Below, in pieces: positions 1 to 64,000 of a stretch of 64,000 nt of DNA. Numbering within the stretch: position 1 is the stretch's first letter; each line of letters opens with the position of its first letter. The notes beneath the pieces were generated by a model. The model was not told where the DNA came from, searched no databases, and worked only from the letters and a program-made list of their open reading frames with translations. Position numbers and translations under genes: made by a program. The DNA comes from Thraustochytrium sp. TN22 (taxonomy: Eukaryota; Sar; Bigyra; Thraustochytrida; Thraustochytriidae): NCBI GenBank assembly GCA_013306675.1, contig JABLUY010000127.1, positions 1 through 64,000 on the forward strand, in the 5' to 3' direction.

Positions 1-55
1 GCGCGGCGAGACGCGCGGCGAGACGCGCGGCGAGACGCGCGGCGAGACGCGCGGC
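1..55. repeat. 12-bp tandem repeat at the left edge
   Basis: The window opens with four perfect copies of GCGCGGCGAGAC and a partial fifth. The array may continue beyond the edge. Read on the minus strand, one frame gives a repeating Ala-Ala-Arg-Leu that continues from about position 93, so this could be a coding repeat of a gene running off the left edge. No start or family is recognisable. Confidence 0.85.
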
Positions 56-740
56 AATCTCCGGGCTCGGAGCAGCCGCCTCCACGCCGGGCTCCGTCGC
101 GACGGCCGCCACGCCGCACTGCGCTTTGACCGTGCCGTGCAGAGATCTTCGAGAGCATTTTCGCGCTCGAGCCCCACACAAGAGCTATGCATTCTTGCGC
201 CGTGGCCGACGATCATGCGCCGGCGACGCCGTCCGCAGTGCGACTTGAGTCCTCGACCGTGTCGCGCAGTTCCCCGTTCACCAGCCTGCGCATTTTCGAT
301 CTTCTTGAGAAGCTATCGTACCACCATGGTACAAACACAACGTGAAGAAGACCCCGAGATCGGCGCTCGTAGCAGTCCCGCCCCACATAAGTTGGCATTC
401 GCATGGCGCCGAGAGATGCAGACCAACTTGCGGTTCCGCGCGTCGCGCGCCGTCCGTGGGCGTCGCGTGGCGCGGGCAGCCGCGAGCAGGCCGCCGCCCT
501 CCGGCCCAGGGCCTCGCGCGGCTGCCCCGCGTTGTCCGGCCCGTGCGCAGCAACGCAAACCCTGGCGCAAAGCACCAATAGCTCGAGACCGAGCTAGTAG
601 TGAGCGACGCAGGCGGGCCAGACGCTCGCAGAACGCAGACGGCTCCGCGCGCGGGCAGCGGCGCGGCCTGAGGCTCGGCGCGGCGCGGCGCGGCGGCCCT
701 TCCCTCGCTGCCTCGCTGCCTCGTTGCCAGCTGCGCGAGG
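56..740. other. Intergenic, no supported gene
   Basis: No reading frame here has the strong third-position G+C bias and recognisable domains of the real genes nearby. The 3' part is presumably the promoter and 5' UTR of the MMAA-type gene. The minus-strand frame over about 1-93, just after a GCGCAG that could be a splice acceptor, is the only hint of coding sequence. Confidence 0.5.
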
Positions 741-1949
741 ATGATGATGCTGCGGCGGCTCGGCGCGGCGGCGGGCCTGCGAGGCCATGTCCGCCAGGCG
801 GCGCGGCCGGCATGGACGCGCGCGCTGGGCAGCGACGCGGGCGCGGGCGGCGCGGAGAGGGGCGCGGAGGGCCAGGCGCGCACGGATGAGGCGGCGCAGG
901 CGGCCGAGGTCAAGGCGGAGGTGCGCGAGGAGATGTCGGAGCGCACGCTGCAGCTGGCGCAGGGCCTGCTCGCCGGCGACCGCGTGAGCCTGAGCCGCGC
1001 CATCACGCTGATCGAGTCGTGGAAGGAGGAGCACGCGCTGCAGGCGCAGTTCCTGCTCGAGTACGTGCTGCGCGACCGGCAAGAGAAGGGCGTGGACACC
1101 GTGGCGTCCTCCTTCCGGGTCGGGATCTGCGGCACGCCCGGCAGCGGCAAGTCGTCGACGATTGAGCGGCTCGGCACGATGCTGGTGCGCGACCGCGGCC
1201 AGCGCGTGGCGGTGCTGGCCGTGGACCCGAGCTCGGCGCGGTCCGGCGGGTCAATCTTGGGCGACAAGACGCGCATGACGGAGCTGAGCAAGCTGGAGAA
1301 CGCCTATGTGCGGCCCTCGCCGACGCGCGGCTCGCTGGGCGGCGTGGCGCAGCACACCAACGACGTCGTGCTGCTGTGCGAGGCCGCGGGCTTCGACACG
1401 GTCATCGTGGAGAGCGTGGGCCTTGGCCAGAGCGAGGTCCTCATCGACGAGGTCGTGGACATGACCGTGCTGCTGGCTGCGCCTGCGGGCGGCGACGAGC
1501 TCCAGGGCGTCAAGAAGGGCATCATGGAGATCGCCGACTTGGTTGTGGTCAACAAGGCCGACGGCGACCTGGAGAAGGTCGCGCGCCACGCCTCCACCGA
1601 CTACATGCACGCGCTGCAGCTCATGCGCCGCAAGCGCCCGGCCTGGCGCCCGCGCGTCAAGCGCTGCTCCGCGCTGCGCAACACCGGCATCGAGGAGGTC
1701 TGGGAGGTCGTTGAGAAGTTCCGCAAGACCATGACCGAGTCCGGGGACCTCATGGCCAAGCGCCGCCTGCAGAACCGTTCCTGGATGTGGAATCAGTTCA
1801 ACGAGCAGCTCATGTTCCGTGCCAAGCACGACCCCCGTCTCCACGAGCACGCCGACCGCCTCGCCGAGGAGCTAGGCCAGGGCTATGGCACGCCTCGCCA
1901 TGCTGCGCGCACCCTCGTCACCGAGTTCCTCCAGCGCCATAGTTCTTGA
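741..1949 (+). CDS. MMAA: MMAA/ArgK (MeaB-type) G3E GTPase, mitochondrial
   Basis: This is a 402-residue P-loop GTPase of the MMAA/MeaB family, the chaperone that protects and reloads adenosylcobalamin-dependent methylmalonyl-CoA mutase in mitochondria. Visible in the sequence are an Arg/Ala-rich, acid-poor N-terminus typical of a mitochondrial presequence (about 1-40), a Walker A motif GTPGSGKSS at 131-139, a DPSSARSGG switch segment, ESVGLGQSE around 224-232 and the guanine-specificity motif NKAD at 271-274. Length matches the family. The start is the first of three consecutive Met codons and is the only one that keeps the presequence. The gene implies a B12-dependent propionate route in this organism. 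An A10 tract and a partial copy of its own last codons follow the stop. Confidence 0.93.
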   Translation: MMMLRRLGAAAGLRGHVRQAARPAWTRALGSDAGAGGAERGAEGQARTDEAAQAAEVKAEVREEMSERTLQLAQGLLAGDRVSLSRAITLIESWKEEHALQAQFLLEYVLRDRQEKGVDTVASSFRVGICGTPGSGKSSTIERLGTMLVRDRGQRVAVLAVDPSSARSGGSILGDKTRMTELSKLENAYVRPSPTRGSLGGVAQHTNDVVLLCEAAGFDTVIVESVGLGQSEVLIDEVVDMTVLLAAPAGGDELQGVKKGIMEIADLVVVNKADGDLEKVARHASTDYMHALQLMRRKRPAWRPRVKRCSALRNTGIEEVWEVVEKFRKTMTESGDLMAKRRLQNRSWMWNQFNEQLMFRAKHDPRLHEHADRLAEELGQGYGTPRHAARTLVTEFLQRHSS

Positions 1950-1980
1950 AGCTGCATGAGTCAGCCACAAAAAAAAAAGA

Positions 1981-2040
1981 GTTCAAAGACGACCTTTGAC
2001 GATGGCCTTGGTTCAAAGACGATCTTTGACGATGACCTTT
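1981..2040. repeat. Two 30-bp tandem units, each a hairpin
   Basis: Two adjacent 30-bp units differ at three positions. The second contains the perfect inverted repeat TCAAAGA-CGA-TCTTTGA; the first has the same stem one pair shorter. It lies about 30 bp after the MMAA stop, just beyond an A10 tract, and may be a 3'-UTR structure. Confidence 0.8.
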
Positions 2041-2155
2041 TCACCGTGACCGTGACGTCACGTCACGTTTCGTCACGTGCGTGCGTGCCTCCGTGTGCCT
2101 GCGTCCGTGCGCGCTTGCGTGCGTCTGCATCCCCGAGCATCTCGCAGCACTAAGC

Positions 2156-2201
2156 CACCCTCATCACTGAGTTCCTCCAGCGCCGCAGCTCGAGCCAGTA
2201 A
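2156..2201 (+). repeat. Partial copy of the 3' end of the MMAA gene
   Basis: Positions 2156-2184 match 1910-1938 at 27 of 29 bases. The frame gives TLITEFLQRRSSSQ-stop beside TLVTEFLQRHSS-stop at the end of the gene. It could be a duplicated gene end or an alternative last exon; a CTCGCAG that could act as an acceptor lies just upstream. Confidence 0.75.
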
Positions 2202-3561
2202 CTCGGAGTGAGCCGCCCGAAACACTTTGACGGCGACGACGCTGATTCTCTTCTCTTCATTCAGCAAACGCACGTGCGAGCTGACTTGTCCGCATGCGCC
2301 TGATCGTTTCCTTGCTTGCGCCTGCGTCAGTTGCCGCACAAAGCCACGCACAGCTCCTGCTTCGGAGCATAGTACCGTCGTGTGACGAGTCACGAGTCAC
2401 GACGCCGCCCAGCACGCTCGCCCACGCCGCGCGCGTGCTTGCCTTGCCTTGCTCGCTCGCTCTTGCGCCTCAGGCTTGTCTCTCAGAGGCTCGGCTCGGC
2501 TCTTCTCGACATCAACATCGGATATCCTCGGCCCGCCTGCGGGAGGCGCCCGGGCCCGCACCTCCTGCCAGGTGTGCACAAACACGACGAGCTCACGACA
2601 GCCCTCCAAGTCATCAGGCAGCTACTATTAGTTCACGGCCTCCTCGAAGGCTCCTCCTCCGCCTGGCCGCTCACGTCCAGTGCTGGTGCTCTTCCTCCGC
2701 CTCGCCCTCCCTCCCTCCCTCCCATCACCAGCCGCCGCGTGCCATGATGCCATCACCGCCCCACGCGCGCTCCCTCTCCCACACGCCCTCCTCCTCGTCC
2801 TGCAGCAAGCACCTGCTCCGCTGAACGGCGCGCCGCTTCGCCCAAGCGGCCGCTCCCGCTCGCGCCTGCGGCGGCACCCGCACTGATCCGGCCGCGCTCG
2901 CGGCGCTCCTCGCGCCGCCGCCGCCGCAGCCTCCCGCGCGCCGCGCCGGCGCGCCTCCCGGCCGCCCGCGCGGGTGGTACCTCTCCCGGCGCGGCCGCGC
3001 GGCGCGGCGCCCCGCGCGCCCTCCCCGCCTGGCGGCGCGGGGCGCGCGCCTCTCCGCCGCCAGGCCGGCGCCGGGCGCGTGCGCGGGGCGCGGCGGCGCG
3101 CGCGCGGCGCGCGCGCCCCTCGGTGTGCCCCGGTGTGCCCCCGCGCGCAAGCGCAAGCGCGCGCACACGCGGCGCCGCGCCCCCGGTGTGCGCGCGCCGG
3201 ACGCGCGCGCTGCCCCCGCGCTGCACAAGCCCGCGCGAGTGCCGCCTCCTGCTGCTGCACTCTCTCACGGCGGCGTGCACGCGCTGCGCCGGGGCGGGCG
3301 GCGGCGCGCGCGGCGCGGCGGCGCTCGCGCGCGGCGCGGCGGCAAACCCGCTTGGTGCGCGCGCGCAGGGCGAGGCGCGGCGCGGCGCGGCGTGAGGGAG
3401 AGCGCGAGGGCGAGCGCGAGCGTGAGGCGCGGGCGAGGGCGAGGGCGTGTTTTTTCAAAAAGGGCGCGCGACCCAAGACTTGGCCGCGCGGCGGCGCGCG
3501 GCGCGCGCAGGGGCGAGGGCGCGGGAAGGGCGGCGCGCAGACTCGGAGCGGCGCGGGCAGG
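2202..3561. other. Intergenic and myosin upstream region
   Basis: About 1.36 kb without a supported gene. The proximal part is mixed in composition. The distal part (about 2830-3550) is extremely G+C-rich with low-complexity Arg/Ala frames on both strands. A frame continuous with the myosin opens at 2974 but encodes only this low-complexity sequence. The region is probably promoter and 5' UTR. Confidence 0.55.
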
Positions 3562-6500
3562 ATGCCGAGGTTTGAAAAGGGCAGCTACGTGTTCGTGCCG
3601 AACGATGACGAGTGCTTCGTGGCGGCGCAGACGGAGACGGCGTTCGACCCGGGCAAGGCTGGCATGGTGAAGCTGGTGGAGACCGGGCACCGGTTGAAGC
3701 TGTCGCCGGCGGAGACGGAGGGCGTGATCGAGATGGACGAGCAGTGCCTGGACTCGGTGCCGGACATGGTGACGCTCAAGCAGCTGGACGAGGCGAGCAT
3801 CCTGCACAACCTGCGGCTGCGGTACCACTCGAACGAGATCTACACGCAGATCGGCAGCATCCTGGTGGCCATCAACCCGTTCAAGGTGCTGTCCATCTAC
3901 AACCCGGAGGTGGTGCAGGACTATGTGCGCAAGGGCGCGGCCGGCAACGCGCCGCACGTCTTCGGCGTGGCGGACAACGCGTACCGCAACCTGGTGGGCT
4001 TCGGGCGCGACCAGAGCTGCATCGTGTCGGGCGAGTCCGGCGCGGGCAAGACCGAGACGACCAAGCTCTTTCTGCAGTACCTCGGCGAAAGGTCCGGCAG
4101 CTCGGAGCGGTCGGCGCACCTGCGCGAGCAGATCCTGGAGGCCAACCCGCTCATGGAGGCCTTCGGCAACGCCAAGACGGTGCGCAACGACAACTCGTCG
4201 CGCTTCGGCAAGCTCATCCAGGTGCACTTTGACAACAAGCGCGGCGAGATCGTCGGCGGCTCCATCACGCAGTACCTGCTGGAGAAGTCGCGCCTGGTGC
4301 AGCAGGCGGAGGACGAGCGCAACTACCACATCTTCTACCAGCTCTGCGAAGCGGCCTCCAAGGACCCAGAAATGACGGACCGCCTGCACATGCAGTCGGC
4401 GGACCAGTACTGGTACCTGAACCAGAGCAACGGCAAGTCCAGCGTGCAGGTGCCCACCATCAACGACTCGAACGACTGGTCGAACACGCTCATGGCCATG
4501 GAGGTCATGGGCGTCACGGCCGCCGAGCGGGACGACATCATGCAGGTCCTGGCCGGTATCCTCAACCTGGGCAACATCCGCTTCGCCGGCTCCAGCGAGC
4601 GCAGCGAGGTGGAGACCAAGGACGTGCTCAAGCTGGCGGCGACCCAGCTGGGCGCCGACCCGGCCGCGCTCGAGAAGGCGCTCGTCATGCGCAACCGCGG
4701 CAACGCGCGCGAGTCCGTCTTTAGCGAGCAGAGCGTCGACGACGCCCGCGACGCGCGCGACGCCCTGGCCAAGGCCATCTACAGCGCGCTCTTCGACTGG
4801 CTTATCGCGCGCATCAACGACTGCCTGTCGGCGCAGATGTCTGCCGGCCGCAAGCTGGCCGACAACGAGCGCAGCATGATCGGCGTGCTCGACATCTTCG
4901 GCTTCGAGTTCTTCGAGCACAACTCCTTCGAGCAGCTCTGCATCAACTACTGCAACGAGAAGCTGCAGGGCCACTTTAACGCGCACATCTTCAAGCTCGA
5001 GCAGGAGGAGTACCGCAAGGAGAAGCTCGACGTCTCGCAGGTCGACTTCGTCGACAACTCCGTGGTGCTCGCCGCCCTCGAGGACAAGAAGACCGGCGTG
5101 CTCGCCACGCTCGACGAGGAGAACCGCCTGCCGCGCGGCACGGACGAGGGCTTCCTCTCCAAGCTCCTCAAGAGCGCCGCGGGCTCCCACCTCTACGCGC
5201 CCGAGGCCAAGGCGGCCCGCAAGGACAAGTCGCTCGCCTTTAGCTTCGTCGTCGTGCACTACGCCGGCGACGTCGTCTACGACTCGCGCGGCTTCCTCGA
5301 GAAGAACCGCGACCTCCTGCTCCCGGACCTGGCCGCCATCGGCAGCGGGTCCTCCTTTGGCTTTTTGGCCGCGCTCTTCGGCGGCGGCAGCGCCCCCCGC
5401 AGCGGCGGCGCCGCCGGCGCGCTCAAGCGCCTCTCCAAGCGCCTCTCGGGCCGCGGCAAGCGCGCCACGCAGACCGCCGACAACCGCAAGACGATCGGCG
5501 CGCAGTTCCGCGAGCAGCTCACCGACCTCATGGACCTGCTCAGCGCCACCGAGCCGCACTACGTGCGCTGCATCAAGCCCAACACGCGCAAGGTGCCCGA
5601 GGTCTTTGACGCGCCGCTCTGCTTCGCGCAGCTGCGCTCCGCCGGTCTCCTCGAGGTCTGCCGCATCCGCAAGATCGGCTACCCGGTGCGCAAGTCCTTT
5701 ACGGAGTTCGTGCGCCGCTACTGGCCGCTCGTGCCGGGGGCCGCCGCCGGCGACAGCACGCCGCAGGTCGTGGGCGCCGCGCTGGAGAAGGCCGGCTTCC
5801 TCGAGGCCGGCCAGTGGCAGGTGGGCGTCACCAAGGTCTTCATGCGCACCGCGCAGTTCACCGACCTGGAGGCGGCGCGCGACGCCGCCGTCACCGCCAA
5901 GGCCACCCAGCTGCAGAGCGTGGCGCGCGGCTTCATGGCGCGCCGCCGCCTGCGCCGCGTCAAGGTCTTCAACAAGGACCTGGCCGCGGCCATGGCCACG
6001 CGCGACGCCGCCAAGATCAACGCCGTCCTGCTGCGCACCGGCGTGCTGCCCTTCCAGGGCCGCCACCTGGCCAACGTGCAGGAGGCGCGCGCTCTGCTGG
6101 ACCGCCTCGAGGAGGAGAGCCGCGTCGGCAGCATGCTCGAAGAGGCCATCGCCGCCCTCGACCGCAGCGCGCTCGAGACCGCGCTCAGCGCCGCGCTCGC
6201 CATGGACATGGGCGGCCAGGACGTCGTCAAGCGCGCCAAGAAGTCGCTCGAGCTCATCGAGAAGCAAAAGGTCGCCACCGCCGCCCTCGTGGCCGCCGTC
6301 GAGGCGCGCGACCCCAAGATGCTGGCCTCCGCCATCAAGGACGGCAAGGCCGTCTCGCTCGAGGGCACGGCCGAGTTCAACGACGCCATCACGCTCAAGT
6401 CGCAGCTCGACCAGGAGGCCGCCGCCCTGGACGCCCTCGGCAAGGCCATCAAGAAGAAGGACGTGGCCGCCATCAAGGAGCTCCTGCCGCGCCTCGCCGA

Positions 6501-8997
6501 GCTCGGCCTCGAGGACGACGCACAGGTCCAGGAGGCCCAGACCCTGGCGCAGGAGGAGGCCAAGCGCTCCGCGGCTGCCGAGGAGGCCATGCGCATGGTG
6601 CAGCGCCGCCTCGTCGACGCCATCGACAACCGCGACCTGCCCGCCCTGGAGCAGCTCTCGGTGCGCGCCATCGAGCTCGGCATCAAGGGCAGCACGGTGG
6701 ACGAGGCCAACCGCATGCGCGCCGAGCTCAAGAAGAAGGCCGGCACCGTCAGCGACCTCACGGCCGCCATGAAGGCGCTTGCCATCCGCGCGCGCTCCCA
6801 CGAGGGCCTCACCGAGGCCGACCTCGTCCCGCTCACCGAGCTCGTCCGCCGCGCCGGCGCCTCCGGCTTCGACGAGGAGGACGAGGAGTACTCGGCCGCC
6901 GTCCAGGTCCTCGAGCGCATGCAGCGCCAGCTCCAGGTGCAGCGCCAGATCGACGCGGCGCTCAAGGAGAAGTCCGAGGCCGCCCTGCGCGAGGTCGTGC
7001 CCATCATCCAGGAGCTCGGACTCGAGACCGGCAAGGCCAAGCAGGCCGTCTCCGAGCTGCGCGAGCGCGAGGCCGTCCGCTCCCGCAAGGAGATGGAGCG
7101 CGCGCGCAAGGAGCGCGCCGCCAACCGCCAGCAGCTGCGCGAGGCCTCGGACGACGAGCGCCTCAAGGACGACCTGCTGCGCGTGGTGCAGGCCAGCAAC
7201 AGCGGCGCGCTCAACGCGCGCATGGCCCAGGCCAGCGACGCCACCTACGCCCTGCACAAGTACCTCAAGATCCGCTCCGACGAGGACTACACCGAGTATG
7301 TCGCGGACGAGCTCAAGTCCAGCTACGCCGACTGCAAGCTGGCCGCGCAGTCCAAGCCCATCCCCAAGAGTCTGCTCGACCTCGACGAGGACCTCTCGCG
7401 CACGGCCGTGGCCAACTTCAAGGCCATCCTGCAGTACACTGGCGAGATGGCCAATTCCTTCCCGACCGCCATGGCCGGCTACGTGCTCGTGCGCGGCCAG
7501 GAGAACCCAGAGCTCGCCGACGAGATCTACCTGCAGCTCATCAAGCAGCTCACCGACAACAAGCGCCAGGTCACGCTCGACCGCACCTGGGCGCTCATGT
7601 GCATGGTGACGCGCAGCTTCCCGCCCTCGGCCGAATTTGAGCTCTACGTCGTGCACTTTCTGGTTTCGCAGCGCAGCGGCGCGGGCCTCGTCGGCAACTT
7701 CGCACGCCTCTGCCTCGTGCAGCTCCACACCACCATGGACCTCGGCGCCTCGCCCTACCTGCCCGACATGGACATCGTCGAGGCCTACTCGGCGCACCCC
7801 TCGGTGCTGGCCGACATCCGTCAGGCCGACGGCGAGCTCCTGCACATCCCGGTCACGCCCAACCAGGACATTGGCTACGTGCTCGAGATCTGCAACCAGA
7901 ACGCCAACATCCCGGACGCCGAGCAGGCGCTCTACACCATCTTCGTCATGGACGGCAAGGAGCCCTCCGAGGTCGACTACCGCGAGCGCCTCATCCGCTT
8001 CTACCGCAAGTACAACCGCACCAAGCTGCCCTACGTGGACTACTTCCTCAGCAACTGGCGCGGCGTCGAGGAGTCCCTTTTCGCCACGCTCGAGAAGAAG
8101 TACGGCCCGGAGCCCAGCATCAACGAGCCGCTCAGCGGCTACGGCGGCGCAGAGGCCCCCACCCCGGATGACGCCAACCGTTCGCTGCTGCGACTCCCCG
8201 TCACCGCCGCGCGCTCCGCCGCCAAGATGCTTGGCCTGTCCGCGGAATCCTCGCAGGCGCCCTCCCCGCGCACCTCCTGGCCGCTGCCGTGGTGGGCCAG
8301 CCCGGGCGACGTGTTCGCGCGTATGGCTATGCAGCACCGCGCCCCCATCTTCTCGCACAAGCGCCTGGTCATCACGCGCGAAGAGCCCGTCAACGACCGC
8401 CTCTTCACCCAGATCCAGCACGCCATTCGCATCGGTGAGCTCACCGTCTCCTCCAACGCCGATCTCGCCGAGTTCGCCCTCATGGACCTCACCATGCAAA
8501 ATGGTGGCAAGAAGGTCACCAAGATGAAGGGCCGCTCCCTCCAGGACGCGATCGTCGAGGTTCTCCCGACCAGCTCGCTCAACTCCCTTCGCGCTGGCGA
8601 ATGGGAGAGCCTCGTCGTGGAGGCGCAGGATCGTCTGTCGCTCCCGCGCAACCCGGCCAAGATTCAGGCCATCTACTTTGACAAGGCGCGCTCGCTCGAC
8701 GCCTTCGGCATGACCACCTTCACGTGCCAAAAGTACCAGTCCGATAGGGCCATGTACCTCGGCGTCGACCTCAGCGGCATCCACCGCCTCGACGACCACC
8801 ACGAGCACGTCCTCGAGACCATCCCCTTCACCAAGATCGTCAAGTTCGGCGCCTCCGGCGCCTACTTTTGGATTCAGGTCGGCGGCTCCAAGAAGGCCGA
8901 GACCCGCTACTTTCGCACCGTTACCCCCTGGAGCCTGTACGCCTCCGTCTACTCCATCACACACGTCGCCGCCGAGCGCCTCAGCGCCTCTGCTTGA
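3562..8997 (+). CDS. Unconventional myosin with repeat tail, MyTH4 and FERM
   Basis: This 1811-residue actin motor comes from one uninterrupted frame. In order: motor domain (about 1-770) with P-loop GESGAGKT at 157-164, switch I NDNSSRFGK near 210 and switch II DIFGFEFF near 444; one clear IQ motif (QSVARGFMARRRLRR, about 785-800); about seven helical repeats of roughly 50 residues (about 807-1190); a MyTH4 domain (about 1230-1390); and a FERM-like region up to about 1810 ending in a PH-like lobe. MyTH4-FERM myosins act in filopodia, cilia and cargo or membrane linkage. The start was chosen at MPRFEKGSYVFVPND because everything upstream in frame is low-complexity. There is no classical long coiled coil, so the repeat block may form a stiff lever or docking scaffold. 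Confidence 0.95.
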   Translation: MPRFEKGSYVFVPNDDECFVAAQTETAFDPGKAGMVKLVETGHRLKLSPAETEGVIEMDEQCLDSVPDMVTLKQLDEASILHNLRLRYHSNEIYTQIGSILVAINPFKVLSIYNPEVVQDYVRKGAAGNAPHVFGVADNAYRNLVGFGRDQSCIVSGESGAGKTETTKLFLQYLGERSGSSERSAHLREQILEANPLMEAFGNAKTVRNDNSSRFGKLIQVHFDNKRGEIVGGSITQYLLEKSRLVQQAEDERNYHIFYQLCEAASKDPEMTDRLHMQSADQYWYLNQSNGKSSVQVPTINDSNDWSNTLMAMEVMGVTAAERDDIMQVLAGILNLGNIRFAGSSERSEVETKDVLKLAATQLGADPAALEKALVMRNRGNARESVFSEQSVDDARDARDALAKAIYSALFDWLIARINDCLSAQMSAGRKLADNERSMIGVLDIFGFEFFEHNSFEQLCINYCNEKLQGHFNAHIFKLEQEEYRKEKLDVSQVDFVDNSVVLAALEDKKTGVLATLDEENRLPRGTDEGFLSKLLKSAAGSHLYAPEAKAARKDKSLAFSFVVVHYAGDVVYDSRGFLEKNRDLLLPDLAAIGSGSSFGFLAALFGGGSAPRSGGAAGALKRLSKRLSGRGKRATQTADNRKTIGAQFREQLTDLMDLLSATEPHYVRCIKPNTRKVPEVFDAPLCFAQLRSAGLLEVCRIRKIGYPVRKSFTEFVRRYWPLVPGAAAGDSTPQVVGAALEKAGFLEAGQWQVGVTKVFMRTAQFTDLEAARDAAVTAKATQLQSVARGFMARRRLRRVKVFNKDLAAAMATRDAAKINAVLLRTGVLPFQGRHLANVQEARALLDRLEEESRVGSMLEEAIAALDRSALETALSAALAMDMGGQDVVKRAKKSLELIEKQKVATAALVAAVEARDPKMLASAIKDGKAVSLEGTAEFNDAITLKSQLDQEAAALDALGKAIKKKDVAAIKELLPRLAELGLEDDAQVQEAQTLAQEEAKRSAAAEEAMRMVQRRLVDAIDNRDLPALEQLSVRAIELGIKGSTVDEANRMRAELKKKAGTVSDLTAAMKALAIRARSHEGLTEADLVPLTELVRRAGASGFDEEDEEYSAAVQVLERMQRQLQVQRQIDAALKEKSEAALREVVPIIQELGLETGKAKQAVSELREREAVRSRKEMERARKERAANRQQLREASDDERLKDDLLRVVQASNSGALNARMAQASDATYALHKYLKIRSDEDYTEYVADELKSSYADCKLAAQSKPIPKSLLDLDEDLSRTAVANFKAILQYTGEMANSFPTAMAGYVLVRGQENPELADEIYLQLIKQLTDNKRQVTLDRTWALMCMVTRSFPPSAEFELYVVHFLVSQRSGAGLVGNFARLCLVQLHTTMDLGASPYLPDMDIVEAYSAHPSVLADIRQADGELLHIPVTPNQDIGYVLEICNQNANIPDAEQALYTIFVMDGKEPSEVDYRERLIRFYRKYNRTKLPYVDYFLSNWRGVEESLFATLEKKYGPEPSINEPLSGYGGAEAPTPDDANRSLLRLPVTAARSAAKMLGLSAESSQAPSPRTSWPLPWWASPGDVFARMAMQHRAPIFSHKRLVITREEPVNDRLFTQIQHAIRIGELTVSSNADLAEFALMDLTMQNGGKKVTKMKGRSLQDAIVEVLPTSSLNSLRAGEWESLVVEAQDRLSLPRNPAKIQAIYFDKARSLDAFGMTTFTCQKYQSDRAMYLGVDLSGIHRLDDHHEHVLETIPFTKIVKFGASGAYFWIQVGGSKKAETRYFRTVTPWSLYASVYSITHVAAERLSASA

Positions 8998-9106
8998 AGA
9001 TAAGGTTTACATACCATGCGGACGACGATGCATACATGCTCTAGCTTTACTGCGTTTCAAACCCAAGCTCTCTGTTGTTGACATCCATCTTGCTCCCGCT
9101 GCTTTG

Positions 9107-9157
9107 TGTCCACGAGGACCATGTGTCCACGAGGACCATGTGTCCACGAGGACCATG
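9107..9157. repeat. Three perfect 17-bp tandem units
   Basis: TGTCCACGAGGACCATG occurs three times in a row without a mismatch. Each unit contains a small inverted repeat, GTCC-ACGA-GGAC. It lies 110 bp after the myosin stop, in a 393-bp stretch with no gene. Confidence 0.9.
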
Positions 9158-9191
9158 CTCATGCATGCTGCAACAAAATCAGTATCGAGGC

Positions 9192-9224
9192 GCTCTCTCT
9201 CTCTCTCTCTCACTCTCTCTCTCC
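9192..9224. repeat. CT dinucleotide microsatellite
   Basis: A nearly pure (CT)n tract with one CA interruption. It lies in the intergenic stretch before the BORCS5-like gene. Confidence 0.9.
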
Positions 9225-9390
9225 CTGAGGACAAAGCGACAATGCGATGGCGGCGCGAGTCCCTGTTCACGTACACGTGCAGGTCCTCCAGCTTGCTGAC
9301 TGACTGACAGTGGCTCGCCGAGTACCAGGCAAGCCTGAACAGAACCCCAACCAAGACCGCGCGACCGCGCCAAGTCGTCTGCGCCAAGAC

Positions 9391-9972
9391 ATGGGCCACG
9401 GGCAGTCGCAGCAGCAGGAGGATGGGGCGGAGCCGCGGCGGCGGCGGCTGCCGTCGGCCGGGTCAGCAGCCGAGGCCGAGGCGGCAGCCGAGGCCGAGGC
9501 GCGGGCGCGGCATGTGGAGGCCCTCCTGCAGGGCGCCGCCGTGGTGCGGCCGCCGCTGCGCGAGAAGCTGAGCATGGGCGGCATGGTTCGGCGGCGCGCG
9601 CGCGAGGAAGACTCCGTGCAGGACCTGCAGCCGTCCGCCGGCCTGGACGTGCTCCATACGATGCAACGCAAGGCCCAACTGCAAACCAGCTTCCTGCTCG
9701 CCAAGCAGAAGCAGCTGCACCTGGCCGGCAAGCAGGTTGCGCGGCGCGCAGAGGAGGCGGACGCCAACGTTTACGTGGCGGCGGACCGGTTTTCGCGTGA
9801 GTGCGCTGCGCTCGAGGACCTCGACGCGCTGGCGCAGGACGTGCAGCGCACCTGCGACCTCGTTCGCGCCACCGTGCTGCAGTGCGAGCGGCTGCACGAC
9901 GCCCTGCACGCGCGCCTCGGCGAGTCGCCCGGCCCAGCGCCGCGCTTCCCCCCTCTGGACGCCGTCATGTAG
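9391..9972 (+). CDS. Small myristoylated coiled-coil protein, BORCS5-like
   Basis: A 193-residue hydrophilic protein. It begins MGHGQSQQQED, a plausible N-myristoylation signal (Gly2), then has an Ala/Glu/Arg-rich linker (about 15-85) and a predicted helical coiled-coil region (about 90-175). This matches the layout of BORCS5 (myrlysin), the lipid-anchored subunit that recruits the BORC complex to lysosomes. The helical part vaguely resembles the BORCS5 core, but I cannot align it rigorously. An in-frame Met at 9310 would add 27 residues and destroy the myristoylation signal, so the internal start is preferred. The other reading is an unrelated small coiled-coil protein. Confidence 0.5.
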   Translation: MGHGQSQQQEDGAEPRRRRLPSAGSAAEAEAAAEAEARARHVEALLQGAAVVRPPLREKLSMGGMVRRRAREEDSVQDLQPSAGLDVLHTMQRKAQLQTSFLLAKQKQLHLAGKQVARRAEEADANVYVAADRFSRECAALEDLDALAQDVQRTCDLVRATVLQCERLHDALHARLGESPGPAPRFPPLDAVM

Positions 9973-10192
9973 ATAACTTAGTTAAAATCTTATAGATCAG
10001 AGCGACTCGCCGCCGGAGCGGCCGGAATGCGCGTGAAACGTAATGCTTTCTTATGTGTGGTGATGATGAACAGAGAGACTGTCGGCCGCAGCTTGCGGCC
10101 TCGCCCACTGCGCTCGGTTGCTGGCGGGCAAACCGCGGCGCATGCCCCTCGGTGCGTATGTGGCCTTTGGTCTCTACTTTTAGCTAACATCC

Positions 10193-12034
10193 TTACAGGT
10201 CGCTTCCGTTGCAGCGCTGAAAGAAGCCGAAGATGTCCTTGATGATGACGCCCCAGACGACCTGCACGACGACCTCACAGAGAATGAGCCAGATGATGAT
10301 CCACTCGAGCTTGGATGCGTGCTGGTTCTCGACCTGCGAGCTGAGCACGTCGAGGAGCTCGCGCACGCAGTCGAGGCGCTTGTTGAGGATCTCGAGGCGG
10401 TCGTCCTGCTCCATGTAGTCGCACATGCGGCGGTAGACCGGGTCAAACTCGTCGTGGTGCCAAAAGAACTCGGGCGTGCCGAGGATGTCGCTCTCGAGGT
10501 TGATCATGTTGCGCTCGAGGAAGAGGCGGCCGATCTCGCGCGAGATGGCGGTCTGCGACATGTGGATCTTGCCCTCGCGCGCGAGCGTGACCGGGATGTG
10601 CTCGTTGCGCTCGATGATCTGGTCCAGACGGTACTCGTACACGGAGAGCAGCGAGGACTGCGCGAGCGCGAACGAGACAGCGAGCCGCTCGACCGGATCG
10701 CCCGAGGACAGCTCGATGGTGTCGTTACGCACGCGGCTCTGCGAACCCCAAAAGTACTCCATGTCGTCGCTGGCGGACTCGGCCGTGTCTTCGTCCAGCA
10801 TGCGCCGCGAGTACGCCGCGAGCGAGCGCACGAGCCGCATCTCGTGGTCCTCGCTCTCCCAGTTCCAGCACACTACGCAGCCGAAGCCGAAGAGGAAGAC
10901 CTCGCGGTGCCCGTAGCGCTGCGAGGGGGCAACGCCATGGCGCACGCCCTCCATGTCCGAGTACTCCTCGTCATACTCGTAATCTGAAAGGATGCGCGAG
11001 CTTTGCTGCTTGAGCACGCTCCGCGGGACATCCTGCTGCTGGTGCTGCTGGTGCTGGTCCTGCGAGGCCGAGCGGTCCTTGGGACCGGCACCGTCTTCCG
11101 CCTCGGCGCTTGCGCTGGGCGCCGGGCCAGCGTTGGAGGCGCCCACGTTGCCCGCGCTGGCGCCCGCGGCGCTAGCGCCCGTAGCGCTGGCGCCCGGGGG
11201 CGGGTCCATGCGCTGGCGCAGGTGCAGCACGTCGAAAAAGATGGACGCCTGCCAGGCAGGGCTGTCGATGGTATCGCGCGTGTTGATGTTGTAGGCCTGA
11301 GACTTGGGTGTCATAGGCGAGGTGCGGTGATTCAATGTGAAGGACGGCAGGATGGTGCTCTTGTTGGTGCCGATCTTGAAGGGCCCGCCCTCCGGGATGG
11401 TCGGGCCCTTGCCGTCGTCCAGGTCCGTCCCGGTGAACGAGCCGCTGCGCTGCCGCACGCGCAGCAGGTGCGCGTACACCTCGTCCAGATCGATCTCGTT
11501 CGCCGGGCAGTACACGGCGATGCGCCCGGTGCGCTCTTCGGCGGCGTCCGCCACGATGCGGCGGAACTTGCCCTTGATGCGGCGCGGGATCTTGCGCGGC
11601 AGCTTGTTGCTCACGCCGCGCCGCGTCGACGTTTGGCCCGGGAAACGCGCGCGCGACGGGATCAGCGGCAGCCGGTCCTCGATGCGGTCGCCGCGCCGGC
11701 GGTCGCGCCCGTCGTCCAGACCGTCCTCGCTCAGCGCGCCGTCGCTCATGTACCGCAGCGGCCGCCGCACGCTGCCGTCATACTCATCCGAGTGGTCCGA
11801 GTCATACTCATGCCCGCGCCGACGCTCATGCTCGCCATCCGCGCTGCGATGCCGCACGCGCTCGTGCACCTCATAGTCGCCCGCCGACGCGCGCCGCGCC
11901 ACGCCGGGCTCGTGCATCGACCCGTGCGCGTCCTCGTAGTCGCCGCTGTACGGCGACCCGTGGTGCCGCCGTTCGTACTCGTCCTCCTCCTCGGACATCA
12001 TCTCGCGCTCCAGCAGCGGCCTGCGGTCCGCCAT
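10193..12034 (-). CDS. DUF155 (RMD1/Sif2-type) membrane protein
   Basis: A 613-residue protein of the DUF155 family, whose members include yeast Rmd1/Rmd8, fission-yeast Sif2 and human RMND1. The first 330 residues are charged, low-complexity and dileucine-bearing (MADRRPLLERE). The conserved domain runs from about 375 to 570 and includes FLFGFGCVVCWNWE, LAVSFALAQSSLLSVYE and an LGTPEFFWHHDEFDPVY segment. A single C-terminal membrane helix follows at about 573-597. Such tail-anchored DUF155 proteins sit in mitochondrial or endomembranes; their biochemical role is poorly defined. The stop overlaps a sequence that could be a donor (CT|GTAAGG), so a further short 3' exon cannot be excluded. It shares a bidirectional upstream region with the C69 peptidase gene. 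Confidence 0.85.
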   Translation of the reverse strand: MADRRPLLEREMMSEEEDEYERRHHGSPYSGDYEDAHGSMHEPGVARRASAGDYEVHERVRHRSADGEHERRRGHEYDSDHSDEYDGSVRRPLRYMSDGALSEDGLDDGRDRRRGDRIEDRLPLIPSRARFPGQTSTRRGVSNKLPRKIPRRIKGKFRRIVADAAEERTGRIAVYCPANEIDLDEVYAHLLRVRQRSGSFTGTDLDDGKGPTIPEGGPFKIGTNKSTILPSFTLNHRTSPMTPKSQAYNINTRDTIDSPAWQASIFFDVLHLRQRMDPPPGASATGASAAGASAGNVGASNAGPAPSASAEAEDGAGPKDRSASQDQHQQHQQQDVPRSVLKQQSSRILSDYEYDEEYSDMEGVRHGVAPSQRYGHREVFLFGFGCVVCWNWESEDHEMRLVRSLAAYSRRMLDEDTAESASDDMEYFWGSQSRVRNDTIELSSGDPVERLAVSFALAQSSLLSVYEYRLDQIIERNEHIPVTLAREGKIHMSQTAISREIGRLFLERNMINLESDILGTPEFFWHHDEFDPVYRRMCDYMEQDDRLEILNKRLDCVRELLDVLSSQVENQHASKLEWIIIWLILCEVVVQVVWGVIIKDIFGFFQRCNGSDL

Positions 12035-12450
12035 GCTGCGCCTCCTCGCGCGCGCGCGCCTCGCCGCTTGTCTGCAGCTCCGGCTGCGCTGCCGCCGCGC
12101 TGACGCGCCCTTCGCCGCCGATCCCGCCGCTCCGCGCCGCGGAGGCCTCGCCGGCCGCTGCCGCCGCCGCCACCTCTGCGCGGGTGGCGCCTCGCACGCG
12201 CCGCCGCCGCCGCGCGCCGCCGCCGCTCCGCCGCCGCCGCGCCGCCGCCGCCGCGCGCTTCAAGTTGGGCTCTGCCGCCGCGGCCGCGCGGCCACCGCTT
12301 TTCCGGGTTCGCGGCGGCGCAGCGCCACCTGCGCCACGAGCTGCACCTGGACCTGCTCTTGGAGCTGGAGCCCGAGCTGGAGCTGCAGATGCTGGAGCTG
12401 GCGCTGGAGCTGGTGATCTGGAGCTTGGAGATCTGGAGCTTGGAGCTGGC

Positions 12451-12540
12451 AATGGAGATGGAGATGGAGATGGAGATGGAGATGGAGATGGAGATGGAGA
12501 TGGGGATGGGGATGGGAATGGGAATGGGAATGGGAATGGA
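12451..12540. repeat. GGAGAT-type hexanucleotide array
   Basis: About fifteen 6-bp units change stepwise from GGAGAT through GGGGAT to GGGAAT. It reads as Glu-Met, Gly-Asp or Ser-Pro repeats depending on the frame, which explains the long open frames on both strands. Confidence 0.9.
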
Positions 12541-13028
12541 GCTTGGGCGGGAGCTGGAGCTGCGCCTCGGCTGGTTTGGTTGGCGTCCATAGCTTGAGGA
12601 TGCGAGCCTACATCATGCGGGCGGGCGGTCTCGGAGGAGAACGCAAGGCCGGATCGAGCGCTGGAGAGACCGACACAAAGACGACGCGCGAGAGGAGGAG
12701 GATGCGAGGATGGAACTTGTGTCGTCGTGGCGGTCCGCATGGGCTCGCCGGCGCGTCGCTTTCCCTCTTGTCTCAAGACGTTTGCGCCGCGCGCGGCAGC
12801 TCATCTCGCTCGAGCTGCAGGAGCTTCGTCGTCCTGACTGACGTCTGATCGCCGCGGTCGCGCCGCTGCCCCGAGACTCCGAGAGGACGCAGGGCGCATG
12901 TCCTGCGGCGTTTCCGCGCGGCGATCTTCGGTCGCTTGGAAGCCCAGGCAAACCCGATCGGCGATCGGCGCGCAGCGGCGGCGGCGGCGGCGGCGGCGCG
13001 GCGCGGAGGAGCAGCAGCCGGAGCAGCG

Positions 13029-13029
<1 letters not shown>

Positions 13030-13089
<60 letters not shown>
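13030..13089 (+). repeat. CAG trinucleotide tract before the C69 gene
   Basis: About twenty CAG units with one CAA interruption end 22 bp upstream of the ATG of the C69 peptidase, presumably within its 5' UTR. The tract is not in frame with that gene. Confidence 0.9.
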
Positions 13090-13090
<1 letters not shown>

Positions 13091-13111
13091 TGGCGGAGGC
13101 GGCCGCGAAGG

Positions 13112-15022
13112 ATGGGCCTGATGAGGCACGTGGTGGCGGCGGCCGCGGCGGCCGCGGCGCTGGCGGCGCGCGGCGAGGCGTGCACGACGGTGGCCGTGAG
13201 CAGCGGCGCGTCGGAGGACGGCGTGCCGATGACGGTGCACACGACGGACTGCGAGGTGTGCGACTTCCGCATGGCGCTGGTGCCGGCGCGCGACCACGCC
13301 GAGGGCGCGGAGCACGAGATCTACGGCGTGGGCGACCTGTACCCGCGCAAGGCGGGCGACCGCGCGGTGATTTATGAGAACACGGGCATGGAGGCGCACG
13401 CGCCGGTGGTGGCGAGCATCCCGGAGGTGAACCACACGTACGCGGTGTGGGAGGCGACGTACGCGATGATCAACGAGCACGGGCTGAGCATGGGCGAGTC
13501 GAGCTGCTCGAGCCGCGTGGGCAACGCCGGCCGGGACCAGCGCGACCCGAAGACGGGCGAGCTAGGCGACGCATACTTTTCCATCGCGGCGCTGATGCGG
13601 CTGGGCCTGGAGCGCTGCCGCACGGCGGTTTGCGCGATCCAGACCATGGGCGCGCTAGCGGAGAAGCACGGCTTCTACGGCGAGGGCTACAACGAGGGCG
13701 AGGCGCTCACGATCGCGGACGCGACGGGCGACGCCTGGATCTTCCACGTCGTGCAGGACGTGACGACGCACGTGTCGGCGGTGTGGGCGGCGCAGCGCGT
13801 GCCCAAGGGCCACGTGGCCGTGGTGGCGAACCAGTTCACCATCAAGACGGTGCCGGAGGAGGGCGAGGAGAGCCCGGACTTTATGTACAGCTCCAACCTG
13901 CGGCGCGAGGCCAAGGCGGCCGGCGGCTGGGACGGCAACGGGCCGGTGTCCTTCCAGGACGCCTTCGGCGACGAGAAGCAGATCTTCCACGAGGACCTGT
14001 ACGCGACGGTGCGCATGCACTGGATCTTCTCGCGCGTGGCGCCCTCCATGAAGCTGGAGCTGCAAATGTCGCCGCGCGACCTGCCCTTTTCTGTGCAGGT
14101 TGACAAGAAGCTCTCGGTGGAGGACGTGATCGCGCTCTACCAGGGCTTTTACGAGGGCCTGGCCTGGGACCTCAAGGAGGGCGTGCTGGCCGGCCCGTTC
14201 GGCAACCCGAAGCGCGTGGAGGGCGGCGCCGGCTCCAAGCTGGGCCAGTTCGCGCGCGGCATCTCCATCCCGCGCACCACGCACACGCACCTGGGCTACG
14301 CGTCGGCGGAGCGCGGCGCCACGCTCTTTAGCGTCGACGAGCCGGCCTCGGGCGTCTTCGCGCCCTTTTTTGTCTCGACGCTGCGCGAGTCCAAGTACGT
14401 GACCCTGGCCGAGACCGCCGACCTGTACGCGCACGCCTACCAGGTGGGCCGCCGCGACCAGTTTTCGCGCGAGAGCGCGTGGTGGGCCTTTGACGCGGTC
14501 GCCAACTGGATGAACTTCAACTACCAGAACATGAGCGCCGAGGTGGTGCGCCCAGCCATGGCCGAGTGGCAGGCGCGCGCGCTCGATGTCTTTCGCCACG
14601 GCTCCACCACGGCTGCGCGCCAGCTGCAGGAGGACCTCGTGGACGCTTGGTGGGGCGTCTTTGACCTGCTCATGGTGCGGTACAACGACGGCACCTTCAA
14701 CTACTACCCGGGCCACGACTGGCGCAGCCCGGCCGCGCGCTTCGGCTACCCGGCCTCGTGGCTCAAGGACATCGGCTACGACATGAGTTTTTGGAAGGCG
14801 CATAGCGTGCGCGACATCATTTCCAGCGCTTGTGCCGCGCACCCGTCCAAGGAAGGCTCCTCGGGCGGCGTCTCTGTGATTGCTCTCGTGCTCACTGGTA
14901 TCGCCTCGCTCTTGGCCGGCCTCGCGCTTGGCGACCGCTGGCGCCGCCGCGCGCAGGCCCACGTCGCGGCGAACCGCGAGCCCCTTCTCGATGCGGAAGA
15001 CCAGCAGGAGGTGAGCATGTAG
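13112..15022 (+). CDS. Peptidase family C69 (dipeptidase-like), type I membrane protein
   Basis: A 636-residue Ntn-hydrolase of the C69/secernin type. A signal peptide (MGLMRHVV followed by an Ala run) leads directly to Cys24 in GEAC|TTVAVSSGASEDG. Signal removal would therefore expose Cys24 as the N-terminal nucleophile that the family uses. Conserved stretches include YAMINEHGLSMGESSC, the GEALTIADATGDAWIFHV block and VAVVANQFTI. A single transmembrane helix lies near 590-612 (VSVIALVLTGIASLLAGLAL). The short cytoplasmic tail holds REPLLDAED, which resembles an acidic dileucine sorting signal. I infer an endolysosomal or plasma-membrane dipeptidase with a luminal catalytic domain. A single unbroken frame with no intron is seen. 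Confidence 0.9.
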   Translation: MGLMRHVVAAAAAAAALAARGEACTTVAVSSGASEDGVPMTVHTTDCEVCDFRMALVPARDHAEGAEHEIYGVGDLYPRKAGDRAVIYENTGMEAHAPVVASIPEVNHTYAVWEATYAMINEHGLSMGESSCSSRVGNAGRDQRDPKTGELGDAYFSIAALMRLGLERCRTAVCAIQTMGALAEKHGFYGEGYNEGEALTIADATGDAWIFHVVQDVTTHVSAVWAAQRVPKGHVAVVANQFTIKTVPEEGEESPDFMYSSNLRREAKAAGGWDGNGPVSFQDAFGDEKQIFHEDLYATVRMHWIFSRVAPSMKLELQMSPRDLPFSVQVDKKLSVEDVIALYQGFYEGLAWDLKEGVLAGPFGNPKRVEGGAGSKLGQFARGISIPRTTHTHLGYASAERGATLFSVDEPASGVFAPFFVSTLRESKYVTLAETADLYAHAYQVGRRDQFSRESAWWAFDAVANWMNFNYQNMSAEVVRPAMAEWQARALDVFRHGSTTAARQLQEDLVDAWWGVFDLLMVRYNDGTFNYYPGHDWRSPAARFGYPASWLKDIGYDMSFWKAHSVRDIISSACAAHPSKEGSSGGVSVIALVLTGIASLLAGLALGDRWRRRAQAHVAANREPLLDAEDQQEVSM

Positions 15023-15409
15023 ATGAGAGCGCACGCTTCGCTTTGAGAGCAATCATTCAATCGCTCGACCAAGACGGCAACAGCCCCAGCGCGATGCATG
15101 TGTACCGCGCTTTGAAATTCGCCACTTTTTGGTTTTCTTTTCTCTTTTCCTTACCATCACCTCTCGTTGCCCATCGAGATGTCGTTGTCGTTGATGTTGT
15201 TGTTCAATTATGGTTACCACGTCCTAATTCTACATGAACAGAATGAGGGGAGCCCTCCTTTACGCAGGGCTTGCTTGTGCAAGTCTTGTTACGCATTTGG
15301 CTTGAACAAGCTCCTGGCTTGCACAAACAAGGCTCTGCACAAAGATGACTTTGGACAAGCCCCTGGCTTGCACAAGCCCCTGGCTTGCTGGCGCATGGCG
15401 ACAAACAGC
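15023..15409. other. Convergent intergenic region
   Basis: Between the C69 and LysM-TLDc genes, which converge. Composition drops to ordinary A+T content. It contains T-rich tracts suited to 3' ends and the three-copy short repeat listed separately. No gene seen. Confidence 0.6.
15306..15390. repeat. Three imperfect 19-bp repeats
   Basis: ACAAGCYCCTGGCTTGCAC occurs at 15306, 15355 and 15372, with two end changes in the last copy. Each unit carries a small self-complementary core, CAAG...CTTG. Confidence 0.75.
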
Positions 15410-18058
15410 TCACCCACTGCCCTGTGTAAAGAGTGACTTGACGTCGTGGTCGGTGGTGCCATCGCTGGCAACGGAGCCACGGCGGTGGCGATGCTCAAAG
15501 GTGATGAGCTCAATGTTGCTGAGGCGGAACTCGGTCTCCTCGATGAGCGCCTCCTGGTTGCCAAAGGTCTGGCACGGACTGGTGGAGCCCATGTCGAGAT
15601 CCTCATCGATGCAAAAGGCGAAGCCCCCGCCGCCGGCGCCCATGGCCATGTGCGAGGCGGAGCTGGACATGATGAGATCGTTGGCCCCTGTCCACTTGTA
15701 GACGCGCAGGTCCGGGCGGAAGCTGAAGACGAAGCTCTCGCCGGTGCCGTAGAATTCGCGCGGGCGCGTGGGCACCCACTGCTCCGTGGCGAAGCAGCCG
15801 AAGCGCTCGCCCTTGCGCGTCTCACAGAGCATGAGAGTCTCGGCGTGACCCTGGCAGTGCTGGTAGAGGCGCTTGAGCGAGACGCCATGGCGCAGAAAGC
15901 AGTAGGTGACGACCCAGGTCTTGTTGCGCAGGCGGGCCGGCAGCTCGCGGTTCAGGTCAATGAGCTCCGCGTCGCTCGAGACGATCTTGCTTGACGGGCC
16001 CTCAAAGTGCGGCAGCACGCGCGTCTCCGGCAGCGCCAGCTTGATGGGCTCGGCGTACGAAGTGCCGCCGTTGCTGCCGCTGCTACCGCCGCGCGCGCGC
16101 GCCGCGGCCTCGGCCTCGGCGACGCGCTGCGCCTCGGCCAGGGCGGCCATGCGGTCCTCGACCTCGCGGTTCTTGATGCGCAGGATGTTGGCCTCCTCCT
16201 CGCTCACCTCGCCGTTGAGCAAGGCCTTTTGGACCAGGTCCGCCGGGTTTTCCTGTTCCTGCTGCGCCTTGGCGACGTGGTCCTGCTTGCCGAGCAGGCC
16301 AGACACGAGCGCGCCGCTGGTGATGCTTTCGGACTCGGTGAGGCGCAGCTGCGCAAGGCGAGCGGACTTGGTCTGCTGTGCCTGCACCTGGGCCTGGATC
16401 ATGCCTACGATGGCCTGGCAGGTCTCGCGGTCCTGCACGTAGAGCGTGACGGGGTCCGGGTTGACGAAACCGGCCTGCGGGAAGGACCAGTAGATGCGCA
16501 TGCAAAAGGGCTCCGGGATGTGGACGAGGTCCGCGTCCGCGTCCGCATCCGCGTCGGCAGATTTAGCGTCGGCGGCCGACGCCGGCGGCGCGGTGCGCGT
16601 CTCCGAGGCGCTGCAGCCCTGCACGTCGCGAATGTCGAGGCGGAAGTGGTAGGAGCGCGCCAGGCGGGCGCTGGCCTCCGAGGCCTGTACGACCTGCGAG
16701 GCCTCGGAGGCCAGGACGGAGTGCGCGTCAAAGAGCACGTAGTACGAGTTGACCTCGAGCACGCCACCGATGCGAATCTTGTGGTCCGCCAGCGAGACGC
16801 CCTCGAAGATCTCGCCGCCCAGCTTGCTCTGCTGGCGATGCAGGAGCCCCGGCGCCGGGGGCGCCGAGGCGGCCGCCGGCGTCGCCGTGGACCCGGGCGG
16901 CCTGGCCTGCTGTACGACCAGCACAGTCTGCCCTGGGTACAGGGAGGCGCTGCCGAACATCTTGTTGACCTGGCGGAACTGGCCCACCGTCATGCCGTGC
17001 CGCATGGCCACGCCGTTGATGGTGTCTCCGTTCTGCACCTCGTAGCCGACAACCACGCAATCATCCGGCAGGTCGTTCGGGTGGCGCGAGGCCGGGTCCG
17101 CCTCAACGCGCTCGAAGCCGCGCAGCAGGTCCTCCTCCTGCGCGGCCCGGTTCACGGCGCCCATGCTGCCGGCGCTACGCGCGCCCGTGCTGTTGCCGGT
17201 GCGCGCGCGGCGACGCATCTCGCCCACGGCTGGCGCCGAGCGCCGCTCCAAGAGCTCTTCGTCCTCCATGCGCAGAAGCGCCTTGCCGGCGCCCTTGATG
17301 TGTTGCAGGAGCGTGTTGCTCAGCTTGCGGATGCGCCGCCCTGAGTGCCGCCGCTGCGGGCCGCCGCGGCCGGCGGCGCCCTTGCTGCTGGGCAGGCCTG
17401 CGCGTTTGGCCGCCTCACGCAGGGCCTCGCCCTCGTACTCCTCGTCGCTCAGCGTATCCGCGTCGGCGTCGCCCGCCTCGGCCCCCGCCGCGGTGGCCGC
17501 CGGCGGCACCGTCAGGCCCGGCACGGCGGGCACCTCCTCGCCCGCGGCCGCCAGCGTCAGCGCGTGCAGCTGCTGCTGCCGCTCCGCCGTGCCGGCCGCC
17601 TCGCCCCCCTGCGCCTTCTTGCCCTCGCGGCTCGCCGCGGCCGCCGCGCGGCCCGCGCGGGACGCGCCGTCCGACTCAGCGCGGGCGCCGCCGATCGCGC
17701 GCGCCAGTGCCGGCGCCGTCTCCATGCCACCGCCGCCGCCGCCGCCGCCGCCCGCCGCGCGCGCCGCCGCGCCGCCGCGCGCCTCGCAGTCCTCCTCCTT
17801 GCGCTCCTCCACCACGCGCGCCGCGCCGCCCGCCGCGCGCGGAGCGCCCTCTCCGCCCGCGTTCGTAGACTGGTGCAGCTGCTGCTGCTTCTGCTCCTGC
17901 CGCTGCTGCCTCAGCGGCTTCGACCAGAGGGACGCGGACGAGGACGAGCTCGAGGAGGCCGCCGACGACGGCGACGCCGCTCGCGCCGTGCGCCGCCGAC
18001 CCACGCCCAGCCGCGCGAGAAGGCTCCGTCCGCGCCGCTCGCGCCGCTCGCCCGCCAT
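15410..18058 (-). CDS. LysM-TLDc protein, OXR1/NCOA7-like
   Basis: An 882-residue protein with the OXR1/NCOA7 layout. A low-complexity N-terminus (about 1-325) is followed by a LysM domain (about 335-382, with GYEVQNGDTINGVA and SASLYPGQTVLVV), a GRAM/PH-like segment (about 400-530, with EIFEGVSLADHKIRIGGVLE), a charged helical linker (about 560-660) and a C-terminal TLDc domain (about 675-865, with TWVVTYCFLRHGVSL, GCFATEQWV and EFYGTGESFVFSF). TLDc proteins protect against oxidative stress and bind the V-ATPase, promoting its disassembly. Intracellular LysM in this family is not a peptidoglycan receptor. Uninterrupted frame; the start is the first Met of a high-GC3 frame. Confidence 0.9.
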   Translation of the reverse strand: MAGERRERRGRSLLARLGVGRRRTARAASPSSAASSSSSSSASLWSKPLRQQRQEQKQQQLHQSTNAGGEGAPRAAGGAARVVEERKEEDCEARGGAAARAAGGGGGGGGGMETAPALARAIGGARAESDGASRAGRAAAAASREGKKAQGGEAAGTAERQQQLHALTLAAAGEEVPAVPGLTVPPAATAAGAEAGDADADTLSDEEYEGEALREAAKRAGLPSSKGAAGRGGPQRRHSGRRIRKLSNTLLQHIKGAGKALLRMEDEELLERRSAPAVGEMRRRARTGNSTGARSAGSMGAVNRAAQEEDLLRGFERVEADPASRHPNDLPDDCVVVGYEVQNGDTINGVAMRHGMTVGQFRQVNKMFGSASLYPGQTVLVVQQARPPGSTATPAAASAPPAPGLLHRQQSKLGGEIFEGVSLADHKIRIGGVLEVNSYYVLFDAHSVLASEASQVVQASEASARLARSYHFRLDIRDVQGCSASETRTAPPASAADAKSADADADADADLVHIPEPFCMRIYWSFPQAGFVNPDPVTLYVQDRETCQAIVGMIQAQVQAQQTKSARLAQLRLTESESITSGALVSGLLGKQDHVAKAQQEQENPADLVQKALLNGEVSEEEANILRIKNREVEDRMAALAEAQRVAEAEAAARARGGSSGSNGGTSYAEPIKLALPETRVLPHFEGPSSKIVSSDAELIDLNRELPARLRNKTWVVTYCFLRHGVSLKRLYQHCQGHAETLMLCETRKGERFGCFATEQWVPTRPREFYGTGESFVFSFRPDLRVYKWTGANDLIMSSSASHMAMGAGGGGFAFCIDEDLDMGSTSPCQTFGNQEALIEETEFRLSNIELITFEHRHRRGSVASDGTTDHDVKSLFTQGSG

Positions 18059-19769
18059 GGACGATTCCCTTGCGCTCGTACCCCCGCGTCTCGAAGTCGC
18101 AGTCCCCGCCGGAGTTCTTCCTCTCTTTCACCAAAAGCGGGTGACACGAAGGAGGCGCTGGTCAGCCACCGCGTCGCGCCGCGCTGCGTCGCGTTTGGTG
18201 CTTGCCGGAGCTGGCCGCTGCGGCTCGGACAGGCGCAGCGAAATCAGTCTGTCTAGCTAGCGAGCTAGCTAGCTAACTTAGTCAGGCTGCGCGTAGCCAG
18301 GCTGCACGGGCCACGCGCACGGCACAAGCTCGACGGCGCAGACGGTCTGCGCAGTCTCGCTCACAGTCACAGATCCGTGCGGTCCCTGCCAGCAAATGCA
18401 ACGCGCCACTGCCGCTTCGTCGGGCCTGGAAGTCTTCGCCGCCTCGTCTCGCGCCACGTACCCGGCCACGCGCGCTGGCCGCTGGCCGATGCGATATCTG
18501 TGCAGCGCTCGTTCACGGACCGCACGAGCTCGTACCTGCGCCGGCGCGCCGACGCGTCCAAGTCCCACGCGCGGCCGGCGGGCTGCTCAGCTGCTGCCGG
18601 TGCGGGTCTCGCGCGCCGCCGTTGATTGATTTGCTGCTTGCCTCGCCTGGCCGCCGCTCGGCGATTCGAATTCGAATTCAAACTGGCCGGCTTCGGGCCC
18701 GCGCCGCCGCTGGCCAGCCGCCGGACCGTGGCGCGCGGCGCCTTCTGCTCCGCCCGGGCCTGGCCGCCGCCGAGCGTGCAGTGCAAAAGAGAGATCAGAT
18801 CGGGAGCCTCGGAGAGCGCGGTTCCTCCGTGTTTTGCGCTCTGCGCAGGCGCAGCCGACCCGGAACCGCCTTCGCCCCGCCGCGCCCCCTCTCCCGCGGA
18901 CGGCTTTCGCCCACTAGTTCCAGGAGTTCCGAGCCCGGGCCCGATCTGCTGCAAATGCAGCAAGTGCAGCAAATGCAAATGCAGCGCTGGTACCCGCGGC
19001 AGCAGGGGCTCCGCCGCGCGAATGATGCGCAGCCGTCGCGCCTGGAACGCTCCCCGCCGCTGCCGTCGCCGCCGCAGGCTGCCCAGCAGACCAGCTAGCT
19101 AGCTGCGACCCAGCTGCGGTGCTGGCAGTCGCCGGCAGACCCGCAAGGCCTCGTTCGCCGCGCTGCGCGCGGAGGTCTTGCGCTTCGGGGTCTGCCTCGC
19201 GCGCGGGCTGCAGGCGGCCGGCGGCGGCTGCGTGCGCGGGCGAGCGGGCGAGCGGGCGAGCAGGCCGGCAGGCAGGCAGGCGGCGCCGTCGCGGCTCACG
19301 CGGTGCGCGCGCCATCTGCTTGGAGGCGGAGGCCGGCCGCGCGGCGCTCTGAATCGCTGCGGATTCAGAGGCGTGAGCGGGGGCCGCCGCCATCGCAGGA
19401 AGGAGGGGCGCGAGGGACTAGGGAGCCAAGCAGGCGCCGCAAGGAGCGCTTAGCAGGCAGTGCAAGCAGCGCACACGCCAACCATCAGGCTGCTCGGGAG
19501 CGTGCGAGCGGTGGCGGCGGGCAACGAGCGGTGCTGATCCGCCAGCTGCCAGGACAGCCAGGCGACCTCGGTCTCGCGGGCGTGCAGTTTACCAGCAGGC
19601 ACTGGCAGGCAGAACTGCAGCTGCGACAACTCCGAGTCGAAGCCGGCAACGAGCGCTGCCGGCGGTCGAGTCGAGTCCACGACGCGCCGCGCGGACGCAC
19701 ACACACACACACACGCGCTCACCTGGCGGTCGGGGGACGTCCGGCGCGTAGTAACGCGGGCCTCCCACC
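18059..19769. other. Long divergent intergenic region
   Basis: About 1.7 kb between the LysM-TLDc and PPOX-like genes. It contains GCTA palindromic runs (18251-18276 and 19095-19106), a GAATTCGAATTC self-complementary core near 18666-18678, overlapping TGCAGCAAATGCAAATGCAG copies near 18950-18985 and a (CA)n tract at 19699-19714. Open frames are arginine- or serine-rich with no domain. No gene is supported. Confidence 0.55.
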
Positions 19770-20624
19770 ATGCCCAAGGCGCACGAGCCGCCGCTGTCGG
19801 AAAAGCACCAGGAGTGGCTGTCGAAGCAAAAGGTCTTCTTCGTGGCGACTGCGCCCTTGCACGGCGCCAATCATGTGAACGTGTCGCCCAAGTCGGCTGC
19901 GGAGTTCCGCGTGGTGGATGAGGGCAAGACCGTGGGCTACATGGACTGGACCGGGTCGGGCTCCGAGACCGCCGCGCATGTGCTCGAGAACGGCAGGCTC
20001 ACGCTCATGTTCGTGGCGCTCAAGGGCGCGCCCAACATCATGCGGCTTTACGGCCAGGGCGAGCTCTGGACGCCGGACCGCATCTTCGGCCCGGGCGAGC
20101 GCGCCGCGGCGGTGCGCAGGGCCTGGGGCCTGGAGACGCGCGAGGACTGGGCGGCCCATCACGGTGCGCGCTGCATCATGATGCTCAACGTGGAGCGCTA
20201 CTCCGACTCGTGCGGCTACTCCATCCCCATTTACGACTACGTCAAGGAGCGCAACACGCTGGTCGAGGTCACCGCCAAGGAGACCCCGGCCGAGGTCGTC
20301 GCCTACCGCAACAAGTCCAATGCCTACTCCATTGACGGCCTACGCAGCATCGCGCAGGAGCTCAACAAGAGCGTGCCGCCTTCGCGGGTCCTCAACGATG
20401 GCTTCTACCACGCGCCGGAGGACTGGGCCTCGGCCGGCGGCACCCTCTTCTCGCGCCTAAAGATTCGTCTGCTCATGCTCTGGTCCGCTGGCCTCACGGG
20501 CCGCGCGCGCGACCTCACCTTCACCATGTTGGGCTGCGCGCTCGTGCTCCTCGCGCTCCGTCGCGACCACATGGTGGCACTCCTCAGGCTCCAAGTTGCC
20601 TCCACCGCGGCACGCTCATCATGA
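19770..20624 (+). CDS. PPOX-family FMN-binding split-barrel protein with membrane tail
   Basis: A 284-residue flavoprotein of the pyridoxamine 5'-phosphate oxidase-like class. The core (about 1-205) carries the family signatures FFVATAPLHGANHVNVSPK, YMDWTGSGSETAAHV, GRLTLMFVALKGAPNIMRLYG and SCGYSIPIYDY. Close relatives occur as about 200-residue proteins in bacteria and fungi, with unknown substrates. Here a hydrophobic tail follows (about 235-275, with LTFTMLGCALVLLAL), suggesting a membrane-anchored form. The last 25 or so codons belong to a repeat found again downstream and beside the assembly gap, so the tail may have been gained or remodelled by repeat insertion. The ATG sits in a good context (ACCATGC). 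Confidence 0.85.
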   Translation: MPKAHEPPLSEKHQEWLSKQKVFFVATAPLHGANHVNVSPKSAAEFRVVDEGKTVGYMDWTGSGSETAAHVLENGRLTLMFVALKGAPNIMRLYGQGELWTPDRIFGPGERAAAVRRAWGLETREDWAAHHGARCIMMLNVERYSDSCGYSIPIYDYVKERNTLVEVTAKETPAEVVAYRNKSNAYSIDGLRSIAQELNKSVPPSRVLNDGFYHAPEDWASAGGTLFSRLKIRLLMLWSAGLTGRARDLTFTMLGCALVLLALRRDHMVALLRLQVASTAARSS

Positions 20625-20989
20625 GGATTGCCAGTGCTGCCAAGAGAAGAATTTGAAGGAAAAGAAGACGTTGGGTCGCGCGGGCGACATCATGATTTGA
20701 TCGCGCGGCCGGCCCGTGCGACCGGAGTCGAAGATCCTCGCGCTCCTTCGCGACCGTGTGGTGGCACTCCTCAAGCTCCAAGTTGCATCCCCGGCCGTCA
20801 CCACCGCGACGCGCTCATTAGANNNNNNNNNNNNNNNNNNNNNNNNNNNNNNNNNNNNNNNNNNNNNNNNNNNNNNNNNNNNNNNNNNNNNNNNNNNNNN
20901 NNNNNNNNNNNNNNNNNNNAGGCTTGCTCGCGGCACGTGCCGAGCGAGACGTTGGGTCGCGCGCGACATTTGATCGCGCAGCCGGCCCG
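20548..20989. repeat. Tandem repeat around the assembly gap
   Basis: A segment at 20548-20599 recurs at 20735-20786 with about five mismatches, an offset of 187 bp. The part at about 20666-20717 recurs after the gap at about 20947-20989 with two small deletions. The N-run therefore sits inside a tandem array of about 190-bp units, and copy number is unknown. The first copy overlaps the last codons of the PPOX-like gene. Confidence 0.8.
20823..20919. other. Assembly gap (97 N)
   Basis: A run of 97 undetermined bases. Because it lies within a tandem repeat, its true length could differ substantially. Confidence 0.99.
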
Positions 20990-21166
20990 GTTCTTCGGTC
21001 GAAAACGGTGGAAAAAGATCCCTGCGCCTCAGCAGCTCGGCGCAGCTCGGCGGCCCGGACTCGCGGCACTGCAGCCAGACCTCGAACGAAGGAGCGCGGC
21101 GCGGAGAGGCTCCGCGCAGACGGGCGGCGGCGGCGGCAGCGGTGGGAGCGGCTGCGGCAGGGCAGC

Positions 21167-21937
21167 ATGTTCCGGCGCATTGCAGAGAGCTTCGCGCGGC
21201 AGTACGGCAACCGGCATGTGGCGGTGGTGCGCATGAACGGCGTCATCATGGACCAGGTGCCGGCACGCGCAAACCACGTCAACCTCGAGCGGTACAACAT
21301 CTGCCTGACGTCGGCGTTTGCGAGCAACCCGCGCAGCGTGGCGCTGCAGATCAACTCGCCCGGCGGCTCGCCCGTGCAGAGCGCGCTCATGCTCAAGCGT
21401 GTGCGCCAGCTCAAGAAGCGCTACGGCGCGGTTTTCCAGCGCGATATCCCAGTCGTGGCCTTCATCGAGGACTCGGGCCTCAGCGGGGGCTACTATCTGG
21501 CGTGCGCTGCGGACCGCATCGTGTGCGAGGAGTCCAGTCTGGTAGGCAGCATCGGCGTCATCCTCAGCAGTTTCGGCTTCCAGGGAACGGCTGAGAAGCT
21601 CGGCGTCGAGCGCCGCGTCTACACGGCCGGTACCAACAAGAACAAGCTGGATCCCTTCCTGCCTGAAAAGGAGGAGGACGTCAAGGCAGCCAAGACCATT
21701 CTCGATGGCATGCACGAGGTCTTTATCGGCGCTGTCAAGGAGGCCCGCGGCGACCGGCTCACGGCCAACGATGAGGAGCTCTTCAACGGCGACTTCTTCG
21801 TCGGCAAGCGCGCGCAAGAAGTTGGCCTGGTCGATGAGGTCGCCTCTTTGCATGACTTTTGCGAGCGCGAGTACGGCAACAAGATTTCTTACCGCTACTT
21901 TCGTCCGCGGGCCACCTTCCCGCAGCTCTTTGGATGA
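21167..21937 (+). CDS. Signal peptide peptidase A/SohB-type serine protease (S49)
   Basis: A 256-residue half-length S49 peptidase. The sequence shows VAVVRMNGVIM, the oxyanion segment INSPGGSPVQSA (about 63-73), the nucleophile in DSGLSGGYYLACAAD (Ser106) and a general-base Lys in AGTNKNKLDPF (Lys158). The Ser-Lys spacing of 52 is the same as in short bacterial SppA, as I recall it. It would degrade membrane-derived peptides or leftover signal peptides. No signal peptide or membrane helix is seen; the basic N-terminus (MFRRIAESFARQYG) might be an organelle-targeting stretch. Upstream in-frame sequence to 20924 is repeat-derived, so the internal Met was chosen. Confidence 0.9.
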   Translation: MFRRIAESFARQYGNRHVAVVRMNGVIMDQVPARANHVNLERYNICLTSAFASNPRSVALQINSPGGSPVQSALMLKRVRQLKKRYGAVFQRDIPVVAFIEDSGLSGGYYLACAADRIVCEESSLVGSIGVILSSFGFQGTAEKLGVERRVYTAGTNKNKLDPFLPEKEEDVKAAKTILDGMHEVFIGAVKEARGDRLTANDEELFNGDFFVGKRAQEVGLVDEVASLHDFCEREYGNKISYRYFRPRATFPQLFG

Positions 21938-21979
21938 ACCCGTAGGCCGTCGGCCGGCCCAAGAGCGCTACCAGCTATC

Positions 21980-22032
21980 TGAGAGAGAGAGAGAGAGAGA
22001 GACAGACAGAGAGAGAGAGACAGAGAGAGATA
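21980..22032. repeat. GA-rich dinucleotide microsatellite
   Basis: (GA)n with several CAGA interruptions, 43 bp after the S49 peptidase stop. It lies in the convergent 277-bp spacer before the sulfotransferase gene. Confidence 0.9.
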
Positions 22033-22214
22033 GTGTGAGAGACTGTGCTGTAAACCTTTTCTCTGAGTGTTGCTGGTTGAAGATTCATTGTACATGGTGT
22101 GGAGAGGGCCGCGCAGGGGCTCGGGCCGCATGCAAAAGTCCTCGATGCCTTGGTCATGGCCGCAGTCCTCTTTCTTCACCGTCGCGGTAGGAGTCCGTTT
22201 CTCCTCTGCTTGCT

Positions 22215-23426
22215 TTACATGACATGGCAATCGTCGTCCTTCTTCTGTTTGGTGGAGGACTTCGCCTCCTCACCCTCCTCGGGCTCCTCGGGCACGGCGT
22301 TGGTGCGAGGCAGGTCCACCTTCTCCTCCTCGCTCGGCATTCGCGACAGATCGCGACTGAGGTGCGTGGACGTTCCGCGCTGCAGCTTGAGCGCCCGGCG
22401 CGGGCATTGTGGGTCGGGCGGGCCGGTGCCGTCATAGTGGAAGAGGCGGAAGTCCGTTGCGTACATCTCCGACACGCGCGTCACCACCCACTGGTCGCTA
22501 TAGTAGGCGAGATAGTCGATCTCGCCGGCGAGCGAGCTCGCGCACAGACGCGGGAGCTCGCCGACCTCGATCCGGCGGTGCAGGTTGCGCGTGTCGGCTG
22601 CTCCGCTGCGCAGCATCTCGATGCCGTCGCGAATGCGCTCCAGCGCAAAAAGCGCGTCCACAATGAGGTTATTGGCCGGGTCCGTGAGAAAGGTGAACTG
22701 CGGCCGGAACTGCGGCGGGCAAAAGCTCTGCCCAACCTTGGTGCCCTTGACCGGAAGTGGCAGCGGCCAGCGTGAGTCGTTCAGGCAGTCCTTGCGATGC
22801 AACTGGAAGAGATAGTCCACCACCGCCTCGAAGGAGCCAAGCTTGTGCACCAGCTGAGCGCTGATGCGGTCCTCTGCGCTCAACTTCGGGTCGTTCTCGT
22901 CCAGCTCGCGCAGCGCCTCGTATGCGCTGGCTAGTCGCGCCCACGGGTTGCGCACCGCCGCGATGCGGAACATCTCCGAGAATCGCCCATAGCTGAAGCG
23001 CGCCTCCAGCTGCTCCGCGGCCAGGAAAACGCGGTCTGGCAGCTTGTGGCCGTCCTGCGCAAAGATGGCGTTCTCCAGTGAGGTCGACCCGGCGCGCGGC
23101 ACGTGAATGAACGCCACGTCCGTCTCTTGGAAGAGCCTCAGCCAGCGTTCCACCTCGCGCTTGCTCTTCTTGAGCTCCTGCCGGCACTCGTCCTTGCTCT
23201 CAAGCCCGATGCCCAGCTCGTTCATCATCCTGGCCGATCGACCACGACGGCGCCGTGCCGACCGTCTGTGTCTGCGTGCGTCGTCTGCTTCCTTGCCTGC
23301 GTGCCTGCCGCTACCGCGACCAGTCCCTTGCCGCACCAGCACTGGCGCGGAGTCCGACACGTGATCGCAGTCACTGTGCGGACGCTTGGCGGATTCCTGT
23401 GACTTGGACTGCTCTGGCCTAGGCAT
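22215..23426 (-). CDS. Sulfotransferase-family protein (P-loop, PAPS-dependent)
   Basis: A 403-residue protein with both PAPS-binding signatures of the sulfotransferase fold: the 5'-phosphosulfate loop FIHVPRAGSTSLENA (107-120) and the 3'-phosphate element AAVRNPWARLASAYE (156-170). The layout resembles Golgi carbohydrate sulfotransferases. No N-terminal membrane anchor or signal is visible, so it is either cytosolic or its true first exon is missed. The C-terminal tail is Lys/Glu/Asp-rich and ends CHVM; this has a cysteine four residues from the end and could be tested as a prenylation box. Residues 1-66 are low-complexity, and tandem Met codons at 67-68 (23228) are an alternative start. A 45-bp tandem duplication covers the upstream start codon. 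Confidence 0.8.
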   Translation of the reverse strand: MPRPEQSKSQESAKRPHSDCDHVSDSAPVLVRQGTGRGSGRHAGKEADDARRHRRSARRRRGRSARMMNELGIGLESKDECRQELKKSKREVERWLRLFQETDVAFIHVPRAGSTSLENAIFAQDGHKLPDRVFLAAEQLEARFSYGRFSEMFRIAAVRNPWARLASAYEALRELDENDPKLSAEDRISAQLVHKLGSFEAVVDYLFQLHRKDCLNDSRWPLPLPVKGTKVGQSFCPPQFRPQFTFLTDPANNLIVDALFALERIRDGIEMLRSGAADTRNLHRRIEVGELPRLCASSLAGEIDYLAYYSDQWVVTRVSEMYATDFRLFHYDGTGPPDPQCPRRALKLQRGTSTHLSRDLSRMPSEEEKVDLPRTNAVPEEPEEGEEAKSSTKQKKDDDCHVM

Positions 23427-23482
23427 TCAAAAGTGGAGAACCTGTGACTTGGACTGCCTTGACACTGGCATTGCAAACTGGA
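23397..23482. repeat. 45-bp imperfect tandem duplication over a start codon
   Basis: CTGTGACTTGGACTGC begins both 23397 and 23442. The two units continue to align over about 41 bp with a handful of mismatches. Each contains a minus-strand ATG (ends at 23426 and 23469), so the sulfotransferase start region is duplicated. Confidence 0.75.
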
Positions 23483-23610
23483 AAACGGCTCTTGCGCAAG
23501 AGCTGGTAACTTTTCCGCTCCAGGCGCCCGCAGTGCTCCCCTCCAGGCGAGGCCAAAGGCACAGGCCAGGATGCGGGCGAGTGCGCCGAGATCGACACGA
23601 CAGGCCGTGA

Positions 23611-24122
23611 GTTATAGCAGTGCGTAGCAGGCCATAGCAGTGCGTAGCAGTCAGAGCAGTGTCACAGCGGCAGGCACTCTGGTATGGAACCCGGGTACCA
23701 TGGGTGGCATTGGAGCACCTGCGAACCTATTGATTCGTGTCCATTCATGGCCGCGCGCGCGGCATCGACGCAGCATCGAAAGAACGACAAAGAAATGGAC
23801 AGATAAGGATAGCCTGGTGCAGCCGAGCGGACGCGTCCGAGCGGACGCGTCCGCTCGTCCGCTCGGCTCCTCGCGCTGCAGCGATGTATCCTTCAAGACC
23901 ACGTCTCGCGTCCAAGACACGCGCGTCCTCCACTGCTCAACCTCGCTTACGCTCGCCCCCCAGAGCGCAAGCTGCCGCCTTGGCACCCTCTCGTAACGGT
24001 ACTGCAGTGGTGCCAGCACCCAATGCCACCCATGGTACCCGGGTTCCATACCAGAGTGCCTGCCGCTGTGACACTGCTCTGACTGCTACGCACTGCTATG
24101 GCCTGCTACGCACTGCTATAAC
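23611..24122. mobile_element. Foldback/MITE-like element with 103-bp perfect inverted arms
   Basis: The left arm (23611-23713) and right arm (24020-24122) are exact reverse complements over 103 bp, enclosing a 306-bp unique centre. The arms contain internal short repeats (ATAGCAGTGCGTAGCAG twice). The centre holds a nested 48-bp near-palindrome at 23821-23868. No reading frame with a transposase motif is present, so if mobile it is non-autonomous. I cannot identify a clean target-site duplication: flanks read CCGTGA on the left and TTGCGC on the right. Perfect arm identity implies a young element, or one maintained by conversion. An inverted duplication without transposition is the alternative. 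Confidence 0.7.
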
Positions 24123-24485
24123 TTGCGCAGCGCCCTGGGCTTGATCGCGGAGAAACCACTTGTCAGGAGTTGTGCCATCAAGGTTGGACGCCATGCGGCC
24201 ATGGTAGTATGATGGTACCCCTGGTAGCCCGCCCTCCTCATGTCATGTCAGCTACTTACTAATAAGACGTGACACGTGCTGCTGCAAAAGATCTAACTTA
24301 GGGCGGCGGACGCGCGCCCGGCGAGCCGCGGTTCGACCTCGACTCTGCAGCTACGTTCTGCAAAAGCGCATCAGGCGCCGGCGCGGGCGCGCAGAGAGAG
24401 ACCGAGGGGAGAGCGAGGGACGGCGAGCGCGCAGCCCGAGCGGCGCCCGCGGACGGCGCGCGGCTCTCGGCGCTGGCCAGCGAAG

Positions 24486-27400
24486 ATGGCGCCGCACGAC
24501 GGGGACGCGCGCGCGAGCCGCGTGGTGGGCTCCGTCGGGTTCGAGCGGCCCGAGGTGGTGGAGGTGACGCGGCAGGACATGCTCGTGGAGGAGGGCGTGC
24601 ACTGCGCGATGCCGTACTGCGTCAAGTTCTACGCGCCGGCGGGCGCGGACGCCGAGGAGGCCAAGGAGCGCGTGCGCAAGGCGTGCTGCGCGGTCTTCGA
24701 GGAGACGGAGCGCGTCTTTAGCCTTTGGCGCGATGACAGCGAGCTGTGCGCCATCAACGCGCTGGCCGCGGAGGAGTCGCGCGAGCTGTCGCCGCCCATG
24801 CAGACGGTGCTGGCGGCGGCGGCCGAGGCGGTGCGGCAGACCCGCGGCGCCTTCGACCCGGCCTTTCGGCCGCTGCTGGACCACTACGTGGCGGCGGCGC
24901 GCAAACGGCACAACGCGCAGGCGGCACCCGCCAGCCCGTCGCATGGGCCGCCGCCGGCGGACTGGGAGAAGCGCCTGGGCGAGCGCGCCGTGACGCTGTG
25001 GCGGTCGCTCCTGGACCGCGGCTTCGGTGACGAAGGCGGCATCTCGCGCGCCGTGCAGCACGTCAAGGCGCACGCGAGCTGGGACTCGAGCTTCTCGCTG
25101 AGCGCCGATGGCACGCGCATCACCAAACTGCTGGGCGGCGCGCGCCTGGACCTGAACGGGATCGCCAAGGGTTGGGCCATCGACGAACTCGTAGACCGCC
25201 TGCAGCGCGACGCCGGCCTGGCGTCCGCCTTCGTGGACTGGGCCGGCGACATCAAGGTGCTAGGCGCGCACCCGGACGGCCGCCCGTGGACCGTGGCCAT
25301 CGTGGAGCCGCCCTCGCTGGACCGCCTCGAGCAGGCCGCGGCGCACGCCGCGCAGTCCGAGGACCAGGTCTCGCTGCGGCTCGGCACGAGCGGCGCCTTC
25401 TACGAGGCGCACACCGTCCCGGCCGGCAGCGTGAAAAAGTACCTTGTGCAGCTGGAGCTGGCCTCGGGCCAGGCCGTGGCCACCTCGGGCGACTACGAGC
25501 ACGTCTTTCGGCACCGCGGCCGCCTGTACGCGCACGTGCTGGACCCGCGCAAGGCCGCCATGGCGCTCGTGGACAACGAGAGCCTGGCGCAGGCCACCGT
25601 GGTGTGCTCGTCCGCCATGTTCGCGGACGCGCTCGCCACGGCGGCCCTGGCGGCGCGCGCGCCACCGGCGGCGCGCGCGCTCCTCGACCCTCTGCGCACC
25701 TGCTTCCACAAACCGCTCACGGACTTTGTGCTGTACGCGCGCGGCGGCCCGCGCGTGGTGCGCATGAGCGTGCCCGGCGTCGAGCTCAAGGCGTCGCGCG
25801 AGGCGCGCTGGAAGGAGCACAGCCCGGCGCGCGTCGTCATCGTGGGCGCGGGCCTGGCCGGCTTCAGCGCCGCCGTGGAGGCCGCCGACGCCGGCGCCAG
25901 CGTCGTGCTGCTCGAGAAGGAGGCGCGCACCGGCGGCAACTCCGCCAAGGCGACCTCGGGCATCAACGGCTGGGGCACGTCCACGCAGGCCGAGCTCGGC
26001 GTCGCGGACCGCGAGGCGCTCTTCGAGCGCGACACGCATCGCAGCGGCAAGGGCGGCTGCACGCACCAGAGTCTCGTGCGCACGCTGTCCACCAAGTCGG
26101 CGCCCGCCGTGGACTGGCTCAGGACGCGCTTCGGCATCCCGCTCACCGTGCTGAGCCAGCTCGGCGGCCACAGCGCCAAGCGCACGCACCGCGCGCCGCC
26201 CGACGAGCACGGCAACCCGGTGCCCATCGGCTACCTCATCACCAAGACGCTGCGCGCCGCTGTCGACGCTGAATACCAGGGCCGCATCGAGATCCGCACC
26301 AACTGCTGCATGACCGACCTCCTCACGGCCGAGGACGGCAGCGGCCGCATCTGCGGTGTGCGCTACGAGCGCACGGCGCCGGGAAATGGCGACGTGCCCG
26401 CCTCCGCCACGACCGAAACGATCGAGGCGGACGCGGTCGTGCTGGCCACGGGCGGCTTCGGCTGCGACAAGACCTCGAGCAGCCTGCTCAAGCAGTACCG
26501 GCCTGACCTGGACGGCATCCCCACGACGAACGGCGCCTTCGCCACGGGCGACGGCGTCAAGGTCGCCGCGCGCCTCGGCGCCAACCTCATCGACATGGAC
26601 AAGGTGCAGCTGCATCCGACGGGCTTCGTGGACCCCAAGGACCCGTCCAACCCAACCAAGTTCCTCGCCCCGGAGGCCATCCGCGGGTCCGGCGGCGTCC
26701 TCGTCAACGGCGATGGCCGCCGCTTCGTGGACGAGCTCGACCTGCGCAGCGTGGTTGCGGCCGCCATTCAAAAGAACTGCGCGCCCTACCGCGACGGCGA
26801 CTATACGGGACAGCCCTTCGCCTGGGTCATCCTCTCGCAGGCTGCGCAGGAGCTCTTCGGCCCGCCCACGCTCGCCTTTTACCGCGACCGCCTCGGTCTC
26901 TTCGAGTCCTGCGAGGACGTGGCCGCCTGCGCGCGCATCATCGGCTGCGATGCGGCGCAGCTCGAGAGCACGCTGGCGGCCTACGAGCGCGCCGCGGCCA
27001 GTGGCGTGTGCGAGCAGACCGGCAAGCTGGTCTTCCCGTCCAGCATCGGGGCGGGCGACCGCAATCTGGTCATGGCGCGCGTCACGCCGAGCATCCACTA
27101 CACCATGGGCGGCGTCGACATCAACGCGAGCGCCGAGGTGCAGTCGCTCATCCCGAACAACGTCATCGGCAAGCACCGGCACATCCCCGGCCTCTTCGCT
27201 GCGGGCGAGGTCACGGGCGGCGTGCACGGCGCGAACCGCCTCGGCGGCAACAGCCTGCTGGAGTGCGTCGTCTTCGGCCGCATCGCCGGCGAGCGCGCCG
27301 CCACCATCAAGCAGCCGCGCGCCTCGCTGCTCGCGGACGCCGAAACCTCGGCACCGGCCGGCTGGGTCACCTGCGTGCTGCGCGAGACGCGCAACACGGA

Positions 27401-28166
27401 CCACACGTACGGCAAGAACACGCGCGAGATCCGCTTCAACCTGCATGGGTCGCTGCAGAGCTCCGGGCTCAAGGTGGGCCAGTATGTGGCGCTGCGCGGT
27501 GAGCTCGACGGCGAGACACTTCTGGGCTTTTTCTCGCCCGTCACGCGTCCCGGCGACGAGGGCGTCATCGGCATCCTCTGCCGCCTCGACGAGCGCGGCG
27601 GGCCCATCTACAAGTTGCTCCAGTACATCCGACCTGGGTCTGTGCTGCAGATGAAGGCCATGGGCGGCCTGCGCATCGCCTTCTCGCGCGAGACCGGCAT
27701 CCAGTACGAGGGGCGCACGATCCGGCGCCTCGGCTTCTTGGCAGCTGGCACAGGCATCGCGCCCATGGTGCAGATGATCCGCGAGTACATTCACTTCGCC
27801 ACGCGGTTGCGCGAGGCTGGCCACGCGGACCAGGTCGCCAATCTGGGCGCGAACCTTCTCTTCGCCGCCGAGGAGGAGGACGACCTCGCCTTCCTCAAGT
27901 GCTTTGAAGACCTGCAGGCCAAGTTCCCGCAGGACTTTCGCTACTACTGCATCCTCAACAAGCCGCCCCTGGGCTGGACGGAGGGCGTCGGCTTCATCAA
28001 GCCCGCCAACATCCGCAAGCACGTCTTTTTCCCGCCCGCTGATGACCAGCTCTTTGTCATTTGCGGCCCGCCCGTCTTTGAGCGCATCATGACCAAGACC
28101 TTGGCCGACCTCGGCTTTGCGCCCAACCAGTACTACGCCTACTCGCAAGACGACGAGTCCGAATAG
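24486..28166 (+). CDS. Three-domain NADH-dependent fumarate reductase (ApbE-FrdA-cyt b5 reductase)
   Basis: A 1226-residue fusion with the layout of kinetoplastid soluble fumarate reductase. An ApbE-like flavin transferase domain (about 30-395) shows VFSLWRDDSELCAIN, LDLNGIAKGWAIDEL and ATSGDYEHVF. A flavocytochrome-c-type FAD domain (about 450-940) shows VVIVGAGLAGFSAA, GGNSAKATSGINGWG, RGSGGVLVNGDGRRFVDEL and HYTMGGVDI. A cytochrome b5 reductase-like FAD/NADH module (about 960-1226) shows LGFLAAGTGIAPMVQMI and FVICGPPVFE. It should reduce fumarate to succinate with NADH, reoxidising NADH under low oxygen. There is no SKL-type peroxisomal C-terminus (it ends DDESE) and no obvious presequence, so a cytosolic location is inferred. 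Single frame, no intron. It converges on the transporter gene. Confidence 0.95.
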   Translation: MAPHDGDARASRVVGSVGFERPEVVEVTRQDMLVEEGVHCAMPYCVKFYAPAGADAEEAKERVRKACCAVFEETERVFSLWRDDSELCAINALAAEESRELSPPMQTVLAAAAEAVRQTRGAFDPAFRPLLDHYVAAARKRHNAQAAPASPSHGPPPADWEKRLGERAVTLWRSLLDRGFGDEGGISRAVQHVKAHASWDSSFSLSADGTRITKLLGGARLDLNGIAKGWAIDELVDRLQRDAGLASAFVDWAGDIKVLGAHPDGRPWTVAIVEPPSLDRLEQAAAHAAQSEDQVSLRLGTSGAFYEAHTVPAGSVKKYLVQLELASGQAVATSGDYEHVFRHRGRLYAHVLDPRKAAMALVDNESLAQATVVCSSAMFADALATAALAARAPPAARALLDPLRTCFHKPLTDFVLYARGGPRVVRMSVPGVELKASREARWKEHSPARVVIVGAGLAGFSAAVEAADAGASVVLLEKEARTGGNSAKATSGINGWGTSTQAELGVADREALFERDTHRSGKGGCTHQSLVRTLSTKSAPAVDWLRTRFGIPLTVLSQLGGHSAKRTHRAPPDEHGNPVPIGYLITKTLRAAVDAEYQGRIEIRTNCCMTDLLTAEDGSGRICGVRYERTAPGNGDVPASATTETIEADAVVLATGGFGCDKTSSSLLKQYRPDLDGIPTTNGAFATGDGVKVAARLGANLIDMDKVQLHPTGFVDPKDPSNPTKFLAPEAIRGSGGVLVNGDGRRFVDELDLRSVVAAAIQKNCAPYRDGDYTGQPFAWVILSQAAQELFGPPTLAFYRDRLGLFESCEDVAACARIIGCDAAQLESTLAAYERAAASGVCEQTGKLVFPSSIGAGDRNLVMARVTPSIHYTMGGVDINASAEVQSLIPNNVIGKHRHIPGLFAAGEVTGGVHGANRLGGNSLLECVVFGRIAGERAATIKQPRASLLADAETSAPAGWVTCVLRETRNTDHTYGKNTREIRFNLHGSLQSSGLKVGQYVALRGELDGETLLGFFSPVTRPGDEGVIGILCRLDERGGPIYKLLQYIRPGSVLQMKAMGGLRIAFSRETGIQYEGRTIRRLGFLAAGTGIAPMVQMIREYIHFATRLREAGHADQVANLGANLLFAAEEEDDLAFLKCFEDLQAKFPQDFRYYCILNKPPLGWTEGVGFIKPANIRKHVFFPPADDQLFVICGPPVFERIMTKTLADLGFAPNQYYAYSQDDESE

Positions 28167-28411
28167 TTAGTGGCGAGACACTTTCAAATGAGAGGCCTGT
28201 CCATAACCAATCAATTAAAACCGGTTTGCGTGCGCGCCAAGGATCAAGCTTGCCAAGATAGAAAGGACGTTGAATGGGTCTTTTGCTTTACTCGGAAAGA
28301 GAGAAAGGAGTGACAGCAAAAGAAGCGATGGCAGACAGAAGACCGCTGGGGTGGAAGGGCGAGACGCATGTCGCGCGCCGTTTGAGACGCGCCGGGGAGC
28401 ATCCGAGGCCC
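28167..28411. other. Convergent 3' region
   Basis: Short stretch between the fumarate reductase stop and the riboswitch. It includes A+T-richer sequence (CAATTAAAACC near 28209) suited to 3'-end formation on either strand. No gene. Confidence 0.5.
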
Positions 28412-28492
28412 TACCTTCTCCCTCCGCAGGCATTACCAACTGATCAGGTTCAAAGGGTATGATCTCAGCGCCCAAAAAGGACGCACCCCCGA
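28412..28492 (-). promoter_or_regulatory. TPP (thiamine pyrophosphate) riboswitch aptamer
   Basis: Read on the minus strand, this carries the conserved TPP aptamer elements in order: GGGGGTGCG (28482-28490), a GCGTCC/GGGCGC hairpin, CTGAGA (28463-28468), ACCCTTTGAACCTGATC (28442-28458), TAATGCC (28429-28435) and GCGGAGGGA (28419-28427). The GGGGGT and ACCC parts can pair as the P2 helix. It lies about 95 nt past the stop of the SLC19-type transporter on the same strand, so it is in that gene's 3' UTR or a 3' intron, as in plant THIC. A GGTAAT inside the aptamer could serve as a ligand-masked donor site; that is inference. Confidence 0.93.
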
Positions 28493-28586
28493 CCCCATAA
28501 GTCTCTGTGTTCCGCCTCGCTGCAGCAGGCGCGAAGGCTTGCAGCTCGTGGTGCTAGCTCGTGCTGCGGGAGAGACGCTGACGAAA

Positions 28587-30071
28587 TCAGTAGCCGTCAT
28601 CGTCATCGGCAGGCTCCGCGGCAGAGCGCGACTCCAGGTCGGCGCCGCGCGAGCGACGCAGGACGACCAGAGCGACCCAGGTGACGAGAACGGTGGCGAC
28701 GGCCATGGCGTTGAGCACCGCGCCGGACTGCACGAACTGCGCTGCCGAGAAGAGGAGGTCGCCTCCGATGCTCTGCAGGATGACGGCGACGACGAGCGCG
28801 AACATCTGCACGCAGGTGAGCACGAGCGCGTAGCGCTTGACGGCCGGATCGCTGCCGACGGCGGTCTGCAGCGCCACCTCGAGTGCCGCGGCAGCCAGCG
28901 AGCGCAGGATGGCGCAGGCGTAGATGGGTTTGATGATCTCGACCTCGGTCGCCGCCGTCTCGCAGGCGCCCATGATGATGCAGGCCAGGATGGCGAGCAG
29001 CGCGGCGCGGTGCTGCAGGAGGCGCGTGCCGCCGCGCCAGGCAATGAAGAGCGGCGCAAGGCTGCCGATGGCACTGCAGCCCTCGAGGCCCATCTCCAGG
29101 TAGCCGAAGCTGGTGTCCGGGTCGACGTCGTAAAAGAGCACCTGGTAGTAGTTGCCCCAGAGGAAGGTGGCGGCCTCGCTGAACATGGCGGCGCCCACCC
29201 AGATCTTGACGGCGTCGCCGTAGTGCATCATCTCGAAGTTCTCCGGCTTGATGGCGCGGAAGCGCGCCGCGCAATGCTCGTAGCGCAGGTCCGAGAGGTT
29301 CACGAAGAGGCCCAGCGAGCGGCGGCGCGGCAGGCTGGGGAAGCCGACCAGAAAGGCCACGAGGCCGGCCAGCGCAAAGGCCCACGAGATGTAGAAGAGC
29401 GTGCGCAGGTCGTCCGTGGCGCGCTCGACCTGCTCGCCCACCAGCGAGCCGAGCACGTTGCCGAAGTGGTACGAGAAGTACACCAGCGCCGAGGCCTCGG
29501 TGGCCCTCTTGGCCGGTACGACGAGCAGGACGCTGGCAAAGAGCACGAAGGTGCAGGCGATGGCGCCCGAGTACGTGACCTGCATGGCCATCATCATGGT
29601 GAGGCCCTCGCCCCAGATGAGGATGACCCGCGTCGCCTGGCGGAAGAGCAGACCCAGCAGGATGACGCGCCAGTAGCCGATGCGCTCCGCCAGCAGGCCG
29701 GCCGGGATGAGGAAGGCGAGCGTGGATGCCGTGTTGGTCGGCCACACCTTGAGGTTCACCTCGTCCTCGGTGAGCTCCTTGTCCTCGAGCAGGTAGCTCG
29801 ACAGAAAGGGCTCGGACGGCTGGAAGTTCACGAGGAAGCCCACCAGGCTCACGCGCAGCGCCCGCTGCAGCCACCCGTGCTCGAGCGCCGCCTCGCGCGC
29901 CGCCTCGGCGTCCAGACCGTCCTCGTCGCCATCCTCGCGCACGTCGGCGCCGTCGCTGCCGTTCGACGGCGCGTACAGGCCGCGGGCGTCCTGCGCCGGC
30001 AGCATGGCGCGCGCGGGCTCGCCCTCCTGCGCCTCGGCCTCGGCCTTGCGGCCGCTGTCGGTCTGCGTCAT
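28587..30071 (-). CDS. SLC19-type (reduced folate/thiamine carrier) transporter, probably thiamine
   Basis: A 494-residue (from the Met at 30071) polytopic membrane protein resembling SLC19 folate/thiamine carriers. The first helix pair carries FQPSEPFLSSYLLEDKELTEDEVNLKVWP, like the PYLT...L motif of the family. About twelve hydrophobic segments follow (for example LLGLLFRQATRVILIW, AIACTFVLFASVLLVVP and ALVVAVILQSIGG). A large central loop contains LPRRRSLG and NFEMMHYGD. The acidic tails face the cytosol by the positive-inside rule. The TPP riboswitch immediately downstream argues for thiamine as substrate and for feedback control by its product. A Met 63 codons upstream (30260) is in frame, but that stretch covers a GAGC microsatellite and is less convincing. 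Confidence 0.85.
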   Translation of the reverse strand: MTQTDSGRKAEAEAQEGEPARAMLPAQDARGLYAPSNGSDGADVREDGDEDGLDAEAAREAALEHGWLQRALRVSLVGFLVNFQPSEPFLSSYLLEDKELTEDEVNLKVWPTNTASTLAFLIPAGLLAERIGYWRVILLGLLFRQATRVILIWGEGLTMMMAMQVTYSGAIACTFVLFASVLLVVPAKRATEASALVYFSYHFGNVLGSLVGEQVERATDDLRTLFYISWAFALAGLVAFLVGFPSLPRRRSLGLFVNLSDLRYEHCAARFRAIKPENFEMMHYGDAVKIWVGAAMFSEAATFLWGNYYQVLFYDVDPDTSFGYLEMGLEGCSAIGSLAPLFIAWRGGTRLLQHRAALLAILACIIMGACETAATEVEIIKPIYACAILRSLAAAALEVALQTAVGSDPAVKRYALVLTCVQMFALVVAVILQSIGGDLLFSAAQFVQSGAVLNAMAVATVLVTWVALVVLRRSRGADLESRSAAEPADDDDGY

Positions 30072-31276
30072 GCCTGCGACCGTGCCCGCTGCGCCGCCGA
30101 CGTCCACCACTGCGTGCGTCAAAGCGTCACTCGGGTTGCCTGTGACTTCACGCAGAGTGCGGGCCCGGCCAGTGCCGCGGCTCGCGTTCGCGATCTGCGC
30201 GAAGGCCAGCCTGCTGCGAGCGAGCGAGCGAGCGAGCGACGAGCTAGCCTGCCTCGCCACGAATCGCTCGTCGTCGTTCGCGCCTGCGGCGCCTCAGCTT
30301 TTGGCGCTTCGCCGCCGCCGGAAGACGTCGGAGGTGGTAGCGGCCATCGGGTCGTCCAGTTCAGTGGCGCAGATTGTGATCGCGCGACCACCCAACAACC
30401 AATCAGTGGGCGGGCGTGTGAGCGAGCGTGTATGAGCGAACGTGTGTGAGCGAGCGTAAGCGAGCTCCGCGACCACGCGCGCAACGACGACAGCCTGATG
30501 AGCAAAGGGGAAGCACCGGTTCTCTCTTTTTTGGACTTGTGAGGTGAAAGCGTCGATGCCAGTCACAAGATGCCTTTTGACGAGCTCAGTGAGATCAATC
30601 ACGCAATGCATGTGTAACGTGCGACACCAATCCCTTCCACAAGATCGTACAGCATGGCGTGCTGAATGAGCGACGTTGCTGGAGTGTTGCTCCCGTGCAG
30701 CCTTCCCACGAGCCATCGAGACTCGAGAGAAAGCGAACAAGGTGATGCGGACGAGGGACTCCGAGTCGGAGGGAGGGACCGCGACTCGTTGCCTTCTCAA
30801 AGCATGCGAGACAAGTTCAGCCGTCGCCGCGGCGGCGATCTTCTCTTGAACCCCACGCACTGGCACGCAGGCCACCAAACAAGATCAAGGCATGCTGACA
30901 GTGATGACGCACTGGCACTGCATAAGTCACGAGTCTCGAAATGAACCTTGTGGCCATGGAGGCGTGCAACGCTGCGGCGATGCGCAGCGCCGTCGACAAG
31001 GGCGACCTCAACGTGCCCAAGTCTCACATTTGAGGTCATGCCACGAAGATCGCGACGACGCCGCCTGCCTGCGACGCTCGCCACGGGCAAAGCTCGCGAG
31101 CGTCGCGAGGTGATTCAGCCCCGCGCCGCGCCGCGGGACCGAGGTCGTTCTGCTGCGCCGAGGTGGCCGCGGCGGCGGCGCTCCGGGCGAGCAGGACGGC
31201 GGCCGCCGCCGCCGCCCCGGCGCCTTCGCTCGCGACCAGCAGGCAGAACCGGAGCCTCCGCGCGCGCGGCGCGAGG
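30072..31276. other. Divergent upstream region
   Basis: About 1.2 kb between the transporter and the JTB-like gene. It includes a (GCGA)n tract at 30217-30240 and imperfect GTGTGAGCGAGCGTGTATGAGCG-like repeats at about 30405-30470. The only coding-like piece is the 30-codon frame at 30941. No full gene is supported. Confidence 0.55.
30941..31033 (+). other. Possible small ORF or exon fragment (30 codons)
   Basis: ATG to TGA encodes MNLVAMEACNAAAMRSAVD... (30 residues) with strongly G/C third positions, unlike its surroundings. I do not recognise it. It could be a short peptide gene, an upstream ORF, a first exon or a relic of a duplicated gene. Confidence 0.25.
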
Positions 31277-31774
31277 ATGCGGCGGCGCGCGGGCGCGGCG
31301 ACGGCGGCGGCGCTGGCGGCGGTGCTGGCGGTGCTGGCGGCGCTGGCGGTGCTGGTGGCGGCGGATGGCGCGGAGGCGTCGTCCTCGGCCGCGGCGGCGG
31401 CGGCGGGCGGCGGCTCGCGCGCCAACTACGTGGTGACGGGCGCCTGCGTCAAGTGCTCCAAGGAGGACCTGTCCTGGGCCGCCACGGACCCGACGTGCCT
31501 GACGACCGGGTACAAGCAGGAGCACGCGTGCCAGATCAAGGGCGAGCTGCCGCCGGGCTGCGAGTCGGACGAGGTGGCCGACACCGCGGCTTGCACGCCG
31601 GAGTTGGAGAAGGTCAAGGTCTTCTTCGCGTGCGACCCGCCGCAAGCCGCCGGCGCGGACGACGTCATGTACTTTGAGATGTTCATGGTGCTGGGCGCGG
31701 CCAGCTCCCTCTACGTGGTCTGGCAGCGGAAGATGCAGGCGTCCGAGCGCATGTCCTCCATCTTTTCCAGCTAG
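31277..31774 (+). CDS. JTB: JTB-like single-pass membrane protein
   Basis: A 165-residue type I membrane protein. A signal peptide (about 1-32, Ala/Leu/Val-rich) is followed by a short cysteine-rich ectodomain with ACVKCSKED, PTCLTTGYKQEHAC, GCESDEVADTAAC and FFACDPP, then a C-terminal helix (about 137-153, MFMVLGAASSLYVVW) and a basic tail. The C-x-x-C, C-x-x-TGY-x-x-x-x-C pattern and overall length fit the JTB (jumping translocation breakpoint) family, which in animals is linked to mitochondria, cytokinesis and TGF-beta responses; its role here is unknown. The stop codon lies inside a (CTAG)n run. Convergent with DDRGK1, 139 bp apart. Confidence 0.75.
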   Translation: MRRRAGAATAAALAAVLAVLAALAVLVAADGAEASSSAAAAAAGGGSRANYVVTGACVKCSKEDLSWAATDPTCLTTGYKQEHACQIKGELPPGCESDEVADTAACTPELEKVKVFFACDPPQAAGADDVMYFEMFMVLGAASSLYVVWQRKMQASERMSSIFSS

Positions 31775-31872
31775 CTAGCTAGCTAGCTAAGAAAAGCTCG
31801 CGGAGCGGGCGGGCCGACTGGTTCGCTGGCTGGTTCGCTGGCGAACCAGCCGGCTGGTTCGCTGGCCGGCTG
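31770..31872. repeat. CTAG run and GGTTCGCTGG hairpin repeats
   Basis: (CTAG)5 at 31770-31789 is followed by repeated GGTTCGCTGG units and their complement (GCGAACCAGCC) at about 31818-31867, able to fold into a G+C-rich hairpin. It lies between the convergent JTB and DDRGK1 stops and may help separate the two transcripts. Confidence 0.75.
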
Positions 31873-31913
31873 ACTGATTGACAAAAGATCAAAATGATTG
31901 CAATGTGAACCTT

Positions 31914-32945
31914 TCATGTCGGCGCGAGCGCAACGAGCTGCGCCTGCGCGAGCTCCGCGATGCTGACACGGCCGTGCTCGCGAATGTAGCGAGCCAGGGC
32001 GTCCATCTCGGCGTCTGTGACGGCGATGAACTTGCCGCGGTCGTCAAAGACGCCCGAGAGGCGGCCCTGCGCCTCGAGGCGCTCCAGACGGCGCTTGGCG
32101 TCCTGCGTGCGCACGCCCACGTGCGCAGCGGCATCCTCGAGGCGCACGGCCTTTCGCTGGTTGACGTAGGCGATCAAGTCCTCGTCCTTGGCGTCCTGGT
32201 CGGCGCCGGCGTCGTGGCCGCCGCGCTCCACGCGCATCGAGCCCTTCCACCGCTGGTACAGCGCCTCATCCTCACGCTGCTTCTCCTCGCGGGCGCGCCG
32301 CGCTTCCGCCTCCTCCACCTCGCGCTCCTCGTCACGCTCGCGCTGCCGCGCCAGATACGCCTGCCGCTCAGCCTCGCGCCGCCGCTCGCGCTCGCGCAGA
32401 TACTCGGCGCGCGCCTGCTTCTGCTCGCGCTTGCGCTGCTTGCGCTCGGCGCGCCGCATCTCGCGGTCCGTCATGTTGTCAAAGTCGGGCTCCTGCGCCG
32501 CGCCGCCTGCTCTCGCGCCTGCACCGGCCGCGCCCTCGTCGGCGCCCTCCTCGCCGTCCAGGCCCCCCTCGTCCAGGCCGAGGTCCTCGTCGTCCAGGTC
32601 GACCTCGAGACCGTCCAGGTCGTCCTCGAGTCCGTCGGGTGCGGCGGCCTCGTCCTCGGCGGCCTCCTCCGCCTCGCGCAGCGCCTGCTCGCGCAACGCC
32701 GCGCGCCGCGCCGCCGCGGCGCGGTCCCGAACGCCCTGCCGCAGCACCTGGAGCAGGTCGCCCAGCGACCCGACGCCATCCAGCCCGCGCGTCGCGAGGT
32801 GCACCACGTACACGAGGACCAGCAGCCCGACCAAGCCCGTGGCCAGCAGCGTCGCGCCGTCCACCGGCACGACGCTGTCCGTGGCGGCCGGCGCAGCGCC
32901 GCTCATGGCGCCGCCGTGCGCTGGCCACGCGAACACGGTCTGCAA
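31914..32945 (-). CDS. DDRGK1: DDRGK1/UFBP1, ER adaptor of the UFM1 pathway
   Basis: A 343-residue ER-anchored protein of the DDRGK family, which tethers the UFM1 E3 ligase UFL1 to the ER for ribosome-linked UFMylation. In order: an N-terminal membrane helix (about 30-50, ATLLATGLVGLLVLVYVVHL), an acidic Asp/Leu/Gly-rich linker (about 100-140), a long charged helix (about 155-235, KQARAEYLRERERRREAERQ), then the conserved PCI/winged-helix-like C-terminus with LIAYVNQRKAVRLEDAAAHV and GVFDDRGKFIAVTDAEM. The membrane helix starts later than in animals. A Met at codon 14 (32906) is an equally plausible start. Single frame. Confidence 0.92.
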   Translation of the reverse strand: MQTVFAWPAHGGAMSGAAPAATDSVVPVDGATLLATGLVGLLVLVYVVHLATRGLDGVGSLGDLLQVLRQGVRDRAAAARRAALREQALREAEEAAEDEAAAPDGLEDDLDGLEVDLDDEDLGLDEGGLDGEEGADEGAAGAGARAGGAAQEPDFDNMTDREMRRAERKQRKREQKQARAEYLRERERRREAERQAYLARQRERDEEREVEEAEARRAREEKQREDEALYQRWKGSMRVERGGHDAGADQDAKDEDLIAYVNQRKAVRLEDAAAHVGVRTQDAKRRLERLEAQGRLSGVFDDRGKFIAVTDAEMDALARYIREHGRVSIAELAQAQLVALAPT

Positions 32946-33960
32946 AAGCTGAGGCTCCTCGAGTCGTCCTTGGCCGCAGGTTCTCCGTATTCACGGCACG
33001 GCACGCCGCGTCGCGATCAAGTTCGCTGCTTCCACGTGCGGCATCGCCGCCTGACAGCCTGACCGTGGGTGATGAGGAACAAAGGATCTCGCGTAGCGTG
33101 CTCGCCATCTTTGTTGTCTCGTCGACGTTCTCGTCGCAGTCGTTGGCGAGAGAACCCTTCGACGCTGGAACCAGCGTGTGGCCCGTCCCAGACGGGGCGG
33201 GGCAGCTGTATCCGGTCCGGCTCGTCTCTCTCCGCGGAGGCGTGCCATCTCGATCTCCACGGAACGCGCATCAAGCCCCTCGGGACGCAAGCCGTTCCAA
33301 GGCATTCTTCGCACGGCACTCTGTCGCCACGACGTCCTCGTTCGTCTTCGTCGACGACACGAGAGACGCTGCATCGCCAGCATCAAGCTTCAAGGCACAT
33401 CGCTCCGCGTCACGACCACCGTGTCGCGCAGACGCCACGGTCCCAGCCAGCCTCGGCGCAAACCTTCATGTAACGTCAACGCACCGCAAGCGCAACTCCA
33501 CGCCATGCAATGCAGTGCAGCTCCACGCCGCAGCTCCACGCACTAGCCGCCTCCCGCTGGCCGGCCGCCCTCCGTCCCGGGTCCTTGTTCGCTCCCCCTT
33601 GCAGCCTCTCTCGTCCCTCTCCATCTGGTCCCCCCCTGCGTCCAGGATGAAGGTGTCACTCCGCAGCACCACGGCTCTGGCAGCCTCGGAGCGTCTCTGC
33701 ATACGTGCAAATCTCGTCGCGCCGCTGCCGCCGAGGAGGGAGGAGATCGTCTCGCCCTCCTCTCGCCGCCGGGCTGCCTCGGCGCCGCGCAGAGGCCTCG
33801 ATTCCATCGCGGCCTGGGTCTCCGTCTACATCTCTCCCGTGCGCAGCACCAGCATCAGCATCAGCATCAGCATCGCGGCGCCGCGTCCCAGTCCCGGCAT
33901 TCGGTACCGGCGCGGCTTCGCGCCCGGGGGCGGCCAAACGGCGAGCGCGGCTGCGCTGGC

Positions 33961-33997
<37 letters not shown>

Positions 33998-34337
33998 GGC
34001 GCTGCGGAGCCCGCTCGGCGCGCTCGCGCGCTCGCTGCCCTGCGGCCCGGCGGCTCGCCGGCTCGGCTCGGCTGGCTCGCGGAGGCGGCGCGGCAGACGG
34101 CGCCGGGCGTCGATTCCATCCAACCCGCCCGCGGCGGCGTGGCGCCTCCCTCCCCGTCTCCGGCGCGGCCGCTCCGCCCCGCCCGGCGCGGCGCGCGAGC
34201 GCGAGGGCGCCGCGAGGCACGGCCGCCGCCCCAGCGCGCCCCGGCGCGGGCCGTCGCGAGAGCGAGCGAGCGAGTCAGCGGCGCGTAAGACAGACGGCAC
34301 AAGCCAGAGCCCAGGCAGCTAGCCGGCCCAGGGCGCC
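32946..34337. other. Divergent upstream region
   Basis: About 1.4 kb between DDRGK1 and the PAK-like kinase. It includes a CAGCAT hexanucleotide run (33850-33873) and a GGC trinucleotide tract (about 33958-33996), then an Arg/Ala-rich, extremely G+C-rich stretch. Open frames are low-complexity. No gene supported. Confidence 0.55.
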
Positions 34338-35894
34338 ATGAGCAGGGTGCCAGAGCCGCGAGCCGCGGGCTACGGCGCGCAGCAGCAGCAGCAGCAGGCG
34401 TACCAGCAGCAGTACCAGCAGCACCAGCTGAAGCCGCCGTCGCCGCCGGCCATGCCGGGCACGCCGCCGCACCAGGCGCAGGGCGCCGGCTCGGACGCGC
34501 AACTGTACAGCGGCGACCAGCAGTACGCGCAGCAAAAGCAGCAGATCAGCGGGCCGACGAACGTGCTGCGGTGCGTGCACGTGGAGTTTGACGAGGCTAC
34601 CGGGACCTTCAAGGGGCTCCCGGACGTGTGGGCCAGCATGGTGCCCAAGGCGGCGAGCCAGAATGAGACGTCGACGCGCGCCATGTCGGTGCTCGGCAGC
34701 CACGTGGCGCCGGCCAAGCCCTCGTACAAGACGCTCTTCAAGAAGACGCGCGCGCGCATGGGCGAGGGCGTGGGCGCGAGCGGCGCAGGCGGCGACGACG
34801 GCATCTCCATCGGCCGCCCGTACAACTTCCAGCACGTGGAGCACGTGGGCGTGGACGCGCGGTCGTCGACCGGCTTTACGGGCCTGCCCCCGCGCTGGCG
34901 CGAGCTGCTCAAGGTGAGCGGCATCTCCAAGGAGGAGGTCTCGGCGCACCCGCAGGAGGTCCTGGACGTGATCCAGTTCCACCTTGAGGGCCCCGGCCCC
35001 AAGGTGCCGAGCCGGCAGACGCTGCGGCGCAACATGGCGCAGGCCGCCGAGATCCAGTCCTTTGACCCGAACAAGGTGATCCGGCGCGAGAAGAAGCTCG
35101 GCGAGGGCGCCGGCGGCACCGTCTATCTCGCCACGGACCTGCGGTCCAACAACCGCGTCGCCGTCAAGGTGGCGCCCGTGGCCGAGCTCGAGAACCTGCG
35201 CTCCGAGATCGCGCTGCACGCGCTCAGCAGCCACGAGAACATCGTCGGCTACAAGGAGACCGTCGCCTGGAAGGATGAAATTTGGATCGTGCTGGAGTTC
35301 ATGAACGGCGGCGCGCTCACCGACGTGCTCGGCCGCGGCGTCCAGTGGAAGGAGGCCAACATCGCCTACGTCTGTCAGCAGGCGCTCATGGGCCTTAGTT
35401 TCCTGCACCGCCACCACCGATTACATCGCGACATCAAGTCTGACAACATCCTCGTCGACGTCAACGGCCGCATCAAGCTCGCCGACTTTGGCTTCGCCGT
35501 CTCGCTCACCTCGGAAGAGAACAAGCGCAAGTCCGTCGTCGGCACGCCCTACTGGATGGCGCCTGAGCTCATCCGCGGTCTCGAGTACGACTCCAAGGTT
35601 GACGTCTGGTCGCTCGGCATTACCGCCATTGAGTGCGCGGACGGCGAGCCACCGCTCATCGACGAGCAGCCGCTGCGCGCGCTCCTGCTCATTACCATTC
35701 AGCCATCGCCCACCGTCGAGCAGCCGCAACAATGGACGCCGGCCTTTCTGCACTTTCTCAAGCGCTGCCTCGCCATCCGCCCAGAGCAGCGCGCCTCCAC
35801 GGATCAGCTGCTGCTCCACCCTTGGGTCAAGACCGCTGCCCCGCGCACCGAGTTTGCGCAGCATGTACAGACTGTTCTGGGCCGCAAGCGTTAA
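34338..35894 (+). CDS. PAK-like STE20 kinase with two CRIB-like motifs
   Basis: A 518-residue p21-activated-kinase-like protein. A Gln-rich N-terminus (about 15-75) leads to a first CRIB-like element (VHVEFDEATGTFKGLPDVW, about 78-96) and a second, PAK-like CRIB (ISIGRPYNFQHVEHVGVD...FTGLPPRW, about 156-192), then the kinase domain (about 245-505) with LGEGAGGTVYLA, VAVK, HRDIKSDNILVD, DFGF and GTPYWMAPE. All catalytic residues are intact. Such kinases are switched on by Rac/Cdc42-GTP binding to CRIB and control actin and polarity. The first CRIB has lost the ISxP part, so its GTPase binding is uncertain. It is a close paralogue of the next gene, tail to tail with it. Confidence 0.93.
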   Translation: MSRVPEPRAAGYGAQQQQQQAYQQQYQQHQLKPPSPPAMPGTPPHQAQGAGSDAQLYSGDQQYAQQKQQISGPTNVLRCVHVEFDEATGTFKGLPDVWASMVPKAASQNETSTRAMSVLGSHVAPAKPSYKTLFKKTRARMGEGVGASGAGGDDGISIGRPYNFQHVEHVGVDARSSTGFTGLPPRWRELLKVSGISKEEVSAHPQEVLDVIQFHLEGPGPKVPSRQTLRRNMAQAAEIQSFDPNKVIRREKKLGEGAGGTVYLATDLRSNNRVAVKVAPVAELENLRSEIALHALSSHENIVGYKETVAWKDEIWIVLEFMNGGALTDVLGRGVQWKEANIAYVCQQALMGLSFLHRHHRLHRDIKSDNILVDVNGRIKLADFGFAVSLTSEENKRKSVVGTPYWMAPELIRGLEYDSKVDVWSLGITAIECADGEPPLIDEQPLRALLLITIQPSPTVEQPQQWTPAFLHFLKRCLAIRPEQRASTDQLLLHPWVKTAAPRTEFAQHVQTVLGRKR

Positions 35895-36352
35895 AAACAA
35901 GTGGCGCCGGCCATTGGTAGCTAGCTAGAGCGCCAGCTTCGAGAGAGGGCACGAGACAGAGACAGAGAGAGAGAGAGAGAGAGAGCTACTGCCACCGTAC
36001 TCCCAGTCTCGCTTGCCGCTGGACCGCGTGACGAATGATGACGGGTACTTTCTTCTGCGCAACAATGTGATGATGAAGTTTCAAGAAAGAAATCAATAAT
36101 GACGGCGGATTGTTGTTCTTGTTCGTTGCGGCTGCTGGTGCTGAGACGTGGCCATCCGAGCAATCATCGTCAGTCAAATCAGGCCAGAAAGGGCTCAGCG
36201 CCTTACAAATCTCACATCTGGCTCGTCCCAATCGAGGTCTTCCTCGTAAGATAAAGTGTGATTGTCTTTTTCAGCAAAGCAAATTGGCGAGCCGGAACCC
36301 TCTAAGTTAGCACAACAACAACAACAACACAGGCTACTGACGCTGAAGGGTC
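35895..36352. other. Convergent spacer between the paralogous kinases
   Basis: 458 bp of ordinary composition with a GCTA palindromic run just after the upstream stop, a (GA)n tract at about 35950-35984 and an ACAACA run near 36312-36330. It probably carries both poly(A) regions. No gene seen. Confidence 0.6.
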
Positions 36353-37693
36353 TCAGCGCCGGGAGCTGAGCACACGCTTGACGTGCTCCGCAAACTCTTG
36401 GGCATTACCGGCACACTTGAACCAAGGGTGCATGAGGATGGTGGTGGTGTCGGGGCGCTGCTCGGGGCGCGTCATGAGCGAGCGCTTCAGGTAGTGGTTG
36501 AGCTCATTGCTCCAGCGCTCAGGGTGCTCGAGCGTGGGCGGCGCCTGGATGGTGATGAGCAAAAGAGCGCGCAGCGGCTGCTCATCAATGAGCGGCGGCT
36601 CGCCCTCGCAGCACTCAATGACCGTGATGCCCATGGACCACACGTCGACCTTGGAGTCGTACTCGAGGCCGCGGATAAGCTCGGGCGCCATCCAGTAAGG
36701 CGTGCCGACGACGGACTTGCGCTTGTTCTCCTCCTCCGTGAGGCCCACACTGAAGCCGAAATCGGCCAGCTTGACGCGGCCCCTGTAGTCGACGAGGATG
36801 TTGTCGGACTTGATGTCGCGGTGCAGGCGGTGGTGCTTGTGCAGGAAAGCCAGACCTTGGAGCGCCTCGCGAGTGACGTAGGCGATGTTGGACTCGGCCC
36901 AGTCCACGCCGCGGCCCAGGCAGTCGGTGAGCGCACCGCCGTCCATGAGCTCCAGCACAATGTACAGCTCGTCCTGCCACGAGATGGTCTCGATGATGTT
37001 CACGATGTTCTCGTGCTGCGACAGCGAGTGCATGGCGATCTCATTCTTGATGTTCTCCAGGTCGCTCATGGGGCTCACCTTGACGGCCACCTTCTCCTTG
37101 GTGCGCAGGTCCGTGGCGATGTACACCACGCCGCCAGCGCCCTCGCCGATCTTGCGCTCGCGCCGCACGATCTTGTCCGGGTTGAAGGAGGCGATCTCCA
37201 CGGCGCGCAGCATGTCGCGCTGCAGCGTCTGCCGCGTCGGCAGCTTGGGCGGCGGCGCCGGGCCCTCGAGGTGGAACTTGAGCACGTCGAGCACCTCGTC
37301 CGGGTGCTCGATCGCGTCCTGGCGGCTGATGCCCGACACCTTGAGCAGGTTGCGCCACCGGTCCGGCAGGCCGGTGAAGCCCGTCGACGACCGCGCGTCC
37401 ACGCCCACGTGCTCCACGTGCGCCACCTGATACGGCAAGGACACCGTGAAGTCCTCGTCATCGTCGTCGAAGTCGAAGCCCTTGCCCTTCTTCTTCTTCT
37501 TCTTCTTCTTGTCCTTCTTGGCCTTCTTCGTGTCCTTCTTGCTGCGCTTCGGCATCGCCGGCTGCATCATGCCGGCGTTCATCATGGCCGCCGTCATGCC
37601 CTGCGGCATGCCGGTGAACGTCCCCGTGCGCTCGTCCCACTCCACGTGCACATGGCGCTGGAACCCGCGCGGCCCGCTCACCTGGTCCGACAT
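36353..37693 (-). CDS. PAK-like STE20 kinase, paralogue with poly-Lys linker
   Basis: A 446-residue PAK-like kinase, closely related to the gene ending at 35894. A first CRIB-like element (RHVHVEWDERTGTFTGMP, about 13-30) is followed by a lysine-rich stretch (KKAKKDKKKKKKKKGKG, about 52-70), an acidic patch, a PAK-type CRIB (VSLPYQVAHVEHVGVD...FTGLPDRW, about 82-120) and the kinase domain (about 170-440) with IGEGAGGVVYIA, HRDIKSDNILVD, DFGF and GTPYWMAPE. The basic stretch next to CRIB resembles the phosphoinositide-binding element of PAKs. A longer in-frame start at 38014 adds only Arg/Ala low-complexity, so the Met opening MSDQVSGPRG was chosen because both paralogues share the SGP context. 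Confidence 0.92.
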   Translation of the reverse strand: MSDQVSGPRGFQRHVHVEWDERTGTFTGMPQGMTAAMMNAGMMQPAMPKRSKKDTKKAKKDKKKKKKKKGKGFDFDDDDEDFTVSLPYQVAHVEHVGVDARSSTGFTGLPDRWRNLLKVSGISRQDAIEHPDEVLDVLKFHLEGPAPPPKLPTRQTLQRDMLRAVEIASFNPDKIVRRERKIGEGAGGVVYIATDLRTKEKVAVKVSPMSDLENIKNEIAMHSLSQHENIVNIIETISWQDELYIVLELMDGGALTDCLGRGVDWAESNIAYVTREALQGLAFLHKHHRLHRDIKSDNILVDYRGRVKLADFGFSVGLTEEENKRKSVVGTPYWMAPELIRGLEYDSKVDVWSMGITVIECCEGEPPLIDEQPLRALLLITIQAPPTLEHPERWSNELNHYLKRSLMTRPEQRPDTTTILMHPWFKCAGNAQEFAEHVKRVLSSRR

Positions 37694-38110
37694 GCTCCCC
37701 TCCTCTCCTCCGCGCGCCGCCACGCACTCGCGCTGCGCGCCCTGCCCTTGCAAGCTGTACCGCCGCCTCCTCGACGACTGCGCCGACGCGTCGAGCCCGG
37801 CCCGCTCGCGCCCGCGCCCTGCCGCCGCCGCCGGCCTGTCCTCCGCCGCGCCGCGCCGCGCCGCGCTGGCTGCGCTCTGCTCGCGCGGGCCCCCGGCCCC
37901 GCCCCGCCGCCGCGCGCCCGCCGAGCGCGCGCGCGCGTCGCCGCGCGCGGGCCTCCCTCGCGCGCCGCGCTCCGAGAGAGGACTCGCGGCACGCGCGCCT
38001 CGGGCGCTGGGCACGCGCAGTCGAGCGAGCGAGCGAGCGAGCGAGAGCGCCCCCCGGCCGCCGGCCGACCGCGCCCGCGCGCCGCCGCGCCGCCGCGCCG
38101 CCGCCGCCGC

Positions 38111-38142
<32 letters not shown>

Positions 38143-38705
38143 CGAGCGCGCGACCGACCTCGCGCGCTTTTGCTGCGCTTTGCTATTTGAACGTGCCAGC
38201 GCGCTCGCTCCGCCTGGACTGCGCCGGATGCGCCGCCACTGGGGCGCCGCCCCCCCTCGGCGGCGGCCGGCCTCCGGCTCCCTCCCCCCGGCCGCACTGG
38301 GCCCCGCCGGGGGGTGGAGGCGCAGTGGCGGGCGATCTTTCTTGCAGGGGGGCTGCGGGGGAGGCGGGAGGCGCCGGGCGTGGAGCCGGGCGCAGAAACG
38401 CAGTGGCGGGGGAAGTTTCTGCACACAAGAGGTTGAGTTGCGCGGTGCCCCTCTTGGAGCAGAGGCGGCGCAGCTTGGGGAAGACGGGCAGGGGGGCAGA
38501 GGCGGGAGTGCGTGTGTGCGGAGGTTCGTCCGAAGGGGAGAATTGTCGCACGAGGCGGGGAACAGGAGGGAACGGGCAGACGGCGTGGAGCGAGCCTCGG
38601 CGCCGCAGTCAACGTTGTTCAGCCTGGCCGTGATCATGATCAAAGTCACGCACAATTTCTTTTCTTTTTTTCCTCTTCAGAGCGCTTCCACGCATGTTTT
38701 CAAGA
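37694..38705. other. G+C-rich upstream region
   Basis: About 1 kb containing GAGC and CCG microsatellites (38030-38043 and about 38100-38146) and a twice-occurring CGCAGTGGCGGG...TTTCT...TGCA motif (about 38321 and 38400). Long frames here are Arg/Pro/Ala-rich and lack domains. It is the upstream region of the minus-strand kinase and the 3' region of the next minus-strand gene. Confidence 0.55.
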
Positions 38706-40625
38706 TCAAAGAAAGGCAATGTGGGCGCAGGAGAGGTTGGCGGCGAGGCCAAAGTCTGCGACCGTGCCGGGCGTGAAGGAGACGGCGAGGTCAGGGTGCT
38801 GCAGGTGCATGGGGAGGCGCCAGGCGCCCAGACGCAGGTGCAACGCCGCATCCACGTGCACATCAAAGGAGCGGGCGCCGGCGCGCTCCGCGCGGCAGCT
38901 CGCAGCCAATGCTCGCGCCGCGAAGCAGCAGTCGGCGCCGTCGGCCACGGCGCTCGTGCCGAGACGGCAGGCAGGCCCGCCACTCTGACGGGCCATGGGG
39001 CGCGCCGCGTAAAAGACGGTCTGGCGGCGCGCCCCGAGCGCCCTCGCGGCAGCCGGCGCCGACGTCGAGTGCAACTCGACCAGCGCTGCGGAGCGACCGC
39101 ACTCGTGGCGGCCCATCTCAGGGTGGTCAAGCACGAACCCGAGCGGGTCGCGCAGGTAAACCTGCGCCACGACGTCCTCTGGCGCGACGCCAGACGCCGG
39201 CCATGGGTTCCGCAACGCCGCCAGAACGCCACGCTGGGCGGGCCCGTCCGGGGTCGCGCGCACGCCCTCGTACGCCGCGACCTTGTCCAGAAGGAGGAAC
39301 TCGAGCGCGCCGCCGCCGCCGCGCGCGGGCACCTCGACCGTGAGATTCAGCAGGCCTGCGAGGAACGGAAAGGACCCGCCCACCGGGCCGTTCAGCAGGA
39401 GCCGCTGCTCCGAGCCCGCAAGGAGGCGGCTCATAAATTGGCCGAGGGCCGCCTCGTTGGCCGCAGTCTTGCGCAGGCGCAGGTCCGCGGCAAACTGCTG
39501 CGTGCCGGGGCGGAGCGCGAAGGCGGCGACGCGCGCAACGCCGAGCGCCACGGAAGCGTCAACGCCGCCGGTCTCGCTCGGTGCCGGTGCCGGTGCGCGC
39601 AGCTCGAAGTCGACCTCACCAAGCCCCTCGAGCCCCAGGTCCGTGGCAGTTGTCGTGACGAGACGCGCCGTGAGGTGCACCTCCTCCGCCGCGTCGCCTG
39701 TCGCGGGGGGTCCGATCAGATCGAGGTCGCGAAGCTCGGCGCGGCAAAGGGCCATCCCGGGGATGCGCAGATCTTTGTCCATGCGCAGCTGAAGCGACTC
39801 GCGCCAATGGCGACCCCACACCACGGCCTGCAGGTCGGTCTTGCCCCGGAGTCGCCACCGAGAGCCGCCTTGTAGCGCCTGGGCCAGCGCGCGCCCAAAG
39901 GCGCCGGCGTCCGTGACGCGCACGCCCGCGTCCACCTGAAAGCGCTCGTCGTCGTCGCTCGTGTCCAGCAGTAGCGCCGGCACGTCCACGTCAGACATGT
40001 GGCTCTCGTCCAGCCAGAGCTGCAGGGTGCTTGGGTCCACCTGCGCGGCCACGCGGCCCGCGTCGCGCAGCGCGAGCGCCGCCTTCATGCGCATGTGGCC
40101 GTCGCGTGAGGGCGCGGACAGCACGATGTTGCGCACCTCGAGATTGATATCATCCACGAGGTGCTGCGCGAGCGCTGGCACCACGGCCACCAGCATCACC
40201 ACGACGGTGATCACGGCCATGCCGAAGACCATGCATCGCCGGCACGAGCAGCAGGACCTCCCGGCGTTTTTGATCTTGCCTAGCACGCCATCTTCCGACT
40301 CGCTCCAGTGCCTTGTGAATTGCTCCGAGTCCGAGAGCTCCTCATACGAGGCGTCGCGCCACCGCAGCCTCGCGCCGCTGCTCAGGCCTGCCCTCCTCTC
40401 CGCGGTGGCGTCCTCTAGGTCCAGGTCCAGGTCCAGGTCGAGGCCCAGCGGGTCGCTCTCCTCGTGGTCGCGGTGCCGCCTGCCGTTCTGCCACGAGGCG
40501 GCTGAGTCCTCGCGCGGCAGCAGCGGCGCGCGCGTGGCCGCCATCGCCGCCGCCGCCAAAGGCGGCGCCCGCGGCAGCGGCGACCGCAGCGGCGAGTACG
40601 TCACGCGCATGTGCGGCTTCGCCAT
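38706..40625 (-). CDS. DUF3712/LEA2-like single-pass membrane protein
   Basis: A 639-residue protein. A charged cytoplasmic N-terminus (1-130) has a dileucine (TRAPLLPRED) and a Leu-Asp repeat (GLDLDLDLDLED), then a CCSCRRC cluster that may be palmitoylated, one membrane helix (about 132-154, MVFGMAVITVVVMLVAVVP) and a large luminal domain of repeated beta-rich LEA2-like segments. AQHLVDDINLEVRNIVLSAP just after the helix matches the start of the fungal DUF3712 domain. Related fungal proteins act at the vacuole membrane. Assignment rests on topology and this segment, so function is open. A frame opening 143 codons upstream is Arg/Ala low-complexity and was not used. Confidence 0.6.
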   Translation of the reverse strand: MAKPHMRVTYSPLRSPLPRAPPLAAAAMAATRAPLLPREDSAASWQNGRRHRDHEESDPLGLDLDLDLDLEDATAERRAGLSSGARLRWRDASYEELSDSEQFTRHWSESEDGVLGKIKNAGRSCCSCRRCMVFGMAVITVVVMLVAVVPALAQHLVDDINLEVRNIVLSAPSRDGHMRMKAALALRDAGRVAAQVDPSTLQLWLDESHMSDVDVPALLLDTSDDDERFQVDAGVRVTDAGAFGRALAQALQGGSRWRLRGKTDLQAVVWGRHWRESLQLRMDKDLRIPGMALCRAELRDLDLIGPPATGDAAEEVHLTARLVTTTATDLGLEGLGEVDFELRAPAPAPSETGGVDASVALGVARVAAFALRPGTQQFAADLRLRKTAANEAALGQFMSRLLAGSEQRLLLNGPVGGSFPFLAGLLNLTVEVPARGGGGALEFLLLDKVAAYEGVRATPDGPAQRGVLAALRNPWPASGVAPEDVVAQVYLRDPLGFVLDHPEMGRHECGRSAALVELHSTSAPAAARALGARRQTVFYAARPMARQSGGPACRLGTSAVADGADCCFAARALAASCRAERAGARSFDVHVDAALHLRLGAWRLPMHLQHPDLAVSFTPGTVADFGLAANLSCAHIAFL

Positions 40626-41513
40626 GACGGCGTCGTCCCGTGCCGCCCTCGAGTTCTCCACGCTCTGCGCGCGGGGCCGCGACCAGAAAACCGGCAGCAG
40701 AAGCGGGGGAGGGTGGGTGGGGCGCGCGCGTACGGCGCGGAGCGGAGCGCCGCCCTGGCCGCGCAGCCGCGGCGAGCCGAGGCGAGCAGCGGCGCGGCGC
40801 GGCGAGCCGAGGCGAGCTCGTGGCTCGTGCCGCACGCGCTGCACGAGCCACTGCCGGCGCCGCCCCCGGCTCGCTCGCCCCGCCTCGCCTCGCCTCGCCT
40901 CGCTCCGGCCGGCGGGCCTGCGCGCGGCCGGCCGGCTGCGGCGGGGCCCGCCGCCCGCCTCGCCGTCCGCCCGCCCGCCGCCGCCCGCGACGGAGCGTGG
41001 TCTGTGGCGGCGGCGCGGGCCGCCGTGGCCTGGCTCAGGCTGGCTGGCGCTCACTCTCAGTCAGTCAGCGTTTCCCGCAAGCTGGCGCCGCGCTTCCAGC
41101 CGCCCAAGCTGCTGGCGACCTGGGACAAGCTGCCGGTGGCTGGCGGCTGCCTCGTCGCTGCAGGGGCGGTGCAGGCAGCTCGCTCTGCGCATGGACCTGA
41201 CCCGGAACGGCGAGGCGGTGCGGAGCTGCCTGGCACGCACGCAGCTTTCGGTGAGGCTCAATTTTGAGGCGGAGCGCAGCCTGTGACCGTGGCGGCGAGC
41301 GCACCGTGACCGGCACTGCACTGCACGCGTGGGTTGAGTCGAGATTGGTGCACGTGGCGTTGCTTGGCGTCGCGCGCGGATGTGGGCTCTGGCTGGCGAG
41401 TGTGAGCAGCGGAGGAGCTCATCCATCCTCTTCTTGCTGGCTTCCAGTGGCCCTGAAGGACGCAGGGGTTGTGCGCCCCGCCAGCTAGTAGGCCGCCGGA
41501 GGGCATGGCAGAG
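40626..41513. other. Intergenic region
   Basis: About 0.9 kb holding repeated GGCGAGCCGAGGCGAG-like units and their complements (about 40765-40910), able to form secondary structure, then less biased sequence. The 3' UTR of BLOC1S2 lies at its right end. No gene supported. Confidence 0.5.
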
Positions 41514-42377
41514 TCAGTTGCGCAGAGCTTGCTCCGCCTTGGAGACGAGGCGCTCCGAGTAGTCCTCGAGATACTCGACGGCGCGCTCAAGGTCCATGAC
41601 CGTGGCGTGCAGGCGGTCGACCTCCTCCAGGACAGGCTGCATCTCGTCGTCTGCGTTGCGCGCGTCGAGGCCAGGGCTCCGTTAGCTGCGCTGCGTGGCG
41701 AATACGCCGAAAGAGATTCCTTCATTGCCACCTCACGAACAAGGGTTGCACGTACACTTGGTCTGAAGCTCGCCTTGCAGCTCACCGAGGCCGCCCAGCG
41801 TCGACGCCAGCTCGCCGTACTTGGCGCACGAGACGCGGTTGATTTGCTCGAGGCATTCGAACTCGCTGAGCGAATCTGCCGAAAGGAGAGCGCCACGACG
41901 TTAGATTTGGTCTGCCTCTGCCAGCGGTGCGGGGCCGAGGCCACAAGACGTACCCTTGAGCTCCAGCTGCGCGTACTGGTCCACCAGGTTTAGAAACGAG
42001 CCCATCTCCTCCTCGAGCGTCCGCGGGTCGGTGCCGTGGGCCACGGCAGCCTGATTGGCCGCGTCCACGGGCTCCAGCGCGGGCCGTACCAAGCTCTCAC
42101 CGGCGTCTCGCGCGGAGCTCATGATCCTCCGGAACAGACCACCCACGCCCGACGTGCTGGCGCTCGCCGCCGCCTCTCGAGCGCCCGCGCCGCCGTCTTG
42201 CGCCGTCCCGGTAGCAGCGCTAGGACCACCAGCAGCAGCAGCGGTTTGCTCCGTTGCGGCCCTGTCGCCGCTCCTGACGTCGCCATCGCCGTTGCCATGG
42301 CCGCCGCCGCCGCCGTCCACGCCGCTGCGCGACCGGCCGGGCTCGGCGCCTTGCGCACGCTCGCCTGCGGCGTCCAT
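41514..42377 (-). CDS. BLOC1S2: BLOC1S2 (BLOC-1/BORC subunit 2), three exons
   Basis: Exons 42377-41954, 41875-41756 and 41650-41514 join in phase to give 226 residues. Both donors read GTACGT, both acceptors CAG; introns are 78 and 105 bp. The joined core (LSEFECLEQINRVSCAKYGE, then LQTKYDDEMQPVLEEVDRLH across the second junction, ending SKAEQALRN) follows the helical BLOC1S2 pattern LLENMNKLTSLKY...NQKY...LEKR. BLOC1S2 is shared by BLOC-1 (endosome-to-LRO sorting) and BORC (lysosome positioning). The N-terminal 90 residues are low-complexity Gly/Ala/Glu, longer than in animals. The reading frame across both junctions is the main support, and no single exon would be recognisable alone. Confidence 0.85.
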
Positions 42378-43421
42378 CCCGCGCCCGCGCCTCTGTGCCG
42401 TGGCGCTGTCTGTGCCGTCGCGCTGCGCGAGCTGCTCAACTAGCGTTCGGTGTCTGCAAGTTGTTCCTGCTGCTCAGCTCACGCTGTAGCCGCTGCTGTA
42501 GAGCCGCTCGGGCTGCTGTTGCTGTAGCTGCAGCTCCTGTCCTGCATGCCGAGCTTGCTGTCGAGCGTGAGGTCGGGGTAGAGGTCGGGGTCTCTTGACG
42601 ATGCGCCATGGGCTCTTGTTCTTCTTTCTTCTTCTTCTCCTTCTTCTTCTCCTTGACCAAGTTCCCTTCAAGTCTCCTCACAGTCTATCAGAATCGTGTT
42701 TCCAGGAGAGATACATACATGTAGCTGGAAGGCTTGCACTCCGCTCGCAGCTGCTGCTCGGGCTCGTCATGGTGGCTTTCAATGAACAAACAGACATTCT
42801 TCTTGATCGTTTCGCAGACGCTTCGCTCTTCGCCTTGGACCCACTGCTACGATTTCCTCGCTCATCGAGGAAGGAGAATCCGAGTCTACCACATCGGCTC
42901 ACCCAGCTCGCCACGCCACGCCACGCCCGGCGCCCGTCTCCCTCCGAGTCGTGCCTATCTCGTTGGCCTCGAGTTGAATTCCAACGTTTCGCGCTGCGCC
43001 GGACACCGCACTTCCTTCGACTTTTGTTACGCCTCGATCATCACGACTGCAGCTCATTGTCACAGCGTCGTGGACAAGTGTTGCGACTCGAAGCAACAAC
43101 GGCTCGAGAGGCAGCCCCACAGCACCGAGTGCGAGTCACGCACTTCGCGAGAAGGTGAGTCGTTACGTGGAAAGTCGGAGTCCGGTCCGGAGCGCCTGGT
43201 TCGTTTTTTTGGCAGTCAGGGCTCAACACGTTGCAAGCTGTTCTGCGCTCTGAGCAGCCACCTAACTTACGAGCGGCAAAGCGCTCGAGGTGCAGACGTG
43301 CGAGGCGTCGCGCCGTGCGACGCCGCGCGGCTGCGGCTGCGGCGGCGCGGCGTGGCGTTGCCCGGGGGGGGGGGCGTAGGCCAAGGCGCATCGCGTCGCA
43401 AATCGTCTTGCTCGGCGAGCC
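42378..43421. other. Divergent upstream region
   Basis: About 1 kb between BLOC1S2 and the phosphodiesterase gene. It contains a CTT/TCC-rich pyrimidine tract (42618-42658) and a 12-13-bp G run just before 43377. Weakly biased frames on both strands lack domains. No gene supported. Confidence 0.55.
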
Positions 43422-46400
43422 ATGGGGGCGTGCGCTTCGTCAGGCTACAATGGCGATCCAATGGGCGGATGGACCGGCGCGTCGGCGATGAGCCGCAGCA
43501 ACACGAGCGCACGCATCGTGGTGCCCGAGCCCGGGCCGGGCGAGTCGAGCGTCGTTGTCACGGAGTTCGACAGTCTCGAAAGCATCACGAGTGTCGACGA
43601 GGTGTGCGGCGCCAGCAGCGCGCCCAAGGACGGGCCCCGCTTCGTTCGCCAGGCTACCTGCATGGACACCGAGACGTTGCACGCGCGAGCGCCATTTGCG
43701 GCTAGCGGCCAGGATGCGGCTAAAACGCTGGAGCCCGTGAGCGAGGACTTTCCCAACCTCTTCCGCCTCGACCGCGATGGCTACCTGGTGCAGACCGCGT
43801 CCGCGGGGGTCATGCAGTTTGGCATCCCGCCCGAATCCATCAAGGACTGCATGCACCACGGCCTGGAGGTGCCGACCTTTTACGTCATCTCGGGCGAGAT
43901 GTTCGACCGGCAGTGTGGGCTGAGCACGGCAGAGTTCGAGTTCCCGGCGTACTACAACTACTTCGTCAAGAAGCGCAGGGTGACCATCTTCACGACGACG
44001 TCTCTCGAGGCGCGCATCCGCGCCGCCTTCTCCGAAACGCTCCTTGGACCGGCCGAGAGGCACCTGCACTTGGAGCAGGACTTCGCGCCGTGGCTGCGGC
44101 ACAAGTCGGCCTTTCCCAATTTCGCGGGCGAGGGCATCGGCTTGGACGCGGCGCGATCCAGCCTGACTATCGATGACTTGCTCGAGTTCAGGCCGCTCCG
44201 CGAGCTGCAGGAAAACCACATCAACGACCATCTCATGGTCAAACACGTGCGGGAGTTCGATCGCAAGGGCTCCTTTGAGCTGCTCTTCCGCGTCTTCGAG
44301 TTTGGCGAATGCATTGCCAAGGTCCCAGCCGTCGTCCGCATTCGCCCGCCCGAGGCACTACCGGTCGTGGCGCACCACGTGTACGTGCCGCCGCTCTTTG
44401 GCGTCACGGTGCTCGGCGCCTCCCACGGCTTCGACCCGAAGGGCAATACGACGGGCTTCGTGCTGTGGATCAATCGCTCCGGCATCATGGTGGACCCGCC
44501 GCCCAACAGCTCACAGCTCATGGAGCACCTCGGCATCGCGCCAAGTTCCATCGAGGGCATCATCCTCACGCACTGCCACGCCGACCACGACGCTGGCACC
44601 TTCCAAAAGATCTTGCGCCAGCGCCAGGTGCGTTTGTACACAACCACCACCATCAAAGAGTCCTTTCTGCGCAAGTATGCTGCTATTACCGGCTTTGAAC
44701 TCGGCTTTCTCAACTCGCTCTTCAGCTTTAAGGAGGTCGTTATCGGTACGCCGATCCGCATCGGCTGTGCGAGCCTGCGCTTCTTCTATTCGCTTCACAC
44801 CATCCCGTGCATCGGTTTCCAGGCGACCTGGAATCGCAGCTCCATCGCCTACAGCGCTGACACCAACTTCTCGCCGGCGCTCCTGGAGCGGCTCCACTCG
44901 GAGGGCGTCATCGGCAGGGACCGCCGCGACCAGCTTTTGCAATTCCCCTTTGATGCCACCATCGTGCTGCACGAAATGGGCGTGCCGCCCATTCATACCG
45001 CAACCCACGATCTGGAGGCCAAGTGCGAAGAAGACCCGACGCTCAAGGATCGCCTTTTTATTGTGCACGCTGCGCCCAGCGCGGCGCTCAAGCTGCAACA
45101 GCTGCGCGACATGGAGACGTTGCGCATCCCCGTTCAGCGCTGCAACGGCTGCGTCACCAGGGAGATCGTGCGTCTTTTGCGCGCACAGTACTTCTTCCGC
45201 CCAATCTGGAGAAATCCTGCGCTGCTCAAGCAGCTCGCGGCCCTCGGAGAGGTCATGAAGTTCGAGGCTGGCGACCGAATCGTGGATGAGGACGACGCCG
45301 TGGGCCACTTCTGGGTGGTCATGTACGGCGCGGCGGTCATCACTCCGTCCGACACGGACTTCGTGTCGCGCACGCTCTCTGACGAGGCGCACCTCGCACT
45401 TGTGGCGTCATCCGCAGCTCAAGCGAGCCGCAGGCGCCACGAGGCGCTGAGCGAGGATGATGCAAACCTGGGCAAGGCACGTGTCTGCATTCCGCCGGAC
45501 AGCGACGGCGGTTGCGATCTTGACTCCACGGACGACGTTCAGGGCCGCCAGTCAGTCCATCACCGCGAATTTCTTCGCCACACGCGATCACATCCTCGTG
45601 ACCATGCTGGCCAACCTCAAAGGCACCGGCAGGTACTCAGCGGGACGGACTCGTTCGGCGAGACAGGCATCTCACACAGCCTTGAGCGGCTGTTGCAGCG
45701 CACGGACGACGCGCATGGCAACGTGAATCTGGCGGTCGGCCAGAGAGGAGGAGGCCGTTCACAAGGGCCGGCGAAGTATCATGGCGGCCGCGGCGGCCGC
45801 GGCGGCACCAGCAGCAAGAGCGGCAAGTCGAAGCGACACAGCCTGCTTAAGAGGCTTACGGTGGCGGTCACCCCGTCCCGGGCAACCTCCAAGCCGTCGG
45901 AGACGTATGGCTACCATGTCAATGCGCACACGGATTGCTCGCTCGTGCGCTTTCCGATTGCGGCACTCGTGGATGCGCTCCTGCAATCGCGCTCCGGCAC
46001 TCTGGTGTGCGACTCTCTCAGCCTCTCGAGCGCGGCGGCCAGCATCAGCGCGCTTGAGGTCCTTGCGGCGAACAGTGCGCTGCACGACATTCTCGTGGAC
46101 CAGCTCTGCATGGAGGAATTCATTCGGCTCTTGAAGCGGGAATCCTTTGCCCAGGACGACCGAGTCCCGGAGCCTGCCATTGTCATCAGCGGGACCGTTT
46201 CGGTGGAGCAGAGCTCGTCTTCCTCGGGCACCTTTCGCGGCATCACGCGAACCGATATTGACTTCCAACCGAAGCGTTGCCTTGGCCGCGGGGTCTTCTT
46301 CGGCGATATGAACAGCGTCGCCAGAGGCCTTCCGTCAACCCTCGAAATTCGCGCTGAGTCCACCGTAGAGTGCTACGTTATTGGGCAGCGTGCATTCGCT

Positions 46401-46466
46401 AGGTTCGTCGAGCACTTCCCGGGCTTCCTCGTGCAGATCCTCGATAGGCATTACATTTTGCCGTGA
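43422..46466 (+). CDS. Metallo-beta-lactamase cyclic-nucleotide phosphodiesterase with cNMP-binding domains (GbpA/GbpB-like)
   Basis: A 1014-residue protein. MGACASSG at the start is a myristoylation plus palmitoylation signal. A metallo-beta-lactamase-fold domain (about 310-570) carries the metal-binding HCHADH at 384-389, with further residues in SADTNFSP and HEMGVPPIHTATHD. Two cyclic-nucleotide-binding domains follow: one from about 600 (VMKFEAGDRIVDEDDAVGHFWVVMYG), apparently split by a long insert before SFGETGISHS and VNAHTDCSLVRF, and one at about 900-1014 (FFGDMNSV, RAESTVECYVIG). This is the architecture of Dictyostelium GbpA/GbpB, where cyclic nucleotide binding stimulates hydrolysis. 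I infer a membrane-bound, cGMP- or cAMP-stimulated PDE. The gene converges on a PKG gene 291 bp away. Confidence 0.85.
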   Translation: MGACASSGYNGDPMGGWTGASAMSRSNTSARIVVPEPGPGESSVVVTEFDSLESITSVDEVCGASSAPKDGPRFVRQATCMDTETLHARAPFAASGQDAAKTLEPVSEDFPNLFRLDRDGYLVQTASAGVMQFGIPPESIKDCMHHGLEVPTFYVISGEMFDRQCGLSTAEFEFPAYYNYFVKKRRVTIFTTTSLEARIRAAFSETLLGPAERHLHLEQDFAPWLRHKSAFPNFAGEGIGLDAARSSLTIDDLLEFRPLRELQENHINDHLMVKHVREFDRKGSFELLFRVFEFGECIAKVPAVVRIRPPEALPVVAHHVYVPPLFGVTVLGASHGFDPKGNTTGFVLWINRSGIMVDPPPNSSQLMEHLGIAPSSIEGIILTHCHADHDAGTFQKILRQRQVRLYTTTTIKESFLRKYAAITGFELGFLNSLFSFKEVVIGTPIRIGCASLRFFYSLHTIPCIGFQATWNRSSIAYSADTNFSPALLERLHSEGVIGRDRRDQLLQFPFDATIVLHEMGVPPIHTATHDLEAKCEEDPTLKDRLFIVHAAPSAALKLQQLRDMETLRIPVQRCNGCVTREIVRLLRAQYFFRPIWRNPALLKQLAALGEVMKFEAGDRIVDEDDAVGHFWVVMYGAAVITPSDTDFVSRTLSDEAHLALVASSAAQASRRRHEALSEDDANLGKARVCIPPDSDGGCDLDSTDDVQGRQSVHHREFLRHTRSHPRDHAGQPQRHRQVLSGTDSFGETGISHSLERLLQRTDDAHGNVNLAVGQRGGGRSQGPAKYHGGRGGRGGTSSKSGKSKRHSLLKRLTVAVTPSRATSKPSETYGYHVNAHTDCSLVRFPIAALVDALLQSRSGTLVCDSLSLSSAAASISALEVLAANSALHDILVDQLCMEEFIRLLKRESFAQDDRVPEPAIVISGTVSVEQSSSSSGTFRGITRTDIDFQPKRCLGRGVFFGDMNSVARGLPSTLEIRAESTVECYVIGQRAFARFVEHFPGFLVQILDRHYILP

Positions 46467-46757
46467 CCAGCTTTGGTCCACGAGAAAGGTCGAGCCGCCT
46501 TTTTTCTTCTTTAATTGAAAGGGAACCCCGCCCGCCTGCTCGCTCGCCCGCTCGCTCGCTCGCTCGCTCGCTGGCACGTGTGAGCTCGTGCGTCAATTTT
46601 TGGAAAGAAGATGATCATCATGGATGTTTCTACTCATGTCAATCACGGTGCTGCCGAGATCACATTGTGCGCGTAAAAGCGCGGGGAGAAGTAATGCACT
46701 TCCCCTTTTGTGCACGCCTTTGTTGTCCCTTTTTTTAGAAATTGCCTGCAGTGGGGC
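46467..46757. other. Convergent spacer with CTCG microsatellite
   Basis: A (CTCG)n tract at about 46540-46571 and A+T-richer flanks between the PDE and PKG stops. Probably both 3' UTRs. Confidence 0.7.
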
Positions 46758-49618
46758 TCAGAACTCGTTGTACCAGGTGCCACCGGACTCCATCATGGAG
46801 TCATCTACGAACTTGTCGTCCTCCTCGTGGCGGTCGTCGCAGGACTCGAAGTTCTCCGCGTCAAGTCCCGACTCGGGGACGCGCGGGCGGAACTGCTCGG
46901 CGAGAATGAAGGTGCGCTTCTCCATCTTGTCCCAGTCAAGCGCAAAGGAGAACTCCTCTGTGACGCCGAAGAACGGGTGCTCCTTGACGTGCGCGGCGTT
47001 GGCCTTGCGCGTACCGTAGCGCTTGCTTGGCGAAGGGCAAAGAAGCCGCAGCAGGAGCGAACAGAGTTCAGGGCCAAAGAGGGGCGGGAACTGGATGGAC
47101 GGGTAGTACTTTTCGTACTTGGAGATTTCAATGTAGCAGTCCCAGGAGTTCTGGGAGACAACATGAAAGGGCGAGAAGCCAGAGGCCATCTCGTAGACAA
47201 TGACGCCGAGGCTCCACCAGTCGACGCCCTTGGAGTGGCCGCTGCGCTTGTAGACCTCGGGCGCCGTGTATTCGGGCGTGCCACACAGCGAATAGGTGCG
47301 CTGATCATGGATCATCTTGGCGAAGCCGAAATCGGCGAGCTTGAGATAGCCGGTCTCGTCCAGCAGCAGGTTCTCCGGCTTCATGTCGCGGTGGATGATG
47401 CCCTGCCCGTGCAGATATTCGAGCGCGAGCACGATGCAGGCCGTGTAGAAGCGGCACTGTGACTCGAGCTCAAAGCAGCCACAGATGATGTCGTCGTCAT
47501 CGCTGATATCGGCGTTGCGCGCGTCGACGGTGTCCTTCATCAGCGAGTAGAGCTCGCCGCCCAGGCAAACCTCGGTGAGCATGTAGACCGAGTCGCCCTT
47601 GTTGTAGGTGCAGATGAGGTTGACGAGAAAGGGCGAATGCGTGGCAGACATGAGCTCACGCTCGTTCTTGACGAAGCGTTGCTGCTTCTTGGCCACAACG
47701 GTGGCCTTGCGGATGCGCTTGAGCGCGTAGGTCTCGCCGGTGACGCGGTCGCGCACGAGGTCGACCGTGCCATAGGAGCCACTGCCCAGCGTGCGCACCT
47801 TCTGCAGCTTGTCCCAGGGCACCTGGTGCTTTTTGTTCTCCTTGGCGGACTTGCGGTGCTGGAAGGTGTCGCCGAGCTTCTGCTTGAGCCCCTCGGAGAG
47901 AAATTTCTCGAAGCTGGACCGCTTGAGCCCCCATACCTTGGTCTTGCCCGGGCCGACGGCGTACACATTGCAGCGGCGCGGCGCGTTGGTGAGCAGCGCG
48001 CCCTCGCCAAAGTAGTCGCCGCTGATGAGGGTGCCGACGCGCTTCGGCTCGGCGCCCTCACCGGCGCCGTCCTCCGTCATTGTGCATTCGAGCGTGCCAT
48101 CCTTGACGATGTAGAAGATGTCGCCCATCTCGCCTTGGTGCACGACGTACTCGTTGGGCTCAAACTCGACCTCTTCAAGCGTGGACACGATCATGCTGAG
48201 CTGGGAGTCCTCGAGATCCTTGGCCAGGTCGAGGCTCTTGAGCACGCGATAGCACAGGTTGTGCTCGAAGAGCTCACGCAGGGACCCCATGTACTCCTGG
48301 AATTCATGTCGGCCGAGCGCCAGGCACTTGACCACGTCCGAGTCCGCGATCGCGTTCGCGTTGCGCACGCCGAAAGCCTCTCCGGACGACCCGTCGTCCA
48401 GCAGCGCGCCCTCGCCGATGTACTCGCCGCGCGTGCGCCGCGCCACGACCGCGGCCGTCGGCGCAGCCTTGTTGCCGCCGGCCACCTGCGTGTGCCGGCT
48501 GTTGGCTTGCGTGATCACCACCTCGCCTTCCTCGATGAAGTACATCGTGTGGCCCTGCTCGCCCTGGCGCATCAGGTACTCGCCCCGCACGAAAGTGATG
48601 GGCTTGAGCGCCGCCGCGATGGCCTCGCGCGTCTCGCGCGGCAGCTCCTTGAGGCCTGGAATCTCCGTGATATTTTCCAAGAGCGAACCGCCGCGCTCCA
48701 GCTTGCGCTTGAGCGCCTCCACCGTAACCTTCTGGTATTGGAGCCGGGTGATGACCCACAGCCGGCAGTCCGTCACGGCGCGCAGCGTGCCGGAGCACAG
48801 GCCGGGCCCGAGAAGCGCCTGCTCGTTGCCGAAGGTCGCCGGGGCCCCGTCAATCTCCATATCGCCGTCAACCAGCAGCACAAAGTACAGGAACGGCAGG
48901 TCCTTGACGAAGATGTCTTCGCCCGCGGCGCAAGTCGCCTCCGACATGCTGTCGAAGAGGTCGTCCAGGACCTCCTCGCCCACCAGCGGGAAGGCCTCCA
49001 TGTTCCGCCGGGCGCGTTCCTTGTCCTCCTCGGTCTTGGCGGCCTCGCCCGAGATTTTGATGCCGCTCGTGCGCAAGCCGCTGCTCGCCTCATTGCCGTC
49101 CAGCTCAGCCCTGAAGCCCGTGAACCCCTTCTTCTTGACGCGAAAGCGCGCGCTCTCCTCGTCGCGGAAGCGCGCGCGCGCGCGTGGTTTGCGCCAATGT
49201 TCAGCGTACCAGAACCGTCAGTTTCCGCATCGCTTGGGCTCCTGCGCGGCTTTGCATTTTGCTGCGTCTGTTGCTGCTGTGCGCGCTCCTGCTGCTCACG
49301 GGCGGCCGCCCTGCGGCGCTCATCCTCGTGCTTGGCCTCCTCCTCCTGCTCTTCCTCCCGCCGTGCCGAGGCTGCGTCCTCGGCTTCCTTCTGCTCCTTG
49401 TGCGCGCGGTCCCCGTCGCCGTAGGTTGCTGCGCTCCGTGGCGACCCGGCGTCCACGTCCGCGGTCTTGCCTTCCTTGTTGCGCACGTCGATGTCCTTGG
49501 TGCTGCGGCTGCTCTGCGCGACCTCCTCCTCGGCCTTACCCTCCCCCACGTCGGGCGTAGGCGGCTCGAGGGGGCCCACCTCGCTGGCCGACGACTTCTT
49601 CGACGCGCCGCCGCCCAT
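46758..49618 (-). CDS. cGMP-dependent protein kinase (PKG), frame broken at a (CG)7 tract
   Basis: An AGC kinase preceded by cyclic-nucleotide-binding domains. The kinase lies at about 47815-46990 (LGSGSYGTVDLV, YALKRI, HRDMKPENLLLD, DFGFAK, CGTPEYTAPEV) and is followed by the AGC tail ending GGTWYNEF. Upstream are cNB domains at about 48980-48700 (degenerate), 48650-48270 (GEYIGEGALL) and 48230-47880 (GDYFGEGALL). This frame is open from about 49222 but has no early ATG. A second frame begins at 49618 with MGGGASKK, a strong myristoylation signal, and runs into the same region two bases out of phase. The only low-complexity joint is (CG)7 at 49171-49184. With one CG fewer the two read as one 952-residue protein. 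Otherwise translation may start at the first internal Met (49001) and the lipid anchor is lost. Confidence 0.85.
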
Positions 49619-50231
49619 CTTCGCAAGCCTCTGCGCGCCGCTCGGGCCCGACTCCGGCTACGTTTTGCAGCAGCGGCCGGGCACTGCGTTCGTTGGTGCG
49701 CGGCCTGCGCGGCCTGCGCCTGCTGGCGTCCCTTCCCGCCGCGCCTGTTCGATTGGGGGGGGGATCAGCTCTCGCAGCGCGCGCTCGTTTTTGCACGGGA
49801 ACTCAACCGACACTTGGGGAGGGGGGCACCATGCGTGTTCTCCAGGCGCGCGAGGCGCGCCATCCTAGCCAGAGGCAACCGGGACCGGGCCGAGCGCGGC
49901 GCCAACGCACGCCGTGCCTCTCCCGGCGCGGTGCGCAAAAGCTTCCTGGTTTGGCCTCTCCGGCTTGGCACGCTTACGACGAACTGTCCTCATTCAGGAC
50001 GGGCTATGAGGAGGGGGGGGGCGTTCGTCTGTCAAGTGCGAGCATCAAGTGCGAGAGCATCAAGTGCGAGAATTCCTGGCAAGAAACAACGCGCACAACA
50101 GTCGTATCTGGTTCTTTCCTTTCTTTTCAAGTTCACAGTGGCGGTGCCATACTCGACGGCCTTCTCGTTGGCCAGGCCGACGGACGCAGACGATATAGGT
50201 AGTTTTTTCTCGCTTTGGACCGCCTGATACA
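49619..50231. other. Intergenic region
   Basis: 613 bp between the PKG start and the elongase 3' end, both on the minus strand. It includes G runs (49754-49762 and 50012-50020) and three copies of ATCAAGTGCGAG-like units (about 50033-50070). It probably holds the PKG promoter. No gene supported. Confidence 0.55.
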
Positions 50232-51281
50232 TTAGGCCGCCTTGGCCTTGGTGCTCGCGGCATCCGGCATGGACGGGACCACGGCAGCGCTGGGACCCGT
50301 GCACCAGAGCGGGGCCCAATTCATCTGAAAGCCGAAGAGGTAGAGCATGATGAGGTGATACGAGATCTCGAGGTACGCGAGCTCCACCGGTACAATCCGC
50401 TCAAACTTGAGGGCGCAAAGCGCATGGACTGCGTGCGGTGCATGGCAGGGCGCAGGGGTCAGTCAACCAGGAGCAAACAAGCGCGAACTGGGTGGCAAGA
50501 ACTTACGGACGCAACTGGCGAACTGCGTGAGCTGAAAGGCGGTGATGTAACGCTTGAACGGGTTGTTGATGCCAAAGCTCGACACGAGGTAGTGCGTGTA
50601 CATGATGACGTGCGTGACGGAGTTGATAAAGGCGCCGTAAGCGCTGACGCCCGAGCCCCAGCCGCGGCTGAGCAGGAACGGCCAGACGATGGCGATCGTA
50701 GCGTGGTGGAAGACCTGCAAGAAGGAGATCTGCCGATAGCTCTTCTTGAAGACCATCACAAAGGTGTCCACGTAGTCAAGGTACTTGGACAAGAAGTGCA
50801 GAAAGACGAACCACTCGACGTCCGCGTCGCGCTGCGTGTTGAGCCCGAACGGGTTCCAGATGCTCGCGGGCAGCAGGCCCCAGCTCATGTACGCGCACAA
50901 CACAATCTGCACCAGGTTGTACACAGGCTGCACGCGGTTGCGCAGCACCTCCGTCTTGGGCGCCTTATCCGCCATGAAGCGGCTCAGAGTCCACACCGCC
51001 ACCAGGTACACGGCCGGCACGCCCAGATACACGGTCGGCGACACCATCAGGTCGTAGAACGGGCCCTGGTTGAACGCCATGCGCCCGCCCGTCGCGTCCG
51101 GCGCATGCTCGCTCGCATACGCAAGGCCGCACACGAAGAGCGTGCAGATGCTCAACGTGCGCAGAGTCCCCGCACTGCGGTCGATCTCCGGGCCCTTTCG
51201 CTTCGGCGAAGCCTTCGCCGCCGCGTCACCCACGGCGCTCGGCGCCGTGGCGCTCTCCACCGTATCCGTCCGTACGGCCAT
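50232..51281 (-). CDS. ELO-family fatty acid elongase (QxxHH type), two exons
   Basis: Exons 51281-50507 and 50428-50232 join in phase across a 78-bp intron (donor GTAAGT, acceptor GCAG) to give 323 residues. This is a polytopic ER 3-ketoacyl-CoA synthase of the ELO family. Motifs: KYLDYVDT (K-x-x-D/E-x-x-D-T), the histidine box QVFHH (Gln189 to His193), NSVTHVIMYTHY and TAFQLTQF. After splicing, the last helices (LHALCALKFERIVPVELAYL, HLIMLYLFGF) restore the expected C-terminus, and the end is Lys/Ala-rich (STKAKAA). Gln replacing the first box His is the variant known from microalgal delta-9 PUFA elongases such as Isochrysis IgASE1. Start: Met at 51281 in a good context; a Met at 51350 is also in frame. 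Confidence 0.92.
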
Positions 51282-51984
51282 GATCTCGCTCGGCACGCGT
51301 CGCACGCTCTCCGCCGCTCCGAAGATTGTACTTGCAGGTCTGCAGGTCACGACGCGTTTCTGATACGAGGCCGACCAAGCCGCCGCTCTCCGAGGTGGTA
51401 GTACCTGGGCGCACGCACCTGAAATTTTGCTCTGCGCGTCCTGCTACCCCGCCCTCGGCCAGTCAAGCTGTATCGCCGCTTCTCGATTTAGAGGTAACAA
51501 GTCTGCTGGTGCGTTTCTTGCTGCCCCCTGGGCTAGGCAACCAGGTCCAGGAGTAGCCGTGCAGAAGCCGCCGTGCAGAGCGCAGCTTCGGCACGAGAAC
51601 TATGCAGCTATGCTATCAACTTACTGTGTTCGCGTCAAGACTGTCGCGGTGCGGTGCGGGGCCTCTTGCATCGTCGCCCGCGTCATCGTGGGCGCGCCGC
51701 TGCCGCCACAGACTCCGGTTTCGAGCGCCGCCTGTCATCCTTTCGCGCTGTACGTCCCCTGCTTGAAGTCTCAACGCCACCTGCCCACGAGCCTCCAAAA
51801 GCTGACGTGAGCGTGCTTCGCGCCACGTGCCATCGCGCCAGGCAGGCAGGCAGCCAGCCGGACCGCCGTGTCTTGGCCCTGTCACTGAGTCAAGAGCGGC
51901 GGTCGCTGCCAAAAGCTTTGCCGGCCGCTCTAGCCGCTGGCCGGGCAAGCAGCCCGGACCTCGGCCACGCACAAAGCGGCCTCG

Positions 51985-52047
51985 CCGTCCGCCGAGTCCG
52001 CCGGGTCCGCCGAGTCCTCCGAGTCCTCCAGGTCCTCCGCCGCGAGG
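51985..52047. repeat. 9-bp CCGAGTCCK-type tandem array
   Basis: About seven imperfect 9-bp units (CCGCCGAGT, CCTCCGAGT and similar). They read as Pro-Pro-Ser/Gly in one frame, which explains a collagen-like open frame. Confidence 0.8.
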
Positions 52048-52224
52048 CAGTCCCGCTTCGTGCGCACCGCGACGTCTTTACTTGTGTGACCATGACTCCT
52101 CATCATCGATCAGGCTGAGTGGTATGATGTCCGCGCGGCACTGGCACTGCAGCGCCCGTCCTGGTGCTGCTCCGAGTCTGCGCGCAGCGGCAGCTGCTAG
52201 GTTAGCTGGAGCTGCGCTTCCACG

Positions 52225-52290
52225 CAATGCAATGCAACGCAATGCAGTGCAATGCAGTGCAATGCAGTGCAATGCAGCGCAGCGCAGCGA
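52225..52290. repeat. Pentanucleotide (GCAAT/GCAGT) array
   Basis: About twelve 5-bp units alternate AATGC and AGTGC/AGCGC just upstream of the SDR-CbiX gene. Confidence 0.9.
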
Positions 52291-52493
52291 ATGCGAGGCC
52301 ACGCGAGGCCATGGCCATGCGGAAAGTGCCGGGTTCGCCGTCGCGCGGGTTCGCCGTCGCGCAGGGCGTCGTCGTCGACCTCGTCGTCGTCTCCGAGGTG
52401 AAGCTGCTGCAGATCCTGCGGCGGGGAGCGAGCGAGCTAGGCCCGGTCCGAGGCCAGGAGCGGGCGGCGGCGGAGGCGGCAGGCCGCTCGAAG

Positions 52494-54767
52494 ATGGAGC
52501 GCAAGGCGGGCCGCGGCGGCGCGGCGGCCAAGGCGCCGGAGAAGTCCATCTTCATCTTCGGGCTCGGCTACGTGGGCACGCGGCTGGCCAACAAACTCGC
52601 GCAGCAGGGCTGGCGCGTGGGCGGCAGCGTGCGCGAGCTGGAGCTGGAGGACGAGGACTTCGCGGAGTTCTCGCCGGCCAAGGACCTGGACGAGCGCGTG
52701 GAGCGATGCCAGTTCCCGTTCCCGGAGGGTGCCGCGCTCGACGTGGAGGCGTGCAAGGCGTGGCTGCGCCCGTATGACAACCTGCTCTTCACGGCGCCCG
52801 TGGGCCGCGCGAGCGGCAAGGACCCTTTTCTAGGCGACCCGGTGCTGGGCCGTGCGCTCGTGGAGCTGGCCGAGGAGGGCGAGGTGGACTGGGCCGGCTA
52901 TCTATCCACGACCTCGGTCTACGGCGACCACCAGGGCGCCTGGGTGGACGAGACCACGCCGCCCACGCCGCTGCTGTCGCGCGGCGAGCGTCGCCTCGAC
53001 GTGGAGCGCGCCTTTCTCACGTCTGGGCTGCCGGCGCACATCTTCCGGCTGCCCGGCATCTATGGGCCGGGCCGCGGGCCGGTGGCGCGTCTGCGGCGCG
53101 GGCTCGCCTCGCACGTGGTCAAGGAGGGCCACGTGTTCTCGCGCGCACACGTCGATGACATCGTGGGCGCCCTGGAGGCCTCGCTGGCCAAGCCTAACCC
53201 GGGCCGCGTCTACAACGTGGTCGACGACGAGCCGGAGATGTCGCATGTGGTGAACCAGTTCGCCTGCAAGGTCATGGGTCTGCGTGAGCCCAAAGTGCAA
53301 AACTATGAGGAGGCCAAGGACTCCATGAGCGCCATGCAGCGCAGCTTCTTCGCTGAGTGCAAGCGCGTCGGAAACAAGCGCCTTAAGGAGGAACTTGGCT
53401 ACACGCTGCTCTACCCGAGCTACCGCGAGGGTGTGCAGGCGCAGGTGGAGGAGGAGCTCGCTGCTGGCTGGACCATCATCGAGCCTGAGGCTGCCAAGGA
53501 GGTTGCCGCCGACGCGCCGCCAGCGCCCGCGGCCGCCGGCGCCGGTGGCGCTGCCAGCACCGGCTCCGAGGCCGCCTCGACGGCCCCCGGCGGAGAGCAT
53601 GCCGTGGCGAAGTCAAGGAAGCGGCCCGAGGCGTCGAGCCGCGGCGGCGGCAGCAGCGGCAGCGGTAGCGGCGGGCATGGCGGCGTCTCGGGCGCGATCT
53701 ACGGCCTCTTGAGCCGCGCGCGGGGCCTGCTGGCGACCTTCTCGCTGCTGGCCTGGGAGCGCGTGGCGCAGCCGCTCCACACGCTCGTGTGGAGCAGCCC
53801 GGTGGCGCCCTGGCTGGCGCGCGCGCTGCGCTTCGTCAGCCTCGGCTACCTGGTGCCGCGGCAGGCGCGCCAGCCCTGGCTGGCGCCTGGCGCGGCGCAG
53901 CCCACGACCTGTCTGCTCATCGACAACGGGAGTCTGCGCGCCGCCTCATACAAGCAGCTGCGCGTGCACGCCGGCAACCTGGAGGCGGAGCTGCGTCGCA
54001 GCGGTGTCGGCGGCGCTGAGGTGATCCCGGTCTCGGCGCGCTATAGCGACCGCATCGACCCGGCCGAGCTGGACGGCGAGCCAGCCCTCACGCTCGAGCC
54101 CACGCTCCAGCGCCTGGCGGAAGATGCCCAGGCCAAGGGCGAGGACCCGCCGCGTGTGCTTGCTGTGCCGTTCTTTCTTGGCCCGAGCCGCACCGTGACC
54201 GACTTTGTCCCAAAGCAGCTCTCCAACCTGCTCGGCGGTCGCGAGGGCGAAGACTGGGCCGTCGCGCCGGCGCTCGTCGCCTCGGATGGCCGCATCGCCG
54301 ACATGCTCTGCGATGGCGTGCGCAAGGTCGCCTCGGAGCAGGGGATCAAGGTGCCGCTCCGCGTGCTCCTGGTCGACCACGGCTCGCCCGAGCGCGCCGT
54401 GAACCGCACGCGTCGCGCGCTTGCGGCGCAGATGCGCCGCCGCCTTGGCGCCGAGGCCGTCTGCGTCGTGGACTGCAGTATGGAGCGCCGCGAGGGCCCG
54501 GCGTACGCCTTCAACGATCCGCTCCTGGAAAACGTTTTTGGCCTCGGCGGCCTGGACGAGGGCCCCGTCGTGCTCGCCATGGCCTTTCTCGCGCCCGGCC
54601 GCCACGCCGGCGAGGGCGGCGACATCGCCGAGATCCTCGATGGCGTGCGTCGCGAGCACCCCCGCCTCGAGGTCTTCGCCACGCCCCTCCTCGGCGACGT
54701 CCAGCTCAACGCTCCCAAGCTCCTCCCCATCCTCCGCGACCGCTGCCTCCAGGCCCGCGCCCTCTAA
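52494..54767 (+). CDS. Fusion of SDR/NAD-epimerase domain and CbiX/SirB-like chelatase
   Basis: A 757-residue two-part protein. Residues about 15-320 form an extended SDR of the YeeZ type: nucleotide-binding FIFGLGYVGTRLANKL, then YLSTTSVYGDHQG, FRLPGIYGPGRGP and the HVDDIVGAL segment. A Gly/Ser/Ala-rich linker (about 345-420) follows. The C-terminal half resembles a long CbiX/SirB chelatase: a first half-domain with LLIDNGSLRAAS, where the usual catalytic His of the HGS motif is Asn, and a second with LLVDHGSPERAV, where the His is retained; VPFFLGPSRTVTDFVP matches the GH-V/D loop region. SirB chelatases insert iron into sirohydrochlorin for siroheme. I infer a siroheme or tetrapyrrole role; the SDR partner's substrate is unknown. 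The first Met after the low-complexity stretch was chosen. Confidence 0.8.
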   Translation: MERKAGRGGAAAKAPEKSIFIFGLGYVGTRLANKLAQQGWRVGGSVRELELEDEDFAEFSPAKDLDERVERCQFPFPEGAALDVEACKAWLRPYDNLLFTAPVGRASGKDPFLGDPVLGRALVELAEEGEVDWAGYLSTTSVYGDHQGAWVDETTPPTPLLSRGERRLDVERAFLTSGLPAHIFRLPGIYGPGRGPVARLRRGLASHVVKEGHVFSRAHVDDIVGALEASLAKPNPGRVYNVVDDEPEMSHVVNQFACKVMGLREPKVQNYEEAKDSMSAMQRSFFAECKRVGNKRLKEELGYTLLYPSYREGVQAQVEEELAAGWTIIEPEAAKEVAADAPPAPAAAGAGGAASTGSEAASTAPGGEHAVAKSRKRPEASSRGGGSSGSGSGGHGGVSGAIYGLLSRARGLLATFSLLAWERVAQPLHTLVWSSPVAPWLARALRFVSLGYLVPRQARQPWLAPGAAQPTTCLLIDNGSLRAASYKQLRVHAGNLEAELRRSGVGGAEVIPVSARYSDRIDPAELDGEPALTLEPTLQRLAEDAQAKGEDPPRVLAVPFFLGPSRTVTDFVPKQLSNLLGGREGEDWAVAPALVASDGRIADMLCDGVRKVASEQGIKVPLRVLLVDHGSPERAVNRTRRALAAQMRRRLGAEAVCVVDCSMERREGPAYAFNDPLLENVFGLGGLDEGPVVLAMAFLAPGRHAGEGGDIAEILDGVRREHPRLEVFATPLLGDVQLNAPKLLPILRDRCLQARAL

Positions 54768-56135
54768 CGCCTGCGCGGCGCGCGCGCGCGTGAGGTTCGA
54801 GTAATAGTAGCTTTCAGAGAAGTAGGCCGCCAACTTGAAGTAGACCAAGTCCGGGAAGATGACGATGACCACGCTTGAGACGCTGCTGCTGCTGCTACTG
54901 CTCAGGCTGGCTGCAGCAGGGAGCAAGTCAAGTTGTGATCTTGCTTGCTTAACTTACTACCCGCCAGTCGCCAGGCTGCCTTACGTACGGTCACGTTAAT
55001 AAAAAACGTTTCCAGCAAGTCGTCCGGCGACACTCCGGACGGAGTCCGATCAACCAATCCTTCTACCCGCCACAAGTGCGCCAAGTGCGCAGCTGCGGCT
55101 GCTCGCCGTGGTTCGCGCAGGCCCCGCTCCGCGCTGGCCGTCGCGCGTGATGAGGATGCCCGCCACTGCACTACTAGCGGCGGAGGTATGCGCTCGTCGA
55201 CGGACGCTCCGCAGCAAGCTTCTGATCGCGGCCCTTTCGTAGCTCCGGCGCCCGGCCGCAGGTTGGTCGGCTGACCGTCGGCTTGCCACTCGCCGCGCGC
55301 TTGCCAAACGCAGCGCGCGCCACAGCCTGGCCGCTGGCGGCTCCTCCTCTCTAGCTTCCTGCACCGGGTGCACCCGCGCCACGCGCCTTTTGGCGGCAGA
55401 CTCGTCGGTGTCGTCACGGCGCGAGCAGCCAGTGCCCCAGCGCCACCAGCCAAAAGGCACCCGTCATCAAACTCTGCGCCGTGCGACACGACTCGCACAC
55501 GACACGGCTCGGCAGTACTTCGCTGTGGCCACTTGGGGTAAGTTATTAGTAGACGTCCAACGTTAGTTACTTCGCTGTCAGCCTGCTGCCAGAGCAAGGC
55601 TTCTTCGCGCAGCCCCGGGCCTTTCAGACAGGTTCGAGAGCCTCTCGCCTCGTGTAGGACACCCGGGCCCAGAGCCAGCCATCATCACCTGGCCGAAGCT
55701 TCTTCGAAGGAAACACAGTGCGTGCGTGGGTGAGTGAGTGAGTGCTGCTCGGCCTCGATTGTTCTGTGGTGCCACTCGCTCGCTCGCCGCCCACCTCGCC
55801 TCGCCGTGCTCTACTAGCTAGAGCACCGACGGCCAGCCCAGCCCAGGCGCGACGGCGCCTGGCACGACAGCAACGCCAGCCACGGCTCGCGCCGGCCGCC
55901 CTGGCGCCCGCGCCCGCGCCCGCCAGCGCCCTCGCTCGCTCGCTCGCTCGCGGCGCCTCGAACTTGGCTTGGACATTACGGGGACCCGCTGGAGGCGTCC
56001 CCGCGGCGGCGCGTGCAGCGGCGGCGGCGCGACAGCACAAGGCGCGCGCGGCGGGCACGCGCGCGAGCTCGATCAAAGCCGCTCGCTGGTCGCGCGGGCG
56101 CGCTTGCGGCGGCGCGGCGGGGCCGGCGCGGCGCG
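54768..56135. other. Intergenic region
   Basis: About 1.37 kb between the SDR-CbiX and OSCA genes. Composition is mixed. A GTGA run (about 55731-55744) and a (TCGC)n tract (55930-55950) occur near the right end. A minus-strand frame at 54902-55597 is open for 231 codons, but its third positions are not biased and I recognise no domain. Probably promoter sequence for the OSCA gene. Confidence 0.5.
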
Positions 56136-59100
56136 ATGTCGGACGGGCGGTCGGCGCGCAGCAGCGCGTCGCGCAGCAGCATGGCGCGCAGCAGCATGGC
56201 GCGCAGCGAGGCGGGCCTGGGCGGGGGCGCCGAGGAGGAGGAGGTGCACGACGGCGTGGCCGTGGCGGAGGCCGTGGCGTCCGCCGAGCCCGTGGGCGTG
56301 GCCGAGGTCGTGGAGGAGGCCCCCGTGGCGAGGCGGGCCGCCGGAGGCCGCGCGTCGGCGCCCGAGCGGACGCTGGAGGAGACGGCGCGCATCATGCCGG
56401 CGTCGCGCAGCAGGACAGGCGGCAGGCCGAGGTCCCCCTTCGCGCAGACGCAGCGAAGGCCGACGCTGGCGCTGCTCACGAGCGCGCAGCGCCAGGCGCT
56501 GGCAGCGGAGACCGGCGCCGGCCCGCAGGAGGAGGAGGAGGGGGAGGGGGAGGACATGGACGGGCTGCCCGAGCCGGAGGGCTATGGCAGCACCGCGGGC
56601 TCGCGGCAGTCCATCGGCTTCGACGCGTGGAAGCGCGAGAGCCTGGTGGCCGCGCTGCGGCGCGCCGGGATCTACGCGCCGGCCAAGGCGACCAAGGCGC
56701 AGCTCGTGGACCTGGCCCGCCAGCGCTTTGACCCGGCCGATACGGACCTGCCCGTGGACGGCAGCGGCCAGGCCGTGCGGTACACCTCGCGGCTCACGGG
56801 CACGCGCTACGTGCAGTCGTCGACGATGAGCGACGACCTGCGGCCCAGTAGTGTGCCCCGCGCCGCCAGTCTGTACTATTCGGACGGGGCCGCGGTCGTC
56901 TCCACGGAAGGCAGCATGCACCGCGCGCCGCCGTCCAACCTGCGCCGCATGCGCAGCCTTAGCCAGGACGACCTGCAGACCGAGCTGCAGGAGCTCGAGG
57001 CGGACATGGACCTGGAGGACCTGGACTTGACCTCCGAGGGCGCCTTGCAGGCGTCGCTCGACCGTCGCATGCGGATCGAGTTCTCCGAGCCCTCGCTCCG
57101 CAAGGCCCGGGCCTTTGCCGACATGCACCATCCGCGCACGCGCGAGGGCAAGCCGTACCCGATTTGCGGCACGCATACCGGTCACCACTGCCCGGACCTG
57201 GGCTACTTTGGGAATGCCATCTTTTGCTGGTCGCGCCCCGAGTCCGAGCTCTCGCGCTACGGCGCCGGCGTCAGCCTCTACTTCAAGTGGCTCAAGTGGC
57301 TTGGCTCCATGTTCCTCCTCCTCAGCGTCATCGTTATGCCGCAACTCTACCTCAATATTGCGGCCTTTGAAGGGACGGTGGGCTCCGGCATTGGCGCCTT
57401 CGAGGCCACGACGGTGGCCAGCCTCGCCAGCGCCAACCTCAACTCGACGCTCGTGAAGACCGACGCGACCTTCTCTGGGCTTGGCGTCTACATCGTGCAG
57501 CCCTTTGTCAACTGCGACGCCAGCTGTGAGGTGGACCGCCGCTCGCTCGGCTACCTCTACATGGGCATCAACTTCACCGTCATCGGGGTATTTCTCATCG
57601 GCGTAAGCTACCTCACGCTCTTCGAGGACCGCGAGAAGCACCTCATTGCCAAAAAGACGCTTACCGTCGACGAGTACTCGGTGCAAGTGGTGCGCGTGCC
57701 GCCCGGCACCACCGAGGAGAACCTGCAGCAGTTCTTTTCAGAGATTACCGGCGAGCCCGTGCACGAGGTCATCATCGGCTACAACAGCGGCCACCTCATC
57801 AGCCTCTACATGAAGCGCGGCAAGTTCATCCACAAGCTCTGGAAGGCCGCCTCGCGCGTCTACGCGGCCCGCGACAAGTTCGCGCGCGCCGAGGCCGCCG
57901 CCATGGACGCCGCCGTGGTGGAACACCGCCGCATCATCGAGGAGGACCTTGAGCTCGGCTCGCGCTCCTCGCTGCGCCGCTCCGTGGCGCGATCCGTCGC
58001 CGGCTCCACGGCGCTGCCCATCTCGCCCGTGCGCCGCTCCGAGTCGGTGGAGTCCTTTGGCGTGCACAGCATCGAGCCGGAGGACCTCATGTCCTTCGTG
58101 CGCGTCCGCAAGGCCTTCGCGAAGCGCGTCGAGAGACTCGGCCTCGTGCAAAACGAGCTGCGCCGCGCCGTCGCCAACTATGACAAGCTCTACGCAGAGT
58201 ACGAGGACATTGACGCGGAGCGCCGCGACATCGAGTTCGGAGACACTCCGGTCACCGCCTTTGTAACCTTCGAGACACAGGTCGGCTACCTGCGCTGCCT
58301 GGACCTCTACGCGGATGGCGAGCGCTCAAAGGAGCACGTGCTCTTCCTCGACACGTCCATCCGTGTGCGCCCCGCGCCTCCGCCCTCCACCATCATCTGG
58401 GAGAACTTCGACTACGGCTGGTGGCCGCGCTTCTTCCGCCGGGTCTTCACCACGCTGCTCGTGTTTTGCGTGCTTCTCGTCTCCATCGGCGCCACGTACT
58501 CTTTTGCCATCGTGCGCGAGGTCGTCAAGACCGAGCTCACCTCGACGCAGTGCATCCTGCCCGCGAACTCCACGATCGAGGACCTCGAGGACGCCATCGC
58601 CTCCACGACGAACCAGACGCTCCTCGAGGAACTCAACAGCATGTACCTCGACTGCAAGTGCGGTCTCTCCACCATGTCCGAGGTCGGCTCCGCCGCGCTC
58701 AACAAGGATGACCCGTGCTACTACTACTGGAGCGACAAGGCCCCGCTCTTCGCCTATACCTTCCTGATCTCCGGTGTCATCGCCGCAACCAACTTTGGCA
58801 TCCGCCTCGTGCAGGGCAAGTTCGTCAAGTTTGAGAAGCACCACTCGCTCATTCGCATGCAAGTCTCGCTCTCGCGCCGTATCCTCATCACGCTCATCTT
58901 CAACACCGGCCTCGTCATCTTCCTCGTCAACGAGGACTTTAGCCTCGTTGGCCTCGACGCTGTCAACGATATCTCCGGCCTCGAGGGCTACCACGACTTC
59001 TCCGCCACATGGTACGCCGACGTCGGCCTTCACATCATCCTCATCATGCTGCTTAACGTCTTCGCGCCCCAGGCCTTTGTTTTTCTGGAGTACATGCTCA

Positions 59101-59927
59101 ACATGTGCATCAAGCGCAACCTGCGCTGCCGCAAACCTACCTCGCAGCGCGAGCTCAACGAGTGGCTCACCGGCCCCACCTTTTTGCTGCACTACCGCGT
59201 AGCACAGAACCTCATGACCGTCTTCGTGACCTTCCTCTACGGTCCGGGCCTGCCCATCCTCTACCCGATAGCCGCGGTCGCCTTCATCTTCTACTACTGG
59301 ACCGACAAGTTCTTTTTGCTGCGCTACTACCGCACGCCGCCGCGCTACGACAGCCGCATCTGGACGCACTTCGCCTCCAGCGCGCTCTTTATCGCCATCA
59401 TCCCCAACCTCATCTTCGCCATCTGGATGTACTCCACGCCGGGGCTTTTCTGGTTCGTCAACGCGGACGGCGAGAACGAGGACGCGACCGACCTCGGCTA
59501 CTTCGGCAACGCTGTGGACTTCATCTTCCGCACCAAGGCTGGGGATTCCGCCTTCAAGCGCGAGCTCAACGAGCGCGTCACGCTGCCCTTTATCCTTCCA
59601 TTCATCGCCTTCCTCATCTCCTACGTGGCTCTCTTCTCCCTGCTGCGCCTCTCGCGCCGCTTCCGCCGCTTCCTCATGGCTGTCATGGACCTCATCTCCT
59701 GCGGCTTCGTTCACAAACACTTTGTCAACCGCGTCAACCTCCATCCGCCCATCTCCTATGCCAAGCGCCGCGGCATTATCAGCGGCCTGCCGTCGTACAA
59801 CCTCCTGCGCAACCCCATCTACGCCAACGCTTTCGGCATCGACGGCCGCTACGCCCACGAGCACCCAGCCGGCGGCCACATGCGCGAGGTCACTGTCAAC
59901 CACATCCCCACCATCCCCACCATTTGA
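56136..59927 (+). CDS. OSCA/CSC1/TMEM63-family osmosensitive channel
   Basis: A 1263-residue polytopic protein of the DUF221 family of mechanosensitive/hyperosmolality cation channels. The cytosolic N-terminus (about 1-360) is Ser/Arg/Glu-rich and holds a SAP/HeH-like helix pair (LVAALRRAGIYAPAKATKAQL). Helices follow at about 385-408 and 475-498; a cytosolic RRM-like domain (about 510-745) carries VQVVRVPPGTTEENLQQFF and TAFVTFETQVGYLRCL; then PPSTIIWENFDY, the family's A-P-x-x-x-I-x-W-E-N-L signature; then about eight further helices from residue 765 to 1185 (for example LISGVIAATNFGIRL, HIILIMLLNVFAPQAFVF). The N-terminal extension and an insert rich in Ser/Arg (about 600-650) are longer than in plants. 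Uninterrupted frame. Confidence 0.88.
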   Translation: MSDGRSARSSASRSSMARSSMARSEAGLGGGAEEEEVHDGVAVAEAVASAEPVGVAEVVEEAPVARRAAGGRASAPERTLEETARIMPASRSRTGGRPRSPFAQTQRRPTLALLTSAQRQALAAETGAGPQEEEEGEGEDMDGLPEPEGYGSTAGSRQSIGFDAWKRESLVAALRRAGIYAPAKATKAQLVDLARQRFDPADTDLPVDGSGQAVRYTSRLTGTRYVQSSTMSDDLRPSSVPRAASLYYSDGAAVVSTEGSMHRAPPSNLRRMRSLSQDDLQTELQELEADMDLEDLDLTSEGALQASLDRRMRIEFSEPSLRKARAFADMHHPRTREGKPYPICGTHTGHHCPDLGYFGNAIFCWSRPESELSRYGAGVSLYFKWLKWLGSMFLLLSVIVMPQLYLNIAAFEGTVGSGIGAFEATTVASLASANLNSTLVKTDATFSGLGVYIVQPFVNCDASCEVDRRSLGYLYMGINFTVIGVFLIGVSYLTLFEDREKHLIAKKTLTVDEYSVQVVRVPPGTTEENLQQFFSEITGEPVHEVIIGYNSGHLISLYMKRGKFIHKLWKAASRVYAARDKFARAEAAAMDAAVVEHRRIIEEDLELGSRSSLRRSVARSVAGSTALPISPVRRSESVESFGVHSIEPEDLMSFVRVRKAFAKRVERLGLVQNELRRAVANYDKLYAEYEDIDAERRDIEFGDTPVTAFVTFETQVGYLRCLDLYADGERSKEHVLFLDTSIRVRPAPPPSTIIWENFDYGWWPRFFRRVFTTLLVFCVLLVSIGATYSFAIVREVVKTELTSTQCILPANSTIEDLEDAIASTTNQTLLEELNSMYLDCKCGLSTMSEVGSAALNKDDPCYYYWSDKAPLFAYTFLISGVIAATNFGIRLVQGKFVKFEKHHSLIRMQVSLSRRILITLIFNTGLVIFLVNEDFSLVGLDAVNDISGLEGYHDFSATWYADVGLHIILIMLLNVFAPQAFVFLEYMLNMCIKRNLRCRKPTSQRELNEWLTGPTFLLHYRVAQNLMTVFVTFLYGPGLPILYPIAAVAFIFYYWTDKFFLLRYYRTPPRYDSRIWTHFASSALFIAIIPNLIFAIWMYSTPGLFWFVNADGENEDATDLGYFGNAVDFIFRTKAGDSAFKRELNERVTLPFILPFIAFLISYVALFSLLRLSRRFRRFLMAVMDLISCGFVHKHFVNRVNLHPPISYAKRRGIISGLPSYNLLRNPIYANAFGIDGRYAHEHPAGGHMREVTVNHIPTIPTI

Positions 59928-60572
59928 TGTCTGTTTCCCCGCCACACCTCAGCTCCTCAGGCTCTCTTCCACTCTGATTGATTTAGTAGTAGTCACCACC
60001 CGCCGGCCGCGCTCGCGCGCCTCTCGTCGGTAACCCTCAACCCGCGGCACATGTAGTTTTCTCCTCCACTGCACGCCGCGCTTCGGACACGTACACTTGC
60101 TCTCATCACAGGCTGCAGCTGCACGCGATGCTCGCCCTGCGGTCCTCGGGCCGTGCATCAGGGCGCCGCCGCCGGCCGTCGCCTCCTCCAGGCCTGCGAC
60201 CCCCGGACCTCCAGCTTTCTCTTGGGCCTTTTCCGTCATTCCCCATTTATCTATCTATCGAGGTCGTCTTTCTCCTCCTCCTTCTCCTCCTCGCTCTCCT
60301 CCTCCTCCTCCTCCTCCTCCTCCTCCTCCTCCTTCTGCTGCTTCTGCTTCTCCTTGTGGTGCGCCTCGCGCTCGTCCCAGACCTTCAACGCACGCCGCGA
60401 CCGCGCAGCCGGCCGGCCGTGCGGCGACCGCGCACGGCGGGCGCGCGAGCCGCGCCGCTCGGGGCCGCGCCGTCGCCCGCGCCGAGGGCGCGAGCGAGCG
60501 AGCGAGCGAGCGAGGGCGAGAGACCGCGCGGCGCGGCGAAGGGCCGGCCTGGCCGTGCCCAGGGTCGCCGCC
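59928..60572. other. Intergenic region and 5' UTR
   Basis: 645 bp upstream of the PH-RhoGAP-like gene. It contains the pyrimidine array listed separately and a (GAGC)n run at about 60493-60514. A frame opening at 60128 translates the array as poly-Leu and is not taken as coding. Confidence 0.55.
60263..60345 (+). repeat. CTC/TCC pyrimidine microsatellite
   Basis: A long, nearly uninterrupted (CTC)n tract, ending TTCTGCTTCTGCTTCTCC at its 3' side. It lies about 230 bp upstream of the likely ATG. Confidence 0.9.
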
Positions 60573-63493
60573 ATGGACGCGGGCCCGAACCTGCAGCTGC
60601 AGCGCCAGACCACGGCGGCGGGCCGCGACGAAGTGCTGTCCGTGACGGGCTTCCGGCGCACGCTCGAGGCCGCGCGCGGCATCCGGGTCCCCTTCTCCAA
60701 GTACGTGCACGGGAGCGGCGGGTGGGGCCAGGACGCGAGTACGGACGCCCTCGAAGAGAGGCAGGTACGAGGCCGGCGAAGCGAGGATGGGAAATGACTG
60801 ACACGTCGCGCAGAGGCAGCCGCAAACGACCGCTCGCGAAGCGCAAGTGGCTCGAGGTCGGCGTCAATGAGGCCGGCTACTGCGTGCTCCGGTACTTTCG
60901 GCGCGGGACCGACGCGCAGCACGAGGCCGAGTACAACCTGATGGGGCCCAATGTGGCGCTGGAGCGCTCCGAGGACTCCAAGCAGGACGCCATGTACCGC
61001 TACTGCATCTCGCTGAGCGGGCCGCATCTAAAGAACAAGGACCTCCGCGAGGTTGGCGCGCCGCTGCACCTGTACATTGCCTCGCAGCGCGACGAGCGGC
61101 TCATGCTGAACGCCATTCAGGCGCTCATCGTCTCGGCGCTCCCGGATGGCGTCTGCAAGTTTTCACCCGAGGTGCGCGGCACCTTTCCGCGCCGCCTGCC
61201 CGGCCCGGACGAGCTCAGCGCCGCGGACGCCGACACGCTCTCGGTGCACAGCGACCAGAGCGCGTCCTCGCTCTCGTCCCTGCGCCGCCGCCTCAGCTTC
61301 CGCCCGCCCATGTTCCGCTCCGCGAAGCAGCGCCACAGCCCCCCCGGCGGTCCGCGCGTGCGGCGCCCCAGCGACCCGGGCCTGCCGGCCTTTTCGCCCA
61401 CGCGCAGCGCCGAGTTCGCCTACCGGGGCCACGGTGAGCAGCTGCAGCAGCTTCCCGCAGTCCGCGTCGAGGACGACGCGAGCCTGCGCGACCTGCGCAC
61501 GGTCGCGCAGTGCTGCCAGTTCCTCTTCGACTGCATTGACCTGCGCGCGCCCACCCTCTTTCGCACGCTCGACACCGCCTCGGCTGCCGAGGCGCGGGCC
61601 TTCGTCGAGGCCACAGCCTCCGCGCCGCGCCCAAACCTGCAGGGTCGCTCCGCGCCCTTTGTCGCCGACGTCCTGGCCATCACGCTCAAGGGCATGAAGG
61701 GCGGTCTCGTTCCGGACGACGTCTTCTTCCGCTACCAGACGGCGCTCGACACGCTCACCAGCCTCGGCCTCGACAAGAGCAACTCGCAGCCTGGAGCGCA
61801 GGCCGCTGCCAAGGTGGTCTCCATGCTCTCCATCGAGCGCGCTTTCGTGCTGCGCGACCTCGTGCACTTGTACAAGCGCACGGCGCGCTCCGACGCGGAC
61901 AAGCTCGGCTTCTGCTGCGCCACCGCGGCTCTCGTTGTGCACTCGCTGCAGAGCTATGTCCTCGATTCGGCCGATCATCCGCACGGCGTCTTGGAAGCCG
62001 CCTATGTCGACGTCTACGAGACTCTCCTGGACACGCTGAAATCGCCCATCTCTGGCGAGCCCATCTTCGAGGACGTTCTGTGCACGGAGCCCGCCGCCGA
62101 CCGCATCACGGCGTTGTGCAGCGGCATCCCGTCCAACTTTCCACCCGTGCCTGTGCGCACGCCCAATGGGGAAGAGGATGAAGCTGGATTCGATGCTGCC
62201 GCAGAGCTCAGCGACGAATTTGATCTCGATCACGACCACGATGACCGCGACAATGAAGACGATGACCAGACGAGGCCCAGCAGCGGCTGGAGCGCGCTGC
62301 AGCACGAGCCAGAGAAGCGCGACGACGACCGCGAGGAAGCCAAGGCGCGGGAGACGGTGGCCAAAGTCCGGCAGGCGACAGCCATTGCTGGCAGCGTGCG
62401 CGAGGCAATCTGGGACGGGTCGCCACCAGCGGAGGACTCGCCAGGTACGACGGCCATTCAGGACGCCTCGCCGGGCGCGACGGCTGGTGCGACGGCCACA
62501 GGCGCCGGGGCTGCCGCGGCAACGGCGAGGAGCGCGGCCGGTGTAGGCGCGGGAGCAGCTGCGGCGCTCGGCGTCACCGTCGCCGTCCTCGGCGCCCCGA
62601 CAGCGAGCAGAGAGAGGGAAGAAACGCCAAGCCCGACGGCGGCGCCGCTGCGGCGCGAGCCGAGCCCTGCGTCCTCGCTGCCCCCTCGCACGCCGAGCCC
62701 CAGCGACACGGCGGAGGCGCTCCAGCAGGCGTTGGAGCGCATGGCGCAAGCGCGCCAGCACAGCACGAGCGAGCTGGAGGTCCGCTCGCTCGGCGGCGCG
62801 GACGAGTCGCGCGAGGAGCGCCTGCGCCGACTTATCCAGTGGTACGGTTCGCGCCTCGCGTCCACGCCCAACTCGCGCAACGCGGAGCTGTGGAAGCGCG
62901 AGATCCGGACGCTCCGTGCCGAGCTGGAGTCTCTGGAGTCGCCGCCGGACCAGAACCGCGAGGACCTCGTGAGCGAGGTCCGCTCTCTCTGGCAGCGGTC
63001 TCGCGAGAGCACGGCCGATGCGCTCATCCGCAACAGCAGCGCCCGACGTGGCCGGGAGCGCCTCGAGAACGACCCCTACCTGCGGCATCCAATGGCTGCC
63101 TTGGACGCCTCAGATGAGCTTCTGCGCAAGGTCTTGACGGAGGCCACCGACCTGAGTGAGGCCAGGGGCGGCGCGGGCGAGGACGGCGCTCCCGTGGAGG
63201 GACTGCTGGTCGACATGCTCGCGGAGATCGCGCAGCTCCGCCTAGAGCTGAACGAGTACCAGCGCGGCGTCGTGCAGCGCACGCAAGAGAAGGCTCGCGA
63301 CTTCGAGGCCGCCTTCCTCGGTAAGGCGAGCCCACGGCAACCGCCGCAGGCGCGCCCTCCCGCGGCCACGCCGCCACCGCAACATTTGCGCAAGGCGTCC
63401 TCGTCTCCTGGTGACGACCAGAGGGTCTCACCGCAGACGACGACTTCAATCTGGTCGCGCTTCATCAACCACGCTGCACCGACGGCCTCCTGA
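60573..63493 (+). CDS. PH and RhoGAP-like domain protein, two exons
   Basis: Exon 1 (60573-60700) and exon 2 (60814-63493) join in phase across a 113-bp intron with donor GTACGT and acceptor GCAG, giving 935 residues. The joint yields VPFSK|GSRKRPLAKRKWLEV. A PH-like domain (about 40-155) is followed by a Ser/Pro-rich linker and a divergent RhoGAP-like helical domain (about 268-425) with LRTVAQCCQFLFDCIDLRAP and TLFRT, whose Arg (about 293) would sit at the arginine-finger position. An acidic Asp/Glu segment, an Ala/Thr/Ser-rich stretch and a charged coiled coil (about 705-745) complete it. I infer a negative regulator of Rho/Rac-type GTPases at membranes. Other donors (GTACGG at 60739, GTACGA at 60765) are possible but join less well. 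Confidence 0.65.
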
Positions 63494-63704
63494 CGAATGT
63501 CCAAATGTCTGTACCTAAGGGGGGTAATTGTCGTTTTCATTTAGGCCACCAAATTTAGCCCAGGATGGTGCCTGAGCCAATCAAATCCCTGACGAATCGA
63601 CGGCGCAGGGCGCAGGCTTGGGCCGACGGCGCGCGGGCTTGGGGCGCGGAGCAGGGCGCAGGGCCGGGCGGGGCAAGACTTCCCCGATAGTCGACGCCGA
63701 GAGC
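63494..63704. other. Short spacer
   Basis: 211 bp between the PH-RhoGAP-like stop and the last gene. A+T-richer at first, then G+C-rich. Nothing else seen. Confidence 0.6.
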
Positions 63705-64000
63705 ATGGGTTCAGGCGCGGCTGGCCAAAAGCGCCGCAAGCAGCGGTCGCCGCGTGGCGCGACGAAGAAGGTGCGCAAGAGCACCTTGGCGGCCGCTGGC
63801 GAGCAGCAGCAGCAAAAGCAGCAGCAAAAGCAGCATCAAAAGCAGCAGCAAAAGCAGCAGCAAAAGCAGCAGCAGCCCACCAAACAGCAGCAGCGGCTGG
63901 AAGGTTCTACGCTGAAGAAGGCGGGACAGTCGTCACTCCTCGGACTGGCACGCCCGACAAGGTCTCTGGCTCGTCGCATCAACGCCAGAGATGTTGAAGA
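63705..64000 (+). CDS. K/Q-rich protein, partial (runs off the right edge)
   Basis: An ATG-initiated frame stays open to the window end (98 codons). It begins MGSGAAGQKRRKQRSPRGAT, is strongly basic, then has a Gln/Lys repeat (QQQKQQQKQHQKQQ pattern, about 36-62) encoded by CAG/CAA/AAG, followed by STLKKAGQSSLLGLARPTRS and RRINARDVEE. No domain is recognisable yet. The basic start suggests a nuclear or nucleolar protein. The Gln/Lys tract itself is a microsatellite, so the frame could be fortuitous, but it stays open on both sides with coding-like codons. Confidence 0.55.
   Translation, partial: MGSGAAGQKRRKQRSPRGATKKVRKSTLAAAGEQQQQKQQQKQHQKQQQKQQQKQQQPTKQQQRLEGSTLKKAGQSSLLGLARPTRSLARRINARDVE

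Follow-up and report, generated by a model that had tools for sequence, protein, structure and literature searches.

Does the 3' region of an SLC19-type transporter gene of Thraustochytrium sp. TN22, a marine, fungus-like protist, carry a TPP aptamer, and which genes and which vitamin would such an aptamer serve? The window, i.e. the whole stretch of 64,000 nucleotides that was analysed, had been predicted to hold the conserved blocks of the aptamer on its minus strand, shortly past the transporter stop codon. All of the listed blocks are present and in order: GGGGGTGCG, CTGAGA (28468-28463), ACCCTTTGAACCTGATC, TAATGCC and GCGGAGGGA (28427-28419). A cmscan of positions 28200-28700 yielded a single match, to RF00059, on the minus strand at 28402-28500, which spans model positions 1-105 of 105 with a score of 49.4 bits and an E-value of 9.2e-9. 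The P2-P5 stems and the ligand-site blocks CUGAGA and GCG, described as the ligand contacts of the TPP aptamer in the accessible text of PMC9544697, all lie within this full-length match. The hexamer GGTAAT (28437-28432), in which a splice donor had been proposed, is part of P5/L5 of the aptamer itself, and its presence is therefore no evidence for splicing.

The search of the genome (37.9 Mb in 453 contigs) identified a second copy on contig C93. The genome-wide E-values are 1.7e-7 for the SLC19 copy (49.4 bits) and 2.3e-7 for the C93 copy (48.8 bits), and the respective locus-level values are 9.2e-9 and 1.3e-8, both for full-length matches. The third candidate reached 18.4 bits (E 7.05; search at E ≤10, scoring the top 49 of the 959 first-look candidates). 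Both copies score below the Rfam gathering score for RF00059 of 54.3, which is a cut-off set by curators and not a structural feature, and a scan of the whole window at the gathering threshold listed nothing. The original prediction had named a covariance score below threshold as the result that would speak against it, and the score does fall below; the E-values and the second copy are taken to overrule this. A chance match is rejected on account of both genome-wide E-values and the drop to 18.4 bits. Thus, judged by homology, the segment 28402-28500 (-) is a TPP aptamer homologue despite its sub-gathering score, which is outweighed by the E-values and the second copy.

The aptamer consists of a P2-P5 core with an adjacent P1 stem that is mostly mispaired. 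Three of the five adjacent P1 pairs are non-standard in each of the two copies, and this mispairing accounts for part of the loss in RF00059 score. A possible distal P1 strand at 28321..28354 (-), with its partner at 28491-28521, was drawn by the folding programs; the RNAalifold, minimum-energy and centroid predictions for the copies contain it. Folding of the whole module gave z -1.87, with 7 of 200 shuffles folding equally well, and z -2.89, with 0 of 200. However, the long-range pairing is indistinguishable from chance. In copy 1, 683 and 775 of 1000 shuffles attained the duplex energy of the flanks, and in copy 2, 190 and 411 of 1000 did; their local complementarity was attained in 151 and 165 of 400 shuffles. 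For anchored complementarity, 475 and 290 of 1000 shuffles did as well, as did 341 of 654 and 434 of 714 real stretches of the window with similar GC. Being at chance level in these four tests, the long-range P1 was dropped as evidence.

The gene that precedes the aptamer on the minus strand (28587..30071, stop codon 28589-28587) encodes an SLC19-type carrier of 494 amino acids, counted from the first Met of the frame (30071) and uninterrupted. The protein matches PF01770 with an E-value of 3.4e-29 and 102.3 bits, against a cut-off of 27, and no other PF01770 match was found in the genome. The equivalog model of the SLC19A1-type reduced folate carrier, TIGR00806, gives 60.3 bits where more than 227.4 are needed. 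The closest of the three proteins found (the best 8000 candidates were scored) is Folate transporter 1 of Hondaea fermentalgiana, a thraustochytrid, with 58% sequence identity. Relatives of the SLC19 profile are absent from the viral contig and genome contig collections searched, and the exact aptamer pattern had zero matches in the viral contig collection. The distance from the stop codon to the Rfam aptamer boundary is 86 nt; the predicted spacing of about 95 nt is reproduced when counted to the start first assigned to the element, at 28492, and not when counted to the Rfam boundary. On the opposite strand, a stop-to-stop frame at 24297..28166 (+) is gene-like in its 1289 open codons and its codon-position GC pattern. 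Because this downstream frame is convergent and ends at 28166, the aptamer is sense to the SLC19 transcript and antisense to the neighbour. The stop codons of the two genes are separated by 420 nt, and the end of the neighbour bounds the SLC19 3' region. The central claim, that an SLC19-type gene carries a TPP aptamer in its 3' region, is thus supported by the RF00059 and PF01770 matches and by the convergent orientation of the next gene-like frame. Read by eye, the neighbour combines an ApbE-like part, a fumarate-reductase-type flavoprotein and a cytochrome-b5-reductase-like tail. The window has a GC content of 64-70%, and third-position GC is about 0.8-0.95 in most of its gene-like frames; this high third-position GC opens long mirror frames opposite many genes, which is a trap for gene calling.

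The second aptamer, C93:42005-42102, begins 77 nt past the stop codon of a gene whose product matches PF03024, the folate-receptor family, with an E-value of 4.5e-31. The protein is hydrophobic over a stretch at its N-terminus and over one segment at its C-terminus, and its best-scoring relative likewise comes from Hondaea (62%). Common to the two aptamer loci is a location at the 3' end of a gene of uptake type. A large frame on the same strand starts about 0.85 kb past the second aptamer, which could conceivably have a 5' role for that frame. Observed 3' of the folate-receptor-type gene is a same-strand frame of approximately 2550 codons (L020:3-7658 (-)), whose product, judged by eye, has cysteine-rich repeat units with Pro/Thr-rich linkers and looks like a repeat-rich surface protein. 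The genome contains three more PF03024 matches, one of them above cut-off. No TPP match (E ≤1) was found in the 24,351 bases that cover these three loci together with those of TPK, the only SSF-family match and a rejected TMP-TENI match.

The similarity between the two loci extends past the aptamer. A 3' module of 277 nt (28262..28538 (-)) is common to the SLC19 gene and the C93 folate-receptor-type gene, genes from different families (PF01770 and PF03024), and occurs at these two genomic places; its copies are identical in 255 of 284 alignment columns, with 15 gap columns. The differences are distributed as 4/39 columns upstream, 4/99 in the aptamer, 8/50 in the hairpin region, 2/35 in the next arm, 11/38 in the pyrimidine tract with AGTAAA, and 0/23 at the end. 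With borders set after viewing the alignment, the aptamer (4/99) varies less than the hairpin and tract together (19/88; Fisher p 0.0003) and less than the hairpin alone (p 0.02), whereas its conservation does not differ significantly from that of the 39 upstream columns (p 0.22). The two copies are too similar for covariation to appear. The pyrimidine tract followed by AGTAAA (28287..28310 (-)), present in both copies, may act as a 3' splice acceptor or as a poly(A) element. Among 34 gene-like 3' flanks, taken from frames chosen by codon-position GC and including two shorter than 400 nt (240 and 9), AGTAAA occurs in two, both of them the modules, against an expectation of 0.35. As a general poly(A) signal of the genome it is therefore rejected. 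A terminal 20-mer (28265..28284 (-)) is conserved at G000:C93:41869-41888 (-); allowing up to three mismatches, it was found at two places in the genome, which lie in the two modules and match it exactly, and a reversed control pattern was found at one place. The module accordingly holds more than an aptamer, and an expression platform is most likely to lie in its downstream part.

What the organism would need from such a switch can be gauged from its thiamine genes. THIC and NMT1/THI5 had zero matches in the genome. The 12 THI4 matches, five of them above cut-off, each cover a short part of the model, inside positions 11-65 of 235, and were judged to be nucleotide-binding stretches of other flavoproteins. 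The one TMP-TENI (TMP synthase) match is below cut-off, and its frame reads by eye as nitronate-monooxygenase-like. TPK is clear, in an open frame with an E-value of 6.7e-29. Because THIC, THI4, TMP synthase and NMT1/THI5 are without a convincing match and TPK is present, the organism probably imports thiamine, as far as gene content can tell in an assembly that is possibly incomplete and in which split exons may escape the search. The only SSF-family match of the genome, a frame of 663 codons on contig C94 (L027:751-2742 (-)), is without a TPP aptamer, and the nearest PDB entry to its product is sodium/glucose cotransporter 1 (E 3e-90). Among the transporter families searched (SLC19, PF03024 and SSF), the SLC19 gene and the folate-receptor gene were found as candidates for uptake.

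The substrate of the carrier was assessed by comparison with the thiamine contacts of SLC19A3 reported in the available text of PMC11447181. Five of the nine contact positions are identical, E32, Y113, N297, Q300 and E320 corresponding to E91, Y171, N311, Q314 and E334 of the carrier. F56 is W114, and W59, W94 and E110 are replaced by N117, R152 and Q168. With the exception of N117, the carrier residues compared are invariant across four aligned proteins. At the positions of N297 and Q300, SLC19A1 has Tyr and His; at E320 the printed alignments of SLC19A1 disagree by a one-residue gap, and the gapped version gives Asp. A PDB search with the single sequence does not separate the folate carrier (2.3e-12) from thiamine transporter 2 (2.9e-12). 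The four-protein profile places thiamine transporter 2 at the top (6.2e-24), with folate carriers from 1.5e-18. The residue and profile comparison leans to thiamine as the substrate. The earlier assignment of thiamine accordingly holds in part: the synthesis genes without convincing match, the presence of TPK and the retained N297, Q300 and E320 agree with it, and the replaced W59, W94 and E110 do not.

Taken together, the two loci suggest a small vitamin B1 uptake circuit of an SLC19 carrier and a folate-receptor-like gene. That a TPP-responsive 3' module governs both genes for thiamine uptake is, in our estimate, probable by a modest measure. Both genes would serve thiamine uptake, one supplying an extracellular binding protein and the other a membrane carrier, and TPK would turn the imported thiamine into TPP. 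TPP would then bind the aptamer in the transcript and alter 3'-end formation or 3'-UTR splicing via the pyrimidine tract, AGTAAA and the terminal element, such that the mRNAs would drop when TPP is plentiful and climb when it is scarce. This explanation is favoured by the placement of both copies less than 90 nt past the stop codons of uptake-type genes, by the E-values of the aptamer and its distance from the 18.4-bit candidate, by the PF03024 riboswitch precedents, including the 80-fold rise described for Micromonas ATS1 (PMC4260697), and by the absence of a TPP match at the other PF03024, TPK and SSF loci. It is further favoured by synthesis genes without convincing match next to a clear TPK and a sole SSF protein that is glucose-cotransporter-like, and by an aptamer that varies less (4/99) than the hairpin and tract (19/88). 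It is weakened by the sub-gathering score, the three of five non-standard P1 pairs, the upstream comparison (p 0.22), copies too alike for covariation, the replacement of W59, W94 and E110, and a PDB search that blends folate and thiamine carriers, as well as by the negative result from P. tricornutum described in PMC9544697. Regulation by the aptamer is likely by association, with that diatom result as a serious negative precedent.

The same diatom result, together with the mispaired adjacent P1 and the sub-threshold score, would equally fit a true aptamer homologue that does not regulate, whether as a relic or as a binder lacking output, like the diatom THIC aptamer (PMC9544697). However, the core survives in two copies that differ in 4/99 columns, a lower share than the hairpin and tract show (recent copying would also leave few changes). 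Both copies also stand behind genes of uptake type, and no convincing genes for thiamine synthesis were found in the genome. A non-regulating homologue is considered unlikely, if still to be reckoned with. A working switch might instead control an SLC19 protein with another cargo, such as thiamine phosphates, the pyrimidine precursor or folate. The carrier has R152 and Q168, invariant in the four aligned proteins, in place of W94 and E110 of SLC19A3, W94R is a listed disease mutation of SLC19A3 (PMC11447181), and the closest relative bears the name folate transporter. Against another cargo, which appears improbable, stand the retained E32, Y113, N297, Q300 and E320 positions, the aromatic position F56 occupied by Trp, and the profile that ranks thiamine transporter 2 (6.2e-24) ahead of the folate carriers (from 1.5e-18). 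A fortuitous match in sequence of high GC, or an artefact of assembly, could draw on the score under the curated gathering score, yet the genome-wide E-values of 1.7e-7 and 2.3e-7, the clean gap to 18.4 bits and the occurrence on two contigs behind different genes make it exceedingly improbable. The TPP-responsive module also admits a further-reading version, offered tentatively as a possibility. A cassette of approximately 280 nt, comprising the aptamer and its own 3'-end control region, may have been duplicated in one piece from the 3' end of one gene to that of another, unrelated gene, which would place one TPP switch over a folate-receptor-type protein and a folate-carrier-type transporter. 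The pair would be a vitamin B1 receptor and carrier, and the switch would operate through 3'-end formation in genes whose coding regions lack introns. If true, this would account for the unassigned ATS1/FOLR genes of algae.

The riboswitch of plant THIC belongs to a biosynthesis gene and its splicing mechanism is known, whereas here the aptamer follows a carrier gene with an intron-free coding frame, and the mechanism is a proposal. Human SLC19A2 and SLC19A3 resemble the carrier in the PF01770 domain and in the residues at the E32, Y113, N297, Q300 and E320 positions but differ from it at W59, W94 and E110. To our knowledge, there is no riboswitch in animals. The 3'-UTR position of the aptamer is shared with plant THIC, as mentioned in PMC9544697, and with diatoms, in which THIC, SSSP, NMT1-domain and FOLR genes have 3'-UTR aptamers (Llavero-Pasquina et al. 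2022, PMC9544697). The diatom THIC and SSSP aptamers further resemble the present one in their stramenopile origin and in GCGG on the aptamer 3' side, and SSSP is a thiamine transporter (PMC9544697), although of another family than SLC19. Here an AG follows, in GCGGAGGG, whereas an AG is described as absent nearby in the diatoms (PMC9544697). In P. tricornutum, no response to thiamine is reported for the 3'-UTR THIC aptamer, whether in the level of the transcript, in its splicing and polyadenylation, or in reporters (PMC9544697).

The literature already contains TPP aptamers at transporter genes and at folate-receptor genes, as well as aptamers located in 3' UTRs. According to the available text of McRose et al. 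2014 (PMC4260697), 31 new TPP riboswitches were assigned to eight genes, in 5' and 3' UTRs, one of them in the labyrinthulomycete Aplanochytrium. The gene types include SSS-family transporters and ATS1 (PF03024), and 25 of the 31 are tied to poorly characterised genes, sodium:solute symporters among them. The statement in the original prediction that eukaryotic TPP riboswitches are known mainly in biosynthesis genes finds no support in this count (PMC4260697) or in the diatom SSSP 3'-UTR aptamers (PMC9544697). SLC19 was not seen among the eight gene types as given in that text of PMC4260697, whose main text does not contain the term slc19; in PMC9544697, as available, the term occurs once, in a reference title. 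In the open-licence literature (titles, and abstract starts for some), no report of a TPP riboswitch on an SLC19 gene was found, and no paper on a TPP riboswitch in a thraustochytrid was found in the same literature. The C93 locus fits the description of the ATS1/FOLR riboswitches, with a TPP aptamer at a gene for a PF03024 protein, likened by family and not by orthology, and 3'-UTR positions are reported for that type (PMC4260697, PMC9544697); in Micromonas RCC299, ATS1 has 3'-UTR riboswitches and rises 80-fold without thiamine (PMC4260697). The difference is that here the same 3' module also stands behind an SLC19 carrier gene. The SLC19 family is now tied to putative TPP riboswitch control, and the sharing of a 3' module between the carrier and a folate-receptor-like gene of the ATS1/FOLR type, functionally unassigned in algae, leads to a direct test of such proteins. 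After the negative result in the diatom, the two loci also offer another stramenopile setting for the question of whether TPP aptamers in 3' UTRs are functional.
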